DNA of 64,000 nt from Rhodobacterales bacterium (GTDB lineage: Bacteria > Pseudomonadota > Alphaproteobacteria > Rhodobacterales > Rhodobacteraceae): positions 1-64,000 of the forward strand of contig PDRW01000036.1 of assembly GCA_002746935.1 (NCBI GenBank), read 5' to 3'. A program made the translations under genes and the position numbers. This document shows positions 1-64,000 of the stretch, one piece after another (within the stretch, counting starts at the first letter, position 1; each line of letters starts with the position of its first letter). Under the pieces are notes generated by a model. That model was not told the origin of the DNA, ran no database searches, and worked only from the letters and a program-made list of their open reading frames with translations.

Positions 1-313
1 AAGGTGCTGACATGATCCATCCTCCCAAACAGGATGAATCACAGATCAGCGGTCATGGGAACCCTTGCGATTCAGGTTTTTGGCCGGACGCTTTAGTCCA
101 GAATACCGGACTAATGGAATTTCCGCAAGACACTGAAATAAAACATACAATCCTTCTCCTCCCGAGGGCGTCACCCCCCCCCGTTAACCTGCCGTTGACC
201 ACGTTCCGCAGCAAAACCGCCCTCCCTGCGGCCCTCCCGCCAAGCGCCCTCGGCTTGACACCTCCGCCCGCGCCCCGCATATCGCCCCCACCCCGAGCGG
301 AGAGGCGAAGCCA
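1..313. promoter_or_regulatory. Intergenic region upstream of lepB with a perfect inverted repeat
   Basis: I see no supported gene in this stretch; the frames that stay open are out of step with the codon use of the neighbours. It is less GC-rich than the rest of the window. At 93-114 lies a perfect inverted repeat, arms TTAGTCC and GGACTAA separated by 8 bases, which looks like an operator for a dimeric regulator, possibly of Rrf2 type, although I cannot assign it. It could serve lepB or a gene to the left of the window. A run of C at 173-181 follows. The lepB ribosome binding site (GGAGAGG) ends this region. Confidence 0.5.
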
Positions 314-1096
314 ATGGCTGAAAAGAAGAACGAATTCGTCGAGACGATCAAAACGATCTTCTGGGCACTGATCATCGCCGGCGTGTTCCGGACGGTGTTT
401 TTCCAACCCTTCTTCATCCCTACCGGCTCGATGAAGGACACCCTGCTGATCGGCGATTTCGTCTTCGTCAACAAGATGGCCTATGGCTATTCGAAATATT
501 CCTGCCCCTGGGCGATGTGCCCCTTCTCCGGACGGATCCTCGCCTCCGAGCCCGAGCGCGGCGACATCATCGTTTTCAAACACCCTGTCACCAAGACCGA
601 CTATGTGAAACGCCTCGTCGGCTTGCCGGGCGACCGGCTCCAGATGCGCGATGGCATGCTGTTCATCAATGACGTGGAGGCGGGCCAGGTGCCCGCGGGC
701 ACGTTCGAAGAGGTGTTCGAGCGTCAGGGCAGTTTCGGTACGGTGCCGAAATGCGCCAATGGCGCGGTGGGGCAGGGCGCGATCTGCGAGAAGCCGCGCG
801 CGACCGAGACCCTCCCCGGCGGCGCCACGCATAACGTGCTCAACGTCGGCGATTACCCCGGCATGCCCGACAACACCGGCGTCTTCACCGTGCCGGAGGG
901 CAGCTATTTCTTCATGGGCGACAACCGCGACAATTCGACCGATTCGCGCTTTCCGCAATCGGCAGGTGGCGTCGGCTTCGTGCCGGCGGAACTTCTGCTC
1001 GGCCGGGTCGACCGGGTGATCTTCTCCGCCGCCGGCAAACGTCTGATCTATTTCTGGACCTGGCGCGGCGACCGTTTCTTCAAGAAGGTCGAATGA
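314..1096 (+). CDS. lepB: Signal peptidase I
   Basis: Membrane-bound leader peptidase that removes signal peptides from exported proteins on the outer face of the cytoplasmic membrane. The 260-residue protein starts with one membrane segment (about residues 14-33). It then shows the S26 family box with the nucleophile Ser39 in PTGSMKDTL, the general base Lys99 in [12 protein letters not shown], and the late motif [11 protein letters not shown]. Length is normal for the alphaproteobacterial family. The ATG is preceded by GGAGAGG. Its stop overlaps the rnc start as ATGA, so the two are translationally coupled, in the common order lepB-rnc-era-recO. Assignment is secure. Confidence 0.97.
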
Positions 1097-1776
1097 AGCT
1101 CTCGGGCGACCTCCAGGCGTTTGCGGCGCGGATCGGGCATGGTTTTGCCCGCCCGGAGCTGTTGCTGCGGGCGCTCACCCATGGGTCGATCGCCTCCGAA
1201 ACCCGGCCCGACAATCAGCGGCTCGAGTTTCTCGGCGACCGTGTGCTCGGGCTGGTGATGGCCGAGGCCCTTCTGGCCTCCGACAAGCGCGCCTCCGAAG
1301 GCCAGCTGGCGCCGCGCTACAACGCGCTGGTGCGCAAGGAGGCCTGCGCCGAGGTGGCGCGTGAGATCGGCCTTGGCGAGGTGCTGAAACTCGGCCGTTC
1401 CGAGATGATGTCGGGCGGGCGGCGCAAACAGGCGCTGCTCGGCGATGCCATGGAGGCGGTGATCGCGGCGGTCTATCTCGACGGTGGTTTCGAAGCGGCG
1501 CGCGACACGGTGCTGCGGCTCTGGGGGGCGCGGATCGCCAATGTCGAGGCCGATGCCCGCGACCCCAAGACCGCGCTTCAGGAATGGGCTCAGGCGCGCA
1601 AGCAGACCCCGCCGGCCTATATCGAGCTCAAACGCGCCGGCCCCCCCCACGCCCCGACCTTCACCATCGAAGCGCGGCTTGCGAGCGGCGAGGCCGCCGC
1701 GGCCTCGGCCAGTTCGAAACGCGCCGCCGAACAGGCGGCCGCCAAGGCGCTGCTGGCGCAGGTCACGGGCGGGTGA
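1093..1776 (+). CDS. rnc: Ribonuclease III
   Basis: Double-strand-specific endoribonuclease that processes rRNA precursors and structured mRNAs. The 227-residue protein has the family signature [10 protein letters not shown] (residues 43-52, with metal-binding Glu45 and Asp49), the second acidic pair Asp118 and Glu121 in [16 protein letters not shown], and a C-terminal double-stranded RNA binding domain from about residue 155. The position equivalent to E. coli Glu38 is Gln42. The start overlaps the lepB stop (ATGA), and the stop overlaps a GTG start of the next gene (GTGA), so all three genes read as one operon. Confidence 0.97.
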
Positions 1777-2672
1777 GCCGCGCCGCCGGAGCCGCGCAGA
1801 GGCGCGACAATCTGCGCGGCGCGCTGTTCATGATCGCCTCGATGGCGGGTTTCGCGGTCGAAGACGCGCTGTTCAAATCGGTCACCCGCAGCCTGCAACC
1901 GGGCTTCGCCACGTTGCTCTTCGGGCTCTGCGGGTTTGTGCTGTTTGCGCTCTGGTCACTGGCCGGGCGCGAAGCTCTGCTGACCCGCGACATGCTGCGT
2001 CCCCGCCTGCTCACCCGGTCGGGCTTCGAGATCGCGGGACGTCTGTTCTTCGCCCTTGCGCTGGCCTATGCCCCGCTCGCGGTCACCTCGGCGATCCTTC
2101 AGGCGACCCCGCTGGTGGTCATCGCAAGCGCGGCCATCTGGTTCGGCGCCAAGGTGCGCGCCACCCATTGGCTGGCCATCGGCCTCGGGTTTCTGGGGGT
2201 TCTGCTGGTGATCCGTCCGACTCCGGCCGAGTTCGATGCCACCGCCCTGTTTGCGGTTGCCGCCAGCATCGGTTTCGCCGGGCGCGACCTTGCCACCCGC
2301 ATGAGCCCGCCGGCGATCACCGCCCGGCAACTCGGCCTGCTGGGCTTTGCCGTGGTCACCGCCGCCGGGGCGGTTCTCATGCTCTGGGACGAGGGGCCGT
2401 TCCGTCTGCCCGGCGCCTCGGAAGCCCTGCACCTCGCCCTGACCGGCCTTGTCGGCGTCTTTGCCTATCAGTCGCTCACATGGGCGATGCGGACCGGCGA
2501 TGTCGCCATCGTCACCCCGTTTCGCTATTCCCGGCTGCTGTTTGCGCTGCTGTTCGCGGTGCTCCTGTTCGGCGAAGACCCCGAGCTTTGGACGGTCGTG
2601 GGCATGGTGCTGATCGTCGGCACCGGGCTGTTCGCGCTGTTGCCGGTTGCGCAGCGGGCGCCGCGTGCATAG
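1773..2672 (+). CDS. EamA/DMT family membrane transporter
   Basis: A 299-residue drug/metabolite superfamily permease with roughly ten hydrophobic helices in two EamA repeats. The first repeat begins near [14 protein letters not shown], the second near the central segment at residues 145-160. Substrate is unknown; members export amino acids, purines or other metabolites. I chose the GTG at 1773 because it overlaps the rnc stop as GTGA and gives a protein that starts just before the first helix. A longer open frame upstream lies entirely within rnc. The gene sits between rnc and era, where most relatives have nothing or another small gene, so it is probably a passenger of this operon. Confidence 0.88.
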
Positions 2673-2701
2673 GTCGGGCATGTGCAACGGGGAGCCCTGC
2701 C

Positions 2702-3172
2702 ATGACCCGGCCCGACAACCAGCCCCAACCCGATACCCGGCCGAACCCGATGCTGAAATTCGACATCGAGGCGCAGGACATCGACCGGCTGGTGGCCGCA
2801 TTCTATGCCCGCGTCCGCGCGCATGAAAAGCTCGGCCCGGTCTTCGCCCGCGCCATCGCGCCGGACGATCACGCCGGGGAGGGGCCGGAATGGCGCGCCC
2901 ATGAGGCCAAGATCGCGGCCTTCTGGCGCAATGCCTGCGGGCTCGACCGCAGCTATTCGGGCAGCCCGATGCGCGCGCATGTGGAAAACCCCGAGGTGCG
3001 GCCGGGCATGTTTTCCAGCTGGCTCGATCTGTTCGGCGAGACCGCGCGCGATGTGCTCACCCCGGACAAGGCCGCCTCGATCACCGCACTCGCCGAGCGG
3101 ATCGGCCAGAGCCTGCGCTATCAGGTGACCCAGCGCGGGCAGGACCGCGGCGCGCCGCCGAAGCTCTTTTGA
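2702..3172 (+). CDS. Group III truncated haemoglobin
   Basis: A 156-residue globin of the truncated 2/2 type, group III. Visible features are Tyr35 in FYARVRAH (B10 position), the FWRNACG helix, the group III loop YSGSPM, the proximal His93 in MRAHVENP and a Trp at about 108. Such proteins bind O2 or NO and are linked to nitrosative stress or low-oxygen metabolism. The role here is not shown. The ATG at 2702 has GGGGAG at proper spacing. The first 16 residues are polar and poorly conserved, so an internal start at Met17 is possible. It lies 29 bases after the EamA gene in the same direction. Confidence 0.9.
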   Translation: MTRPDNQPQPDTRPNPMLKFDIEAQDIDRLVAAFYARVRAHEKLGPVFARAIAPDDHAGEGPEWRAHEAKIAAFWRNACGLDRSYSGSPMRAHVENPEVRPGMFSSWLDLFGETARDVLTPDKAASITALAERIGQSLRYQVTQRGQDRGAPPKLF

Positions 3173-3267
3173 GGCCCGGGGGTCTTCCGGGCAGGGTCAG
3201 GGGCGCGCGGGCGCTGGAAGCGGCCACACAAATCGGCTATGCCGCGCCCAACCCGAAAGGAACCAGC

Positions 3268-4176
3268 ATGACCACACGCGCGGGCTTCGTGGCCCTGATC
3301 GGCGAGCCCAATGCCGGAAAGTCCACCCTCACCAACCGCATGGTGGGGGCCAAGGTGTCGATTGTCACCCACAAGGTGCAGACCACCCGCGCCCGCATCC
3401 GCGGCGTGGCGATCGAGGGTGAGGCCCAGATCGTCTTCGTCGACACGCCCGGCCTGTTCCGTCCCCGCCGCCGGCTCGACCGCGCCATGGTCGCCGCCGC
3501 CTGGGGCGGGGCGGCGGATGCCGATGTGGTGGTGCTGCTGATCGAGGCGCATCGCGGCGTGACCCCCGGGGTCGAGCGCATCCTCGAAGGGCTCGCCGAG
3601 CTGGGGCAGGGGCGCAAGGTGGCGCTGGCGATCAACAAGATCGACAAGGTCAGGGCCGAAACCCTGCTCGCGCTCACCTCGGCGATGAACGAGCGCTACC
3701 CCTTTGCCGAGACCTTCATGATCTCCGCCGAAAAGGGCCACGGGGTCGCCGATCTGCGCGCATGGCTTGCCGGCGAGATGCCCGAAGGCCCGTGGCTCTA
3801 CCCCGAAGACCAGATCGCCGACATTCCGCTCTACATGATCGCCGCCGAGATCACCCGCGAGAAGCTGACCCTGCGGCTGCATCAGGAGCTGCCCTATCAG
3901 CTCACGGTCGAGACCGAGAACTGGGAGGAGCGCAAGGACGGGTCCGCCCGGATCGACCAGCTGATCTATGTCGCCCGCGACGGCCACAAGGGGATCGTGC
4001 TCGGCAGGAAGGGCGAGACGATCAAGGCGGTGAGCCAGGCGGCGCGGGCGGAGCTTGAAGAGTTTCTCGGCCGCAAGGTGCATCTGTTCATGCAGGTGAA
4101 GGTGCGGCCGGGCTGGCTTGAAGAGGCGGAGCGCTATTCGGAAATGGGGCTCGACTTCCGGGACGGCAACGGGTGA
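3268..4176 (+). CDS. era: GTPase Era
   Basis: Essential GTPase that binds the 3' end of 16S rRNA and assists maturation of the 30S subunit. In the 302-residue protein the G1 loop is GEPNAGKS (12-19), G3 is DTPG (59-62) and G4 is NKID (123-126). The C-terminal KH RNA-binding domain shows [15 protein letters not shown] at about 240-254. The ATG at 3268 is preceded by AAAGGA; the frame is open further upstream but that part has no start with family similarity. The stop overlaps the following gene as GTGA. Confidence 0.97.
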
Positions 4177-4505
4177 GCCGGCTGGCCACCGGGATCTGGG
4201 TCGGGGCCTACCGGGCGCGGCTCGGGGCGCTTGGCATCCCGGTCTATGTGGTGGCGAAGGGCGATGCGACCGCGGGCGCGGTGCTGGTGAAACTCGCCAC
4301 CCTCGACGGGCAGGCGCGGGCCTATACGAGGGTGCTGGATCTGGCGCGCGGCGACCGGGTGTGGGACGTGCTGGCCGAGGGGCCGGAACGGGAGGTGGAC
4401 GCGGCGATCGCCCGGCAGCGCGGTTTCGACCCCGACCTCTGGGTGATCGAGGTGGAAGACGCGCGCGGGCGGCATCTGCTCGACGAACCGGGGCTCGATT
4501 CGTAA
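4173..4505 (+). CDS. DUF1491 family protein
   Basis: A 110-residue conserved protein of unknown function, recognisable as the DUF1491 family found mainly in Alphaproteobacteria. It begins with [15 protein letters not shown] and ends with a charged segment ([12 protein letters not shown]). No signal peptide, membrane helix or catalytic motif is visible. The GTG start overlaps the era stop (GTGA), which supports both the start and co-expression with era and recO. Confidence 0.85.
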
Positions 4506-4561
4506 GCTGTGACGGGTTTGGCAAGGTCCGCCTTGGGAAGGCGGCCAATCAGGAGGCCCGG

Positions 4562-5290
4562 ATGGACTGGCGCGGCGAGGGCACGCTTCTGAGCGTGGCG
4601 AAACACGGCGAGACCTCGGCGATCATCACCGTGTTTACCGCCGAACGCGGCCGCCATGCGGGTGTGGTGCGCGGTGGCGCCTCGCGCAAGCTGGCGCCGG
4701 TGCTGCAACCGGGGGCGCGGCTCGATCTCCGCTGGCGGGCGCGGCTGGAGGAGCATCTGGGCGCTTTCAGCGTCGAGCTGTCGAAATCCCGCAGCGCCGC
4801 CCTGCTCGGCGACCGCGACGCGCTGGCGGCGCTGAACGCGATGACCGCGCTGTTGCTCTTCGGCCTGCCGGAGCGCGAACCCCACCCGCGGCTCCATGCC
4901 CATACCGAACAGATGCTCGACCTTCTCGGCCACAGCGCCGCATGGCCGGTGGCCTATCTGCAATGGGAGCTGGCGCTGTTGCAGGCGCTGGGCTTCGGGC
5001 TCGATCTCACGGCCTGCGCGGTCACCGGGACGAGGCGGGGGCTGGTCTATGTCAGTCCGAAATCCGGCCGTGCGGTGAGCGCCGAGGGCGCGGGCGACTG
5101 GGCCGACCGGCTGTTGCCGCTGCCGCCCGAACTGCTCGGCGTGGTGACGGAGGACATGGCCGGACTTGCCGACGGGCTGCGCACCACCGGACATTTCCTC
5201 ACCCACGGTCTCGCCCATTCGCTGGGCGACCAGCCGCTGCCACAGGCCCGTGCCCGGTTGGTCGACCGGCTGACCCGTCAGGTCTTTTGA
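4562..5290 (+). CDS. recO: DNA repair protein RecO
   Basis: RecO works with RecF and RecR to load RecA on SSB-coated single-stranded DNA during recombinational repair. The 242-residue protein begins with the OB-fold segment ([16 protein letters not shown], then [16 protein letters not shown] at about 31-46). It continues with the helical domain ([15 protein letters not shown]). Length matches the family. The ATG at 4562 follows AGGAGG. The conserved order era-recO supports the call. Confidence 0.95.
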
Positions 5291-5313
5291 CTCAGGTGTG
5301 TTTCAGGCGTGCT

Positions 5314-5823
5314 TCAGGCGTCCTGAAGCGCGAGGATCGCGGCGAGCAGGGTGGAGAGCGGGGCGGTGTCGCCAAGCGTTTCCATGCCGATCACCGCCGC
5401 CTGAACGATGCGGGCAAATTCCGGGTTGGTCAGGCCCAGCCCGGCGAGACTGTCCCGGAGCGCGGTGGCGCGGGCGCGGTCCACATGCCCGACCACGGCG
5501 GCAAGCTGCGGGCTCCGCCGCGCCCAGCCCCGCATCGCCGCTTCCGCCGGGTCGGGCCGTGACAGCGCCAGCAGCCGTTCGGTCGCGGCGCCGTCCCGGG
5601 GGGCGGCCGCGATCGCGGCCAGGGCGCGTGCCTCCCAGGCCTCGGCGACGGACATGCGGAATGTGGCCACGTCCTTGAAATGCCAGTAGAAACTGCCCTT
5701 TGTGGTGCCGAGGGCGCGTGCCAGCGGTTCGGCGGCCAGCGCGCCCGGACCCTGTTCTTCCAGCGCCACGAGCCCGGCGGTGAGCCAGTCTTCACGCGTC
5801 AGCCGTGGTTTCCGTTCCGCCAT
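5314..5823 (-). CDS. TetR/AcrR family transcriptional regulator
   Basis: A 169-residue one-domain repressor. The N-terminal helix-turn-helix occupies about residues 7-51 and contains the typical TTKGSFYWHFKD recognition segment. The remaining helices form the ligand-binding part, which is short and shows no diagnostic motif. It lies 73 bases downstream of mcd on the same strand and could be co-transcribed with it, but the target genes are not evident. Its tail is convergent with recO; the 23 bases between them hold no clear terminator. Confidence 0.88.
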   Translation of the reverse strand: MAERKPRLTREDWLTAGLVALEEQGPGALAAEPLARALGTTKGSFYWHFKDVATFRMSVAEAWEARALAAIAAAPRDGAATERLLALSRPDPAEAAMRGWARRSPQLAAVVGHVDRARATALRDSLAGLGLTNPEFARIVQAAVIGMETLGDTAPLSTLLAAILALQDA

Positions 5824-5896
5824 GCCTGCCTCGATGCGCTACCGTATGGTCGGGCCCGGATCAGGGGCTCGACCACACGCCGGCGAAGGTTTCGGA

Positions 5897-7549
5897 TCAG
5901 CCCAGCAACCGCCGCGCGATCACCTGCGCCTGAATCTCGGCGGCGCCTTCGAAGATGTTGAGGATCCGCGCGTCGCACAGGATCCGGCTGATCTGATATT
6001 CCAGCGCGAAGCCATTGCCGCCGTGGATCTGCAAGGCGTTGTCGGCGGCGGCCCAGGCGACGCGGGCGCCGAGCAGCTTGGCCATGCCGGCCTCGAGGTC
6101 GCAACGCTGGTCGTGGTCCTTTTCCCAGGCCGAGAAATAGGTGAGCTGGCGCGCCACCATGATCTCGACCGCCATCATCGCGAGCTTGCCCGCGACCCGG
6201 GGGAAGGCGATCAGCGGCTTGCCGAACTGCTTGCGTTCCTCGGCATATTGCATGCCCACTTCCAGCGCGTTCTGCGCCACGCCGATGGCCCGCGCGGCGG
6301 TCTGGATGCGGGCGGCCTCGAAGGTCTTCATGAGCTGCTTGAAGCCCTGATTCTCGACCCCGCCGAGAAGGTTTCCGGCGGGCACCTTGAAGCCGTCGAA
6401 CCCAAGCTCGTATTCCTTCATGCCGCGATAGCCCAGCACCTCGATCTCGCCGCCGGTCATGCCCGCGCTCGGGAAATCGCTTTCCGCATTGCCCGGGGCC
6501 TTTTCGGCGAGGAACATCGACAGGCCCCGGTGGTCGGTGGTGTCGGGATCGGTGCGTGCCAGCAGGGTCATCACATTGGCCCGCGCCGCATGGGTGATCC
6601 AGGTCTTGTTGCCGGTGATGACGTAATCGTCGCCCTGCTTCACCGCGCGGGTGCGCAGGCTGCCGAGGTCGGAGCCGGTGTTGGGCTCGGTGAAGACGGC
6701 GGTCGGCAGCACCTCGGCGGCGGAGATCTTCGGCAGCCAATGGGCCTTCTGTTCGTCGGTGCCGCCGGCGAGGATCAGCTCGGCGGCGATCTCGGAGCGG
6801 GTGCCCAGCGAGCCGACGCCGATATAGCCGCGCGACAGCTCTTCGGAGACCACGACCATGGAGGCCTTGGACAGGCCGAGCCCGCCGTATTCCTCCGGGA
6901 TGGTCAGCCCGAAGACGCCCATTTCGGCGAGCTCTTCGAGGATCTCCATGGGGATCAGCTCGTCTTTCAGGTGCCAGTCATGGGCGTTGGGCACCACCCG
7001 GTCGTCGGCATAGCGGCGGAACTGGCCGCGGATCATCTCAAGCTCTTCGTCGAGCCCGGTGGCACCGAAGGTGGCGTGGCCGGCGTTGTCCTGCATCAGC
7101 GCGACGAGCCGGGCGCGGGCGGCGGCGGAGTTGCCCCGGGTCGCGAGCTCGGCCACCGGCTGCATGAAGGCTGCGATCTCTTCCGGGGTGACCCCCATGT
7201 CGGTGAGCTTCGCGGTCTCGTTCTGGCTCATGGGGATGCCGCCCTGGATCTGCCAGAGATATTCGCCGAAAGCGATCTGGAGAATGAGCTTCTCCATCTC
7301 GCCGAACCTGCCCTCGGCCTCGAGCTTTTCGGCCCATTTCTGCATCTGCCGCAGGGCTTCCACATAGGTCGCGAGCCACGACAGCGCATGCGCCGCCGAC
7401 TGGTTCTGTTCGAGCAGCGCGCCGGAGATCCGCCCTTCGGCGCTCACCGCGTCGCGCACCTTCGCGGTGGCGGAGGCGAGCACGGCCTCGGCAGGGGCGA
7501 TGGCGGCGCGGGTGAGGGTGAGAAGGTCATCGAGAAGAGGTGCGGTCAT
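5897..7549 (-). CDS. mcd: (2S)-methylsuccinyl-CoA dehydrogenase
   Basis: FAD enzyme of the ethylmalonyl-CoA pathway, oxidising (2S)-methylsuccinyl-CoA to mesaconyl-CoA and passing electrons to ETF. It is an acyl-CoA dehydrogenase of 550 residues with the N-terminal extension of about 155 residues that distinguishes Mcd from ordinary members. The core shows FTEPNTGSD, GNKTWITHA, the CoA/flavin segment EERKQFGKPL and the C-terminal catalytic Glu534 in IFEGAAEIQ. The ATG at 7549 has GAGGA 8 bases upstream; an in-frame ATG at 7567 lacks this. An ordinary long-chain dehydrogenase is less likely because of the extension. The presence of etfBA and a cobalamin adenosyltransferase at 61.8-64 kb fits the pathway. 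Confidence 0.92.
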   Translation of the reverse strand: MTAPLLDDLLTLTRAAIAPAEAVLASATAKVRDAVSAEGRISGALLEQNQSAAHALSWLATYVEALRQMQKWAEKLEAEGRFGEMEKLILQIAFGEYLWQIQGGIPMSQNETAKLTDMGVTPEEIAAFMQPVAELATRGNSAAARARLVALMQDNAGHATFGATGLDEELEMIRGQFRRYADDRVVPNAHDWHLKDELIPMEILEELAEMGVFGLTIPEEYGGLGLSKASMVVVSEELSRGYIGVGSLGTRSEIAAELILAGGTDEQKAHWLPKISAAEVLPTAVFTEPNTGSDLGSLRTRAVKQGDDYVITGNKTWITHAARANVMTLLARTDPDTTDHRGLSMFLAEKAPGNAESDFPSAGMTGGEIEVLGYRGMKEYELGFDGFKVPAGNLLGGVENQGFKQLMKTFEAARIQTAARAIGVAQNALEVGMQYAEERKQFGKPLIAFPRVAGKLAMMAVEIMVARQLTYFSAWEKDHDQRCDLEAGMAKLLGARVAWAAADNALQIHGGNGFALEYQISRILCDARILNIFEGAAEIQAQVIARRLLG

Positions 7550-7850
7550 GGCTTTGTCCTCGGGCATTTGGCCGGATTTTTGCCGGGCGGTTACGCTGGG
7601 CGTTTCGTCGGGCGCGTCGGTCGGGCGTTGATGGGGCGAGACCCCGGAATCTGTCGCCTTCGTGATAGGTATTTTGCAGGTGCAGCGCAATTATTATTCG
7701 CCAGCGGCAATGGTGCGGCACGAATGTGACTCGGCGCCTCGGGTCTTGCCCCCCCGTGCTCCTGCCTTGCCCCCATGGCGCAGGGCCCGGCCCCCGTGCT
7801 ACGCCTGCCCCGAAGACCGGCCCCCGCCGGCCGACAGAAGGAAGCACAGC
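7550..7850. promoter_or_regulatory. Divergent intergenic region between mcd and the AhpD-like gene
   Basis: About 300 bases that must hold the promoters for mcd (left) and the AhpD-like gene (right). An AT-richer patch at 7660-7700 is the most likely promoter position. I see no palindrome strong enough to name an operator and no convincing small gene. Confidence 0.4.
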
Positions 7851-8246
7851 TTGGCCACCATTCCGCTTTTGACCGACGAAACCGCCTCTGCGGAGGCGCG
7901 CGCGGTGTTTGACGATATCCGCGAGACCCGGCAGACCGACTATGTGAACAACTTCTGGCGGGCGATGGCCAATCAGCCCGACACCATGGCCGCCACATGG
8001 GACCGGCTGAAACAGGTGATGGGGCCGGGGGCGCTCGATCCGCTGGTGAAGGAGATGCTCTATATTGCGGTATCGGTGGCGAATGGCTGCGAATATTGCG
8101 TCCATTCGCATACCGCCTCGGCGAGGGCGAAGGGCATGTCTGACGAGATGCATGCCGAATTGCTCGCGGTGGTCGCCATGGCGGCCGGGACCAATGCGCT
8201 GGCGACGGCGATGCAGGTGCCGGTGGATGCGCGGTTCAGGGGGTGA
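7851..8246 (+). CDS. AhpD-like/carboxymuconolactone decarboxylase family protein
   Basis: A 131-residue all-helical protein of the AhpD-like superfamily. The redox motif is GCEYCVHSH, with Cys80, Cys83 and His87 in the CxxC-x3-H arrangement that supports peroxidase or disulfide chemistry. The physiological substrate is unknown. I chose the TTG at 7851 because AGAAGGAAG lies about 8 bases upstream and the protein then begins ATIPLLTDE, as is common in the family. The frame stays open further upstream, but that part is proline- and arginine-rich and unlike the family. Confidence 0.85.
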   Translation: MATIPLLTDETASAEARAVFDDIRETRQTDYVNNFWRAMANQPDTMAATWDRLKQVMGPGALDPLVKEMLYIAVSVANGCEYCVHSHTASARAKGMSDEMHAELLAVVAMAAGTNALATAMQVPVDARFRG

Positions 8247-8328
8247 GCACCCCGGCCCCGCTTCGGGTTTTGCGCGCGGGGGCTGTGCGTGCTACCGATG
8301 TGGTAACCGCCACCCGGGGAGGCTTCGC

Positions 8329-8931
8329 ATGACCCGTTCGCCCCTTGCTCTTGCCCTGTTCGGTCTTTTGCTGACCGCTGTCTTCCTGCCGGCCACGGCC
8401 CACGCCGATTGCCCGACCCGCGCCGACTTGCCCGGCGGGATCGCCTTCACCGGCCCGGAGGGTGAACGCGAGGAATTCGCCGATATCGGCGACGGCATGG
8501 TCAGTGCCTCCTATCGCTATCCGAACGGGTTCCGCACCGAGGCGCTGCTGTGGCAGGGGGTGTTCCTGATGGAACTGCTCGACCTCGTCGGCACCGAGGG
8601 TGAGACCCGCACCAGCTACACCTTCCCGATGGACACCGCCGAGATCGCGCTGCCAAAGCCGGGCGGAAGCTGGGATGTGATCGTGTCGGTGACCGATGGC
8701 AGGCACAGCGTTTCCGAACGCCAGCTCTACAGCTATGGCGACCCCGAAGAGCACAGCTACGGTGAGTGCAGCTATGAGGTGATCCCGTTTACCGCCGAAT
8801 ATTCCACCGTTCCCGATACGGTGGAAACCTACCACTATCTGCCCGCGCTGGGGCTTTCCTATCTTTACACCGTCGTCGATCCTTCGGGCACGCAGGTCTA
8901 TCCCTATACCCGGATCGAAGCCCTGCGCTGA
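8329..8931 (+). CDS. Secreted protein of unknown function
   Basis: A 200-residue protein whose first 26 residues form a clear Sec signal peptide (hydrophobic core LALALFGLLLTAVFL, cleavage after ATAHA). The mature part contains cysteines near residues 28 and 149, an acidic stretch and repeated Tyr-rich strands, suggesting a beta-rich periplasmic domain. I do not recognise the family. The ATG at 8329 is preceded by GGGGAGG at good spacing. It stands alone between the AhpD-like gene and tRNA-Gly. Confidence 0.8.
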   Translation: MTRSPLALALFGLLLTAVFLPATAHADCPTRADLPGGIAFTGPEGEREEFADIGDGMVSASYRYPNGFRTEALLWQGVFLMELLDLVGTEGETRTSYTFPMDTAEIALPKPGGSWDVIVSVTDGRHSVSERQLYSYGDPEEHSYGECSYEVIPFTAEYSTVPDTVETYHYLPALGLSYLYTVVDPSGTQVYPYTRIEALR

Positions 8932-9010
8932 GGTCCGCCCCTTGTCGCACCCTCTGTCGCACGGGGGAGCGGTCTTGGCAGATGACTGGGGGGATAGCTG
9001 AGGGGATGAC

Positions 9011-9084
9011 TGGAGCGGGCGACGGGAATCGAACCCGTATCTCTTGCTTGGAAGGCAAGGGTCTTACCATTACACAACGCCCGC
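9011..9084 (-). tRNA. tRNA-Gly (anticodon TCC)
   Basis: Read on the minus strand, the acceptor arm is GCGGGCG paired with CGCCCGC, the T arm contains GGGTTCGATTCCC, and the anticodon stem CTTGC/GCAAG encloses the loop CTTCCAA, so the anticodon is TCC. The discriminator base is T, and the terminal CCA is encoded at 9011-9013. All four stems are intact, so it should be functional. It decodes GGA and GGG glycine codons. Confidence 0.97.
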
Positions 9085-9184
9085 GTCCGGGTTTCTCTAT
9101 GTCAGAGGGGATGCGCCGTCAAGCAAGGTCTCGCGGGCCGGGCGGGCTTTGCGCCGGGTTGCGCCTGCGCCGGCCCCCGGGGCC

Positions 9185-10840
9185 TCACAGCAGCAACCCA
9201 TAGTCCTGCCCGAGCATCACGCCCGCGTCAGTGAAGGCGAAATAGTCAACGCTTTCAGGCGCATGGACGGTTTCGGCGTCGAGACTCTGCTCCTCTTCGA
9301 CCGAAACGCCGAAGCCGTTTGCACCGCTGCCGTTGCCGCGCACCCAGGCGCTGTCGGCCCCGACAAGGCTTGAGAGCCCCGCGACCATCGCGCCACCCGC
9401 AAAACCCTGCCCGGGGACAACGTGGCTGCCCGCATCGGTGACCCCGCCGATATGGCCGGCGATCCAGTCAAAGCCGTCTGCATGGCCGCTGCCCGCCTCG
9501 ATCGCGAGCCAGCCGATGGTCTCGGTCACATGGCCGCCGCCGTTCAGCGCCTCTTCCTCCTGCATGGTCACGCGGAAACCGTCTTCGGTGGCGCCATCCT
9601 GCCGGGTGGTGACGAAATCGCCGCCATTGAAGCTCTGGACCTGGCTCAGAACCACCGGCGCGGTGTCGAAGTCTGCGGCGAAATTCACCGTCTCGAAGCC
9701 GGCGGATGACAGCATGCCGCTTTCCAGCCTGCCCGCTTCAAGGATCGTGCCATCGGACAGCACCCAGGTGCCGGCTTCGACCACGACATAGCTGACCGTC
9801 TCGCCGGTATGCGCCCCGTCGAGATAGCCGGGCTCCTGCAAGTGCAGGGTGAGGCTGTTGCCTTCGGCGTGGCTCACCCGCACATTCACCGGCTGGTGGC
9901 CGTTTTCGGTGGCCACAAAGGCGATCACCACGGGGGTGTTGAAAGCGTGGCCGAGGGTCACGACCGTCGCTTCCTGCGTCAGGGTGACGGTGCCGGTTTC
10001 AAGGACGGGCCTTGCCGCGGGCGGCACCCTTGTGCCGGACAGCGTGTCGGTTCCGGAAAAGGCGAAGTAGTCTGCGGTTTCGGCGGTGTGGCCGGTTTCG
10101 GCGTTGAGGCTCTGCTCCTCTTCGACCGAGACGGTGAAGCCATTTGCACCGCTGCCGCTGCCGCGCACCCAGGCGCTGTCGGCGCCATTGAAGGAAGACA
10201 GGGTGACGACGGCGTTTGCCCCGCCGGTCAGGGTCTGCGCGAGATCGACCGTGGTGCCCGCATCGGTGACGCCGCCGATATGGCCCGCGATCCAGTCAAC
10301 CCCGCCCGAATGGCCGCTGCCCGCCTCGATCGCCACCCAACCGATGGTCTCGGTCGCATGGCCGCCGCCGTTCAGCGCCTCTTCCTCCTGCATGGTCACG
10401 CGGAAGCCGTCTTCGGTGGCGCCATCCTGCCGGGTGGTGACGAAATCGCCGCCGTTGAAGCTCTGGACCTGGCTCAGAACCACCGGCGCGGTATCGAAGC
10501 CTGCGTTGAAACCCACCGTTTCGAACCCTTCGGACGACAGCGTGCCGCTCTCCAGAAGGCCCGCCTCAAACAGCGTGCCGTCCGGCAGTTTCCAGATGCC
10601 GGCCTCGACCACGAGGTAGTTGACCGTTTCCGGCGCGTGCGTCCCGTCGAGATAACCGGGTTCCTGCAAGTGCAGCGTAAGGGCGTTGCCCTGGGCGTGG
10701 CTTACCCGCACATTCACCGGTTGGGCGCCGTTTTCGGTGGCCACATAGGCGATCACCACCGGGTTTTCATAGCCGTGCCGGAGCGTGACCGTGGCCGCCT
10801 GATGGGTGAGCGTGAGCGTGCCGGTTTCGGCGAAGGCTTC
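9185..10840 (-). repeat. Tandem in-frame duplication of a 276-codon module
   Basis: Two direct copies, roughly 9185-10012 and 10013-10840, with a period of 828 bases. Over the 120 bases beginning at 9543 and 10371 I count only about three mismatches, all at synonymous positions. Elsewhere the copies differ more (for example the segment encoding IAFVATENGHQP against IAYVATENGAQP). Each module encodes strands ending in SVEEEQSLNAET or a close variant. Local gene conversion between copies would explain the patchy identity. Confidence 0.9.
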
Positions 10841-11785
10841 GGGGCCGTTGGCGGTGCCGACGGAAATCGAGACGGTGGCCGTATCGGTGGCGCCGTGACC
10901 GTCGGAGATTTCGTAGGTGAAGCTGTCGGTGCCGTTGAAACCGGCGTCCGGGGTGTAGCTGAACGCGCCGTCGCCATGCAGTTCCAGCGTTCCATGGGCG
11001 GTATCCGCGACCGGGGCGGTGTTGACCGTGAGGGTGTGGCCATCGGGGTCGCTGTCGGGGCCGTTGCCGTTGTCGGCCAGAACGTTGCCGGCAAGCGGTG
11101 TGCCTTCGCCGGTGGTGAACGCGTCGTCCTGCGCCTGCGGCGCCGCGTTCGCCCCGTTCGGGAACAGATCCAGATAGCTGTCGGTCAGCCAGCCGTAGCC
11201 GGTATCGGTATAGTGATGATCGTCGCGGAAAACTTCCGTGGCGGTGTAGCCGTCCACCTCGATCATGTCGTCGGGGTCGACCAGGTGGATGTGGTCATGG
11301 GTATTCGCCAGGTTCTCCTGCGCTTCGCGCACGTCGTCCCAGGCGGGTTGATAGTCTGCCGCGCCGATATGGGTGGACAGGGCGGAGATGACGAAATCGA
11401 ACCCATCGCCGAATTCTTCGGTGAGGCCCTGGTAAAGCTCGTGCAGGTTGGTTTCGTACTGGGGGCCGTAGGTCTGGCTGGTGGCGTCCTGTTCGCCCTG
11501 AAGCCAGAACACCCCGGCCAGGTACAGATCGGGGTTTGCCGCAAGCTCGGCGTTGATCGCATCCAGAAGCCCGCGATAAAGTTCGCCGGTGTCGGGGTTG
11601 CCGTCATCGAAGGGGTAGAAATCGGTGTATTCGAGCGACGGATAGAGCGAGCGGCCGACCTCCCCGAAAACCAGATCGTGTTCGCCGGCCCCACGGTCCG
11701 CCAGGGCGTCGGAAAACTCACCCGACTGCCCGAGAAAGACCGCGTTGCTCTGACCGGCAACAACGTGCAAAGCTGTTGTTCCCAA
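9185..11785 (-). CDS. SGNH/sialate O-acetylesterase-like protein with tandem C-terminal modules
   Basis: About 866 residues. The N-terminal 220 residues look like an SGNH hydrolase: block I nucleophile Ser13 in AGQSNA, WLQGEQDA, and the terminal RDDHHYTDTGYG with Asp/His. Then comes a tandem-95/cadherin-like domain (SDPDGHTLTVNT, GFNGTDSFTYEISDGHG). Last are two copies of a 276-residue module, nearly identical at the DNA level in places. No signal peptide is visible, so if exported it may use a type I system, but no RTX repeats are seen. I prefer the TTG at 11785, with AGGGGAGG 7 bases upstream, over a GTG at 11830. Substrate is unknown; surface glycan de-acetylation is an inference. Confidence 0.8.
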   Translation of the reverse strand: MGTTALHVVAGQSNAVFLGQSGEFSDALADRGAGEHDLVFGEVGRSLYPSLEYTDFYPFDDGNPDTGELYRGLLDAINAELAANPDLYLAGVFWLQGEQDATSQTYGPQYETNLHELYQGLTEEFGDGFDFVISALSTHIGAADYQPAWDDVREAQENLANTHDHIHLVDPDDMIEVDGYTATEVFRDDHHYTDTGYGWLTDSYLDLFPNGANAAPQAQDDAFTTGEGTPLAGNVLADNGNGPDSDPDGHTLTVNTAPVADTAHGTLELHGDGAFSYTPDAGFNGTDSFTYEISDGHGATDTATVSISVGTANGPEAFAETGTLTLTHQAATVTLRHGYENPVVIAYVATENGAQPVNVRVSHAQGNALTLHLQEPGYLDGTHAPETVNYLVVEAGIWKLPDGTLFEAGLLESGTLSSEGFETVGFNAGFDTAPVVLSQVQSFNGGDFVTTRQDGATEDGFRVTMQEEEALNGGGHATETIGWVAIEAGSGHSGGVDWIAGHIGGVTDAGTTVDLAQTLTGGANAVVTLSSFNGADSAWVRGSGSGANGFTVSVEEEQSLNAETGHTAETADYFAFSGTDTLSGTRVPPAARPVLETGTVTLTQEATVVTLGHAFNTPVVIAFVATENGHQPVNVRVSHAEGNSLTLHLQEPGYLDGAHTGETVSYVVVEAGTWVLSDGTILEAGRLESGMLSSAGFETVNFAADFDTAPVVLSQVQSFNGGDFVTTRQDGATEDGFRVTMQEEEALNGGGHVTETIGWLAIEAGSGHADGFDWIAGHIGGVTDAGSHVVPGQGFAGGAMVAGLSSLVGADSAWVRGNGSGANGFGVSVEEEQSLDAETVHAPESVDYFAFTDAGVMLGQDYGLLL

Positions 11786-12229
11786 GAAATCGCCTCCCCT
11801 CAAGACCGCCCGCGGGGCGCGGGCTACCACAAACGGCGCAAGGCGCCGGAACCCCGGGGGCTATTGGCAGCCGGGGCAGAGCGGCGCAACAGTTTTGGCC
11901 CTCCTGCGCCGGACCGGCGGGAAAAACACCGTTACCGCAGGATATTGTTTCCAAAAATGCTTCAATACCCCTCGTGTTGGCAGATTGTTTCTGTTTTGTT
12001 GAGGTCGAGCCCGTGCAGCCCCCCGTGCAGACCCATATGTCGCGGGCCGGAAAAAGTGGCAAATGGCCTTGACGCCCCGTCCCCGTCGGCGGAAGCTCAG
12101 CCCGCACAGGGGGCCGGAGCCACGGTCGGGGAGGGCCGGGGCAGGGCGCAGAGCGGCGAGGGTTTCGTTTGCTGCTGCGACCGGTTCCGGGCGCGCATCT
12201 GCAACGCGCAAAACAGGGAGGACTTCCAG
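11786..12229. promoter_or_regulatory. Divergent intergenic region between the SGNH gene and ugpB
   Basis: About 440 bases between divergent genes. An AT-rich patch at 11935-12005 is the likely promoter area; it contains a weak dyad TATTG/CAATA with a 15-base spacer at about 11942-11966. I find no recognisable Pho box (CTGTCAT repeats), which would be expected if the downstream importer were phosphate-controlled. No small gene is supported. Confidence 0.4.
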
Positions 12230-13543
12230 ATGGGCCATTTCAAAGCAACTCTTGCCGCTGCCGTGTCGCTCGCGGGGCTTGCTGCCCCGGGTTTCGCCGG
12301 GACCGAGATCGAGTTCTGGCACGCTTTCACCGGGCGGCTTGGCGAGCTGGTCGACGCGCAGGTTGCGGAGTTCAACGCCAGCCAGCCGGATTACACCGTG
12401 GTGGCCAGCTACAAGGGCAATTATTCCGAGACCCTGAACGCCGGTATTGCCGCGTTCCGCGCTGGTGAACAGCCCGACATTCTGATGGTGTTCGAGGTCG
12501 GCACCGCCACGATGATGGCAGCCTCCGGGGCGATCAAACCGGTCTACGAGGTGATGGCCGAGGCCGGCGCCGACTGGAACCCCGACGATTACATCGGCGC
12601 GGTAAAGGGCTATTACACCACCAACGATGGCAAGATGCTGTCGCTGCCGTTCAATTCCTCGACCCCGGTGCTCTGGGTCAACCGCGATGCGCTTGATGCC
12701 GCCGGGATCGCGCCGGATGCGCCGCTGACCACCTGGCAGGAGGTCGGTGCCGTGCTCGACGACCTCAAGGCCGCGGGCCACGAATGCCCGATGACCACCG
12801 CCTGGCAAAGCTGGGTCCATCTCGAGAACCTCTCCGCCTATCACGATGTGCCGCTTGCCACGAAAGGCAACGGTTTCGAAGGGCTCGACACCGAGCTTGC
12901 GCTGAACGGCCCGGTGCAGGTGCAGCACATTGCGCAGATGGGCGAATGGGCGAAGGACGGCAAGTTCATCTACACCGGGCGCCGCAACGAGGGTGGCGCC
13001 AATTTCCGCGCCGGTGAATGTGCCTTCTTCACCGAAAGCTCCGCCGGCTACGCGGGCATCAGGACGGAGGCCGAGTTCGCCTTCGAGGTGCATCCGCTGC
13101 CCTATTGGGATGGCGTGGAAGGTGCCCCGCAGAACACCATCATCGGCGGGGCCTCGCTCTGGGTCATGGCCGGGCAGACGGAGGAGGAATACAAGGGCGT
13201 CGCCGCCTTCCTCAACTTCCTGTCCTCGCCCGAGATCCAGGCCAGATGGCACCAGGACACCGGCTATCTGCCGATCACCGTTCCCGCCGCCGGGCTGACC
13301 CGCGAACAGGGCTTCTACGCGGCCAACCCGGGCACCGACATCGCCGTCATCCAGATGACCGCAAGGGCGCCCACGGCCAATTCCAAGGGCCTGCGTCTCG
13401 GCTCCTTCGACCAGATCCGCGCGATCATCGACGAAGAGCTGGAAGCGGTCTGGGCCGGTGACAAGTCGGCTCAGGACGCGCTCGACAGCGCCGTCGCGCG
13501 CGGCAACGCGCTGCTGCGCCGTTTCGAGCAGGCCAACCGGTAA
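12230..13543 (+). CDS. ugpB: ABC transporter substrate-binding protein, UgpB type
   Basis: Periplasmic binding protein for sn-glycerol-3-phosphate or a related ligand. It has 437 residues with an N-terminal signal peptide (residues 1-23) and the family stretches EIEFWHAFTGRLGELVD and LPFNSSTPVLWVNRDAL. Near the end it has the conserved AFLNFLSSPEIQARWHQDTGYLPIT. AGGGAGGA precedes the ATG. It heads a four-gene importer operon followed by sugar-metabolism genes. The similarity to UgpB is strong, but a PfkB kinase and a transaldolase downstream leave open that the ligand is a sugar or polyol. Confidence 0.9.
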   Translation: MGHFKATLAAAVSLAGLAAPGFAGTEIEFWHAFTGRLGELVDAQVAEFNASQPDYTVVASYKGNYSETLNAGIAAFRAGEQPDILMVFEVGTATMMAASGAIKPVYEVMAEAGADWNPDDYIGAVKGYYTTNDGKMLSLPFNSSTPVLWVNRDALDAAGIAPDAPLTTWQEVGAVLDDLKAAGHECPMTTAWQSWVHLENLSAYHDVPLATKGNGFEGLDTELALNGPVQVQHIAQMGEWAKDGKFIYTGRRNEGGANFRAGECAFFTESSAGYAGIRTEAEFAFEVHPLPYWDGVEGAPQNTIIGGASLWVMAGQTEEEYKGVAAFLNFLSSPEIQARWHQDTGYLPITVPAAGLTREQGFYAANPGTDIAVIQMTARAPTANSKGLRLGSFDQIRAIIDEELEAVWAGDKSAQDALDSAVARGNALLRRFEQANR

Positions 13544-13550
13544 CGCCACC

Positions 13551-13578
13551 GCGCCTCGCCTCCCGGCGGGGCGCGCTT
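13551..13578 (+). terminator. Intercistronic hairpin between ugpB and ugpA
   Basis: GCGCCTCGCC (13551-13560) pairs with GGCGGGGCGC (13565-13574) across a 4-base loop, with one mismatch, followed by a short GCTTTG. Hairpins at this position in importer operons usually stabilise the binding-protein message or reduce read-through, giving more binding protein than permease. The T tract is poor, so partial read-through is likely. Confidence 0.55.
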
Positions 13579-13585
13579 TGACCCC

Positions 13586-14467
13586 ATGGAAAAGCGTGTC
13601 ACCTTCAAGGGCATCTGGCTGCCGCTGCTGCTGATCCTGCCGCAGATGGTCATCACCGGTGTGTTCTTCTTCTACCCGGCGGGGCAGGCGATCTGGCAAT
13701 CGCTGTTCATCCCCGACCCGTTCGGGCTGTCGATGCAATGGGTGGGGCTGGGCAATTTCGAATTCCTGCTGTCCGACCCCTATTACCGCGCCTCCTTCGT
13801 CACCACCGCGGTCTTTTCGCTGCTGGTCACGGGCGTTGCGATGGGGCTGGCGCTCTACCTCGCGATCCTCGCCGACCGTCTGGTCAAGGGCTCGGGCGCC
13901 TACCGTACCCTGCTGATCTGGCCCTATGCCGTTGCCCCCGCCGTGGCCGGGGTGCTGTGGATGTTCATGTTCAACACCCGCGTCGGTGTGGTGACATGGT
14001 ATCTGGGCCTCCTGGGCTACGACTGGAACCACGTGCTCAACGAGGGCGAGGCGATGGGGCTGGTCGTCGTCGCCTCCGCCTGGGGGCGGGTGAGCTACAA
14101 CTTCCTGTTCTTCCTCGCCGGGCTGCAAGCGATCCCGAAAAGCGTGATCGAGGCCGCCGCCATCGACGGCGCCCATTTCTGGACCCGCATCCGCACCATC
14201 GTGCTGCCGCTGCTCTCGCCCACCACCTTCTTCCTCTTGGTGGTCAACATCGTCTACGCCTTCTTCGAGACCTTCGGGGTGATCCACACCATCACCGCCG
14301 GTGGCCCGCAACAGGCCACGACCATCCTTGTCTACAAGGTCTATGCCGACGGTTTCGTCGGGCAAGACCTCGGCTCTTCCGCGGCACAATCGGTGATCCT
14401 CTTGCTGATCGTCGGCGCGCTCACCGTGGTGCAGTTCAGATACATCGAGCGGAGGGTGCACTATTGA
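13586..14467 (+). CDS. ugpA: ABC transporter permease, UgpA type
   Basis: Inner-membrane permease of the glycerol-3-phosphate/sugar importer, 293 residues with six helices. The EAA loop that docks on the ATPase reads [25 protein letters not shown] (residues about 190-214). The start MEKRVTFKG is typical for UgpA of this group. It lies 42 bases after ugpB and overlaps ugpE by TTGA. Confidence 0.94.
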
Positions 14468-15327
14468 GCAGACGTCCCCCCGCTTCCGGCATGGTCGAAT
14501 ACCGCGGCGCCGGTTACTGGCTGACCCATGCCGGGCTGATCGTTGGCGTGGCCTTCATCTTCTTCCCGATCTGGCTCGCCTTCGTCGCCTCCACCGTGAC
14601 CCAGCCGGAAATCGTCCACCCGCCGATGCCGCTCTGGCCCGGCGACCGATTGTGGGAAAACTACAGCGAAGCGCTGGTTTCGGGCATCAATGCCCCGGTG
14701 GCCAAGATGCTGCTGAATTCGCTGATCATGGCGCTGGGCATTGCGCTGGGCAAGATCGCGATCTCGCTGCTTTCGGCCTTCGCCATCGTCTATTTCCGCT
14801 TTCCCTTCCGCAAAGCCTTCTTCTGGCTGATCTTCATCACCCTGATGCTGCCGGTGGAAGTGCGGATCGTGCCGACCTACGAGGTGGTCGCCGGGTTCGG
14901 CATGCTCAACAGCTACGGCGGGCTGATCTTTCCGCTGATCGCCTCGGCCACGGCGACCTTCCTGTTCCGGCAATTCTTCATGACCGTGCCCGACGAACTC
15001 GCCGAAGCCGCCCGGGTTGACGGCGCCCGGCCGATGCGTTTCTTCCGGGACATCCTGCTGCCGATGAGCCGCACCAACATCGCCGCGCTCTTCGTCATCC
15101 TCTTCATCTACGGCTGGAACCAGTATCTCTGGCCGCTTCTCATCACCACCGACCCGGCGATGAACACCATCGTCATGGGCATCAGGCAGATGTTCCCCTC
15201 GGGCGACGACATTGCCGAATGGCCGGTGATCATGGCCACCTCCATCCTCGCGATGGTGCCGCCGGTGGTGGTGGTGGTGGGCATGCAGCGGCTGTTCATG
15301 CGCGGCCTTGTAGACAGCGAGAAATAA
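14464..15327 (+). CDS. ugpE: ABC transporter permease, UgpE type
   Basis: Second permease subunit, 287 residues with six helices and an EAA loop ([16 protein letters not shown], near residue 180) followed by [10 protein letters not shown] chose the TTG at 14464: it overlaps the ugpA stop as TTGA and has GGAGGG 7 bases upstream. An ATG nine codons downstream is the alternative. Partner of UgpA in the membrane channel. Confidence 0.93.
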
Positions 15328-15330
15328 CCC

Positions 15331-16347
15331 ATGGCCACAGTCAGCCTTGAAAACATCAGGAAATCCTTCGGCAGGGTCGATGTGATCCACGGCGTCGACA
15401 TCGAGATCGAGGACGGCGAATTCATCGTCATCGTCGGCCCCTCCGGCTGTGGCAAGTCCACGCTGCTGCGCATGGTCGCGGGGCTGGAGACCGTGACCGC
15501 GGGCGAAGTGCGGATCGGCGGCGAACGTGTCAACGAGCGCGAACCGATGGACCGCGACATTGCGATGGTGTTCCAGAACTATGCGCTCTATCCGCACATG
15601 TCGGTGTATGACAACATGGCCTACGGGCTGAAGATCGCGAAGACGCCGAAGGACGAGATCGCCGCGCGGGTCGCCTCGGCGGCGAAGCTGCTCCAGCTCG
15701 AACCCTACCTCGGGCGCAAGCCCCGGGAGCTTTCCGGCGGCCAGCGCCAGCGGGTGGCGATGGGCCGCGCCATCGTGCGCAAACCGGCAGTGTTCCTGTT
15801 CGACGAGCCGCTGTCGAATCTCGATGCCAAGCTCAGGGTGCAGATGCGGCTGGAGATCAGGCAGCTTCAGCGCGAACTGGGTGTCACCGCGCTCTACGTC
15901 ACCCATGATCAGGTCGAGGCGATGACGCTGGCCGACCGGATGGTGGTGATGAACGGGGGCGTGGCCGACCAGATCGGTGCCCCGCTCGAGGTCTACGCCG
16001 ATCCGGCCACGGTCTTCGTCGCGGGGTTCATCGGCTCGCCGCCGACCAACTTCTTCGATGCCGGCCTGCTTGGCATCGGGGCCGGGCAGGCGAAGACGCT
16101 GGGGATCCGTCCCGAACATGTCTCGATCGGCGAGGACGGCGCGCGGGCGCGCGGCACCGTGCTCTATGCCGAAGCGCTGGGCGCGGAGACGCTGGTGCAT
16201 CTGCGGCTTGCCGATGGCGAAATGGCCACCGTGCGCCAGGACAGCACTCTTGCCGTGCCTGCCGAGCGCACGGAGGTGGGGCTCGTCTGGGAGGAGGCCC
16301 GCCAGATGCTGTTCGACGCGAAAGGCGCGCGGCTGCGCCAGGGCTGA
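15331..16347 (+). CDS. ugpC: ABC transporter ATP-binding protein, UgpC type
   Basis: ATPase of the importer, 338 residues. Walker A is GPSGCGKST (about residues 37-45), the Q loop is in [12 protein letters not shown], the signature is [14 protein letters not shown], Walker B is [16 protein letters not shown] and the switch His is in YVTHDQ. The C-terminal region from residue 235 carries the MalK-type regulatory domain ([14 protein letters not shown]). It begins 3 bases after ugpE, so it is tightly coupled. MalK/UgpC-type ATPases can be shared between importers. Confidence 0.94.
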
Positions 16348-16433
16348 ACCGGCAGGGCCCGCAGCAAGACGGCAACCCAAACGGCGGCCGCGGGGGCTTT
16401 GCAATTGCCTGGCGCAGGCGTAGGACTGGCCCC

Positions 16434-17420
16434 ATGTCGAACACATCCTTGATTGCGGTCGGGGGCGAAAACCTGATCGACTATGTAAACCGCGAAGGTG
16501 TTGCGACGGCGCACCCGGGCGGCTCACCCTTCAATGTGGCCATGGCGCTCGGGCGGCAGGGTGCCGATGTTGCCTATATCTCGCCGGTTTCCACCGATGA
16601 ATGGGGCGAATTGCTGGCGCGGACGCTGACCGCCAGCGGCGTCAGGCTCACCGGACCCCGCCGGAGCGAACCCACCACCATGGCGCGGGTCACGGTCACG
16701 GGCGGCATTCCGGTCTATTCCTTCGAACGCGAGGGCACGGCGGAGCGGATGGTGTCGGAACGCGTCTTGCAGGCGGCCCTGCCGGAGGCCGCGGCGGCCA
16801 TTCACACCGGCTCGCTCACCCTGACCGGCGGGGCCGATGCCGATGCCTGGGAGGCCTTCCTCGCGAATGGCTACCGGGCAGGCCGGGTGGTGTCGCTCGA
16901 TCCGAATGTGCGGCTCTCGGTGGTGCGCGAGGTTGAGGCCTACCGTGACCGCATCCTGAGGATGAGCGCGCGCGCCCATGTGCTGAAGCTCTCCGATGAG
17001 GATCTGGAGGCGCTGCTGCCCGGGCGCGCGCAGAACGAGGCAATTGCCGCGCTGCGGGCGCAGAGCCCGGCGCGGGTCATCGTGCTGACGCTGGGCGCAC
17101 AGGGGGTGCGGGCCTGGCTTGGCGGGGAACAGGAAGAGATTGCGCTCGGAGCGGTTCCGGTAGCGCATCTCGCCGATACCGTCGGCGCCGGCGACACCTT
17201 CACCGCGACCCTGCTCATGGGGCTTGCCACTGCGGGGCTGCTGAGCCCGGAAGGACTCGGCCGGCTCGACCGCCCCGGGCTCGAAGCGATCCTCCGGCGC
17301 GCCGCCACCGCCGCGGCGCTCAACTGCACCCGCGAGGGCTGCGACCCTCCGACGCGCGCCGCGATCGACGCGTTTGGCAAGGCCGCAAAGCCTGCGAAGC
17401 CATTGTCCGGGGGGGCATGA
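16434..17420 (+). CDS. PfkB family carbohydrate kinase
   Basis: A 328-residue ribokinase-fold sugar kinase, likely fructokinase-like. Visible are the substrate-binding start GGENLIDYV, the glycine-rich PGGSPFNVAMALGRQG (residues 28-43) and the anion-hole/catalytic motif DTVGAGDTF (248-256) with catalytic base Asp254. The substrate cannot be deduced from sequence. It follows the importer by 86 bases and is followed 4 bases later by a transaldolase, so import, phosphorylation and carbon rearrangement of one sugar is a reasonable inference. Confidence 0.88.
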   Translation: MSNTSLIAVGGENLIDYVNREGVATAHPGGSPFNVAMALGRQGADVAYISPVSTDEWGELLARTLTASGVRLTGPRRSEPTTMARVTVTGGIPVYSFEREGTAERMVSERVLQAALPEAAAAIHTGSLTLTGGADADAWEAFLANGYRAGRVVSLDPNVRLSVVREVEAYRDRILRMSARAHVLKLSDEDLEALLPGRAQNEAIAALRAQSPARVIVLTLGAQGVRAWLGGEQEEIALGAVPVAHLADTVGAGDTFTATLLMGLATAGLLSPEGLGRLDRPGLEAILRRAATAAALNCTREGCDPPTRAAIDAFGKAAKPAKPLSGGA

Positions 17421-17424
17421 TCCG

Positions 17425-18090
17425 ATGATGGACCTCTATATCGACACCGCCGATGTGGCCGAATGGGACGCCCTGATGCCCACCGGCCTGTTCACCGGCA
17501 TCACCACCAATCCGCTGCTCGCCCACCGCGCCGGGCTCGACTACCCGCACATCGATTGGGACGGGCTCGCCGCCCGCGCCGCCGGGCTCGGGGCGAAGAC
17601 GTTTTTCGCTCAGGTCTTCGGGCCGCCGGAGAGCTACGCCGATTTCGCGGGCGCGCTGTTCGAGACGGGCCGCAAGGCAGGGATCGCCACCGTGGTGAAG
17701 GTACCGCTGACCGAAGCGGGGATCCGCGCGGTGCCGGGTCTCCGGGCGCAGGGGCCGGTGCTGCTCACCGCCTGTTACGACGCCAAGCAGATGTTTGTGG
17801 CCAACGCGCTGGGCGCGGACTACATTGCACCCTATTTCGGGCGGATGCTGGAACATGGCCACGACGCCTGGGGCGCGCTGGCCGAGATGCGGGCGATCGG
17901 CAGGGCGGCAGGGGCCGGAACCCGCATCCTCGTCGCCTCGATCCGCGATCCCGGGCAACTGGTGCGCCTGGGCGCCGCGGGGCAGGATTGTTTCACCCTC
18001 GCGCCGAAGGTGGCGCGCGCCCTGATGTTCGACCCGAACACGCTGGCGGCGGTGGAAGAGTTCGAGGCGGCGGCCCGGGGGAGGGGGTAG
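17425..18090 (+). CDS. Transaldolase family protein (small, Fsa/TalC type)
   Basis: A 221-residue TIM-barrel aldolase. It shows TTNPLL (27-32) after the first strand and the Schiff-base Lys92 in VVKVPLTEAG, with LTACYDAKQMFVANALGADYIAPYFGRM in the second half. The size matches the short subfamily that includes fructose-6-phosphate aldolase and TalC rather than the 320-residue TalB. Either transaldolase or fructose-6-phosphate aldolase activity is possible. Two adjacent ATGs (17425, 17428) follow a G-rich ribosome binding site. Likely in one unit with the PfkB kinase. Confidence 0.87.
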   Translation: MMDLYIDTADVAEWDALMPTGLFTGITTNPLLAHRAGLDYPHIDWDGLAARAAGLGAKTFFAQVFGPPESYADFAGALFETGRKAGIATVVKVPLTEAGIRAVPGLRAQGPVLLTACYDAKQMFVANALGADYIAPYFGRMLEHGHDAWGALAEMRAIGRAAGAGTRILVASIRDPGQLVRLGAAGQDCFTLAPKVARALMFDPNTLAAVEEFEAAARGRG

Positions 18091-18378
18091 GCGAACGGCG
18101 GGCCACAGGCTCCGCTTCAGGCTCCGCTTCGCGGCGCCGGCCCGCGCCGGCGTTGCCGTGCAAAACCCCGATCTGCCCTTGCCAGACAGGGGCAAACCCC
18201 GTATAGCCCCCCGAAGACGAGGCGGTAAACGTCCTGACATGAGCGGGCAGGGTCGGGCAACCGGCCCTCTTTGTTTTGGCGCTGGCCCGCGTGGCCCCGG
18301 CTTGTCGCACAACATATCCAAAGACCGGCGGAGACAACCGCCTGGCCCGAATAGCACTCTAAAGGAACCAGACACCGT

Positions 18379-19497
18379 ATGTGCGCTAAAGCGACGATGG
18401 AGGAATTCGAAGCCCTCCTGAACGAAAGCTTCGAAATGGACACGCCGAACGAAGGTTCGGTTGTCAGGGGCAAGGTCATTGCTGTGGAAGCTGGCCAGGC
18501 CATCATCGACGTCGGCTACAAGATGGAAGGCCGTGTCGATCTCAAGGAATTCGCAAATCCCGGTGAGGCGCCCGACATTTCCGTCGGTGACGAGGTGGAA
18601 GTCTACCTCCGCGCCGCCGAGAACGCCCGTGGCGAGGCGGTGATCTCGCGCGAGATGGCCCGCCGCGAAGAGGCCTGGGACCGTCTCGAAAAGGCCTATG
18701 CCGACGATGCCCGCGTCGAAGGCGCGATCTTCGGCCGGGTCAAGGGCGGCTTCACCGTCGATCTCGGCGGCGCCGTGGCCTTCCTGCCCGGTTCGCAAGT
18801 CGACGTGCGCCCGGTGCGCGACGCCGGCCCCCTCATGGGCCTCAAGCAGCCGTTCCAGATCCTCAAGATGGACCGCCGCCGCGGCAATATCGTGGTCTCG
18901 CGCCGCGCCATCCTCGAAGAAAGCCGCGCCGAACAGCGCGCCGAGGTCATCGGCCGCCTGACCGAGGGCGACACCGTGGAAGGTGTGGTCAAGAACATCA
19001 CCGAATACGGCGCCTTCGTCGATCTCGGCGGTGTCGACGGTCTGCTGCACGTCACCGACATGGCCTGGCGCCGGGTCAACCACCCCTCCGAGATCCTGTC
19101 GATCGGCGAGACGATCAACGTCCAGGTCATCAAGATCAACAAGGAAACCCACCGCATCAGCCTCGGCATGAAGCAGTTGCAGGAAGTCGTGGACCAAGAA
19201 GAACGTCCATCCCGGCAAGATCGTCTCCACCAGCCAGGAAGTCGACGTCATGGTGCTGGAGATCGACCAGGCGAAACGCCGCGTGTCGCTCGGCCTCAAG
19301 CAATGCCTGCGCAACCCGTGGGAGCTGTTCTCCGAGACCCATCCGGAAGGCACTCAGGTCGAGGGCGAAATCAAGAATATCACCGAGTTCGGCCTGTTCA
19401 TCGGCCTCGATGGCGATATCGACGGCATGGTGCACCTGTCCGACCTCAGCTGGGATCAGCGCGGCGAAGAGGCGATCCAGCAGTACAAGAAGGGTGA
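18379..19497 (+). CDS. rpsA: 30S ribosomal protein S1, N-terminal fragment (frameshifted)
   Basis: The first 269 codons encode normal S1: MCAKATMEEFEALLNESFEM, then S1 domains including GYKMEGRVDLKEFANPGE, VKGGFTVDLGGAVAFLPGSQ and GVVKNITEYGAFVDLGGVDGLLHV. They end in RISLGMKQLQE. After the junction at about 19186/19187 the frame is lost and about 103 unrelated residues follow to the stop at 19497. Intact S1 is about 560 residues and is essential for mRNA binding by the 30S subunit. The missing part (DPW through SEM in relatives) corresponds to about 134 bases, by comparison with the family as I remember it. AAAGGA precedes the ATG. Either a true lesion or an assembly error. Confidence 0.85.
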   Translation: MCAKATMEEFEALLNESFEMDTPNEGSVVRGKVIAVEAGQAIIDVGYKMEGRVDLKEFANPGEAPDISVGDEVEVYLRAAENARGEAVISREMARREEAWDRLEKAYADDARVEGAIFGRVKGGFTVDLGGAVAFLPGSQVDVRPVRDAGPLMGLKQPFQILKMDRRRGNIVVSRRAILEESRAEQRAEVIGRLTEGDTVEGVVKNITEYGAFVDLGGVDGLLHVTDMAWRRVNHPSEILSIGETINVQVIKINKETHRISLGMKQLQEVVDQEERPSRQDRLHQPGSRRHGAGDRPGETPRVARPQAMPAQPVGAVLRDPSGRHSGRGRNQEYHRVRPVHRPRWRYRRHGAPVRPQLGSARRRGDPAVQEG

Positions 19498-19924
19498 CGT
19501 GGTGCAGGCGGTCGTGTCCGAAGTCGACACCGACAAGGAGCGCATCTCGCTGTCGATCAAGGCGCTGGGCGGTGACCCGTTTGCCGAGGCCGTTGGCGGC
19601 GTGAAGCGTGGCAATGTGATCACCGTGACCGTCACCGCGATCGAGGATGGCGGCATCGAGGTCGAATACGAAGGGATGAAATCGTTCATCCGCCGGTCCG
19701 ACCTGTCGCGCGACCGCGCCGAACAGCGGCCCGAGCGCTTCCAGGTCGGCGATCATGTGGATGTGCGCGTGACCAACGTGGATTCGAAGTCGCGCCGTCT
19801 TGGCCTGTCGATCAAGGCCCGCGAGATCGCCGAAGAGAAGGAGGCGGTGCAACAATACGGCTCCTCCGATTCGGGCGCCTCGCTCGGCGACATCCTCGGT
19901 GCCGCGCTGAAGGGCGGCAACTGA
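19250..19924 (+). CDS. rpsA: 30S ribosomal protein S1, C-terminal fragment (out of frame with the 5' part)
   Basis: This frame continues S1 from about 19187 (SWTKKNVHPGKIVSTSQE) through the later S1 domains: RRVSLGLKQC, NITEFGLFIGLDGDIDGMVHL and RISLSIKALGGDPF, to the end QQYGSSDSGASLGDILGAAL. The first ATG in this frame is at 19250, but there is no sign that it is a natural start. The fragment is one frame (+1) off from the 5' part, as expected for loss of a number of bases not divisible by three. A GC-rich terminator follows at 19951. Taken with the preceding entry this is one broken gene. Confidence 0.85.
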   Translation: MVLEIDQAKRRVSLGLKQCLRNPWELFSETHPEGTQVEGEIKNITEFGLFIGLDGDIDGMVHLSDLSWDQRGEEAIQQYKKGDVVQAVVSEVDTDKERISLSIKALGGDPFAEAVGGVKRGNVITVTVTAIEDGGIEVEYEGMKSFIRRSDLSRDRAEQRPERFQVGDHVDVRVTNVDSKSRRLGLSIKAREIAEEKEAVQQYGSSDSGASLGDILGAALKGGN

Positions 19925-19950
19925 GCCTGAGCGATTGCAGAGTTTGGAGG

Positions 19951-19982
19951 CGGCCCCGGGGGTTCCGGGGCCGTTTTCGTTT
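19951..19982 (+). terminator. Rho-independent terminator after rpsA
   Basis: CGGCCCCGG (19951-19959) pairs perfectly with CCGGGGCCG (19965-19973) over a 5-base loop, followed by TTTTCGTTT. Position is 27 bases after the rpsA stop. Confidence 0.9.
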
Positions 19983-20101
19983 GGCCTCCGGCGGCGGCGC
20001 AGGCCGGTGATGCCCGGGTCTCCGGCATGGCCGGAAAGCAATGCCACGCTCCGCGAGGGGCACACAAGCCGGTGGTTTCCGGCCAAACAAGGATCAGTAT
20101 C

Positions 20102-20281
20102 ATGGCGGATTGGGCCCTGACACCGGCGCTGGCGACGGCGATATTCACCGTTTCATGCCTCAGCGGTTACCAGTACCGGCGGGTCTGGAAGGCGGAAGGG
20201 CCACGCTGGCAGCTTTGGCTGTTCGGGCTGGTGACGGCAGCGGGGCTGCTCACGCTCGGCTTCGTGCCGCTGGAGGCTTAG
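20102..20281 (+). CDS. Small membrane protein of unknown function (59 aa)
   Basis: A 59-residue protein with two hydrophobic segments (residues about 6-22 and 39-55) joined by a basic loop (QYRRVWKAEGPRW). AAGGA lies 9 bases before the ATG. It sits between the rpsA terminator and the convergent nqrM gene (23-base gap). I do not recognise a family. Size, composition and ribosome binding site support a real gene. Confidence 0.6.
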   Translation: MADWALTPALATAIFTVSCLSGYQYRRVWKAEGPRWQLWLFGLVTAAGLLTLGFVPLEA

Positions 20282-20304
20282 CCCCGCGATAGCTGCCCGG
20301 GACT

Positions 20305-20550
20305 TTACCCCGCCCTGGCTGCGCGTTCGGCGGCTTCGCGCGCCTGGCGTTTGCGCGGGCATTCGAGACGCTCGCGCAACGGGCTGTCGGGGTCGACGTC
20401 CATCTTGCAGACGACGCATTTGTCGGTCCCGGCGATGGCATTGAGCCCGCCGCAACTGCCGGTGATGCGCTTGTTCATGAAGATGACGCCGAACGACATC
20501 CCCAGCACCACCAGCAGCAGCAGGCCGAAAGCAAGGACGAAGGTCGCCAT
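20305..20550 (-). CDS. nqrM: Na+-NQR maturation protein NqrM
   Basis: An 81-residue membrane protein (former DUF539) required to build the Na+-translocating NADH:quinone reductase, probably by delivering iron to the Cys4 site formed by NqrD and NqrE. It has one N-terminal helix (residues 4-24), then the family cysteines Cys33 in GSCGGL, Cys45 and Cys48 in KCVVC, and Cys64. The basic C-terminal tail is normal. It lies 4 bases downstream of apbE on the minus strand, divergent from nqrA-F. Confidence 0.93.
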   Translation of the reverse strand: MATFVLAFGLLLLVVLGMSFGVIFMNKRITGSCGGLNAIAGTDKCVVCKMDVDPDSPLRERLECPRKRQAREAAERAARAG

Positions 20551-20554
20551 GGTC

Positions 20555-21577
20555 TCAGCTCGTCAGCGTTGCGAAAGCGGCGCTCTCGGAGGTGGTGAAC
20601 CGCAACTCGTTGGCGGCCATGTCGCGCTCGATGAAGCGCACGGCAAGCCCTTGGGCTTCGGCGATCTCCAGGCCCTTCTCGCGGCCGAGAATCAGCATCG
20701 CGGTCGACCAGGCGTCGGCCAGCATGGCGTTGTCGGCGAGCACCGTGGCCGAAGCGGTTCTGTGGGTGACAGGCCGGCCGGTGACCGGGTCGATCAGATG
20801 CGAGAACCGCGCGCCGTCACGTTCGAAATAATTGCGATAGTCGCCCGAGGAGGCGAGGCCGTAGCCCGACACCCCGACCACATCCATGATCCCGCCGGAA
20901 AGCGAGGCCGGCTTTTCGATGCCGATCTGCCACGGCAGCCCGTCGGGATTGCGCCCGGCGGTGACCAGATCGCCGCCGATCTCGACCATGTAATCGGTGA
21001 GGCCGAGGGATTTCAGCGCGCGGCCCACCTGATCGGCGCCGTAGCCCTTGCCGATGGCGGCGAGATAGACCAGCGTTTCGGGGCGGGTCTTGCGCAGCGC
21101 GCCCGGGCCCACTTCCAGCGTGGCATGGCCGGAGCGTGCCAGCGCCTCGGCGATCTGATCGTCGCCGGGCACCTGCCGGGTGCCGCGGGCACCGAAGCCC
21201 CAAAGCTCGATCAGCGGGCCGATGGTGGTGTCGAACCGGCCCGCAGAGGCCGCATTCACCAGACGCGCCGCCTGCATCACCTCGTCGAGCTCCGCCGAGA
21301 CCGCTACCGCCCCGGTGCCGCCGGCGTTGAAGCGCGAGATTTCCGAGGCCGGATCCCAGTTCGACATCTGCCGGTTCACCAGCGCGAGCGCGGCCTCGGT
21401 CTCGCGTTTCACGGCGGCCTCTCCCACCGAACGCGAATGATCGACGGCCACCACGGTGTAGGTGGTGCCCATGGTCTCACCGATGATTTTCACGATATCG
21501 GCGCCGGAGTTGCAGGCGGCAATGGCCAGCGGCGCGATCATGAAGCTGCGGCGGGTAAACGTGATGCGATCGGACAA
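20555..21577 (-). CDS. apbE: FAD:protein FMN transferase
   Basis: ApbE transfers FMN from FAD to Thr or Ser residues of target proteins by a phosphoester bond, here NqrB and NqrC. The 340-residue protein has an export signal with RR at residues 9-10 and a lipobox-like AIAAC at about 18-22. It then shows GTTYTVVAV, the Mg/FAD region GRFDTTIGPLIELWGFG, AIGKGYGADQV, EIGGDLVTAGRNPDG and the late segment LADAWSTAMLILG. It forms an operon with nqrM and is divergent from nqrA. Confidence 0.95.
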   Translation of the reverse strand: MSDRITFTRRSFMIAPLAIAACNSGADIVKIIGETMGTTYTVVAVDHSRSVGEAAVKRETEAALALVNRQMSNWDPASEISRFNAGGTGAVAVSAELDEVMQAARLVNAASAGRFDTTIGPLIELWGFGARGTRQVPGDDQIAEALARSGHATLEVGPGALRKTRPETLVYLAAIGKGYGADQVGRALKSLGLTDYMVEIGGDLVTAGRNPDGLPWQIGIEKPASLSGGIMDVVGVSGYGLASSGDYRNYFERDGARFSHLIDPVTGRPVTHRTASATVLADNAMLADAWSTAMLILGREKGLEIAEAQGLAVRFIERDMAANELRFTTSESAAFATLTS

Positions 21578-21820
21578 GCGACAACTCCCTTCGGGGCCGG
21601 GATGGGTTTCGCCGGTTTCGGCGGGCTTCGGCTGCGGTTTTCGACCAGAACGCGCGCCAGTTCAACCGTGAAAAGGGCATGCAAGCCGATTGTTGGGGGG
21701 AATGCTGATGGCTTCGGGCCGGAAATTGGCAGGCCGTTCCCTTCTGCGGCAAGAATCTGCTTTCGCCCCCGGCGCACATGTTCCATAACCCGGTCAAAAC
21801 TCCGCAGGAGGTCTGAGACG
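21578..21820. promoter_or_regulatory. Divergent promoter region apbE/nqrA
   Basis: About 240 bases that must drive nqrM-apbE leftwards and nqrA-F rightwards. A tract of lower GC at 21640-21715 is the probable promoter area. No clear palindrome is seen. The nqrA ribosome binding site AGGAGGT is at 21806-21812. Confidence 0.45.
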
Positions 21821-23173
21821 TTGAAGCGCTTCCCGCTACGTAAAGGTCTGGACATACCGATTTCCGGTGCGCCGAGACCCGAGATTACCGGTGCGCCCAA
21901 GGTGCGGCATCACGCCGTTCTGGGCGCCGATTACATTGGCCTGAAGCCGCGCATTCTGGTTGCCGAAGGCGATCCGGTGGGCGCGGGCACGGCGCTGATG
22001 ATCGACAAGGACAGCCCCGACGTGAAGATCGTCTCGCCGGTCTCCGGCCGGGTGAAGGCGATCAACCGTGGCGCGCGGCGCAAGCTGATTTCGATCGAGA
22101 TCGAGGCGGGCGAGGGAGCCGATAAAGGGGCCGAGCCGGTCGATTTCTCGACGGTGGGCGATTCGGCCACGCCGGAAGGGCTGACGGCGAAACTCGCGGA
22201 AGCCGGGCTCTGGACCTCGTTTCGCACCCGGCCCTATTCCAGGGTGCCGAAAACCGGCACCCGCCCGGCCGCGCTCTACGTGACCGCGATGGACACCGAG
22301 CCGCTTTCGGCCGATCCGGCGCCGCTCATCGCCGCCGAGGCCGAGGCGTTCACCACCGGGCTTGCGGCCATCGCGAAGCTCAGCGAGGGCAAGACCTGGC
22401 TCTGCCATGAAGACGGTGCCGAGGTGCCCGGTAGCGATCTTCCCGGCGTCGAAGCGGCGGCCTTCTCCGGCCCGCATCCGGCGGGGCTCGCGGGCACGCA
22501 TCTGCATTTCCTCGAACCGCCCCTGGCCGACAAGCCGGTCTGGACCATCGGCTATCAGGACGTGATCACGATCGGGCGGCTGCTGCTGACCGGGCGGCTT
22601 GACCCGTCCTGCGTGATTTCGCTGGCCGGACCGGTCTGCAAGGATCCGCGTCTGGTGCGGACCATTGCGGGCGCGTCAATGGCTGAACTGGCCGCGGGCG
22701 ATCTGCCCGCCGATCTGCCGGTGCGGATGATCTCGGGGTCGGTGCTCTCGGGGCGCATGGGCGAGGGGCCGTCGGCCTATCTCGGCCGCTACGCCCGTCA
22801 ACTCTCGCTGATCGAGGAGGACCGCAAGCAGATCCCCATGGGCTGGATCCGCCCGATGTTTGACAAATACGCGGTGCAGCCGGTGCTGGGCTCCGCTTTC
22901 AGCCACAAGCTCTACCCGCTCACCTCCAACATGAACGGCGGCCGCCGCGCGCTGGTGCCGCTGGGCACCTTCGAAGAGCTGATGCCACAGGATTATCTGC
23001 CGACGCAGCTTCTGCGCGCGCTTCTGGTGATGGACACCGATCAGGCGCAGGCGCTGGGGGCGCTCGAGCTCGACGAGGAAGACCTTGGCCTCGTGAGCTT
23101 TGCCTGCCCTGCGAAATACGAATACGGGCTGGCGCTGCGCGACAGCCTTGAGAAGATCGAGAAAGAGGGCTGA
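21821..23173 (+). CDS. nqrA: Na+-translocating NADH:quinone reductase subunit A
   Basis: Peripheral cytoplasmic subunit of the sodium pump, 450 residues with a barrel-sandwich N-terminal domain (KGLDIPISGAP, HHAVLGADYIGLKPRILV). Central parts include SFRTRPYSRVP and GTHLHFLEPP; the C-terminal region includes SGSVLSGRM and ALLVMDTDQAQALGALELDEEDLGL. I chose the TTG at 21821 because AGGAGGT lies 8 bases upstream and family proteins start at this point. The frame is open far upstream only because it is antisense to apbE. Confidence 0.95.
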   Translation: MKRFPLRKGLDIPISGAPRPEITGAPKVRHHAVLGADYIGLKPRILVAEGDPVGAGTALMIDKDSPDVKIVSPVSGRVKAINRGARRKLISIEIEAGEGADKGAEPVDFSTVGDSATPEGLTAKLAEAGLWTSFRTRPYSRVPKTGTRPAALYVTAMDTEPLSADPAPLIAAEAEAFTTGLAAIAKLSEGKTWLCHEDGAEVPGSDLPGVEAAAFSGPHPAGLAGTHLHFLEPPLADKPVWTIGYQDVITIGRLLLTGRLDPSCVISLAGPVCKDPRLVRTIAGASMAELAAGDLPADLPVRMISGSVLSGRMGEGPSAYLGRYARQLSLIEEDRKQIPMGWIRPMFDKYAVQPVLGSAFSHKLYPLTSNMNGGRRALVPLGTFEELMPQDYLPTQLLRALLVMDTDQAQALGALELDEEDLGLVSFACPAKYEYGLALRDSLEKIEKEG

Positions 23174-23176
23174 CCC

Positions 23177-24379
23177 GTGGGATTGCGTAATTTCTTCGAT
23201 CGGATCGAGCCGCATTTCCTCAAGGGCGGCAAATACGAGGCCTTGTTTCCGCTCTACGAGATGGTGGAAAGCCTTACCTTCACGCCGAAGACCGTGACCA
23301 TCGGCGCGCCGCATGTGCGCAGCTACGCCGACATGAAGCGGATCATGACCTATGTGGTGATCGCCACCATCCCCTGCATTCTGATGGCGCTCTACAACAC
23401 CGGATTGCAGGCCAATCTCGCCATTGCCGAGATCGGCGAGGCCACCGGCTGGCGGGCGGCGATCATCGGCTGGCTGGGTATCGGCTTCAACGCCGCCAAC
23501 CCGCTGGTCAACATGATCCACGGGGCGTTCTACTTTTTCCCGATCTACATCGTCACCCTCGCGGTCGGCGGCGTGTTTGAAGTGCTGTTCGCGGTGGTGC
23601 GCAAACATGAGGTCAACGAGGGCTTCCTGGTTTCCTCGATGCTCTATTCGCTGATCCTGCCGGCGACGACGCCGCTCTGGCAGGTGGCGCTCGGCATCAC
23701 CTTCGGCATCGTGATCGGCAAGGAGGTCTTTGGCGGTACGGGGAAAAACTTCCTCAACCCCGCGCTCGCGGGCCGTGCCTTCCTGTATTTCGCCTATCCC
23801 GCGCAGATGTCGGGCGATGCGGTCTGGGTGCCGGTGGACGGCTTCACCGGCGCGACCGCGCTGGCGAAAACCGCGGCCGACGGCATGCAGGCGCTCGCCG
23901 CCAGTGGTGTGACCTGGTGGGACAGCTTCCTAGGCACCATCCCCGGCTCGATAGGCGAAACCTCGACGCTCGCCTGCCTGATCGGCCTCGCCTTCCTGCT
24001 CATCACCAAAATCGCCAATTACCGCATGGTGGTCGGCGGGCTCGCGGGGATGATCGGGTTTTCGGTGCTGCTCAACTGGATCGGCTCCGACACCAACCCG
24101 ATGTTCGCCATGCCGTGGTACTGGCATCTGGTGCTCGGCGGCTATGCCTTCGGCCTCGTCTTCATGGTGACCGAACCGGTCTCGGGCGCCCAGACCAACA
24201 CCGGCCGCTATATCTACGGCGCGCTGATCGGCTTCATGGTGGTGATGATCCGGGTGATCAACCCGGCCTTCCCCGAAGGCATGATGCTCGCCATCCTGTT
24301 CGGCAACGTCTTCTCGCCGCTGATCGACTATGTCGTCGTACAGGCCAACATCAAACGCAGGGCCAAACGCCATGTCTGA
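23177..24379 (+). CDS. nqrB: Na+-translocating NADH:quinone reductase subunit B
   Basis: Membrane subunit of Nqr with ten predicted helices, 400 residues. It carries a covalently bound FMN on Thr227 in the motif GFTGATALA, the ApbE target, and also contributes to riboflavin and quinone binding. The N-terminal segment (FLKGGKYEALFPLYEMVES) is characteristic. Starts with GTG 3 bases after nqrA and overlaps nqrC by 8 bases. Confidence 0.95.
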   Translation: MGLRNFFDRIEPHFLKGGKYEALFPLYEMVESLTFTPKTVTIGAPHVRSYADMKRIMTYVVIATIPCILMALYNTGLQANLAIAEIGEATGWRAAIIGWLGIGFNAANPLVNMIHGAFYFFPIYIVTLAVGGVFEVLFAVVRKHEVNEGFLVSSMLYSLILPATTPLWQVALGITFGIVIGKEVFGGTGKNFLNPALAGRAFLYFAYPAQMSGDAVWVPVDGFTGATALAKTAADGMQALAASGVTWWDSFLGTIPGSIGETSTLACLIGLAFLLITKIANYRMVVGGLAGMIGFSVLLNWIGSDTNPMFAMPWYWHLVLGGYAFGLVFMVTEPVSGAQTNTGRYIYGALIGFMVVMIRVINPAFPEGMMLAILFGNVFSPLIDYVVVQANIKRRAKRHV

Positions 24380-25169
24380 ACGCAAAGGGCCAATCCAACG
24401 GTTTCTTGATGCGCCGCCCGATTCGGTTGGCAAGACCATCACCGTCGCCGTCACGGTCTGTCTTCTGGCCTCGATGGTGGTCTCCGCTGCCGCGGTGACG
24501 CTGCGGCCGGTTCAGGAATTGAACGCGCGCCGGGACAAGCAGATCAACATCCTCCAGGTCGCCGGCATCTACGACCCCGAGGCCGATGTGGGCGAGGCCT
24601 TCGCCGCGCTCGAATCGCATGTGCTGGAGCTGGCCACCGGCCGTTTCACCGAGGAGTTCGACGCCCACACATTCGACGACCGCGCCGCCGCCGACGACCC
24701 GGCGCTGTCGATCGAGCTGGAAGACGACCCCGCGGCGATCGGCCGGCAGAGCCGATATGTGACCGTCTATCTGCTGCGCGACGAGACCGGCGCGCTCGAC
24801 AAGGTGATCCTGCCGATCCACGGCTATGGGCTCTGGTCGACGCTCTATGGCTTCATCGCTCTGGAAGAAAACGGCAACGACATCTTCGGCCTGCAATTCT
24901 ACGACCACGGCGAGACCCCGGGTCTCGGCGCCGAGGTCGACAACCCGCGCTGGAAGGCGCTGTGGCATGGCAAGCGGCTGGCCGACGAAAACGGCACGCT
25001 ACAGATCAGCGTCAGCAAGAAAGCCTCGCCGGCCGGTGCCGACTACCACATAGATGCGCTTGCGGGGGCCTCGCTCACCACCGCGGGCGTGAACAATCTG
25101 GTCAATTTCTGGATGGGCGAAGCCGGCTTCGGCCCGTTCCTGAAAACCCTGAAGGCAGGGGAGGTCTGA
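24372..25169 (+). CDS. nqrC: Na+-translocating NADH:quinone reductase subunit C
   Basis: FMN-binding subunit with one N-terminal membrane helix (about residues 20-42) and a periplasmic FMN_bind domain, 265 residues. The ApbE target is normally D-x-x-S-G-A-T; here it reads [10 protein letters not shown], so the residue that usually carries FMN as Thr is Ser. ApbE is known to accept Ser in some proteins, so flavinylation is still possible. [12 protein letters not shown] and [17 protein letters not shown] fit the family. The ATG overlaps the nqrB end; the stop overlaps the next start (TGATG). Confidence 0.94.
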
Positions 25170-26350
25170 TGTCCCACAAACGTTCGGAACTGCTGGTCGA
25201 TCCGCTGGTCGACAACAACCCGATCACGCTCCAGGTGCTCGGCATCTGCTCGGCGCTGGCGGTGACCTCTTCGCTTCAGGTGGCGATGGTGATGGCGCTG
25301 GCGGTGACCTCGGTGACCGCCTTTTCCTCGATGTTCATTTCGCTCATCCGCCACCAGATCCCCGGCTCGATCCGCATCATCGTGCAGATGGTGATCATCG
25401 CCTCGCTGGTGATTCTGGTGGACCAGATCCTCAAGGCCTATGCCTACGAGATCTCCAAGACGCTCTCGGTCTTCGTCGGGCTGATCATCACCAACTGCAT
25501 CGTGATGGGCCGGGCCGAAGCCTTTGCCATGAAAAACCCGCCGATCGACAGTTTCATCGACGGGCTGGGCAACGGCATGGGCTACGGTCTGATCCTGCTG
25601 CTCGTCGGCGTGATCCGCGAGCTCTTCGGCTCCGGCTCGCTGTTCGGCATCACCATCTTCGAGACGGTCAACAACGGCGGCTGGTATGTGCCCAACGGGC
25701 TTCTGCTGCTGCCGCCCTCGGCCTTCTTCATCATCGGGCTGATCATCTGGGCCTTCCCTCTCGCGGTCAAGGCGATCTTCGTCCAGAACCTCGCACTCAG
25801 CTTCTTCCTTGGCATGTGCACCTTCATCGCCGTGTCGAAGAAGATCGAAACGGCCGTCGGCCTCGGCATTTCGGTGATGATCGTGCAGGCGATCACCGTG
25901 CCGGCCAACTATCTGATCCTGACCTATCTGCTCGCCCCGGGCGCGCTGGCCTGGGCCGGTTTCCCGGATGTGGATCTCACCTTCCTCGGGCTGATCTCCT
26001 ATATCGGGGTGATCGCGGCGCTGGTGCAGATCCTCGAAATGGTGCTCGATAAGTATTTCCCGCCGCTCTACAACGCGCTGGGCATCTTCCTGCCGCTGAT
26101 CACGGTGAACTGCGCCATCCTCGGCGGCTCGCTGTTCATGGTCGAACGCGGCTACGACTTCGCCGAAAGCATGACCTACGGCATCTCTTCCGGCTTCGGC
26201 TGGGCGCTGGCGATCACCGCCATGGCCGGGGTGCGCGAGAAGCTCAAATATTCCGACGTGCCGAAGGGCCTTCAGGGCCTTGGCATCACCTTCATCACCG
26301 CGGGGCTGATGGCGATGGCCTTCATGTCCTTCTCCGGCGTGAAACTCTGA
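25169..26350 (+). CDS. nqrDE: Na+-translocating NADH:quinone reductase subunits D and E, fused
   Basis: One 393-residue frame that contains almost all of NqrD (residues 1-196, to LIIWAF) followed directly by NqrE from shortly after its usual start ([19 protein letters not shown]). The hydrophilic C-terminal tail of NqrD, the intergenic bases and the first few codons of NqrE are absent. The four cysteines that hold the intramembrane iron-sulfur centre are kept: Cys27, Cys110, Cys217 and Cys315. NqrD and NqrE normally have six helices each with inverted topology, so a direct fusion is hard to fold. It may be a natural fusion, a damaged locus or an assembly deletion near 25755. Confidence 0.88.
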
Positions 26351-26362
26351 GGGGGAAGCAAC

Positions 26363-27586
26363 ATGGCAACCTTTGGCCTCGGTATCGTGCTCTTCACCCT
26401 GATCGTGCTGGCGCTGGTCGCCATCATCCTCGTGGCGCGCTCGAAACTGGTCTCGACGGGCAATGTGAACATCACCATCAACGGTGAAAAGACCGTCTCG
26501 GTCCCGGCGGGGGGCAAGCTGTTGCAGACCCTCGCCGAGCAGAAACTCTTCGTGCCCTCGGCCTGCGGGGGGGGAGGCACCTGCGCCCAGTGCCGGGTGA
26601 AGGTGCATTCTGGCGGCGGCTCGATCCTGCCCACCGAAGAGGCGCATATCACCAAGCGCGAGGCGGCGGCGGGCGACCGGCTGTCGTGCCAGGTGGCGGT
26701 GAAACAGGATATGGAGATCGAGGTTCCCGAAGAGGTCTTCGGGGTCAAGAAATGGGAATGCACCGTGCGGTCGAACGACAACGTCGCGACCTTCATCAAG
26801 GCGCTGGTGCTGGATCTGCCGGAGGGCGAAGACGTGAATTTCCGCGCCGGCGGGTATATTCAGATCGAAGCCCCGGCCCATGAGCTGAAATATACCGAAT
26901 TCGACATCGGCGAGGAATACCGCGAGGATTGGGACAAGTTCAATCTCTGGCAGTATGAATCGAAAGTGACCGAGCCGATCGAACGCGCCTATTCGATGGC
27001 CAACTACCCCGACGAAAAGGGCATGATCATGCTCAACGTCCGCGTGGCCTCACCGCCGCCGGGCAGCACCGGTATTCCGCCGGGGCAGATGTCTTCGTAT
27101 ATCTTCAACCTCAAACCCGGCGACAAGGTCACCATTTCCGGCCCCTTCGGCGAGTTTTTCGCCCGCGATACCGACAAGGAAATGGTGTTCATCGGCGGTG
27201 GCGCCGGCATGGCGCCGATGCGGAGCCATATCTTCGACCAGCTCAAACGCCTGAAAAACAAGGATCGCAAGATCACCTTCTGGTATGGCGCGCGGTCGAA
27301 AAAGGAGATGTTCTTCGTCGAGGATTTCGACGAGCTGGCGAAGGAATTCCCCAATTTCACCTGGCATGTGGCGCTGTCCGACGCGCTGCCGGAAGACGAT
27401 TGGGACGGCTATACCGGCTTCATTCACAATGTGCTCTATGAAGAATACCTCAAGAACCACCCGGCGCCGGAAGACTGCGAATATTATATGTGCGGCCCGC
27501 CGATCATGAACGCTTCCGTCATCAACATGCTGCTCGATCTCGGCGTCGACCGCGAAGACATCATGCTGGACGATTTCGGCGGCTGA
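26363..27586 (+). CDS. nqrF: Na+-translocating NADH:quinone reductase subunit F
   Basis: Entry point for electrons: oxidises NADH through FAD and a [2Fe-2S] cluster. The 407-residue protein has an N-terminal helix (about 4-24) and a ferredoxin domain with Cys68, Cys74, Cys77 ([10 protein letters not shown]) and Cys109. The reductase part shows RAYSMANYP for FAD and [17 protein letters not shown] plus [13 protein letters not shown] for NADH. It is the last gene of nqrA-F, 12 bases after nqrDE. Confidence 0.96.
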
Positions 27587-27591
27587 CACTT

Positions 27592-28518
27592 GTGTCGGTC
27601 CTGACCCTGAAAGACCCTGCCTGGGCGCTGGAGGCCTATGAGGCCATCCGCGCCCGGCTGCCTATGGCCCGGTTTCCCCGGCAGTCCCGCGCGGTGAATA
27701 ATCTCGCGGATCTCGCGGACAATTTCGACACCTTCCTGCTCGACGCGTTCGGCGTGCTCAATGTCGGCGACACGCCGATTGCGGGTGCGCCGGAACGGAT
27801 TGCGGCTTTGCAGGCGGCGGGCAAGCGGGTGATGGTGCTGTCGAACGCGGCGAGCTATCCGAAACGGGTGGGGCTCGAAAAACTCCGCCGGCTCGGCTAC
27901 GCCCTCGCGCCGGAAGACCTGCTCTCGAGTCGCGAGGTTCTGCTGTCCGCGCTGACGGCGCGCCCCGGAGAATGCCCCAGAGAACGCCTCGGCCTGATCG
28001 CGCCCGACACATGGGGGCTGGAGGAGCTTGAGGGGCGCGGCCTGGCCTTCGTGGGCGACGACCGGGGCGTCTACGATGCGGTTGACGGCTTTGTCATGCT
28101 GAGCGCGGCGGGGTGGAGCGAAAACCGGCAGGCGCTGTTGGAAGCCTCGCTGACGGCGCGCGCCCGTCCGGTCTGGGTCGGCAATCCCGATCTGGTGGCG
28201 CCGCAGGAGCGGGGCTTGTCGCTGGAGCCCGGGCATTTCGCCCACCGGCTGGCCGATGCCGCCGGGGTCGCCCCGGTGTTTTTCGGCAAGCCCTTCGCCA
28301 ACGCCTTTGAGGCGGCGCTGGCGCGGCTTCCCCAGCCGGTGGACCGCTCCCGGGTGGTGATGGTGGGCGATACGCTGCACACCGACATTCTCGGCGGTGC
28401 CGCGGCGGGGCTCGCCACGGCGCTGATCACCGGCCATGGTGCGCTCAGGGGGCTCGACGTGGCCAAAGCCATTGCGCAGAGCGGGATCAGGCCGGATTTC
28501 ATCCTGCCTGACCCGTAA
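27592..28518 (+). CDS. HAD superfamily class IIA hydrolase
   Basis: A 308-residue NagD-like phosphatase-fold protein. The nucleophile region is FLLDAFGVLNVGD with Asp51. The Asp two residues later that acts as general acid in most HAD phosphatases is Phe53, as in the subgroup with a D-x-W-G-V-L motif. The second motif is VLSNAASYPKR, and the late GKPFANAFEAAL and MVGDTLHTDILGGAAAGLATALI are intact. Substrate is unknown. The GTG at 27592 lies 5 bases after the nqrF stop, so it may be co-transcribed with nqr. It ends 3 bases from the end of the convergent tryptophanase gene. Confidence 0.87.
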   Translation: MSVLTLKDPAWALEAYEAIRARLPMARFPRQSRAVNNLADLADNFDTFLLDAFGVLNVGDTPIAGAPERIAALQAAGKRVMVLSNAASYPKRVGLEKLRRLGYALAPEDLLSSREVLLSALTARPGECPRERLGLIAPDTWGLEELEGRGLAFVGDDRGVYDAVDGFVMLSAAGWSENRQALLEASLTARARPVWVGNPDLVAPQERGLSLEPGHFAHRLADAAGVAPVFFGKPFANAFEAALARLPQPVDRSRVVMVGDTLHTDILGGAAAGLATALITGHGALRGLDVAKAIAQSGIRPDFILPDP

Positions 28519-28521
28519 AGC

Positions 28522-29889
28522 TCACCCCAGCGGTGCGAAGCGGCAGGTGAAATGCCGCATCAGCTTCGGCTCCCTGGTGATCCGGTAACCCCGCAGCCCG
28601 TCCTTGACCGTGGCCAGCTCCTCGAAGACCTCGATGAGGTAATCGGCATGGCTCTGGGTATAGGTGCGGCGCGGGATTGCGAGGCGGACGAGGTCCATCG
28701 CGGCGGGGGTTTCGGAGCCGTCGGGGTGGCGGCCGAACATCACCGTGCCGATCTCGCAGCCGCGAATGCCGCCGAGTTCGTAAAGCGCCACCGCCAGCGC
28801 CTGACCGGGATAGTCCAGCGGCGGAATGTGGGGCAGCCAGCCGCGCGCATCGACAAAGACCGCATGGCCCCCGGCGGGCCTGACCGTGGGCACCCCGAGC
28901 GCGTCGAGGCGTTCGATGATGTATTCGTTGGTGCGGATGCGGTATTGCAGATAATCCTCGTCGACGATCTCCGCGAGCCCCTGGGCCAGCGCGTCGAGAT
29001 CGCGCCCCGCGAGCCCGCCATAGGTCGGGAAGCCCTCGGTGCGGATCAGATGCGCCCGCGCCTCCGCCGCCAGCGCATCATCGTTGAGCGCAAGCCAGCC
29101 GCCGATATTGCCGAAAGCGTCCTTCTTGGCCGACATGGTCATGCCGTCGGCCACCGAGAAACAATCGCGCACGATGTCGGGGATCGACCGCGCCTCCTGA
29201 CCGGGCTCGCGCTGCTTGATGAACCAGGCGTTTTCGGCGAAGCGGCAGCCGTCGATGAAGAAGGGCTTGCCGAACCGGTGGGCAATTTCGGCCGTGCCGC
29301 GGATGTTTTCGAGGCTCACCGGCTGGCCGCCGCCGGCATTGTTGGTGATGGTGAGCATCACGCAGGGCACGCTGTCGGCATGTTCGGAAAGCCAGGCTTC
29401 GAGCTTGGCGAGGTCCATATTGCCCTTGAACGGATGCTGGCTCAGCGGGTCGCGGCCTTCGTCGATCACGAAGTCGTGGGCCTCGGCGCCGGAGGCTTCG
29501 ATATTGCCGCGGGTGGTGTCGAAATGGGTGTTGGAGGGCACCTTGCGCCCGGGCCCGCCGAACATGGCGAACAGGATCGCCTCGGCGGCGCGGCCCTGAT
29601 GGGTGGGGATCACATGGGCGAAGGGCATGAGGTTTTTCACCGCCGCCTCGAAACGGTAGAACGACGGCGAGCCGGCATAGCTCTCGTCGCCCCGCATCAT
29701 CGCGGCCCATTGCGCCGACGACATGGCGCCGGTGCCGGAATCGGTCAGCAGGTCGATGATCACGTCTTCGGAGCGCAGGGCGAAGAGGTTGTAGTCGGCG
29801 TCGCGGATCAGCGCCTCGCGCTCCTCGCGCGTGGTCATGCGGATCGGTTCGACGGATTTGATGCGGAACGGTTCGATGATGGTTTTCAT
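28522..29889 (-). CDS. tnaA: Tryptophanase (beta-eliminating lyase)
   Basis: PLP enzyme that cleaves tryptophan to indole, pyruvate and ammonia; 455 residues. It opens with EPFRIKSVEPIRM, has LLTDSGTGAMS, PTHQGRAAE and the PLP lysine Lys256 in SAKKD. GLAGRDLDALAQGL and FTCRF follow near the end. The close relative tyrosine phenol-lyase has Arg in the motif near residue 385 (MERG); here it reads CEIGTVMFGRHP, as in tryptophanases, so I favour tryptophanase. GAGGG precedes the ATG. No tnaC leader or TnaB permease is seen next to it. Confidence 0.85.
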   Translation of the reverse strand: MKTIIEPFRIKSVEPIRMTTREEREALIRDADYNLFALRSEDVIIDLLTDSGTGAMSSAQWAAMMRGDESYAGSPSFYRFEAAVKNLMPFAHVIPTHQGRAAEAILFAMFGGPGRKVPSNTHFDTTRGNIEASGAEAHDFVIDEGRDPLSQHPFKGNMDLAKLEAWLSEHADSVPCVMLTITNNAGGGQPVSLENIRGTAEIAHRFGKPFFIDGCRFAENAWFIKQREPGQEARSIPDIVRDCFSVADGMTMSAKKDAFGNIGGWLALNDDALAAEARAHLIRTEGFPTYGGLAGRDLDALAQGLAEIVDEDYLQYRIRTNEYIIERLDALGVPTVRPAGGHAVFVDARGWLPHIPPLDYPGQALAVALYELGGIRGCEIGTVMFGRHPDGSETPAAMDLVRLAIPRRTYTQSHADYLIEVFEELATVKDGLRGYRITREPKLMRHFTCRFAPLG

Positions 29890-30055
29890 CGCGGTTGGCC
29901 CTCTGTGCCGGCCCCCGGGATGTTCGTTGCAACGATGAAAACGAAGGGGCCAAGGCGCCGCGGTTGCCCGGGTGTCAGGCCCGGACCGCGCTCAGCGTAC
30001 GTTGCGTTGCGGCGCCCAGATTACAGGCCTGCTTTCTCCGGTCAACCGGGTGCGC

Positions 30056-31126
30056 TCAATAGCTGTACAGCGCGTGGTCGGGGTAGCCGAAGAGCCAGGA
30101 CCGGTAGGGTATGTAGCATTGCCTGAAATGCCACGAATATACGGTCCAGACCCCAAGCATCGCCAGGAGCACAAGGTAGGGGAGGGCTGTCTTCAGGGCC
30201 TTTTCGGAGCCGATCGGCAGCCAGGGGGTGCGGGCGAACATCATCGCCTGAGCCGGGATCAGATAATAGGCAAGACGGTCGGCGATCACCGACGAGACCG
30301 GCACCAGGGCGATCATGGCGAGCATGATCGGGGCGCTGACCGAGACGATACGGAAGTCGCCCGGCCAGCTGTGGCGCCAGGCGCGGCGCTGAATGGTGAC
30401 GAACCAAAGCCCGGTCAGAAACACCAGTCCGACCCGGAAGGCGGCTCCCGCGGCGTCGATCCCGGAGTTCACATAGCGCTCGGCGGCGGTTTCGGCGGCC
30501 TTGCCGGAGAGCAGGACGAGCGCCCCCGGAACGGCGAGAAAACCGGCAAGCGCCAGCCGGTTGCGGCTGTAGCTGCCTTTGACCAGAGGGGTCAGCAGGA
30601 GGAAGACCATGGCGCTGCTGTGAAACCCGGCGGCGATGATCGTGAGGACCACATAGCGGATCAGCCGGCGGTCGGAGAAGGCAGCGAAGGCGATCATCAT
30701 GATGCCGATCGCCGCCGCCTGGCGGATGCCGGACATGGCCAGGTTGATGATCAGCACCGGGTAAAGCAGGATCAGAAAGGCGAAAGGGTCGGGCTGGCGC
30801 CGGGCAAGCACATGGGCGCCGAGAAAAAAGATGAACGCCGCAACCACGTTGATCCAGGGATAGGGCAGCCCCAGCCAGGTCTGGACCACGAACAGGCTGA
30901 CCCAGACCGGTTCCCGTTCGGCGGTGCTTTCGCTGAGCGAAAGCGGTCCGTAGCGGAAGAACTGGTGGTAATAGCCGGACCAGTCGCAGCCGACCTCGAA
31001 GCGGAAGGCGGAAAACAGAAACAATCCGAGCAGCAGCAGCGGGTAGAGCTGGGCGCGGAGCTTTGGCTGGCCTGCGAGCGACCAGCGCAGCAGTATCAGC
31101 AGCACGAAGATCGCCACATAGATCAC
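30056..31126 (-). CDS. EpsG family polysaccharide polymerase
   Basis: Polytopic membrane protein of 356 residues with about ten to twelve helices. The EpsG/Wzy-like region reads FSAFRFEVGCDWSGYYHQF, followed by SGIRQAAAIGIMMIAF and GFHSSAMVF. Such proteins polymerise repeat units of exopolysaccharide or O-antigen at the periplasmic face. I chose the GTG at 31126 because it overlaps the stop of the upstream glycosyltransferase (GTGA) and follows AAAGGAGGG. A longer frame exists but would lie inside that gene. Confidence 0.86.
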   Translation of the reverse strand: MIYVAIFVLLILLRWSLAGQPKLRAQLYPLLLLGLFLFSAFRFEVGCDWSGYYHQFFRYGPLSLSESTAEREPVWVSLFVVQTWLGLPYPWINVVAAFIFFLGAHVLARRQPDPFAFLILLYPVLIINLAMSGIRQAAAIGIMMIAFAAFSDRRLIRYVVLTIIAAGFHSSAMVFLLLTPLVKGSYSRNRLALAGFLAVPGALVLLSGKAAETAAERYVNSGIDAAGAAFRVGLVFLTGLWFVTIQRRAWRHSWPGDFRIVSVSAPIMLAMIALVPVSSVIADRLAYYLIPAQAMMFARTPWLPIGSEKALKTALPYLVLLAMLGVWTVYSWHFRQCYIPYRSWLFGYPDHALYSY

Positions 31127-32193
31127 CCGCGGCCCTCCTTTGCCGTCTGATGCAGCATGTCGGCGAGGCGTGGGGTCCAGACCTGAAGACTGTAGCGCTG
31201 TTCGACCTTTCGCCGTCCGGCGGCACCCATGGCGCGGCGCAGGGCAGGGTCGGTCAACAGCCTGTCGAGCGCCTCCTGCCATTCGGCATCGCTGCTGGCG
31301 AGGAAACCGTTCACCCCATGCTCGACGATCTCTGTATTGACCCCCACCGGCGAGGCGATCACCGGCAGGCCGCAGGCCATGTATTGAATGAGTTTATAGC
31401 CGCATTTGCCGCGCGCCCAGGGGGTGTCGGACAGCGGCATCAGGCCGATGTCCATTTGCTGGATCTGCGCGACCTCATTCGCTTCCGACCACGGGCGGAT
31501 GTCAAGCCGGGGGTGTTCGGTCGGGCTGGCACCGACGGCGAGCAGCCTTGCACCGTGGCGCGCGGCACTGGCGGCGAACATGTCGAGGCGCGGGCGCATG
31601 TAGGCATCCCAGGTGCTGGGCGAGCCGATCCAGCCGACGTTCAGCGGCGTACCGGCTGGCCCGGCGTTGCGGGTGGCATATCTGCCGGTATCGACCACCG
31701 TCGGCACGACCCCGACCCGGACGGCGCCTGCGGTCCGGGCACGCGCGGCGAGGTAATCGTTGCCCGCCACCACCAGCGCGGCACCGGCCATGAGCCGGTC
31801 GAGCTTGTGGCCCAGAAGACGGCGTACCAGCCCCGAGCGATGCAGGTCGTAGTTGTGAAACACAGCGTCGTCATAATCGCAGACATAGGGCACGTCCCGC
31901 GGCAACAGCGCCTGCTCGACTACCCAGGGCATCCAGGGCAGGATTTCCTTCTCGATCCAGACGAGATCGGTCCGGCGCATGGCCGCGCGCTGGCCGAACC
32001 GCCGCGCAAGCGCGGCAAGTGCGGTGGCGCGGGGCCTGCGGCCTTCGTAGAGCGCTTCGAGATAGGAATCGTCAAACAGCGGCGCGATTTCGACCGCGAT
32101 CCCCCGCGCTTCGAGCCCTGGCACGAACTGAAAGGTGCGCAGTCGGCTGGAAGCGCCGAGCTTGTCATATTTCGTGAGCGCGAGGAGCTTCAT
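31123..32193 (-). CDS. Glycosyltransferase family 4 protein
   Basis: A 356-residue GT-B fold enzyme that transfers a sugar from a nucleotide donor. The N-terminal part begins LLALTKYDKLGASSRLRTFQF and includes YVCDYDDAVFHNYD. The C-terminal donor-binding half includes LNVGWIGSPSTWDAY, then MPLSDTPWARGKCGYKLIQYMACGLPVIAS with the typical acidic/aromatic E-x7-E region changed (KCGYKLIQYMA). The ATG at 32193 has GGGAG upstream. An ATG at 32235 has no ribosome binding site. Donor and acceptor are unknown. Confidence 0.87.
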   Translation of the reverse strand: MKLLALTKYDKLGASSRLRTFQFVPGLEARGIAVEIAPLFDDSYLEALYEGRRPRATALAALARRFGQRAAMRRTDLVWIEKEILPWMPWVVEQALLPRDVPYVCDYDDAVFHNYDLHRSGLVRRLLGHKLDRLMAGAALVVAGNDYLAARARTAGAVRVGVVPTVVDTGRYATRNAGPAGTPLNVGWIGSPSTWDAYMRPRLDMFAASAARHGARLLAVGASPTEHPRLDIRPWSEANEVAQIQQMDIGLMPLSDTPWARGKCGYKLIQYMACGLPVIASPVGVNTEIVEHGVNGFLASSDAEWQEALDRLLTDPALRRAMGAAGRRKVEQRYSLQVWTPRLADMLHQTAKEGRG

Positions 32194-32430
32194 GCGGTCC
32201 GCTCCCGCCAGGACTGGAACATCAATGCGATACATGACCGGTGGGCCCGGTCGTGGCGGCCGGACAGGCGCCCTTGCCGGGCGCGGGACAGCGGCGTCCC
32301 TGCCCCGGCCCTGCCTGCGTCGCGGCCGCGAGGAGCGATCCGGCTGGCCATCCGGGCGGCCGGCGCGCGCATGGCGTCGGGCGCTTGCGGCGTGCCGGGG
32401 CGGTGTCCTGTCAGGCCATACATCCTGCGC

Positions 32431-33648
32431 TCACGCCTGTTCAGGGCCGGGTGTGCCGAGCACCTCCTCATAGAGGCGGGCATAGGCTTCGGTGCCGGTT
32501 TTCAGCGAAAACAGCTTTTCTGCGGTGCGGCGGCAGCGCGCCGCAAGCTCCGGATCCCGCATCAACTCCTGCAGTGCCTCCCATGCGGCCTCCATCTGTA
32601 GGGGCGAGGGCCCTTCGGCCAGCACGCCCACGCGGTTTTCCTGCACCACCCGGGCCACGTCGCCAACGCCTGCGTTGGCCACAACCGGCAGGCCGCAGCC
32701 GAGGATCTCGGCGAGGCGGGTGGGGGAGCGGCCGAGCTCTGAGACCTCGCCCCCGGCATAGAACATCACCGAGGCTTTCTGCCCCTGCAACACCTCCTGC
32801 ACCCGGTCGGGCGCGCTGGGGGCAATGGTGATTTTCTCCTGCAAGGCGCCGCCGCCGCCGATGGCCTCACGCAGGGCGCGGGCATCGTCGCGGGTGGTCA
32901 GTTCGAACCGCGCCCCGGGATCGCGCCGGGCGGCAACCTCAAGGAAGGCCTTGAGCCAGTCGATGCGGAACCAGCCGCTGAGCATGGTGCCGAGGCAGCC
33001 ATAGACCGGGGTTTCCGGCGGCTTTTCAGCGGGCACGAAACGGGCGAGATCGGCACAGGTGGGTATGATGGCCAATCGCTGCCCGGCGAGGTCGTCCGGA
33101 TAGCTGCGCCGCAGATGCCCGGCTGCGGCATGGGTCAGCGCCACCACCGCGCCCGCGTCACGCAGACAGGCGCGTTCGGCCCGGACAATCGCCTTGTGCA
33201 TCACCGAACCGCGTTTCAGCCGCCCGGCGGTGATCAGCTCTTCCGGCCAGAGCGCGCGCATGTCGAAGATGAACGGCACCCCGGTGATGCGCCCGACCAC
33301 CCGGGCGACGGCGGCGGGGATGTAGGAGCGGGCATGGATCAGCCGCGCCTTCTGCCCGCGGACTTCGCGGCGCAGCAGCCAGACCATGCGCAGCATGCTG
33401 AGCGCCGGTGCGATGATCCGGGGGCGGGGCCGGAAATGTTGCGGCAGCCAGCGGATGCCGAGCCGGTCGCAGTCCGCCCTGAGCGCCGCGACCCGCGCCC
33501 TGTCGGCCCAGTCCTCGTCCTTTTCGTAGGAAATGACGGTGATCGCATGATCCCGCGACAGCCCGCGCAGGTAGCCGAACACCTGGCTCTGGCCCAGCGG
33601 TTCGAGCAACCCGTTGCGGGTGATGTAGAGCGTCGGTACCCGGCTCAT
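32431..33648 (-). CDS. Glycosyltransferase family 4 protein
   Basis: A 405-residue GT-B enzyme of the same locus. Seen are the start LYITRNGLLEPLGQSQVFGYL, the acceptor-side FIFDMRALWPEELI and the donor-side segment LGRSPTRLAEILGCGLPVVAN, with the second Glu of the E-x7-E-like motif in RLAEILG. The ATG overlaps the stop of the small gene upstream (ATGA). 237 bases separate it from the next glycosyltransferase. Confidence 0.88.
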   Translation of the reverse strand: MSRVPTLYITRNGLLEPLGQSQVFGYLRGLSRDHAITVISYEKDEDWADRARVAALRADCDRLGIRWLPQHFRPRPRIIAPALSMLRMVWLLRREVRGQKARLIHARSYIPAAVARVVGRITGVPFIFDMRALWPEELITAGRLKRGSVMHKAIVRAERACLRDAGAVVALTHAAAGHLRRSYPDDLAGQRLAIIPTCADLARFVPAEKPPETPVYGCLGTMLSGWFRIDWLKAFLEVAARRDPGARFELTTRDDARALREAIGGGGALQEKITIAPSAPDRVQEVLQGQKASVMFYAGGEVSELGRSPTRLAEILGCGLPVVANAGVGDVARVVQENRVGVLAEGPSPLQMEAAWEALQELMRDPELAARCRRTAEKLFSLKTGTEAYARLYEEVLGTPGPEQA

Positions 33649-33884
33649 CGCAGGAATTCGGCCTTTGCCAGCTTTTTGACATATTCCCTGCCGGTCGAAC
33701 AGATCGGCAGGGGGTGTGGGATTTCCGGTGACATTTTCGTGCGGAACATCATCCGGCGGCGCGACGGGAGGCGGCGGCGCACCCGGACGAATTTTGCCCA
33801 GGCAAAGACGAATTCCATGAATTCGGGTTCCGGAAGCATCTGCGCCAGGGCGGCCCGAGACCCGCCGGTTTTCTTACCGGCCAT
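33645..33884 (-). CDS. Small basic protein of unknown function (79 aa)
   Basis: A 79-residue, Arg/Lys-rich soluble protein ([20 protein letters not shown] in the middle). I do not recognise a family. It is supported mainly by position: its ATG at 33884 overlaps the end of the acyltransferase gene by 11 bases with AGGGG upstream, and its stop overlaps the glycosyltransferase start as ATGA. The three would then be one coupled unit. A chance open frame between genes cannot be excluded. Confidence 0.45.
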
Positions 33885-34656
33885 GTGTTTCACCCCTGTA
33901 CCTGATGATCTTCGCCGGAACGCCCGCCACCACGGCCATGCCCGGCACGTCGCGGTTGACCACCGACCTCGCCGCCACGACCGCGCCGTCGCCGATGGTC
34001 ACGCCGTCGAGAATGGTGCTTCCGGCACCGATCCAGACGTCATTGCCGATCTTCACCCCCTTCGCCATCTCGCCCTGTGCCCGGATGCGGCGGGCGGGAT
34101 CGTCGAAGACGTGATTGGCCGAAAACACCGTCACATGGGCCGCGATCAGCGTGTCGTCGCCGATGGTGATGCCGCCGTTTCCCTGCAGGATGCAATACGG
34201 GTTGACCGTGCAGCCTCTGCCGATGGTGATATGCCCGCCGTAGCTTTGCAGGATCGCGCCTTCGCGTACCAGCGAGCCGGCGCCGATCGCGATCCGTCCG
34301 GCGGCCTCGAGCCAGGGCGGCATGCCGGCGGCGATCAGCCGGGCTCCGGGCATCAGCTGGATGTCTTCGCCAAGGGCGATGTTCTCGGGGAAGACCAGCG
34401 TGGCCTGTTCGGAGATGAAGCCCCCCGCAGGCACGGCTTTGCCCGAGGCGCGATGTTCCTTCTGTCCGCCCAGAAGCCATGCGAGGCGCAGAACCTGAGA
34501 GTTGGCCTTCTTGAGGAGGCCGCGGAGGCTTGTCAGGAGCTTTGGCGGCGAGGCCGGAGAGGTTTTTGAAAAGGGTTTTGGTGGGCGGGCAGGGGGCGCG
34601 GCCTCGTCGGGCCCCCCTACGCGCAATTGCCGGCCGATGAAGGCAGATGTCGTCAT
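33874..34656 (-). CDS. Left-handed beta-helix acyltransferase (WcaF/Maa type)
   Basis: A 260-residue protein. The first 80 residues are proline-rich and variable. The rest shows hexapeptide repeats of the left-handed beta-helix, for example [42 protein letters not shown] and [24 protein letters not shown] catalytic-type His lies in SANHVFDD. Such enzymes usually add acetyl groups to sugars of surface polysaccharides. The ATG at 34656 is 6 bases after the dehydrogenase stop. Confidence 0.88.
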
Positions 34657-34661
34657 CGGCC

Positions 34662-35945
34662 TCAAAGCCTCCAGTCGCTCGCGTCCGGCGCAAACACGCT
34701 TTTCAGATCGAAGAACAGATGCGCCGCCTTGCCGAAGCCGCGCAAGGCGTCTGCCCCCATCTCGCGGTAGGCGTCATGCGCCACCGCCAGCAGCACCGCG
34801 TCATAGGCGCCCGCTTCGGGGGAGGCGACCAGATCGAGCCCGTATTCGGCGCGGGCCTCGGCGGCATCGGCCCAGGGGTCGTGCACATCGGCCTCGACAC
34901 CGAATTCCGCCAGCTCGGCCACCACATCGACCACACGGGTGTTGCGCAGATCGGGGCAGTTTTCCTTGAAGGTCAGGCCCAGCACCAGCACCTTCGCGCC
35001 GTTGACCTGAATGCGGCGTTTCAGCATCGCCTTGACCATCTGCGCGGCAACATGGGCGCCCATGCCGTCGTTGATCCGCCGGCCCGCGAGGATCACCTCC
35101 GGGTGGTAGCCGGTGGCCTCGGCCTTGTAGGTCAGATAATAGGGGTCGACCCCGATGCAGTGCCCGCCGACCAGCCCTGGGCGGAACGGCAGGAAGTTCC
35201 ACTTGGTGCCCGCCGCCTTCAGCACCGCTTCGGTGTCGATGCCCATGCGCTCGAAGATGATCGCCAGCTCGTTGATCAGCGCAATGTTGAGGTCGCGCTG
35301 GGTGTTTTCGATCACCTTGGCGGCTTCGGCGACGCGGATGCTTTCGGCGAGGTAGGTGCCGGCGGTGATGATTTCCGCATAAAGCGCGTCGACCTTCGCG
35401 CCGGTTTCCGGCGTCGAGCCGGAGGTGACCTTGCGGATCGTCGTCAGCCGGTGCTGCTTGTCGCCGGGGTTGATCCGCTCGGGCGAATAGCCGCAGAAGA
35501 AATCCTCGTTGAATTTCAGCCCCGAAGCGCGCTCCAGCACCGGCACGCAATCTTCCTCGGTGGCCCCGGGGTAGACGGTGCTCTCGTAGATCACGATGTC
35601 GCCCTTCTTCAGCGCGGCACCGACGGTTTCGGAGGCTTTCAGCAGCGGGGTGAGATCGGGGCGTTTGTGGGCGTCGATCGGGGTCGGGACGGTGACGATA
35701 TGGATCGTCGCCGCCGCCAGATCAGTGGGGTCGGAAGTGTAATGCAGATGCGTCGCCTCGGCGAGTTCGGCCTCGTCCACCTCGAGCGTCAGATCCTTGC
35801 CTGCCTCAAGCTCGGCGATGCGCTCCGGCTTCAGATCAAACCCGATCACCGCGCGGCGCTTGCCGAACTCGACCGCAAGCGGCAGGCCAACATAGCCCAG
35901 CCCGATGATGGCGATGGTTCCTTCAACACTGCTCATGTCGTTCAT
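34662..35945 (-). CDS. Nucleotide-sugar dehydrogenase (TviB/WbpA-like)
   Basis: NAD-dependent oxidase that converts a UDP-hexose, most likely UDP-GlcNAc or UDP-GalNAc, to the uronic acid. 427 residues: Rossmann motif [12 protein letters not shown] (13-24), [10 protein letters not shown], the catalytic segment [14 protein letters not shown] with Cys263, Lys210 and Asn214 in [12 protein letters not shown], and the C-terminal Rossmann domain [15 protein letters not shown]. TviB-like proteins of this length and motif use N-acetylated sugars; use of UDP-glucose cannot be excluded. The start overlaps the epimerase stop by ATGA. Confidence 0.9.
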
Positions 35946-36967
35946 TTCCCGTAATAGTCTCTGAACCAGTCGACGAATTGCCGGATTCCGACGCGGAAGT
36001 CGGTCTCCGGGCGATAGCCGGTGAGGCGCTTGAGCAGCGCCGCATCGGCCCAGGTGGCGGGCACGTCGCCCATCTGCATCGGCATGTAGTTGCGGATCGC
36101 CTTCTTGCCGAGCGCGTCTTCGATGGCGTCGATGAAATCGAGCAGCCGCACCTTGTCGGAATTGCCGATATTGACCACCCGCCAGGGCGCCACCGGCGAC
36201 AGGCTGTCGCCGGGCTCGATGTCTTCGGGGGCGGCGGGACGCACCGGCACCGCGTCGATCAGCAGCCGGATGCCGCGGACCAGATCGTCGACATAGGTGA
36301 AATCGCGGTACATCTCGCCGTGGTTGTAGATGTCGATCGGCCGGTCATCGAGGATCGCGTCGACGAATTTGTAAAGCGCAAGGTCGGGCCGGCCCCAGGT
36401 GCCATAGACCGTGAAGAAACGGAACATCGTGGTCGGCAGGTTCCACAGATGCGCATAGGCGTGCGCCATGCTCTCGTTGGCCTTCTTGGTGGCGGCATAG
36501 ATGGTGAGCTGGGTGTCGGCCTTCTCGGTCTCGGTGAAGGGCATCTCGGTGTTGGCGCCATAGACCGAGGAGGTCGAGGCCATCATCAGATGTTTTACCT
36601 CGAGCCGGCGGGCGGCTTCCATCACGTTGAAGGTACCGGTCACGTTGGACTCGAGATAGGCGCGGGGGTTTTCGAGGCTGTAGCGCACCCCCGCCTGAGC
36701 GGCGAGGTGGACAATGACCTCGGGGCGGAAATCGTCGGCCACCCTGTCGAGCAGCGCCTGATCTTCGAGCATGCCCTCGGTGGCGGCGAAACCGGGGTTT
36801 TGCGCCAGCGTCGCGTGACGGCGCTGCTTGAGGGTGACGTCATAGTAATCGGTCATCCCGTCATAGCCATGCACCTCGAACCCCTCGGCGAGCAGCAGCC
36901 GCGCGAGGTGGAAGCCGATGAAACCGGCGGTGCCGGTGATGAGAACGCGGGTTGGGGAGGCGGTCAC
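35942..36967 (-). CDS. NAD-dependent nucleotide-sugar epimerase (UDP-uronate 4-epimerase-like)
   Basis: Extended short-chain dehydrogenase of 341 residues. It has the NAD motif GTAGFIG (12-18), STSSVYG, and the catalytic pair Tyr157 and Lys161 in YAATK. The [12 protein letters not shown] segment is typical of UDP-glucuronate/UDP-GalA 4-epimerases. Together with the coupled dehydrogenase it probably supplies a galacturonate-type sugar for the polysaccharide. Confidence 0.9.
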
Positions 36968-37167
36968 GATGTGTTCCTGTTCGCTGTTGGGTCAGAGCGT
37001 ATGGTTGCCGTGGCCGGCGAAGGGCCGTTGTCCGGCTGGTGTGGCCGGCTGGGTTGGGGCGGCTTGAGAAACGGTGCAAGACCGGAAAGGTGCCTGGCTG
37101 CCGGCTTTGGCATGTGCCCGTGCGCCATATGCGCGTGGCCGGTCATCGCGCTGGTTTCTCGCCCGGC

Positions 37168-38355
37168 TCATAGGTCAGCCCTCATGTGCCGGATGCCGGA
37201 GGCCGGGGCGGTTGCCCGGGGCGTTGCATCCTGTGCCCGCCCGGTCACCGCCGATATGGCCTCGCGGTAAGCGGCGACGACAATGGCCTGGTCATATTCG
37301 CGCTCCATCTTCGCCCGTCCCGCACGGCCCATCGCCGCCCGCGCTTCCCCGGAGAGGGCGAGGAAGCGCCGCATGGCCTCGGCGAGGCTTTCGGCGTTTT
37401 TCACTTCGCAAAGGTACCCGGTGGCATCGCGGTCGACCACGGCGCGGCAGCCGGGCACGTCGGTGGCGATCAGCGGCCGGGCCATGGCGGCGGCCTCGAT
37501 CAGGGTGCGCGGCGCGCCTTCGCGGTAGGAGGGCAGCACCACGCAGGCGGCTGCGGCGATGCAAGGGCGCACGTCGTTGGTGGTGCCGAGATAGTCCACC
37601 ACCCCTTCCGCCACCCAGGCTTCCACCTGCGCCCGGTCGATGGCGGTGCGGTTTCCGGTGCCGATCGGGCCCAGAAGCTGAAACCGCGCCCCGGGCATCT
37701 CTGCCTTCACCCGCCGCGCCGCCTCGACGAATTCGACCGTGCCCTTGTCGCGCAACAGCCGTGCGATCATCAGAAACACCGGCGCTTCGGTTTCTGCCGG
37801 GTAAGGGGCCGGGGCGAAGCGGGTGAGGTCGATGCCGGAGCCGGGCAGGAGCCTGGCCTGTTCCGCGCGCAGAAGACAGCGGCCGGTGAACAGGGCGCGG
37901 TCGTCCCCGTTCTGGAAGAACACCACCGGGAGCCGCGCGAAGGCCCGCCGGTAAAGGGTTTCGGCAACAGTCTGCACCATCCGCCCGGACAGAAAGGCGG
38001 TGCCGAGGCCGGAGACATTGGGCAGAAACGGAATGCCCAGCGCCTTGGCGGCGAAGGCGCCGAAGATGTTGTTCTTGATCGTGTAGCTCAGGATCACGTC
38101 CGGTTTCAGGCGGCGGAAATGCCGCCACAGCCGCAGGGTGAGGCGGGCGTCGGCGAGGGGGTTGAAGCCTTTCACATCCATTCTGAGCGGCACAAACCGG
38201 CAGCCGAGCGCCTCGAGATCGGCGGTGCTGTCGTCGGGCGGGGCAAGCACCGTCACCCGGTGGCCCTCGGCCAGAAGATGCTCGATCACCGGCCGGCGGA
38301 AGTTCCAGATGTTCCACGCGGCATTGACCGAAACCACAACGTTCAGGCGGCGCAT
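37168..38355 (-). CDS. Glycosyltransferase family 4 protein
   Basis: A 395-residue GT-B enzyme, similar to the group that transfers N-acetylhexosamine to undecaprenyl-linked sugars. Visible are NAAWNIWNFRRPVIEHLLAE, YTIKNNIFGAFAAK, the donor side FLMIARLLRDKGTVEFVEA, and the active-site stretch LPSYREGAPRTLIEAAAMARPLIATD with E-x7-E. The ATG at 38355 has GGGAG upstream; the longer frame to 38400 lacks one. It is separated from the epimerase by about 200 bases with no gene. Confidence 0.89.
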   Translation of the reverse strand: MRRLNVVVSVNAAWNIWNFRRPVIEHLLAEGHRVTVLAPPDDSTADLEALGCRFVPLRMDVKGFNPLADARLTLRLWRHFRRLKPDVILSYTIKNNIFGAFAAKALGIPFLPNVSGLGTAFLSGRMVQTVAETLYRRAFARLPVVFFQNGDDRALFTGRCLLRAEQARLLPGSGIDLTRFAPAPYPAETEAPVFLMIARLLRDKGTVEFVEAARRVKAEMPGARFQLLGPIGTGNRTAIDRAQVEAWVAEGVVDYLGTTNDVRPCIAAAACVVLPSYREGAPRTLIEAAAMARPLIATDVPGCRAVVDRDATGYLCEVKNAESLAEAMRRFLALSGEARAAMGRAGRAKMEREYDQAIVVAAYREAISAVTGRAQDATPRATAPASGIRHMRADL

Positions 38356-38514
38356 CGGCGGCTCCCTTGGTATCCTTCCCCGGGGGATGTCCCGGGGCAC
38401 GGCACAGCCATATAGAGGCGGATTGTGGCATTCGCGAGGACAATCTGAGGTTGAAACGAGGAGTGTTGCCGTTTCTTGCCCCTCAAAATCCCCTCAGCGC
38501 CCCTCAATACCCCG

Positions 38515-39654
38515 TCAGGGGAGGCGCCGGGTCCGGTCGCGGCGGGCGGCGAGGGCGCGGCGCAGCCCCCCGGGGCTTGCCAGCTGGCTGAGAAAGTGGC
38601 GGCGCCGGTCGGGGTCGCGCAGGAAGTCGTGCCCGTAGCGGCCGAGATCCCAGCCCAGCCGGGCGAGGCGCCGCCGCCTGGGCTGTCCGAACCGGGTGAG
38701 GGCCTTTTCGGCCCAGCGCCGGGCGGGCGGGGGCAAGGCGTCGATCCCGGCGGTCTGCCCGAAGACGAGGCAGCGGGCGGCGTCGAGGGCCTCCCAGGGG
38801 GCGTCTTTGCTGAGAGGATTGCCGGCGGTGAACAGCGCCCGGGCTTCGGCAACCTCCGCGGGCGCAAGCGCCCGGGTCAGAAGCTCGAACTCCAGCGCAT
38901 CGCGCAGCGAAAACTCCCCCATCCGCTGCCGCCACGGCAACTGGGCGTGCAGCACCGCATGGGCGAGGCGGTGCGGCGGGGTGGGCAGGGCGAGGCCGGG
39001 AAGGGCGGCGTCGCGCGCGGTCTCATGGAGTGCGGCGGTCAGATGTGCGGCGTGCCGGACAGGCCCGAGCCGCTTGTGCAGCTCCACGGGCACCGGCCAG
39101 TCGGGATGGTAGAGCGGGGCGAGGTGATGGTGACCGGGGCGCGCGGCATCGTCGCGGGGAATGGCGCCGGCCCCGGTCAGCGCCGCGAAAGCGGCTCCGG
39201 CTTCGGCTTCTGTGAGAAGCAGGTCGACATCGCTGAGAAAGCGGAAGGCGGGGTTGGGAAACAGCGGGTCGAGCAGTTCGGCGGCCCCCTTCAGCACCAC
39301 CCCCCTGAGCCCCGCCCGGTGCAGAACCCCACCGAGCACGGCGAGTTGTTCGCGGATCGCGGCGTTGCGGGTGAGGTTGGCGGCGCCGAGCTCGTGAAAC
39401 ACGATTGTCAAGTCGCGCGGCAAGGCCGCGGCAAGATCCGGGGCGCGTTCGAACCCGCTGGCGATGACCACATGGGCGCAGGACTGCACCGCGATGCGCA
39501 GCAGATCCGCCGGATCGCTGGCCGCAAGATCCTGCGTGAGTGGCCCGCCCGCCGGGATGCCCGCCGCCGCCCGCACGAGGCCAAGCACGCCGCGATGCGG
39601 CGGCGAGGGGCAAAGGGCGATGCCGCCCGCAAGATCGGTGCAAAGGTCGGGCAT
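38515..39654 (-). CDS. Nucleotidyltransferase-fold protein (PF14907-like)
   Basis: About 379 residues. The central segment GVVLKGAAELLDPLFPNPAFRFLSDVDLLL resembles nucleotidyltransferase family 5 proteins, with the GG/KG and DVDLLL elements of the fold, and HKRLGP downstream. Family members occur in polysaccharide and natural-product loci; their biochemical function is not established. The ATG at 39654 is my choice by similarity; the ribosome binding site is weak and the frame is open 60 codons further upstream. Confidence 0.75.
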   Translation of the reverse strand: MPDLCTDLAGGIALCPSPPHRGVLGLVRAAAGIPAGGPLTQDLAASDPADLLRIAVQSCAHVVIASGFERAPDLAAALPRDLTIVFHELGAANLTRNAAIREQLAVLGGVLHRAGLRGVVLKGAAELLDPLFPNPAFRFLSDVDLLLTEAEAGAAFAALTGAGAIPRDDAARPGHHHLAPLYHPDWPVPVELHKRLGPVRHAAHLTAALHETARDAALPGLALPTPPHRLAHAVLHAQLPWRQRMGEFSLRDALEFELLTRALAPAEVAEARALFTAGNPLSKDAPWEALDAARCLVFGQTAGIDALPPPARRWAEKALTRFGQPRRRRLARLGWDLGRYGHDFLRDPDRRRHFLSQLASPGGLRRALAARRDRTRRLP

Positions 39655-39826
39655 GGGGCCTGCAATCGGGGAGCCTGCAATCCGCTGGCAGAAGACCCCA
39701 GAACGGCGGCGAATGCAACGCCGGCGCCCCCCGGGGGGCAGCGCGCGCCGGGTAAACGCAAGTTTACCGGTTTGTCGCCAGGGTGCGGCCCTGAAACCGT
39801 TGCCCAAGAACCGAGGTACCCTCCCC

Positions 39827-41887
39827 GTGACCACCCATGCCTTTTCCCCGGCCCCGCACTACACGATTTCCGGTATCGGCCCCTATGACGTGCCCTATGC
39901 CTATGGGGCCGCCGGCGAGCTGAAGGTTGCGACCGTTTCCGACGGCATTTCACAGGCGCTGAACGCCGCCGACTACGAGGTGGTGCCGGAAGGCCCCGCC
40001 TCCTCCGGCACGGTCTTCCTCACCGCGGCGGCGGCTGCTGCCCATGACGGCGCGACCCTGGAGATCAGGCGCAACACCGAGGTGGTGCAACTCTGGCAGG
40101 GGCTTGCCTCGACCGCGACAAGCCTCGAAGACCAGCTCGACCAGATAACCCGCGCGCTTCAGGATGCCCGGACCGATGCGGCGACCAGCCTGCGGGTGTC
40201 GGGCACCTGGCGCACCAGCCTTGCCGAACTTCTGGCCGACAGCCTGCTGAGCTACGAACCGGGCCAAATCAATACCGCCGGTGCGGGCGCCCGGATCACC
40301 ACGCTTGCAGAGGGGTTTGCCTACGAGGTGGCCGAAAGCAGCGCCACCGACCATCATCTGGAAACCGCGGGCGGGGTGAAGCTCTATGTCCTGCCGGTCG
40401 CCGGTGAGGCCTATCACCTGGCCGCCTTCGGCATCGCGAATGACGGGGTAACAGACGATTTCGCGAAGCTCCGCCAGGCGGCGGATGCCTGCCGCGACAA
40501 CGCCATTGCCAATCTGATCCTTCCGGCGGGCGAGATTTACTGCGCGCAGGAGCTGGAGTTCGACTGGCAGGGCGGTATCTACGGCGCCAAGGGCAGCCCG
40601 TTCAAGGGCACGGCGAGCTGTACCAGGCTGTGTTTCCCGCCGGGCACCAACGGCATCCGCTTCTGCCGCGCGGCGACCTCCACCAGCGGCGGCTGGGCGG
40701 ATGACTCGATCCTTCAGGATGTGCAGATCGAATGCCGGGGCGACAATTCCGACAGCACCGGGCACGGCGTGGTGATGGATGCCCGCGGCGTCTGCGTGCG
40801 GGTATCGGTTCAGGGCTTCCCCGGGGACGGGTTCCACATCGAGGCCACCGCCGCCGCGACACCGCCGAAGAACGCCAATCTCTGGACCCTGGAGCGCTGC
40901 CGCTCCAACCGCAACGGGCGGGACGGGTTTTTCATCGACGGGGCCGACGTCAATGCGGGCGAGGCGATCGGTTGCGATGCCAATGTCAACGGACGGATAA
41001 ACTTCTACGACAGTTCCTTTCTCGGCAACACCTGGATTGCCGCGCATTCGGCAATGCCGGGCATGCGTGCCTACGGAACCGGCAGCGATGGCAAGAGATA
41101 CCGCTGCATTCGCGACCATGTATCAGCCGAAAATACCCTGCCGGTGACGGGGGCGGACTGGCAGAGCTTCTGGGAGGAATGGAGCGACGGGCCCGACCGT
41201 CCGGCGATCCGGACCGGTATGCGCTACCATGAGAGCCGCGCGGGCCAGGAGAGCAGCTATCCGTTCCTGCACTACCTGACCGACAACGCGAATGCGCGCA
41301 ACGTGTTCATCGGCTGTTATGCGGAAGGGGCGACCGGGGTGACCGGCGGCGGCTCGCGGATCGTCCGGCCGTCCTCGATTCTCGGAGATTCGATCGGCAA
41401 GGTGGAACCGCAGACCGGTCCGGTGGCGCTGCGCCCCGGCACCTCGGCGATCAGCGCAACCAGCCATACCGAGGCCGGGGATACGGTACATTCCACCCTG
41501 GGCAACACCAAGGGGCTGCTTGCGGCCTGGAGCTGCCGGTTCGGCAATGCCGGAGTCACCTGGAGGCTGCAATACGACAAGGCCGGCGGTTTCTGGGAGT
41601 TCAACGGCAACAACCTTCATGCCACACGGTCCTTCGTCATCTACGACGAAGCCAATGCCCGGGGGGCGCCTGTGGGGCTCATGGATTTCGGCAGGATGGG
41701 CTTTGCGGTGGGCGAACGGCGCCATACCGCGGCCGCTTCGGTGCCCTCCGGCGGCAGCTACGCCAGAGGCGACATCGTCTATTCCACTTCGCCCTCAGCG
41801 GGCGGCAAGGCGGGGTGGATCTGCACCACCTCAGGCACGGCCGGAAGCACGGCCGTTTTCAAACCGTTCGGCGCGATCGACGCATAG
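39827..41887 (+). CDS. Phage-type tail fibre/tailspike protein with pectate-lyase-like beta-helix
   Basis: A 686-residue protein. The N-terminal 110 residues resemble the T7 gp17-type virion attachment domain (YTISGIGPYDVPYAYG, ADYEVVPEG, TLEIRRNTEVVQLWQG) with a short coiled coil after it (ATSLEDQLDQITRALQDARTDA). From about residue 200 a pectate_lyase_3 parallel beta-helix begins (FGIANDGVTDDFAKLRQAAD, LILPAGEIYC). The end is the common distal fibre module (GSYARGDIVYSTSPSAGGKA, then GWICTTSGTAGST). The start is GTG at 39827. No other phage genes are adjacent, so it is either an orphan gene-transfer-agent fibre or a surface glycan-binding protein. Confidence 0.8.
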   Translation: MTTHAFSPAPHYTISGIGPYDVPYAYGAAGELKVATVSDGISQALNAADYEVVPEGPASSGTVFLTAAAAAAHDGATLEIRRNTEVVQLWQGLASTATSLEDQLDQITRALQDARTDAATSLRVSGTWRTSLAELLADSLLSYEPGQINTAGAGARITTLAEGFAYEVAESSATDHHLETAGGVKLYVLPVAGEAYHLAAFGIANDGVTDDFAKLRQAADACRDNAIANLILPAGEIYCAQELEFDWQGGIYGAKGSPFKGTASCTRLCFPPGTNGIRFCRAATSTSGGWADDSILQDVQIECRGDNSDSTGHGVVMDARGVCVRVSVQGFPGDGFHIEATAAATPPKNANLWTLERCRSNRNGRDGFFIDGADVNAGEAIGCDANVNGRINFYDSSFLGNTWIAAHSAMPGMRAYGTGSDGKRYRCIRDHVSAENTLPVTGADWQSFWEEWSDGPDRPAIRTGMRYHESRAGQESSYPFLHYLTDNANARNVFIGCYAEGATGVTGGGSRIVRPSSILGDSIGKVEPQTGPVALRPGTSAISATSHTEAGDTVHSTLGNTKGLLAAWSCRFGNAGVTWRLQYDKAGGFWEFNGNNLHATRSFVIYDEANARGAPVGLMDFGRMGFAVGERRHTAAASVPSGGSYARGDIVYSTSPSAGGKAGWICTTSGTAGSTAVFKPFGAIDA

Positions 41888-41897
41888 GAGAACACAA

Positions 41898-42161
41898 ATG
41901 GCGATCAGTGAAACCGTTTCCACCCAGTTCGGCGAAGAGCGCGAATGCTACATCCGGCTCAACAGCGTCGAGGTCAGCAATCATGATGTCCCGGCGCGGG
42001 CGCTGTTCCGGGGCTTTCTGAGCCGGGATGCCTTCCAGGGCGGCGCGGCCTTCGTCTGGGAGCGCGAGGTGGCGTTTTCCGCCGATGTGGCCGAACCGCT
42101 CTGGCCGCAGGCCTATGCCGCACTGGCCGGAGAGGAGGGCTTCTCCGGCGCCGAGGTCTGA
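41898..42161 (+). CDS. Small protein of unknown function downstream of the tail fibre
   Basis: An 87-residue acidic protein beginning MAISETVSTQFGEERECYIRL. AGGAG lies 8 bases before the ATG, and the gene starts 10 bases after the tail-fibre stop, so both are one transcription unit closed by a strong terminator. I recognise no family. By position it may be a fibre chaperone or accessory protein, which is only an inference. Confidence 0.7.
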   Translation: MAISETVSTQFGEERECYIRLNSVEVSNHDVPARALFRGFLSRDAFQGGAAFVWEREVAFSADVAEPLWPQAYAALAGEEGFSGAEV

Positions 42162-42183
42162 TCCGGACCGAGGCTGCCTCACT

Positions 42184-42212
42184 GACCCGCCCGGGCGCCG
42201 GGCGGGTCTTTG
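42184..42212 (+). terminator. Rho-independent terminator after the tail-fibre unit
   Basis: A perfect 11-base stem GACCCGCCCGG/CCGGGCGGGTC with a 3-base loop (42184-42208) followed by TTTGCCTT. It separates the fibre unit from the signalling genes. Confidence 0.88.
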
Positions 42213-42465
42213 CCTTGCGGGGTCCGGCCCTCTGGCGGAAACCCCTGCCGGAAACCCCTGGACGCAACCCGGAACCGGCCGGGCTTCAGCCGGTCAGTCG
42301 CTGCATCCGCGCCAATCCCGCCCTCTGTGCCGGTTTGATACCGTTAACAGGGGTATTCTAACGAAACACCCCGGAAAGCCCCAGATTTCGTCTCTGGTTT
42401 GGCAGAGCACTGCCGCAATTCAGGGCTAGCCATTCGCCAAACTAGACCGGCCAAAGGGGGGCGGT
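42213..42465. promoter_or_regulatory. Upstream region of the first receiver gene
   Basis: About 250 bases. The part from 42335 to 42430 is AT-richer and holds GTTAAC at 42345 and CTAACG about 15 bases later, which vaguely resembles CtrA half sites but lacks the exact TTAA-N7-TTAA spacing. No gene is supported here. Confidence 0.35.
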
Positions 42466-43467
42466 ATGAAAGTTCTGGTGATCGACGACGATCCGGCAAT
42501 TCTCGAGCTCGTCTCGCAATACCTGAGTCTGTCCGCGCAGCACGATGTCCGTTCCGTGTCTTCCGCGCGCGACGCGCTTGCGGCGATAGAGGCCGACAGC
42601 GGGCAGGGCGCGGTGCCCTTCGAATGCTTCCTGGTCGACATCCAGATGCCCGGGGTCGACGGCATCACTCTGGTCGAGTTCATCCGCGAACGTCCCGAAC
42701 ACCGCCACACCCCGATCATCATGCTCACGGCGATGGAAGACAAGGATCACGTCGACCGCGCCTTTGCGGCGGGGGCGACCGATTATGTAACCAAGCCGTT
42801 TGACTTCTACGACCTTCAGTTCCGCATCCACGCCGCCGAAAACGCCGCCCATGCCAAGGACCGTGCCGAAGCTGCCGCGTCGGATGCACCGAGGACCATG
42901 CTGAGCGATCCGATCTCGTTGCCCGATATTGATCGCGCCATCGACTTCAGCGAATTCGAAAACTACGTTCGCCAGCTCGTCAGCCGGCGGCTCTACCGGG
43001 TGTCGGTCATCGCGGTGAAGGTCGGCGGGGTCGAGCAGATCCATGCGAAGTTCAGCGATCAGGCTTTCCATCGCGTGATTCATGACGTTGCGGAAGAAAT
43101 CTGCGATACCCTGCTGAATGTCGGCGGGATCCTCTCCTATCGGGGTGACGGGCTGTTTCTGTGCATTCCCGACCGCCGTTTGCAAGGGCGGCGCAACGCG
43201 ATCCAGAAGGCGCTGAACAAACGGCACCGGGTGGTGCACCCGACGCTTGGGCGGTTTCCGTCCACCCTCTATGTGGGCGAGCAGATCCCGCTTGGCAGCG
43301 GTTCCGATGCCAGCGTGCTTGCGGCGTTGTCGCTGGCCGTCGAGAGTGCCGAGAACCAGATCCTGGGTACGGGCGAGCGCCGCGAGGGCAAACGGCCCAT
43401 CCTGCAACCCGTCCGCCGCGGCGGCAGCACCGCCGCCTGGAGCGGCACGGGCGAGCCCGCGGCCTGA
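42466..43467 (+). CDS. Response regulator with a degenerate GGDEF-like output domain
   Basis: 333 residues. Residues 1-125 are a receiver: acidic DDD (7-9), phosphoacceptor Asp58 in FLVDIQMPGVDG, LTAM and Lys110. Residues about 150-270 resemble a diguanylate cyclase fold but the signature reads YRGDGLF (225-231) instead of GGDEF, and other catalytic residues are missing, so c-di-GMP synthesis is not expected. The last 60 residues are low complexity. It has a paralogue at 44910. Role unknown; probably a protein-protein or ligand-sensing output of a phosphorelay. Confidence 0.85.
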   Translation: MKVLVIDDDPAILELVSQYLSLSAQHDVRSVSSARDALAAIEADSGQGAVPFECFLVDIQMPGVDGITLVEFIRERPEHRHTPIIMLTAMEDKDHVDRAFAAGATDYVTKPFDFYDLQFRIHAAENAAHAKDRAEAAASDAPRTMLSDPISLPDIDRAIDFSEFENYVRQLVSRRLYRVSVIAVKVGGVEQIHAKFSDQAFHRVIHDVAEEICDTLLNVGGILSYRGDGLFLCIPDRRLQGRRNAIQKALNKRHRVVHPTLGRFPSTLYVGEQIPLGSGSDASVLAALSLAVESAENQILGTGERREGKRPILQPVRRGGSTAAWSGTGEPAA

Positions 43468-43932
43468 GAACCCGGTGTGGCGGCGCTCCTGAAAGCTGCC
43501 CGGCAGGGGCAGGAGAATCAGGTGCCTCATGGAGCGGCAGGGGCGGCGGGTGCGCCCGCGCGGCGCCCGATTCGGGGGCGTTTCCGGCGCGGCCAGGGTC
43601 TCCCGCGCTCAATCTGAACGGGAAATCGACCAGTCCCTGAGGTTGTGCCGCAGCTTTCGTTCTCCAGATGCGGCGTTTGTGATTCATCGAGCTTTTTCAG
43701 TCTCCTGATGCCCGGCGGCCCCGGCGGAGAAGCGCCCCCTTTGGCTTGGCCGGAGCTGTGCATGGCGACCGCCTGTCTCCTGATTTCCCCATGAAAACAA
43801 GGGCTTTCGCCCTGGTCGTTTGCAAAGCGGCAAATATGGCCGCATTTTGGCGGGATTGCGGTTTTCCTGTTGAACAATTTTTTCCGCTTCCGGTAAATGC
43901 CCCAGCACCGCAACGAAGACGGGGGACGAGCA
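43468..43932. promoter_or_regulatory. Upstream region of the LuxI-like gene
   Basis: About 465 bases without a supported gene. GC falls markedly from 43790 to 43900. A candidate sigma-70-type promoter is TTGAAC at 43870-43875, a 17-base spacer and GTAAAT at 43893-43898, about 28 bases before the start. I find no lux-box-like palindrome of the CTG-N10-CAG type. A small hairpin AGGGC-TTTC-GCCCT occurs near 43800. Confidence 0.35.
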
Positions 43933-44664
43933 ATGCCGGGGGCGATCGAAACAAATGACAGCAAGGCCTGGGTATTTCCGAAGCTGGAATCCGGGGCCGC
44001 GGGGCCGTTGGCTTCGGCCCGGTTCCCGGGCCTGACGCCCACCCCGCCCGATTCTGTGCCGGAGATCGACCGGCATATTCACGCGACCACAATCACCTTC
44101 CGCACCATGAGCCAGCATGGCGATCTGCTGGTGAGCTACCTGGAAGCGCGCAAGCAGATCTTCATCGACACCCTCAAATGGAACATTCCCTCCGTCGACG
44201 GGATGGAATTCGACCAGTACGATACCCCCTATGCCCATTGGGTGGTGATCCATGAGTTCGGACGCATCCTCGGCGGCGTCCGGCTGATGCCGACAAAGGC
44301 GCGTTGCGGGATCTATTCCTACATGCTGCGCGATGCTCAGCTTGGCCTGCTGCATCCGATCCCGAGAGATGTTCTGTTCCTTGACGCACCGGTCGACGAA
44401 AGGGTCTGGGAGGCGTCGCGGCTGTTCATCACCGGCGAGGTGCCGGCGCTGCGGCGGGCGCAGGTTCAGGGATTGCTGATGCAGCAGATGGCGATGACCG
44501 CGGGGCGGGAAGGCGCAACCCATGTGATCGGCATCGTGCCGGCGGTGTTTGCACGCTGGCTGAGGCGGCTCGACCTCGAGGCAGTGCCGGTCGGGCGCCG
44601 GTTCGAAATCGACGGCACCCGCAGCCAGGCGGCGCTTTTCAAGGTGGCGCAAACCCTGCACTGA
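43933..44664 (+). CDS. LuxI-family acyl-homoserine-lactone synthase-like protein
   Basis: 243 residues with the LuxI/GNAT fold and its invariant residues: Arg73, Phe77 and Trp83 in ARKQIFIDTLKW, Asp94 and Asp97 in FDQYD, Arg117 in GGVRLMPT, Glu160 and Arg163 in WEASR. It differs from typical LuxI by about 50 extra N-terminal residues and by lacking a LuxR neighbour. The product would be an acyl- or aryl-homoserine lactone made from SAM; the acyl donor cannot be read from the sequence. The ATG at 43933 follows GGGGGA; an ATG at 43897 lacks this. It is flanked by two paralogous receiver proteins. Confidence 0.85.
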   Translation: MPGAIETNDSKAWVFPKLESGAAGPLASARFPGLTPTPPDSVPEIDRHIHATTITFRTMSQHGDLLVSYLEARKQIFIDTLKWNIPSVDGMEFDQYDTPYAHWVVIHEFGRILGGVRLMPTKARCGIYSYMLRDAQLGLLHPIPRDVLFLDAPVDERVWEASRLFITGEVPALRRAQVQGLLMQQMAMTAGREGATHVIGIVPAVFARWLRRLDLEAVPVGRRFEIDGTRSQAALFKVAQTLH

Positions 44665-44693
44665 CCCTGGCCTGCCACCCGGAACAGGAGCAG

Positions 44694-44723
44694 AACCGGC
44701 GCTTCGGCGCCGGTTTTTCGTTT
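44694..44723 (+). terminator. Rho-independent terminator after the LuxI-like gene
   Basis: Stem AACCGGCGC/GCGCCGGTT closed by a TTCG tetraloop (44694-44715) followed by TTTCGTTT. The stable UUCG loop and T-rich tail make this a strong terminator. Confidence 0.9.
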
Positions 44724-44909
44724 CGGGTGCGGAGGCTTTAGCGATTTTTCAAGATATTGGGGCGCAGCATGAAGTTGTCGCGTCCTTGCCTCCGAATCGG
44801 CAATTTCCCCGGCAACACTCCGGGCGGGACCGAATGCATACTTTCCGAGCGGGGAAGGAACAACTGGTGGGGGCGTATGCCCGGTGCCCAATAGAACGGA
44901 TGGTTGGCC

Positions 44910-46229
44910 ATGAAAATTCTCGCGGTCGACGATGACAGCATTGTCCTCGGTCTTCTTGTCGAAATCCTCGAAAGCGCCGAATATGGCGAGGTGCAAACCT
45001 GTACCTCCGCCGAACGCGCGCTTGAGGTGATCGGTGAAGCCCATGTGCCGTTCGAGTGCTTCATGCTCGACATTCAGATGCGCGGGATGGATGGGATCAC
45101 GCTTTGCGCCAGGATCCGGGAAATCCCGCAATACGCCCGCACGCCGATTCTGATGCTGACCGCGATGTCGGAGAAATCCTTCATCGACCGTGCATTTGCC
45201 GCCGGAGCCTCCGACTATCTGTCAAAGCCCATCGACCCGACGGAGATTGTCGTTCGCCTCGGCCTCGCCGAACAGCTGATGCGCGAGCGCAGGTCGCTGG
45301 CCAGAACGGCGGGCGTTGTCGACAGCCTGATCGACGTGCTCGACCGGTCGACCCGCTATGATCTCGAGGATGCCATTGATCTGGGCAGGATGGACCGCTT
45401 GCTGCGCTATCCGGCCTTTGAAAACTACCTCTACCAGACCGGTCGCGGCGTGCTGTTTCTCTCGACCGTCTTTGCGGCCAGGATCCGCAATGTCCGTGAG
45501 TTGTATCGCAAGCTGCCGCCGCTCGAGTTCAAGAACCTTCTGGCCACCGCCGCGGCCTCGCTGATCGGCAAGCTCGACAAACACGAGGCGTTCATCACCT
45601 ATCGTGGTGAAGGCGAATTCGTGGGGGTGATTCCGCGCAAGGGCCAGCATGTATTGAAACAGCTGGGGTGTGAGCTTGTTTTCGAGATCGAGCCGGGCGA
45701 AGGAAAACACGCAGCTTCGCTGCCGGCAGAGGCGAAACTGGTGATCGGCCCGGCCGTTCCGGTCCGGCTGCCCACCCGCGGCGAATTGTCGAAGGCGATC
45801 TGGCATGCGGTCGAAAGGGTCCGCCTGGCGGCCGATCCGTTGATGCGCCACGAGACGAAAACCGGCGACGGGCACCAGTGGCCGCGTCCGTTCAGCAAGA
45901 TATGCAGTGTCCGGGAAGCGCGCGAGGAGAGCCTGCGCAATGAGTTCAGGGAAATGCTGCGCGACCAGCTCAACACCGAGATCGGCGACAATCTGCGCGG
46001 CTCCGGTGCAGGGGCAAAGCGCAAGCCGGGGGCCTTCATGAAGCGCGATTCCAACGCGCTCAAGCACAGGATGAAGGGGTCGACCAGGCTTTTCCCAAAC
46101 GCTCCCCGGACGACAAGGAAACCCGCCCCCGGTACGGTTGCAGCGGTGCAGGGTAACGATGGCGACAGTGCCAGTCTTCTGGGGCTGGCCCGGCCCGGCC
46201 AGGTGTCCGTGAGTTGTTCCAATGCATGA
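44910..46229 (+). CDS. Response regulator with a degenerate GGDEF-like domain and long basic tail
   Basis: 439 residues. The receiver (1-120) has DDD (7-9), Asp54 in FMLDIQMRGMDG (Arg where Pro is usual), LTAM and a Lys in LSKP. A helical linker leads to a domain at about 160-245 that is homologous to that of the protein at 42466, sharing a FENY motif and the degenerate signature YRGEGEF (231-237). The last 150 residues are basic and Arg/Lys-rich. A TTG two codons upstream is less likely than the ATG at 44910. It overlaps the Hpt gene by 8 bases. Confidence 0.85.
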   Translation: MKILAVDDDSIVLGLLVEILESAEYGEVQTCTSAERALEVIGEAHVPFECFMLDIQMRGMDGITLCARIREIPQYARTPILMLTAMSEKSFIDRAFAAGASDYLSKPIDPTEIVVRLGLAEQLMRERRSLARTAGVVDSLIDVLDRSTRYDLEDAIDLGRMDRLLRYPAFENYLYQTGRGVLFLSTVFAARIRNVRELYRKLPPLEFKNLLATAAASLIGKLDKHEAFITYRGEGEFVGVIPRKGQHVLKQLGCELVFEIEPGEGKHAASLPAEAKLVIGPAVPVRLPTRGELSKAIWHAVERVRLAADPLMRHETKTGDGHQWPRPFSKICSVREAREESLRNEFREMLRDQLNTEIGDNLRGSGAGAKRKPGAFMKRDSNALKHRMKGSTRLFPNAPRTTRKPAPGTVAAVQGNDGDSASLLGLARPGQVSVSCSNA

Positions 46230-46758
46230 CAGCGACCGCAACGACAGCGCCACCGCGCGGCTCGCTGGTTCGGCGGTCGGGCGCAGAAGCTGCTCCGGAA
46301 GTGTCGGGGGCGCGGCGGCATCCGGCAAGGAACGGTATCGGGCAGGGCTGCGGGGCGACGATGCGCCCGCGCCGGCGACGACCGGCCTGCCCCCCGCCGG
46401 CGGTATGCCCCCCGCCAGCCCCACCGGTGTGTTCGCGGCCGTCGAGGCGGCGGTCCGCAAAAGCCGGATCGAGTTCGCCGGGCGGCTTCAGCAATACCGT
46501 GAAAAGCTCGATCGCATCAGGCTCCGGGGTGCGGCGGTGCTGCCGGATGCCGCAATGGACGAAGCCCAGTTCATTGCCCACCGGATCGCCGGGGTCGGCA
46601 AGACGCTTGGCTACGCTGCCCTCGGCGATGCCGCGCGCGTTACTGAAACCGCCATTCTCACCTGGAAACAGGAACAATCGGACGAGACGCGGCAGGCGGC
46701 GTTCCGCACGATCTGCACCCTTGCCGGTCTGATCGGGGCCATCTGCGACGACGGGTGA
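46222..46758 (+). CDS. Hpt domain protein
   Basis: 178 residues. The first 65 residues are disordered (Gly/Ala/Pro-rich). The C-terminal 100 residues form a helical bundle with AHRIAGVGKTLGYAALGDAA, matching the histidine phosphotransfer motif with His120 as the phosphorylated residue. Such a protein would relay phosphate between the nearby kinase and the receiver proteins. The start overlaps the end of the preceding receiver gene, supporting a shared function. Confidence 0.8.
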   Translation: MHDSDRNDSATARLAGSAVGRRSCSGSVGGAAASGKERYRAGLRGDDAPAPATTGLPPAGGMPPASPTGVFAAVEAAVRKSRIEFAGRLQQYREKLDRIRLRGAAVLPDAAMDEAQFIAHRIAGVGKTLGYAALGDAARVTETAILTWKQEQSDETRQAAFRTICTLAGLIGAICDDG

Positions 46759-47125
46759 AATCGCCCGGTCTGACCTGGCCTGTCCCGAGCCGCCCGGTTG
46801 TGAACCGCCCCGTTTCGTGACGGGCAGGGCGGCCCGGTTGCGAACCACTCCGCAATCAACCGCCCCGCCCGGTGACGGGGAGGCCGGCCCAGTCAGAGCT
46901 GACGGGAGTGGATTTGGTCCCGGAATCCACGAAGCATCAGCGAGAATTCAAAGACATATAGCGTGACGGCACGGTCGGAATTGCGCTGTCATGCTATACC
47001 GGTCGGCGGATCCGACCTTTGTTCCGTTGGGTGGCAGATCGGCTGGCCTGCCCGCTCCGTTCCATCCTGTCCCCTGCTGTCAAGCCCTGCCCTGTCCAGA
47101 GCCGCCCCATCCGGTCTTGCCGGTC
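46759..47125. repeat. Convergent intergenic region with imperfect repeats
   Basis: About 370 bases between convergent genes. At 46791-46824 and again at 46831-46880 there are imperfect copies of a GCCCGGTTG-GAACC...CCGCCCCG...GTGACGGG unit, giving several overlapping hairpins. The part from 47040 to 47110 is pyrimidine-rich with repeated CTGTCC/CTGCC words. No gene or clean terminator is seen. Confidence 0.5.
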
Positions 47126-47515
47126 TCAAGCGGTCTGAAAACTCTTCCAGATCTCCGCGATCTGCGCGCTGAGCCCGGCGATTTCGAAGGGTTTCATGAT
47201 TACCGCGAGGGCACCGAGCTCGAGCAGCCGTCCGGTCAGGTCCGCCTCGGTTTTTGCCGTCATGAACACCACCGGCACCCCGGCCAGCGCCGGCACCTTC
47301 TTCAGACGGGTCCAGAGCTCTTCGCCGCTCATGCCGGGCATCATGTAGTCGAGCAACAAGAGCTGAGCGTCGATCGAGCCGGTCTGGGCAAGCGCTTCCT
47401 CGCCGGTGGCAAATTGCCGGACCTTGTATTCCCCCACCAGTTCAAGCGCCATTCTGGTCAGCGTCCGGATGTCCTCGTCGTCATCAACGTGAAGAATACG
47501 TTCAAGCTTGTCCAT
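47126..47515 (-). CDS. Single-domain response regulator
   Basis: A 129-residue stand-alone receiver: acidic DDDED (11-15), phosphoacceptor Asp in LLLLDYMMPGMSG, FMTAK and Lys in MKPFE. There is no output domain, as in CheY- or DivK-type shuttles. The ATG at 47515 follows GAGGAG; the longer frame has no ribosome binding site. It lies 200 bases downstream of the histidine kinase on the same strand and is a likely partner of it. Confidence 0.9.
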   Translation of the reverse strand: MDKLERILHVDDDEDIRTLTRMALELVGEYKVRQFATGEEALAQTGSIDAQLLLLDYMMPGMSGEELWTRLKKVPALAGVPVVFMTAKTEADLTGRLLELGALAVIMKPFEIAGLSAQIAEIWKSFQTA

Positions 47516-47714
47516 TTCGAACTCCTCGCGATGCGGCCAACGCCCGTCCGGCCGCCGTATCCCAATCAGTATCCCTGGCTGCGGACCGGGGCGGCGTGCG
47601 AGCGCCACGGTTTGCAGAGGTGAGACGCAGGGATGCAAGAACGCCGGAACCCGGGCGGTTCTTTCCCCGGCAAATCTGTCTTTCCGTTCTCATGCGGCTC
47701 CAAAATCCGGCTTC

Positions 47715-49154
47715 TCAGGCAGAAACGGCCATCGGTTCGCTTTCGGGCCCGACCTCTGTTCCGTGTGGGAGCATGTTGAGTTCGACATAGAAGGTCGATC
47801 CATGGCCAAGCTCGCTCTCGTAATCCACCCTGCCTTCGTGGTGCTCGACGATCTGCTTGGTGATGTTCATGCCCAGGCCGGTCCCGCCGACCTTGCGAAT
47901 GTCCGAACTGTCGACCTGGCTGAACTTTCCGAACACCCGCTCGTGCGAGCCCTTGGGAATGCCGATACCTTCGTCCTGCACGCAGATCCGCACTTTCTGG
48001 CCGCGGGGCTCGACGCGCACCTGCACGGTGCCGCCTTCATGGCTGAATTTCAGCGCATTGGAGAGCAGGTTGTTCATCACCTGCATCAGCCGCTGCTGGT
48101 CGCCGCGAATCCGCACTTCGTCCTTCGGCAGGACCATGGTGATGTGGATGCCGAGCTGGTCGCCGTAGCTGCGGGTGCCCTCGATGGCGTCTTTCACCAG
48201 CTGGCCGACCTCGACCGTTTCGAAACGGAAGGTCATTTCACCCGCTTCAATCTTTTGCAGGTCGAGCAGATCGTCGATCAGATCGGCCAGCCGCTGGCTG
48301 TTTTTCGCAGCGATGGTCAGCGCCGGCCGGAGGCTGTCGGGCACTTCGCCGAGCATGCCGGTTTGAACCAGATCGAGCGATGCCTTGATCGAGGTCAGCG
48401 GTGTGCGCAGCTCGTGGCTGACGGTGGACAGGAACTGCGATTTGACCTGATAGGCAGCCTTGGTGCGCTCGTTCTCTTCCCGGATGGTCCTGAGCTGTCG
48501 CAATCGCACCTGGTAATTGCCGTAGAACACCAGCGAGATATCGACGATGAAATAGAGCACGAAGACGATGGTGAAGAATTCGAGCCAGCTGTTCGAAGAC
48601 AGCGGCGGACGGTATCTCACGATGTCGAAAAGGCCGATGTAGATGAAACTGACGCCATAGATCGACAGCCGCAACATCAGGATGCCGATCATCTGGTTGT
48701 TGTTCATTGCCGCGAAGAGGCTTGCCGCGAACAGCAGGAAAAGCGGGGTGAAATGCCCGCCGACCGGCTGCTGCTGGGCGATGTTGACGATAAACAGGCT
48801 GATGGTTCCGGCGCTCACCAGCGTGTTGAAGATGATCCGCATCAGGATGATCCGGCCGGCCGTTTCATCGCCCACCCGCCAGCGGCGCACTGCCGGGATC
48901 AGCAGCATGTCGAGCACTTCCGAAAACAGTACACCGCTATAGCAGGCGAAGGTGCGGACCGGATCGAAATAGAAGGCGGAGAGCAGGGTGGCGGCGAGGA
49001 AGATCGCCTGCCGCTGCCAGATCAGCCGCATGGTGGTGTGGATGTAATCCTTGATCCGTTGCTCACGGCCGGTTGTCTTGAGCCACTGGGGCCACGGATC
49101 GGGTTGAAACGTCATCTGGCCATGCCTCGTTGCCTTTGTCGTCTGTTCAGGCAT
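47715..49154 (-). CDS. Membrane histidine kinase
   Basis: 479 residues. The N-terminal half (about residues 45-212) is an integral membrane sensor of six or seven helices with short loops. A coiled linker (215-240) leads to HisKA with His247 in STVSHELRTPL, then the ATPase domain with the N box in NNLLSNALKFS, DEGIGIP and GGTGLGMNI. No attached receiver is present, in line with a separate Hpt and receivers nearby. An internal ATG at 49115 also has a ribosome binding site. The signal is unknown; a hydrophobic signal such as a lipid-like lactone is a possibility, not shown. Confidence 0.9.
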   Translation of the reverse strand: MPEQTTKATRHGQMTFQPDPWPQWLKTTGREQRIKDYIHTTMRLIWQRQAIFLAATLLSAFYFDPVRTFACYSGVLFSEVLDMLLIPAVRRWRVGDETAGRIILMRIIFNTLVSAGTISLFIVNIAQQQPVGGHFTPLFLLFAASLFAAMNNNQMIGILMLRLSIYGVSFIYIGLFDIVRYRPPLSSNSWLEFFTIVFVLYFIVDISLVFYGNYQVRLRQLRTIREENERTKAAYQVKSQFLSTVSHELRTPLTSIKASLDLVQTGMLGEVPDSLRPALTIAAKNSQRLADLIDDLLDLQKIEAGEMTFRFETVEVGQLVKDAIEGTRSYGDQLGIHITMVLPKDEVRIRGDQQRLMQVMNNLLSNALKFSHEGGTVQVRVEPRGQKVRICVQDEGIGIPKGSHERVFGKFSQVDSSDIRKVGGTGLGMNITKQIVEHHEGRVDYESELGHGSTFYVELNMLPHGTEVGPESEPMAVSA

Positions 49155-49405
49155 CTCGTCCTGGAGCAGGTTATGAGCGCAATTCGTTAGAATTCCGACA
49201 ACGGTCGGGCAAATTGTGATGAATCCGGCCTTTTCCTTTTCTGACGGGCGAATTGTTGCCGAACCGGCGAAATTTCGGGGCCATCGGGCATCTGACAGGG
49301 GCCCCAGGAGTCGCGATACGGCATTTCAGACGGTGCCGGGGCCGGCATCGGCGGTCGGTTCCGCGCCGGATTCGCCCTTTCGGTGCGGGTTTGCGCAAAG
49401 TCGCC

Positions 49406-50332
49406 CTACGCCGGCCGGGCTGCGCTCATCGCGGTGCGGGCGGCCTTGAGACCGGCCAGAACGGCCGCACCGGCGTCCGCCTGCTCGACCGCAACGCCCT
49501 GCCGGGTCAGCGCCGCGCCGTAGAGAGCGGCGAGGCTGCCGGTGCCGATCAGCGCCAGCCGGGTTCCGAGCCAGTAGCCGCGTGCCCCCGCAAGGTCGGC
49601 CCCGATGAGCAGGCCGGAGATGCGCGAGGCGGCGGCGGGGTCGGGGGTGCCGAGCAAGGCTTCGGCCCGGGGCGCAAACAGCCGGGCGGTGAGCGATTCG
49701 GGACGCGCCATTGCGTCGTCGACGGCATCGAGGAAGGTGCCGGGATCGTCTCCCGCGCTTTTGCCGATTGCATGGCGCAGCGCCGTGTGCCCGGCGAGTG
49801 CGGCGAAAAGTGCGCCGGTCATGGCCGTGCGCAGGCTCACGATCTCGCCCGCCGAGACCTGTACCCATCTGGTATGCGGTCCGGGCAGGCAAAGGGTGCC
49901 GTCGAAGGTGGGGTTGGCGGCGAGGAAGCCCGCCACTTTCGTTTCCTCGCCCCGCATCGCATCGGCGGGCCGGGCCTGGGCGACGCCGGGCAGGAGGGTT
50001 ACGGCGATCCTCGGGTCGCTGACTGGTGCGGCGGTGAACCTGTCTCCGACCGCTGTGCAGGGCACCATCCGGTAAGGAACGTCCGGCCAGCCTTGCGGCG
50101 CGCTTTCCGTTCCGCAGATGATCACCGGCGTCATGCGGCCGGCGGAGAGCCAGGGACCGATCAGCGCGAGCAAGGCAGGCTCGAAAGCTTTTCCCGCCGG
50201 CCCGCCGGTGGTCCGGGCGGGCTTCGAGCGGGCCAGTTCGGTGCCATCGTCAGCAAGTGCCCAGGCCCGCGCCCGTGCGGGCCCCCAGTCGACCGCGATC
50301 CAGTCCGCCGGTTGCGGCAAAAGATCAGCCAT
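49406..50332 (-). CDS. dgoK: 2-dehydro-3-deoxygalactonokinase
   Basis: Kinase of the De Ley-Doudoroff galactose pathway, phosphorylating 2-keto-3-deoxygalactonate. The 308-residue ASKHA-fold protein shows DWGPARARAW at the phosphate-1 position (usual form DWGTTSLRAW), MRGEETKVAGFL and LCLPGPHTRWVQV, all diagnostic for DgoK, and LLIGADLAGA. The usual partner aldolase (dgoA) is not in the window. The change of Thr to Pro/Ala in the first motif deserves attention. Confidence 0.87.
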   Translation of the reverse strand: MADLLPQPADWIAVDWGPARARAWALADDGTELARSKPARTTGGPAGKAFEPALLALIGPWLSAGRMTPVIICGTESAPQGWPDVPYRMVPCTAVGDRFTAAPVSDPRIAVTLLPGVAQARPADAMRGEETKVAGFLAANPTFDGTLCLPGPHTRWVQVSAGEIVSLRTAMTGALFAALAGHTALRHAIGKSAGDDPGTFLDAVDDAMARPESLTARLFAPRAEALLGTPDPAAASRISGLLIGADLAGARGYWLGTRLALIGTGSLAALYGAALTRQGVAVEQADAGAAVLAGLKAARTAMSAARPA

Positions 50333-50409
50333 GGCTTTACCCCTTGTCAGCCGCGCCCGGGGGGCGGGTTGTGACGCATTGTGTCACAGCCCTGCGCGCC
50401 GCTTTCGCC

Positions 50410-51255
50410 TCAGCCTGCGGTGCGTTTCGCCCGCCGTTCGGCGGCCACTGCGGTGATCGCGTCAAGATAGCCGTCGACCGAACCGCAATCGTAACGGTTG
50501 CCGTCCATCACAACGCTGTCGACCCGGCCCCGGGCGGCCTGGATGTTGATCGCGTCGGCAAGCTGGATCTCGCCGCCGGAACCGGGGGGCAGATCGCGCA
50601 GGATGTCGAAAATGTCCGGGGTCAGCACATAGCGGCCGATCGAGGCAAGGTCCGAGGGCGCCTTGTCGAAGTCCGGCTTCTCGATCAGCCCCTCCACCTG
50701 GCCGGGCTTCTTGCCGGGCTTCACCACGCCGTATTTTGAAATGCCCGGCCCGTCGATCTGCATGACCGAAAGCTGGGTGTTGCCGGTTTTTTCGAAGGCC
50801 TCCACGAGGTTGGCGGTTACGCCCGCGCCGGGGGAGAGGATGAAATCATCGGCCAGCAGCACCGCGAAGGGCGCGCCCGCCACCGCGCGTTCGGCGCAGG
50901 CCACCGCGTGGCCGAGGCCGCTTTGCACCGGCTGGCGGACGAAGATGCACTCGACCCCGGGCGGCAGGAGGTTGTGCACCATTTCCGCCGCTTCGCGCTT
51001 GCCCTTCTGCTTCAGCGCCGCTTCGAGTTCGAGATTGGCGTCGAAATGGTCCTCGATGGCGCGCTTGTTGCGGCCGGTGACGAAGATCAGCGTGTTGATC
51101 CCGGCCCGCACCGCCTCTTCGGCGGCATACTGGATGATCGGCTTGTCGACGATCGGCAGCAGCTCTTTCGGCATGGCCTTGGTGGCGGGCAGGAAGCGGG
51201 TGCCGAATCCGGCAACTGGGAAAACGGCCTTTTCGATCTTTCGGGCAGGTATCAC
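50410..51255 (-). CDS. galU: UTP--glucose-1-phosphate uridylyltransferase
   Basis: Makes UDP-glucose from UTP and glucose-1-phosphate for polysaccharide synthesis. The 281-residue protein has the nucleotide-binding start FPVAGFGTRFLPATKAMPKE, then VRQPVQSGLGHAV, LLADDFI and GLIEKPDF. I chose the GTG at 51255 by comparison with the family; the ribosome binding site (GAGAG) is weak and the frame is open 22 codons further upstream. It supplies precursors to the locus at 30-39 kb. Confidence 0.92.
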   Translation of the reverse strand: MIPARKIEKAVFPVAGFGTRFLPATKAMPKELLPIVDKPIIQYAAEEAVRAGINTLIFVTGRNKRAIEDHFDANLELEAALKQKGKREAAEMVHNLLPPGVECIFVRQPVQSGLGHAVACAERAVAGAPFAVLLADDFILSPGAGVTANLVEAFEKTGNTQLSVMQIDGPGISKYGVVKPGKKPGQVEGLIEKPDFDKAPSDLASIGRYVLTPDIFDILRDLPPGSGGEIQLADAINIQAARGRVDSVVMDGNRYDCGSVDGYLDAITAVAAERRAKRTAG

Positions 51256-51426
51256 GGGTGCACACTCTCTGTGAAACGAGGGAATCGGGGGTGGAATAGC
51301 GCTCCCCAAAGGCAGGGGCAATTCGAGACCGGCGCGCGTTGCGAAACTGGCGATACCGCGGGGTATCCGGCTGGGATTGTTACCGGATTGAGCACAAATT
51401 TCCGGTCAGACCGGCGCCCGCCCGGC

Positions 51427-51765
51427 TCAGTACCTGATGCGGCCGTTGGCGTTGCCATTTCCGCTCCCGTTGCGGCTGATGCCGCCGTGGCCTCCGCTGC
51501 GGTCCCAGCCTTTGCCGCCCCAGCCCCAGCTGTTCCAGCCGTCCCACCTGCACAACCGCGAATTCGGGTGGCGGCGGCACCAGTCGTCGAGCCAGCAGGG
51601 CCACGGGTAGGCCGATGCCTCGCTGACAAGGCCCTCGGCGGTGACGATGGTCGTGGCCGCGCCGCCGGCGGCGGTGTATTTGGCCAGCGCCGCGAGGGCT
51701 TCGCGCCGTGTATAGGTGGTTTCGTCCGGCTTCTGCGTGCCCGGATCCTGCTCGTCTCGTTGCAA
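51427..51765 (-). CDS. Small Trp/Gly-rich protein with twin-arginine-like leader
   Basis: A 112-residue protein. Residues 19-52 look like a Tat-type or RiPP-like leader: TRREALAALAKY with Arg20-Arg21, an Ala-rich segment and ASA before residue 53. The rest is unusual: eight Trp (55 to 87) and three Cys (57, 63, 72) within 35 residues, then a Gly/Ser/Asn tail ending in RIRY. The TTG start at 51765 has AAGGGG about 8 bases upstream. I know no function. It lies upstream of galU on the same strand. Confidence 0.65.
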   Translation of the reverse strand: MQRDEQDPGTQKPDETTYTRREALAALAKYTAAGGAATTIVTAEGLVSEASAYPWPCWLDDWCRRHPNSRLCRWDGWNSWGWGGKGWDRSGGHGGISRNGSGNGNANGRIRY

Positions 51766-51980
51766 GGCCCTTACCCCTTATTGTCCGGCATTGCCCGGCT
51801 TTGGCCGGCGCCTGTTGGACTCCGGGCTGTATTATTCCTCTCTACAATGACGCTTTAATGGCCATTTTCTGGCCGGTTTCGGGTGAAATCCGGCGGTGCC
51901 ACGTGGAGGGGCCAGCATCCTCCGCCCGGCTTTCGGCGCCGGGGGCGGGGCAGGGAACCGCAGGGGCAAGGCCCTGACAG

Positions 51981-52009
51981 GAAAGCGCCCCGGCTTTCGG
52001 GCCGGGGCG
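51981..52009 (-). terminator. Hairpin terminator downstream of pckA
   Basis: CGCCCCGGC (51986-51994) pairs perfectly with GCCGGGGCG (52001-52009) around a 6-base loop. Read in the pckA direction it is followed by CTTTCCTG, a weak T tract. It lies 38 bases after the pckA stop. Confidence 0.6.
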
Positions 52010-52046
52010 GGTGTTGCATTTCCGTTGCACGGGGCTGTTGGGGTGA

Positions 52047-53654
52047 TCAGCCGTCCTTGCCGAGCATGACCGCCTTCACGTCGTCATCGACATAGGGCAC
52101 ATATTGCTCGAAATTGTCGGCGAACATCTTCACCAGCTTCCGGGCCTGGACGTCATAGGCGTCGTGGTCTTCCCAGGTGCGGCGCGGGTTGAGCAGCACG
52201 GTGGGCACGTCGTGGACTTCGAGCGGCACTTCGAAACCGAAATTCTCGTCGATGCGGAATTTCGCGTCATGCAGAGAGCCGTCGAGGGCGCCGGCGAGCA
52301 GGCGGCGGGTTTCCTTGATCGGCATCCGGTTGCCTTCGCCGTAGGGGCCGCCGGTCCAGCCGGTGTTGACCAGCCAGCAGGTGGCGCCGTGCCTGGCGAT
52401 CTTTTCGCGCAGCAGGTTGCCGTAGACTTCCGGGCGGCGCGGCATGAAGGGGGCGCCGAAGCAGGTGGAGAAGGTGGGTTCGGGGTGGTCGACGCCCTTT
52501 TCGGTGCCGGCGACCTTGGAGGTGAAGCCCGACAGGAAGTGGTACATTGCCTGCGCCGGGGTCAGCCGCGCGATCGGCGGCAGCACGCCGAAAGCGTCGG
52601 ACGTGAGCATGATGATGTTCTTCGGATGCCCGCCGAGCGAGGTTTCGGAGGCGTTGGGGATGTAGTGCAGCGGGTAGGCGCAGCGCATGTTGGGGGTGAG
52701 GCTGTCGTCCTCGAAGTCGAGCGCCATCGTTTCCCTGTCCCACACCATGTTCTCGATCACGGTCGCGAACATCGAGGTGGTGTTGTAGATTTCCGGCTCG
52801 GCGATGGGTGACAGCGAAATCGTCTTGGCGTAGCAGCCGCCTTCGAAATTGAAGGTGCCCTTGTCCGACCAGCCGTGTTCGTCATCGCCGATCAGGGTGC
52901 GCGAGGGGTCGGCGGAGAGGGTGGTCTTGCCGGTGCCGGAGAGGCCGAAGAAGATGGCCGTATCGACCGGGTTGTTCGGTGCATGGTTGGCGGAGCAGTG
53001 CATCGCCATTATTCCGCGCCCGGGCAGGATGTAGTTGAGCAGGGTGAACACGCCCTTCTTGTTCTCGCCCGCATATTCGGTGCCGCCCACAAGGATCAGC
53101 TTTTTCGAGAAGTTGAGCGCGATCACGGTTTCGGAGCGGCAGCCGTGGCGCTCGGGGTCGGCCTTGAAGGAGGGCAGGTTGATGACGGTGTATTCGGGCA
53201 CGAAATCGTCGAGCTCGTCACGCGAGGGACGGCGCATCATGTGGCGGATGAACAGGTTGTGCCAGGCCAGTTCCTGCACGAAGCGCACATCGAGCCGCTG
53301 CTCGGGGTCGGCGCCGCCGAACAGATCCTGAACATAGAATTTCCGGCCCTTCATGTGCGCGAGCATGTCGGCGTGGAGCACATCGAACTTCGCCGGATCC
53401 ATCGGCTTGTTGTTTTCCCACCAGACGCTGTCTTCCACCTCCGGGGTGCGCACGACGAACTTGTCCAGCGGCGAACGGCCGGTGTGGACGCCGGTCTCGA
53501 CCAGGATCGCACCGCCCCTGCCGAGGTGGCCTTCGCCGTTTTTCACCGAATGCTCCACGAGCTGGGGTTCGATCAGGTTGTAGAAGACCTCGCCGAGGCC
53601 CCTGAAGCCCTGATCTTCCAGCCGTTGCGCGGGGTTCACATGTCCTGTGCTCAT
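52047..53654 (-). CDS. pckA: Phosphoenolpyruvate carboxykinase (ATP)
   Basis: First step of gluconeogenesis: oxaloacetate plus ATP to PEP, CO2 and ADP. The 535-residue protein shows [15 protein letters not shown], the kinase-1 P-loop GLSGTGKTT (237-245), the metal-binding LIGDDEHGW (254-262) and the substrate region NPRRTW near the end. AAGGAG precedes the ATG at 53654. It is divergent from chvI; in Agrobacterium and related bacteria pckA lies beside chvI-chvG and is controlled by that system. Confidence 0.97.
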
Positions 53655-54062
53655 CTGGTGCTCCTTCGTGCCGGCTGGCACGTTTCCTGTTCCGGTGCCG
53701 GCTGGCACCGCTTCCGTTGTGCCGCGCGCCCTGCATCCTGGTTCTCAGGAGCGGGGCGACCGGGCCCGACTGCGGCGTCCCGGGCGGATGCCGCACATGC
53801 AATGCCGCGGTGCTGCATCATCTGGCTATAACACGGGTTGGCTACAAGAAAAGTGTTCTTGCAAGGCGTTAGCGCTACAGTCATCCTGTTTGCGCAACCA
53901 CTGTTCCGCGTTCCGATCCAAGTGCCGTATTTTCGCCATCAGTGATGCGTATTTGACTCACACGGCGCGCCGAATCGCCCTCCGTTGTTGATTCTCCCGT
54001 TCGGGTCCGATTAATCCGCGGAAAACAGGCACTAAAGAGTGAGCAGAAGAGGATTTCTCAGC
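53655..54062. promoter_or_regulatory. Divergent promoter region pckA/chvI with a LacI-type palindrome
   Basis: About 400 bases. A palindrome with core TAGCGCTA (53870-53877), extended to GTTAGCGCTAC, resembles operators of LacI-family regulators; a PckR-like repressor of pckA is known in Sinorhizobium, so this may be its site. AT-rich stretches at 53820-53860 and 53930-54020 are the likely pckA and chvI promoters. Confidence 0.5.
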
Positions 54063-54764
54063 ATGTCGAGAATTGCCTTGGTGGACGACGACAGGAACAT
54101 TCTGACGTCGGTCTCCATGACCCTGGAGGCCGAAGGCTTCGAGGTGGAAACCTACAACGACGGTCAATCGGCGCTTGATGCGTTCAACAAGCGCCTGCCC
54201 GACATGGCCGTGTTTGACATCAAGATGCCGCGGATGGACGGCATGGACCTGCTCCAGCGGGTGCGCCAGAAAACCACCATGCCGGTGATTTTCCTGACCT
54301 CGAAAGACGACGAGATCGACGAGGTTCTGGGCCTGCGCATGGGGGCCGACGATTATGTGAAAAAGCCCTTCAGCCAGCGTCTGCTGGTCGAACGCATCCG
54401 CGCGCTTCTGCGCCGCCAGGAGGCGATCGAGGGGGTGGCGATCCCGGAAAGCGAAGAAAACAAGGTGATGCAGCGCGGTCATCTGACCATGGATCCGCTG
54501 CGCCACGCGGTCACCTGGAAGGGGCGCGACGTGTCGCTGACCGTGACCGAGTTTCTGCTGCTCCAGGCGCTCGCCCAGCGGCCCGGTTTCGTGAAGAGCC
54601 GCGATCAACTCATGGATGTGGCCTATGACGATCAGGTCTATGTCGATGATCGCACCATCGACAGCCACATCAAGCGGCTGCGCAAGAAGATGCGCATGGT
54701 CGACGATGAGTTCTCGGCGATCGAAACGCTCTATGGTATTGGCTACCGCTACAACGAAGAGTAG
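54063..54764 (+). CDS. chvI: Response regulator ChvI
   Basis: OmpR-type transcription factor of the conserved acid/envelope sensing system ChvG-ChvI. 233 residues: receiver with DDD (8-10), Asp52 in [11 protein letters not shown] and KKPFSQRLL, and a C-terminal winged helix ([40 protein letters not shown]). The ATG at 54063 follows GAGGA. The kinase gene starts 43 bases downstream. Confidence 0.95.
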
Positions 54765-54807
54765 TATCCCGACGCTTGTGGGGGACGAGAGGTTCGGAGG
54801 CGCATCG

Positions 54808-56529
54808 GTGCGCGATACCAAGGCAACGCGCAACGACACGGAAGTCGTGTTGGGCGAGGACTGGGTAACGACCCCGTCCTCGGTCGACGATGAATTGCGC
54901 GAAGGCCGCGAGCGCCGCAGCCTTGTTGCCGTCAACCGTTCGCCGCTCGCCCGCAAGATCATCATCTTCAATCTTCTGGGCCTCGCCGTTCTGGTCGGCG
55001 GGGTTCTTTTTCTGAACCCTTTCCGCGAAGGCCTGCTGCATCAGCGTGAACAGAGCCTGGCAATGGCGGTGGGAATCGTTGCCGACATGATCGAGGCACA
55101 GCAGCCGGAACCGAGCCTGCCCCGCAGGCCGGTTGCCGCCGCGCTCACCCGCGAGAGCGTTGCGGCATCGCTGGCGGGGGTCTCTGCGCGCGACGGCAGC
55201 GAGGTTCTGGTTTTCGCACCCGACGGCACGCTGCTGGGGCGGACCGGCAGCCGCGCGGGCACGGTCGCCCGTCCGGTGGCCGATCTGGAGAGCGAACAGG
55301 GCAACACGCTCATTACCGACGGCCTTTCCGGGATATGGGATCTGCTTGCGGGCATGATCTCGGCCACCGGCCGGCTCGGCGAGCAGAGATTCGACCCCGA
55401 AGATGAGGCCCGCGCGCTTCTGGACGGGGTTTTCCGCGGCAATACCGAGATCGCCCGCGTCCGCGCCGGTTACGGTGAAAACGCCTATGTGGTGGCAAGC
55501 CCGGTGATCGTCGGGGGCGGGATTGTCGGCGCGGTGGTCCTGTCGAGCCCGGACGGGCTGATTGACACGCTGGTGCGTACCGAACGCGAGCAGATCCTTC
55601 AGGTGTTCATCATCGCAATTCTGGTCTCGATCGGCCTCAGCCTGGTGCTCGCCTCCACCATTGCCAACCCGCTCGCCGATCTTGCCGCCGCCGCCGAAAT
55701 CGGACGCGACAAGAACTCCCGCCGGGTGAATCCGGGCCGGGTGCGAATCCCGGACCTGACCGCGCGGCCCGACGAGATCGGCCGCCTGTCGAAGGCGCTG
55801 CGCGGCATGGTCGCGGCACTTTATGACCGGATCGACGCCAACGAACAATTCGCCGCCGACGTTGCACATGAGATCAAGAACCCGCTGGCGAGCCTGCGCT
55901 CGGCGATCGGCTCGCTCCGGTTCGTGAAAAAGGAAGACCAACGCGGCAAGCTGCTCGACGTGATCGAACATGACGTGCGCCGCCTCGACCGGCTGGTGAG
56001 CGATATTTCCAACGCCTCGCGGCTCGATTCCGAACTGGTGAAGGAAGAGGAAGAACCCTTCGATCTGATCAAGATGCTGCGCAACCTCACCGAATATCTC
56101 GGCGGCGAGGCGCATCAGAAGGGCGTCGATTTCATCACCGACCTTACCGCCGACTCGATCATCATTACCGGCCTCGAAGCGCGGCTGGCGCAGGTCTTCG
56201 TCAACCTCATCACCAACGCGATCAGCTTTTGCGAAGAGGGCGATGCCATTCGCGTCTGGGCGCGGCAGCGCGAAAGACGGGTGCTGATCGTGGTCGAAGA
56301 CACCGGCCCCGGCATTCCCGAGGAAGCGCTGGTGAAGATCTTCAACCGCTTCTACAGCCAGCGGCCCGAGAACCAGTTCGGCAACAATTCCGGCCTTGGG
56401 CTGGCGATTTCGAAGCAGATCGTCGAGGCCCATGGCGGGGTGATCTGGGCCGAAAACATCCGTCCCACCGATGCCGACGTCGGTTCCGAGCCGCTTGGCG
56501 CGCGGTTCGTGGTCGGCCTGCCGGTGTGA
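54808..56529 (+). CDS. chvG: Sensor histidine kinase ChvG
   Basis: Membrane kinase partner of ChvI, 573 residues: helix 1 at about 50-71, a periplasmic sensor (72-262), helix 2 at 263-285, HAMP, then HisKA with His354 in FAADVAHEIKNPL and the ATPase domain (NLITNAISF, DTGPGIP, NNSGLGLAISKQI). The GTG at 54808 has GGAGG 7 bases upstream. The stop overlaps the hprK start (GTGTGA). In relatives the periplasmic inhibitor ExoR acts on this kinase; it is not in the window. Confidence 0.95.
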   Translation: MRDTKATRNDTEVVLGEDWVTTPSSVDDELREGRERRSLVAVNRSPLARKIIIFNLLGLAVLVGGVLFLNPFREGLLHQREQSLAMAVGIVADMIEAQQPEPSLPRRPVAAALTRESVAASLAGVSARDGSEVLVFAPDGTLLGRTGSRAGTVARPVADLESEQGNTLITDGLSGIWDLLAGMISATGRLGEQRFDPEDEARALLDGVFRGNTEIARVRAGYGENAYVVASPVIVGGGIVGAVVLSSPDGLIDTLVRTEREQILQVFIIAILVSIGLSLVLASTIANPLADLAAAAEIGRDKNSRRVNPGRVRIPDLTARPDEIGRLSKALRGMVAALYDRIDANEQFAADVAHEIKNPLASLRSAIGSLRFVKKEDQRGKLLDVIEHDVRRLDRLVSDISNASRLDSELVKEEEEPFDLIKMLRNLTEYLGGEAHQKGVDFITDLTADSIIITGLEARLAQVFVNLITNAISFCEEGDAIRVWARQRERRVLIVVEDTGPGIPEEALVKIFNRFYSQRPENQFGNNSGLGLAISKQIVEAHGGVIWAENIRPTDADVGSEPLGARFVVGLPV

Positions 56530-56996
56530 GCCCGCCCGGCGACGGTCCTCCCGCCCCTCTCGCCTTTCACGCGAGCGCGGTCGCACTTGGACCGGCGCAT
56601 GATTTCGGCGTGCTGATCGAAGGCCCGTCGGGCAGCGGCAAATCGGCGCTGGCCTTGCAACTGATCGCATTCGGCGCGCGTCTCGTGGCCGACGACCGTG
56701 TGCGGATCGTCCTGCGGCAGGACGGACAGCCCCAGCTGCTGGCGCCCGAACGGCTTGCGGGCGTCATCGAGGCGCGTGGGGCAGGGCTGATCCGGGTGCC
56801 GCATCTGGCCGCCGCGCCGCTCCGGCTGGTGGTGGATATGGGCGTGCCCGAGCCCGCCCGGCTGCCCGAACCGGCGTGGCGCGAGATGCTTGGGGCACGC
56901 ATCCGTTATCTTCGAAGGGTTGACGGGCCGCATTTCGCAGGCACCATTGTGGCTCTGTCCAACGGTGAGTGGTGGCATGATGAGCAAGAGCAGTGA
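56526..56996 (+). CDS. hprK: HPr kinase/phosphorylase, short alphaproteobacterial form
   Basis: Phosphorylates HPr on the regulatory serine. At 156 residues it consists only of the C-terminal catalytic domain seen in Alphaproteobacteria. The P-loop is GPSGSGKS (33-40), followed by VADDRV (54-59) and the late segment [14 protein letters not shown]. The GTG overlaps the chvG stop and the end overlaps rapZ by 20 bases. Works with the HPr and EIIA encoded downstream. Confidence 0.93.
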
Positions 56997-57942
56997 CGAT
57001 CCGGCTCCGGGCAAGGGCGGGATTGCCCGTCCGGGCAGCGGCGGGGCGCAGCATGTGGTGCTGGTCACCGGCGCCTCCGGGGCCGGGCGGACCACCGCGA
57101 TCCGGGTGCTCGAAGACATCGGCTATGAGGTGATCGACAACCTGCCGCTTCGGCTGGTGCCGCGGCTGCTTTCCGGCGGCCCGGTGGACCATCCGCTGGC
57201 GCTGGGCATCGACGTGCGCACCCGCGGCTTCTCGGCGGCGGCGCTGGTCGAGACGGTGGATGCGCTGGTGGCCGACCCCGGGGTCGATGTCGAGATGCTC
57301 TACCTCGATTGCCGCGCGGGCGTGCTGGCGCAACGCTATTCCGAGACCCGCCGCCGCCATCCGCTCAGCCCCGAGGAAAGCCCGATCCGCGGCATCACCC
57401 GCGAGATCGAGTTGCTGAAACCGGTGCGGGCCCGGGCCGATGTGCTGATCGACACCTCCGACCTCACGGTCCATGACCTGAAAGCCGAGATCCAGCGCTG
57501 GCTCGACGTGGCACCAAGCGAAACGCTGCAAGTCACGGTGCAGAGCTTTTCCTTCAAGAAAGGCATTCCACGCGGGCTCGATCTTGTGTTCGACGCGCGG
57601 TTCCTGCAAAATCCGCATTGGGTGCCCGAATTGCGCCCCCTCACCGGGCAGGATCCGAAGGTGGCGGCGCATGTGGCAGCCGATCCGCGCTATCCGGAGT
57701 TTCTCGACCGCGTCACCGGCCTCGTCACCTTTCTGCTTCCGGCCTATGCGGAAGAAGGCAAGTCGCATCTCACGATCGGGTTCGGCTGCACCGGCGGGCG
57801 TCACCGTTCGGTCGCACTCGCACAAACACTGTCGGCGGTCCTTGCAGCCGCTGGCTGGCAGGTGTCAACTAGGCATCGTGAAATCCAGAACGCCCCACCC
57901 CGGGGCGTGTTTTCTGAAGGAGATGGGGGGGAACCCGGGTGA
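56977..57942 (+). CDS. rapZ: RapZ family nucleotide-binding protein
   Basis: Former YvcJ/UPF0042, an RNase adapter in enterobacteria; role in Alphaproteobacteria is less clear. 321 residues: Walker A is GASGAGRTT (32-40) with Arg in place of Lys, as often in this group; [21 protein letters not shown] and the C-terminal [15 protein letters not shown] are diagnostic. Two adjacent ATGs (56977, 56980) are possible starts. Overlaps hprK and the EIIA gene (GTGA). Confidence 0.93.
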
Positions 57943-58340
57943 TCGGGATCGTCATCGTCGCACATGGTGGGCTGGCCGTGGAATATCTCGCGGCCGTCGA
58001 GCATGTCGTGGGCCCGCAGACCCATATCCGCGCCATCACCATCGCCGCCGAATATGACCGGGCCCTGAAGCTCAGGGAAATCTCGGAAGCGGCGGATGAG
58101 GTAGACAGCGGCAGCGGTGTCGTCGTGGTGACCGACATGTTCGGCTCGTCGCCTTCGAATCTGTCGCTGCCCGCCTGCACCCGCCGGAATTGCAGATTTC
58201 TTTACGGTGCCAACCTGCCGATGCTGATCAAGCTGGCAAAATGCCGCGAATGCGACCTCGACAGCGCCACTCGTGCCGCAATGGCGGCCGGGCGCAAATA
58301 TATCGACTGCATCGAGGGCAACACCACGGGGAGAAAATGA
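57939..58340 (+). CDS. PTS EIIA component, mannose type
   Basis: 133-residue EIIA of the Man family with the phosphorylated His9 in [10 protein letters not shown] and [13 protein letters not shown]. In Alphaproteobacteria this EIIA is part of a regulatory phosphotransfer chain with HPr and no sugar permease; in many species it affects the ChvG-ChvI pathway. GTG start overlaps the rapZ stop. Confidence 0.94.
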
Positions 58341-58621
58341 GCATGGTCGGAACGGTGTCGCGCCAGATGGAAATCGTCAACGTCAAAGGGCTGCACGCCC
58401 GCGCCTCGGCGAAATTCGTCGAATGCGTCGAGCAATTTGACGCCGATGCCCGCGTCGGCAAGGACGGGATGGAAACGGCCGGCGATTCCATCATGGGGCT
58501 GTTGATGCTCGCCGCCTCCTGCGGCACCACGATCGAGGTCGAAACCTCAGGTCCGGACGCGCAAAAGCTCATGGACGCGCTCGCGGCCCTGGTGGACGAC
58601 AAGTTCGGAGAGGGCATCTGA
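58337..58621 (+). CDS. ptsH: Phosphocarrier protein HPr
   Basis: 94-residue HPr: active His20 in VKGLHARASAKFV and the HprK target Ser51 in GDSIMGLLMLAAS. The ATG overlaps the EIIA stop (ATGA). Passes phosphate from enzyme I, which is not in this window, to EIIA. The conserved regulatory serine matches the presence of hprK in the same operon. Confidence 0.95.
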   Translation: MSMVGTVSRQMEIVNVKGLHARASAKFVECVEQFDADARVGKDGMETAGDSIMGLLMLAASCGTTIEVETSGPDAQKLMDALAALVDDKFGEGI

Positions 58622-58624
58622 CGC

Positions 58625-59491
58625 ATGGACGCGCCCAACGGTCTGACCCGTCCGGCCGTTGCTGATCCTCCGCGCCATGAAAAGCGGGATCTGACTTACG
58701 CGAATTCCTTCGACAACCGCTTTCAGGCGGGGGTCATTCGCGCGGTCGAGTGGCTGACCGGCAAGCTCAGCCTCATCTCCATGGTGCGCCGCTTCGAGAA
58801 AGCCGGGGGCGGGGAGGGGCTGGCCTTCTGGGGGGCGGCGCTGCGGGCGATGGGGATCGCGATCACCACGCCGGAGGCGCAGTTCAGCAACATTCCCAGG
58901 GCTGGCCCGGTGGTGGTGGTGGCCAATCACCCGCACGGGCTGGTCGACGGGATGATCATGGCGGCACTGATCGCGCGGGTGCGCCCGGATTTCGGCATTC
59001 TCACCCGCGAGGTGCTGACCGGGCTCGACGAGGCGGCCTCTTCCTACCTCATCCCGGTGCCGTTCCCCTACGACAAGGACGTGCAGCGCAAGAGCATGGA
59101 GATGCGGGCCCGGGCGATGGAACGGCTCCGGGCGGGCGGGCTGATCTGCGTGTTCCCGTCCGGCGCGGTCGCCAGCTCGCAAACAGCCTTCGGCCCGGTG
59201 GAGGAAGGGGCGTGGAGCCTGTTTACCGCGCAGATGATTCGCCGTTCCGGCGCCACCGTGGTGCCTGTCCGCTTTCACGGTCAGAATTCACGGGCCTACC
59301 ACATCGCCAACCGGATCAGCGCGACGCTCCGGCAGGCGCTGTTGCTGCACGAGGTGGTGAGAACCTGCAACCGGTCGCACAGGCCGGTGATCGGGGCGCC
59401 GCTGACCGGGGCGCAGATGGCGCCGCTGAAGACCGACCCGCGCGGCTGGATCGCCTGGGTGCGTGCCCACACCCTGTCGCTGAAAGAGTGA
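58625..59491 (+). CDS. Lysophospholipid acyltransferase family protein
   Basis: 288-residue PlsC-like acyltransferase. The acceptor motif is ANHPHGLVDG (the H-x4-D catalytic pair is His and Asp), the glycerophosphate-binding region is GLICVFPSGAVASS, and GATVVPVRFHG follows. Likely acylates a phospholipid or ornithine-lipid precursor at the membrane; the exact substrate is unknown. It begins 3 bases after ptsH, so it appears to be the last gene of the chvI operon. Confidence 0.88.
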   Translation: MDAPNGLTRPAVADPPRHEKRDLTYANSFDNRFQAGVIRAVEWLTGKLSLISMVRRFEKAGGGEGLAFWGAALRAMGIAITTPEAQFSNIPRAGPVVVVANHPHGLVDGMIMAALIARVRPDFGILTREVLTGLDEAASSYLIPVPFPYDKDVQRKSMEMRARAMERLRAGGLICVFPSGAVASSQTAFGPVEEGAWSLFTAQMIRRSGATVVPVRFHGQNSRAYHIANRISATLRQALLLHEVVRTCNRSHRPVIGAPLTGAQMAPLKTDPRGWIAWVRAHTLSLKE

Positions 59492-59542
59492 TGGCCCCGG
59501 GGGGCGGGTGACGGCGTTGCCAAACGCCGTTCGCCAAAACCC

Positions 59543-60418
59543 CTACCGTGTCGGCACCGGCGCCTCGCCGCGGTAGTCGTAGAACCCCCGGCCGGTCTTG
59601 CGTCCGAGCCAGCCGGCCTCGACATATTTCGTCAGTAGCGGACAGGGCCGGTATTTGGTGTCCGCCAACCCGTCAAAGAGCACATTCATGATCGCGAGGC
59701 AGGTATCGAGCCCGATGAAATCGGCAAGCTCGAAAGGCCCCATCGGGTGATTCGCGCCGAGCTTCATCGCCTGGTCGATGGAACGCACCGAGCCCACGCC
59801 CTCGTAGAGCGTGTAGACCGCTTCGTTGATCATCGGGATCAGGATGCGGTTGACGATGAAGGCGGGAAAGTCCTCCGCAGGCGCCGCGGTCTTGCCGAGC
59901 TTTTCGACCACGCCCAGACAGGCGTCATAGGTCGCCTGGTTGGTGGCGATGCCGCGGATCAGCTCGACGAGTTTCATCACCGGCACCGGGTTCATGAAGT
60001 GGAACCCCATGAATTTCTCCGGCCGGTCGGTGCGGCTGGCGAGCCGGGTGATCGAAATCGACGAGGTGTTGGAGGTGAGAATCGTATCGGGTTTCAGATG
60101 CGGCAGAAGGGCGGCAAAGATCTTTTCCTTGACCGCCTCGTTCTCGGTGGCGGCCTCGATCACCAGATCGGTGGCCCCGATTTCGGCAATCTCCAGCGTG
60201 CCGGAGATCCGCTCCATCGCCGCGTCCTGCGCCTCGGCGCTGATCTTGCCGCGCGAAACCTGGCGCTCCATGTTGCGCCGGATCGTCGCGATGGCGGCAT
60301 CGACAGCACTTTGGTCGATGTCGTTCAGCCGCACCCTGTAACCTGCCAGCGCCATCACATGGGCGATCCCGTTGCCCATCTGGCCCGCGCCCACGACCCC
60401 CACCGTCTCGATTGCCAT
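59543..60418 (-). CDS. 3-hydroxybutyryl-CoA dehydrogenase
   Basis: NAD(P)-dependent enzyme interconverting 3-hydroxybutyryl-CoA and acetoacetyl-CoA. 291 residues: Rossmann motif [15 protein letters not shown] at the start, then [24 protein letters not shown] and the catalytic region [16 protein letters not shown]. The C-terminal domain has [18 protein letters not shown] and [18 protein letters not shown]. It may serve beta-oxidation, PHB turnover or the ethylmalonyl-CoA route. In relatives it is the neighbour of etfA; here a divergent gene lies between. Confidence 0.94.
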
Positions 60419-60592
60419 TCACCAACTCCTTTTCAGCTTCGGCGAGTTTAAAGCATCCGGAATGCGGGAGGGAGGGGGTCCGCGCATTTTTTGATTCCGG
60501 CATCCGGGCGGAAAGGTCGAATTTGAACATTAGCCTTTTCGCAAGGGTTTGCTGCGATTGTGCAGGCAGGACAAATTCGGAGAGTGGGTGGA

Positions 60593-61420
60593 ATGGCCTA
60601 TGAAAGCCTGGGCGCAGGCGCCCTTGATTACTTCCCTTGTCGTTACGGAAAATCGAAACTGACCTTCCGGGGGCCACGGCGGCGGCTTGACGGACGGTAC
60701 TTTGCCGTTCTGGGCGGCAACGAGACCTATGGCAAGTATGTTGCACGGCCCTATGCCGATCTCGCGGAAGAACTCGCCGGCACAAAGGTGGTGAACCTCG
60801 GCATAATGAACGCCGGGATCGACGTCTATGTCGGCGATCAGACGGTGATGGAGGCCTGCGCCGGCGCCCGTGCGACGGTGGTGCAGATCACCGGGGCACA
60901 GAACATGTCGAACCGATTCTATGCGGTCCATCCGCGGCGCAACGACCGTTTCCTGCGGGCGTCGAACTTGCTCAGGACGATCTACCGGGAGGTGGATTTC
61001 AGCGGTTTCCAGTTCACCCGGCACCTGCTCGGGCAGCTCAGGGAGATCGGCGAAGAACGCTTCGTGATGGTCGAACAGGAGCTCAGGGAGGCCTGGGTGG
61101 CGCGGATGAAAACTCTGCTGGCCGCCATCGAGAGCCCCGTGGTGCTGCTCTGGCTGGCAGACCACGGGCCGGACGATGCCGCCTGCAATTCGCTCGACGG
61201 CAGCGATCCGCTGTTTGTCGATCGGGAAATGCTTCAGGAGGTCATGCCCTACGCTTTCGATATGGTCGAGGTGGTGGTGAGCGCCGAAGAAATCGCCGAC
61301 GGCTACCACGGGCTCGTCTACCCGGAGATGGAATCGCTCACTGCCCGGGGAATGCTCGGGACGGTGGCGCATGACAAGGCAGCCATGGCCCTGGTGCCGG
61401 TGCTGAACCGGCTGCTGTGA
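60593..61420 (+). CDS. DUF6473 family protein
   Basis: 275 residues beginning MAYESLGAGALDYFPCRYG, which I recognise as the DUF6473 family of Rhodobacterales. The first part includes FAVLGGNETYGKYV with an SGNH-like glycine/serine-poor variant and KVVNLGIMNAGIDVYV. The rest is soluble with no membrane helix. Function is unknown; some members sit near surface-polysaccharide or sulfotransferase genes. A GGGTGGA precedes the ATG. It is inserted in the opposite direction between hbd and etfA. Confidence 0.78.
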   Translation: MAYESLGAGALDYFPCRYGKSKLTFRGPRRRLDGRYFAVLGGNETYGKYVARPYADLAEELAGTKVVNLGIMNAGIDVYVGDQTVMEACAGARATVVQITGAQNMSNRFYAVHPRRNDRFLRASNLLRTIYREVDFSGFQFTRHLLGQLREIGEERFVMVEQELREAWVARMKTLLAAIESPVVLLWLADHGPDDAACNSLDGSDPLFVDREMLQEVMPYAFDMVEVVVSAEEIADGYHGLVYPEMESLTARGMLGTVAHDKAAMALVPVLNRLL

Positions 61421-61711
61421 ACGGGCGGTTCCCAAAGGTGGTGGATGCCGCGCCGATCGGGCCGAGCCTTGGTCCAGCGTCTCGCCGCGTGCCCGGCTTT
61501 TCCCGGATCCGCCATGCCTTTGCCCAGACCTTTGCCCGTGCCGTTGCCCGCCGCGCGGAAACCGCGAAGGTCTTGAGCGAGGTTCTGCACGGGTGACTGG
61601 CGCCCTGGCACGTCGGTCGCTCTGGCCATGGGGCGTGCCATGTAGGCGGGGCGCGTCATGGCCCGGCATCAAGCGCAGATCGTGCCCCGCACAATACGCG
61701 CCCTCAAACGA
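61421..61711. other. Intergenic region between DUF6473 and etfA (no gene seen)
   Basis: About 290 bases between the ends of two convergent genes, ending at the etf terminator. The frames open here have the composition of non-coding GC-rich DNA, with repeated TTTGCC/TTGCC words at 61515-61545. I see no gene. Confidence 0.5.
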
Positions 61712-61739
61712 AAGGGCCCGCCAAGTCTGGCGGACCCTT
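61712..61739 (-). terminator. Rho-independent terminator of etfB-etfA
   Basis: AAGGGCCCGCCA (61712-61723) pairs with TGGCGGACCCTT (61728-61739) with one mismatch and a 4-base loop. On the minus strand the stem is followed by TTTCGTTTGAG. It lies 57 bases past the etfA stop. Confidence 0.85.
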
Positions 61740-61796
61740 CTGTCTCAACGGGTCTGTCTCACCGGGGTCTCACCGGGGGAGCCCCAACCGCGCGTC

Positions 61797-62717
61797 TTAC
61801 AGCTTGCCGGTCAACTCCGGCACGGCAGTGAAGAGGTCGGCGACCAGGCCGTAATCAGCCACCTGGAAGATCGGCGCTTCCTCGTCCTTGTTGATCGCGA
61901 CGATGATCTTCGAATCCTTCATCCCCGCGAGATGCTGGATCGCACCGGAGATGCCGACGGCGATGTAGAGCTCGGGCGCCACCACCTTGCCGGTCTGGCC
62001 CACCTGCCAGTCGTTCGGTGCAAAACCCGAATCGACCGCCGCGCGCGAGGCACCGACGGCGGCACCAAGCTTGTCGGCCAGCGCCTCGATAAGGGCGAAG
62101 TCGTCTTCCGAGCCCACGCCGCGACCGCCGGAAACGACGATGCCCGCCGAGGTGAGTTCCGGCCGGTCGGAGGCCTGAACGTCATCCTTGACCCATTCGG
62201 AGAGCCCGGCATCGCCGGCGCCTGCGATGCTCTCGACCGCGGCCGACCCGCCGCCGGCGGCGGCGTCGAAGGTCGAGGTCCGCACCGAGACCACCTTTTT
62301 CGCATCGCCCGACTTCACCACCTGCACCGCGTTACCGGCATAGACCGGACGCTCGAAAGTGTCGGCGTCGTCGACGGCGGAAATGTCGGAAATCACCATC
62401 ACGTCGAGCAGGGCGGCAACCCGCGGCAGCACGTTTTTCGCGCTCGCGGTGGCCGGGGCGACGATGTGGCTGTAATCGCCCGCGAGCGAGACCACGAGAT
62501 CGGCCAGCGGTTCGGCCAGCCCGTGGGCATAGGCCGGATCGTCGGCGGAGAGCACCTTGGCCACACCGTCGAGCTTTGCGGCCTCTTCCGCGGCGGCGGC
62601 GGGGCCGGCGACCAGCACGGTCACCTCGCCCATCGCCTTCGCGGCGGTCAGCGCCTTGGCGGTTGCATCCGTGGCGAGCGCGCCACCGGCGACTTCGGCA
62701 AGAAGAAGAACGGCCAT
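61797..62717 (-). CDS. etfA: Electron transfer flavoprotein alpha subunit
   Basis: FAD-binding subunit of ETF, which collects electrons from acyl-CoA dehydrogenases such as Mcd and passes them to ETF:quinone oxidoreductase. 306 residues; the C-terminal FAD domain has [50 protein letters not shown] and [20 protein letters not shown]. The ATG overlaps the etfB stop by one base. Confidence 0.97.
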
Positions 62718-63475
62718 CAGATTGCCCCCGCGTCTTTGAGTTTCGTGACCAGTTCGTCGACCGAACCGACGATCTCGCCCGCCTGGCGCTCGGCCGGTTC
62801 GGTGGTCTTGATCACCTCGAGGCGCGGCGCAACGTCGACACCGAGGTCGGCGGCGGTCTTCTCGGCGATCGGCTTCTTCTTGGCCTTCATGATGTTGGGC
62901 AGCGAGGCATAGCGCGGCTCGTTGAGACGCAGATCGGCGGTGACCACGGCGGGCAGCTTGACCTTGATGGTCTGCAAGCCGCCATCCACCTCGCGGGTGA
63001 CTTCCGCCGCATCGCCGTCGATCGCGACTTCCGAAGCGAAGGTGGCCTGGGCCCAGCCCATCAGCGCGGCGAGCATCTGGCCGGTGGCGTTCATGTCGTT
63101 GTCGATCGCCTGCTTGCCCATGATCACCAGGCCGGGCTGCTCCTCGTCGACAATCGCTTTCAGGATCTTGGCGACCGCGAGCGGCTCGATGTCGGTGTGC
63201 ACATCGTCGGCGGCAACCACCAGAATCCCGCGGTCGGCACCCATGGCGAGGCCGTTGCGGATGGTTTCCTGCGCCTGTTTCACGCCGATGGAGACAAGCA
63301 CCACCTCGTCGGCCTTGCCGGCCTCCTTGAGGCGGATCGCCTCTTCGACGGCGATTTCGTCGAATGGGTTCATCGACATTTTGACATTGGCGAGATCGAC
63401 CCCGGTTCCGTCCGCCTTCACGCGGACTTTCACGTTGTAGTCGATCACGCGCTTGACAGGCACGAGGACCTTCAT
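62717..63475 (-). CDS. etfB: Electron transfer flavoprotein beta subunit
   Basis: AMP-binding subunit of ETF, 252 residues: [36 protein letters not shown], and the signature region [29 protein letters not shown]. First gene of the etfBA pair. Confidence 0.97.
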
Positions 63476-63729
63476 CGGCGTTTACTCCCTAGATATGCCC
63501 GCGGGACAAGTAGCGGGCGGACAGTCTGAAAGCCTGTTTAACGGCCTTTGCACCCGCAGAACAATGCAAAAGCGGCAAGTTTTTTCGTGTCGGGCGCACG
63601 TTTCTTGCGGGATGGGCAGGCGTTAGCGGTCCCGGCAGCGCTAACTATTTGCAAGGGTTTATGTGATCCACTGCCGAAGTGTCGCGCGGAATCTCCGGGC
63701 GACGGCGCCTGCCGCGGCCGGGGGGACGC
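63476..63729. promoter_or_regulatory. Upstream region of etfB with an inverted repeat
   Basis: About 250 bases between the adenosyltransferase gene and etfB, both on the minus strand. GTTAGCG (63622-63628) and CGCTAAC (63639-63645) form an inverted repeat with a 10-base spacer. The stretch 63540-63600 is AT-richer and is the likely etfB promoter area. No gene is seen. Confidence 0.45.
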
Positions 63730-64000
63730 CTACCGGTTGGCGCCGGGCACCCAGAGCACGTCGGCCCGGCCGTCGTCATTCGCCATCCGCGCGGCGCAGA
63801 ACAGCCAGTCGGAGAGCCGGTTGAGGTAGCGGATCGCGACGCTGTTGACATCGCCGGGCTCCCGTTCGGCAAGCTCCGTGGCGCGGCGTTCGGCGCGGCG
63901 GGCAACGGTGCGGGCATGGTGCAGATGCGCCGAAAGCGCGGTGCCGCCGGGCAGGATGAAGCTCCTCAGCGGTTCCAGCACCGCGGTCATCGTGTCGATC
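63730..64000 (-). CDS. Cob(I)alamin adenosyltransferase, PduO type (C-terminal part)
   Basis: The last 90 codons of an ATP:corrinoid adenosyltransferase; the start lies beyond the window. The visible part has FILPGGTALSAHLHHARTVARRAER and YLNRLSDWLFCAAR, the family's ATP- and cobalamin-binding C-terminal helices. The enzyme makes adenosylcobalamin, the cofactor of methylmalonyl- and ethylmalonyl-CoA mutases, so its place next to etfBA fits the ethylmalonyl-CoA pathway. Confidence 0.93.
   Translation of the reverse strand, partial: IDTMTAVLEPLRSFILPGGTALSAHLHHARTVARRAERRATELAEREPGDVNSVAIRYLNRLSDWLFCAARMANDDGRADVLWVPGANR

Follow-up and report, generated by a model that had tools for sequence, protein, structure and literature searches.

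An orphan luxI gene within a candidate kinase-based lactone phosphorelay in Rhodobacteraceae

Around one family of LuxI-like synthases in Rhodobacteraceae, adjacency to LuxR and adjacency to a membrane histidine kinase exclude each other. The textbook acyl-homoserine lactone (AHL) circuit is the LuxI/LuxR pair, and reception of AHLs by kinases is best known from vibrios, where the synthase is unrelated to LuxI. The island described here, from the window (the whole 64,000-nucleotide stretch of DNA analysed), may represent a lactone module in which a membrane histidine kinase has replaced LuxR as the receptor and signals via REC, Hpt and enzyme-dead GGDEF regulators; we give this reading a little under an even chance.

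Gene content of the island

All six genes of the island proposed in the initial annotation are real, with open reading frames at the positions it gave them. The LuxI-like synthase (43897-44664, forward strand; open reading frame list) scores 49.3 bits against Pfam Autoind_synth (PF00765; cut-off 24) and matches solved AHL synthases. The residues that we take to be the LuxI core (Arg, Phe, Trp, Asp, Asp, Arg, Glu, Arg) are intact, and across the alignment they are kept in 78-79 of 81 rows, the remainder being mostly gaps. The protein carries an N-terminal extension holding an FPxL motif, as befits the extended LuxI-like synthase originally described, and we class it as a putative LuxI-family AHL synthase. 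Translation may begin at the ATG at 43897 or at an in-frame ATG 12 codons downstream. Direct reading finds a GC-rich hairpin followed by a T run 3' of luxI (44695-44718, forward strand), a possible terminator that is absent from the list of the terminator scan; the sigma-70 promoter scan gave no match.

Two receiver proteins, RRa (42466-43467) and RRb (44904-46229, with a long C-terminal tail), both in the open reading frame list and on the forward strand, flank the synthase and are paralogous, at 30% identity. RRb overlaps by 8 bases the gene for an Hpt phosphotransfer protein (46222-46758, forward strand), which the Pfam Hpt model recovers just above its cut-off (26.3 against 24.6 bits), bearing out that assignment; the histidine of the Hpt motif is invariant in 16 of 16 relatives. 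Among Hpt matches stronger than 3e-9, 50 of 56 have a REC-GGDEF-like domain no more than 1.5 kb away. On the reverse strand are RRc (47126-47515, longest open reading frame to 47638) and the histidine kinase (47715-49154), the latter some 3 kb from luxI with other genes in between. RRc was called a single-domain receiver, which Pfam supports, though its start is probably the ATG at 47515, giving 130 aa, instead of the TTG at 47638. The three receivers match Pfam Response_reg with E-values of 2.7e-26, 5.4e-26 and 4.3e-22, and the phospho-sites and domains needed for a phosphorelay are present in kinase, receivers and Hpt. No LuxR was found in the island, in line with the initial annotation.

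Degenerate GGDEF folds and the membrane kinase

In Pfam, RRa and RRb match Response_reg alone, and the GGDEF model reaches only 4 of the 48 members of their family, weakly (best E 0.00099). A structure model of RRa nevertheless aligns over its full length with WspR, DgcR and PleD (E 7.5e-18 to 3.9e-14; TM-score 0.36-0.38 across both domains), response-regulator diguanylate cyclases that likewise join REC and GGDEF folds over their full length. Unlike these enzymes, none of the 48 relatives has a GGDEF/GGEEF motif or an RxxD I-site beside the place of the active site, where most have GxGxF instead (GDGLF in RRa, GEGEF in RRb). The description of paralogous receivers with degenerate GGDEF-like domains on either side of the synthase thus survives, and the reading of these domains as active diguanylate cyclases is rejected.

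The kinase has HisKA and HATPase_c domains and, according to Pfam, no Response_reg domain of its own. Its catalytic His, Asn and Asp are kept in all 73 aligned rows, the row for one locus (L073) having been left out of the alignment. The membrane domain is modelled as six helices (pLDDT 88.5, over 48459-49061), in agreement with the multi-helix histidine kinase first proposed. This fold has no confident PDB match, a PDB sequence search and Foldseek giving nothing significant, and Pfam and NCBIfam give scattered matches alone (E about 0.001 or worse); these searches do not establish that the domain is related to LuxN, to the six-helix receptor domains of CqsS or adenylyl-cyclase-like type, or to any solved fold.

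Conservation and exclusion of LuxR

We gathered 80 named loci with a LuxI profile, so that LuxI is present in all 80 by construction; at 73 of them the kinase family lies within the retrieved flanking sequence. Counting gene families all against all gave LuxI 74 (six having been lost by gene picking), kinase 73 and receiver proteins 64, with the next family at 15. Hpt lies near 12 of the 80 loci and a receiver domain without a GGDEF-like part occurs at 27, a figure that includes the receivers of other proteins; contig ends truncate many of the loci. The whole six-gene set is found at one named locus (L053), and the complete relay does not lie close to luxI in every case. A P450 gene lies near luxI and the kinase in some members. 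Of the seven loci without a nearby kinase, five belong to genomes that carry it elsewhere. In two of the seven, L129 and L131, a luxR stands just 5' of luxI; the kinase is found elsewhere in the genome of the former and not at all in that of the latter. The 73 kinase-linked loci include a single clear LuxR, which goes with an additional luxI (L075), and there is a marginal match at the edge of another locus (L090); one stretch (L148) was left out of the eight LuxR stretches compared.

The survey of 295 family genomes gives the sharpest result. Among the 126 closest of the listed LuxI places, taken to an E-value of about 5e-45, a kinase lies within 8 kb of 27 and a LuxR within 8 kb of 98, none has both and one has neither; LuxR rows were counted down to E 7.8e-52, and the kinase rows are 41 of 53, after removal of one second fragment and 11 weak matches (E 8.6e-9 to 2.8e-4). 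A REC-GGDEF-like domain is present in all 39 genomes with a strong kinase match compared with 32 of the 256 others, the 11 genomes with weak kinase matches being counted among the latter. Together with the family counts, these figures lead us to reject a chance assembly of the gene set. Recurrence of the set in other genomes, proposed as a check in the initial annotation, is borne out, with the complete set at L053 among the 80 named loci.

The LuxIs at the 98 LuxR-linked places are 39-52% identical to that of the window, in which LuxR next to luxI, the mark of a canonical pair, is missing. The two groups also differ at the N-terminus: the motif of the extension occurs in 66 of 90 kinase-linked LuxIs and in none of the 26 LuxR-linked ones examined, and 88 of 90 and 4 of 26, respectively, have an open start codon at least 30 codons upstream.

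Phylogeny of synthase and kinase

Three weak LuxI relatives tried as a root (FastTree) did not group together, and we therefore used an unrooted LuxI tree of 82 rows, with kinase-linked rows thinned at 78% identity and outgroups and unlabelled rows left out. The tree needs 2 changes of partner label, against a mean of 22 in shuffles. A tree that keeps the 26 LuxR-linked LuxIs together is not rejected and gives a better likelihood, so one partner switch is enough. The kinase tree (61 of 86 kinase rows) mixes linked kinases with orphans, requiring 7 changes, and after thinning the kinase of the window sits in a set of seven rows, four of them orphans. By position, no member of the window's LuxI family lies within 8 kb of 14 of the 41 strong kinase places, and at least two of the genomes concerned (G128 and G272) have no LuxI match at all. 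A strict one-to-one pairing of kinase and LuxI is accordingly not supported.

Relation to described systems

The initial annotation knew of no described system with this gene set, a claim that is not supported. From what was available to us of Cude and Buchan 2013 (PMC3824088), orphan luxI genes of roseobacters (subgroup I-delta) have been reported next to histidine kinases, in topologies H, I and J, a two-component phosphorelay has been proposed for them, and their products have been called 'an area ripe for study', to which non-LuxR proteins might respond. Two strains listed there for topologies I and J, Roseovarius nubinhibens ISM and Ruegeria TW15, are represented in our set (L117 and L093) and carry the same kinase family as the window; the loci would be the luxI genes listed for these strains, a match made by strain and not by locus tag. 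As in these topologies, the window has a luxI without an adjacent luxR and a histidine kinase with it, and it can be placed among them, with the kinase in the cluster and not as the immediate neighbour and with the subgroup assigned by strain and not from their tree. It differs in that its kinase is downstream of luxI and convergent, where theirs is upstream, and in the REC-GGDEF-like, Hpt and receiver genes lying between the two. In the parts of that paper available to us we found no mention of LuxR exclusion, degenerate GGDEF regulators, Hpt or an N-terminal extension. Orphan luxI plus kinase is thus known; the exchange of LuxR for the kinase and the conservation of the relay are what the present survey adds. 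Among the open-access papers searched, we found no test of this kinase family.

There is a parallel in vibrios. LuxN carries a fused receiver, which the kinase of the window does not, and the response regulator LuxO contains AAA and DNA-binding domains, an architecture unlike that of RRa and RRb with their degenerate GGDEF folds and Response_reg as sole Pfam match. In the LuxM/LuxN-LuxU-LuxO system, as described in the part of the source seen (PMC5007282), a membrane histidine kinase detects an AHL and signals via a separate phosphotransfer protein, LuxU, and the window likewise has a separate Hpt protein with an invariant histidine. However, the synthase of the window is of LuxI and not LuxM type, and its kinase has six helices in our model compared with the nine predicted for LuxN (PMC5007282).

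A proposed relay and its alternatives

If the kinase is the receptor, LuxI would make an acyl-homoserine lactone, and the six-helix membrane domain would sense it and set the balance of kinase and phosphatase activity. As no receiver is fused to the kinase, phosphate would go first to the separate RRc, whose gene is co-directional, then to Hpt and on to RRa and RRb. Neither of these two GGDEF folds is expected to synthesise c-di-GMP any more, and they probably act by binding proteins or nucleotides, not through transcription or cyclase activity. What the sequences show is the gene content, its conservation, the exclusion of LuxR by the kinase, the co-occurrence across genomes and the loss of cyclase residues; ligand, order of phosphotransfer and output are what we infer. 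A fuller version, to which we give somewhat less credence, is that in one Rhodobacteraceae branch a six-helix kinase, whose sensor domain has no convincing match in Pfam or NCBIfam, took the place of LuxR, plausibly on a single occasion, that the synthase of this branch has a conserved N-terminal extension, that the relay ends in enzyme-dead GGDEF regulators and not in a DNA-binding protein, and that the P450 of some members may tailor the lactone.

The kinase could instead sense another cue (envelope, surface or host compound), with the relay controlling luxI expression or activity and the lactone read elsewhere, in which case the conserved link would reflect regulation of signal production, not reception. 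The orphan kinases, several of which have REC-GGDEF-like or Hpt neighbours, fit such a scheme, as do the 32 genomes with a REC-GGDEF-like domain and no strong kinase match; it leaves unexplained why it is precisely the luxI genes near the kinase that have no LuxR beside them, and we consider it unlikely, at about one chance in four.

Slightly less probable again is that the synthase pairs with a distant LuxR, the phosphorelay being a separate or parallel branch. The genome, 84% complete, has one LuxR-type gene, a solo on another contig (C24:37175, a 206 aa open reading frame beside an apparent rplQ). In many genomes, related luxI genes are immediately preceded by a luxR homologous to it, and the identity of the window LuxI to LuxR-linked ones points the same way. 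Yet homologues of this solo at E 1e-51 or better occur in only three of the 27 kinase-LuxI genomes (G000, G202 and G241), that in G202 belonging to another luxI, and at E 1e-37 or better in seven, adding G126, G129, G142 and G165. All 27 have at least one gene with a LuxR ligand domain; because such genes are so common (269 of the 295 genomes), their presence elsewhere says little. These 27 and the four weaker homologues led us to weigh the distant LuxR slightly higher, against which stands the near absence of clear LuxRs from the 73 kinase-linked loci. That the LuxI-like protein makes some other acyl conjugate or is a dead enzyme, in an ordinary phosphorelay, is very improbable. In its favour, the protein's NCBIfam matches, an exosortase-associated acyltransferase family among them (E 1.8e-7), all fall far below their cut-offs. 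The PF00765 score and the conserved core residues speak for AHL synthesis, as do, in the part of the source seen, the preliminary AHL masses obtained for R. nubinhibens ISM, whose sole listed luxI is an orphan of the kinase-linked type (PMC9769649). The same source lists this strain and Sulfitobacter sp. EE-36 as having luxI and luxR genes of the orphan kind only.

Implications

Reception of the lactone by the kinase is the reading we prefer, and the original suggestion that lactone signalling is tied to a phosphorelay instead of LuxR is partly supported, as regards co-occurrence, exclusion and the REC-GGDEF-like partner, its signalling steps keeping the conditional standing given above. The clean exclusion of LuxR and kinase lends quantitative support to the proposal that non-LuxR proteins respond to the products of orphan LuxIs. 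Were the kinase the receptor, this would be a second, LuxI-based solution to the reception of AHLs by kinases, and 27 of the 295 family genomes surveyed would have it; orphan luxI genes would then become accessible to testing, and the question would arise of what role enzyme-dead GGDEF regulators play as outputs of a relay.

Gene content of the signalling island

As the initial annotation had it, the ORF listing of the window places six genes between 42466 and 49154, and Pfam supports each assignment. Four are on the forward strand: the receiver protein RRa (42466-43467); the LuxI-family synthase (43897-44664), flanked by RRa and a second receiver protein, RRb (44904-46229); and the phosphotransfer protein Hpt (46222-46758), whose gene begins before that of RRb ends. 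On the reverse strand, convergent with these, lies a histidine kinase with a six-helix membrane domain (47715-49154), about 3 kb from luxI and followed by the single-domain receiver RRc (47126 to about 47515). Downstream of luxI, direct reading of the sequence shows a GC-rich hairpin with Ts after it (44695-44718), which is missing from the terminator scan's list and may mark a break between transcription of luxI and that of RRb-Hpt. Further along, a sensor kinase and response regulator (54039-56529) lie beside a pckA-like gene (52047-53708), which we take to be the usual neighbourhood of ChvI/ChvG in alphaproteobacteria.

The synthase matches PF00765 at 49.3 bits (Pfam cut-off 24) and solved AHL synthases at a best E of 8.5e-10 by sequence, and in an alignment of 81 sequences 78-79 keep the AHL-synthase core positions, most of the exceptions being gaps. 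It is the one PF00765 gene found in its source genome (2.8 Mb, 84% complete), which the relatives recovered in the LuxI-profile scan described below indicate to be Rhodobacteraceae-like.

RRa and RRb share 30% identity, and Pfam detects a receiver domain alone in both. The structure model of RRa (mean pLDDT 89.3) nevertheless matches full-length WspR, DgcR and PleD with E from 7.5e-18 to 3.9e-14, at two-domain TM-scores of 0.36-0.38. Among 48 members of this family of receivers joined to a GGDEF-like domain (REC-GGDEF-like), none has GGDEF or GGEEF and none has the adjoining RxxD; the GGDEF place is taken by a conserved GxG, and almost every member has F or Y two residues further along. Because both motifs are absent from all 48, RRa and RRb, which the model and sequences indicate to be GGDEF folds, should neither synthesise c-di-GMP nor be subject to its usual inhibition. 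The proposal of degenerate GGDEF-like regulators flanking LuxI is thereby borne out.

Conservation of the gene set

The initial annotation had suggested checking whether the gene set co-occurs in other genomes. It does: among 80 loci, the best of at least 577 relatives in a LuxI-profile scan, the kinase family lies inside the fetched flank in 73, and one (L053) carries the complete set in the same order as the window. Two more (L054 and L073) have the whole set except RRa; in the former luxI is 0.5 kb from the locus start, and in the latter RRa is absent from the 3.7 kb visible upstream. The loci are assigned to Rhodobacteraceae, Rhodobacterales or particular genera, which we take to be roseobacters and kin, with one given as Proteobacteria alone. 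Many loci end at contig ends, which bears on the counts for REC-GGDEF-like proteins (55/80, with two or more in 30), Hpt (12/80) and receiver domains lacking a GGDEF-like part (27/80, including receivers of other proteins). A gene-family count without preset targets ranked LuxI (74 loci), the kinase (73) and receiver proteins (64) well ahead of the next family, a cytochrome P450 (15).

In those 15 loci (L092:12189-13568; L071, L074, L075, L077, L083, L089, L095, L097, L098, L099, L101, L102, L103, L111) the P450 gene either separates luxI from the kinase or is next to them. Its product might modify the lactone; the gene is absent from the ORFs of the window's island. Genes of a neighbouring system also recur in the flanks: GTPase or dynamin-like genes of three families (12, 12 and 7 loci; one family matches weakly), together with genes for a PP2C phosphatase (11 loci), a protein kinase (9) and an FHA protein (7); flanks with such genes are those of L055, L056, L059, L064, L068, L072, L075, L078, L083, L085, L089, L096 and L106.

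Kinase and LuxR as alternative neighbours of LuxI

In a survey of the family that took one genome per genus code (295 in all), we compared the positions of LuxI, the kinase membrane domain and matches to a LuxR query from the window's own genome. The kinase was within 8 kb at 27 of 126 LuxI places (window included) and a LuxR at 98; no place had both and one had neither. Among the 80 named loci, a LuxR profile that recovers the own-genome LuxR at E 1.4e-31 found a clear LuxR in three. In two of these (L129 and L131) the LuxR gene lies immediately upstream of luxI and there is no kinase nearby; the third (L075) has an additional luxI gene about 8 kb off, to which its LuxR belongs. A further match at the edge of L090 is marginal (E 0.0004 and 0.095 in two profile versions). 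Seven named loci have no kinase nearby, and five of their genomes, that of L129 included, have one elsewhere.

The synthases differ accordingly. An [FL]PxLxP-type N-terminal motif occurs in 66/90 kinase-linked LuxIs versus 0/26 LuxR-linked ones, and an open upstream start at least 30 codons away in 88/90 versus 4/26. A tree of 82 LuxIs requires two partner-label changes, where shuffles averaged 22. A tree holding the 26 LuxR-linked LuxIs together beats the free-search tree and is not rejected (p-AU 0.679), so a single partner switch would be enough, if not proven, to explain the LuxI tree.

Could a distant LuxR serve the kinase-linked synthases? A LuxR ligand-domain gene is present somewhere in 27/27 kinase-LuxI genomes, as it is in 269/295 genomes overall. 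The window's own genome has one LuxR solo (C24:37175-37783), adjoining a gene that reads as rplQ and homologous to the LuxR partners of other luxI genes; its homologues in two further genomes (G241 and G229; 78% identity) are also away from the LuxI places listed there. Since a homologue is found in just 3/27 kinase-LuxI genomes at E <=1e-51, or 7/27 at <=1e-37, this solo is not the general partner of kinase-linked luxI; it may have a role in the window's strain.

Relay partners and kinases without luxI

A REC-GGDEF-like domain is present in 39/39 genomes with a strong kinase match versus 32/256 others (Fisher p 2e-29, a value that shared descent makes too optimistic), and lies within 8 kb of the kinase at 28 of 41 kinase places. 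Strong Hpt matches occur in 27/39 kinase genomes versus 24/256 others, 50 of 56 lie within 1.5 kb of a REC-GGDEF-like domain, and the histidine of the Hpt motif is invariant (16/16). As the kinase is without a receiver of its own and is co-directional with RRc, the simplest order of phosphate transfer would be kinase to RRc to Hpt to RRa/RRb.

Not every such kinase is accompanied by a synthase. No LuxI of the window's family is near 14 of 41 strong kinase places, and the LuxI search of the 295 genomes gave no match in G128 and G272. The kinase tree does not separate linked from orphan kinases (7 changes); once thinned, it places the window's kinase in a group with four orphan rows and two further linked ones. 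Two orphan kinases of this family that have no luxI nearby are close to a LuxR-type solo, which is directly adjacent in one case (L139:5934-8177) and within a few kb in the other (L138:4419-5051). Given these orphans and solos, the mixed tree and the distance of about 3 kb in the window, the kinase family may also listen alone or sense something else. Weak matches to the six-helix domain (G193, G007, G013, G099, G203, G270, G004, G067, G082, G073, G261) come mostly from open frames 700-800 aa long and may represent a remote kinase family that shares this sensor fold.

Relation to described systems

The initial annotation suggested a tie between lactone signalling and a phosphorelay and knew of no described system with exactly this set. 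The direction of that interpretation holds; its novelty is less than claimed. The available text of Cude and Buchan 2013 (PMC3824088) already describes, for subgroup I-delta, topologies H, I and J in which an orphan luxI is accompanied by a histidine kinase, and suggests a LuxN-like relay for them; two of its strains are among our named loci (L117 and L093). For ISM and EE-36, a 2022 study (PMC9769649), in the part available, lists orphan luxI and luxR genes only and gives preliminary AHL masses. The vibrio LuxM/LuxN pair, as described in the accessible portion of PMC5007282, is the closest working analogue, its synthase and kinase differing from those of the window. A PMC literature search found no published test of a window-type kinase. 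Against the available text of the work cited, where we found none of them, the additions made here are the mutual exclusion of LuxR and kinase as neighbours of luxI, the constant REC-GGDEF-like partner of the kinase, the pairing of REC-GGDEF with Hpt, and the extension of the synthase.
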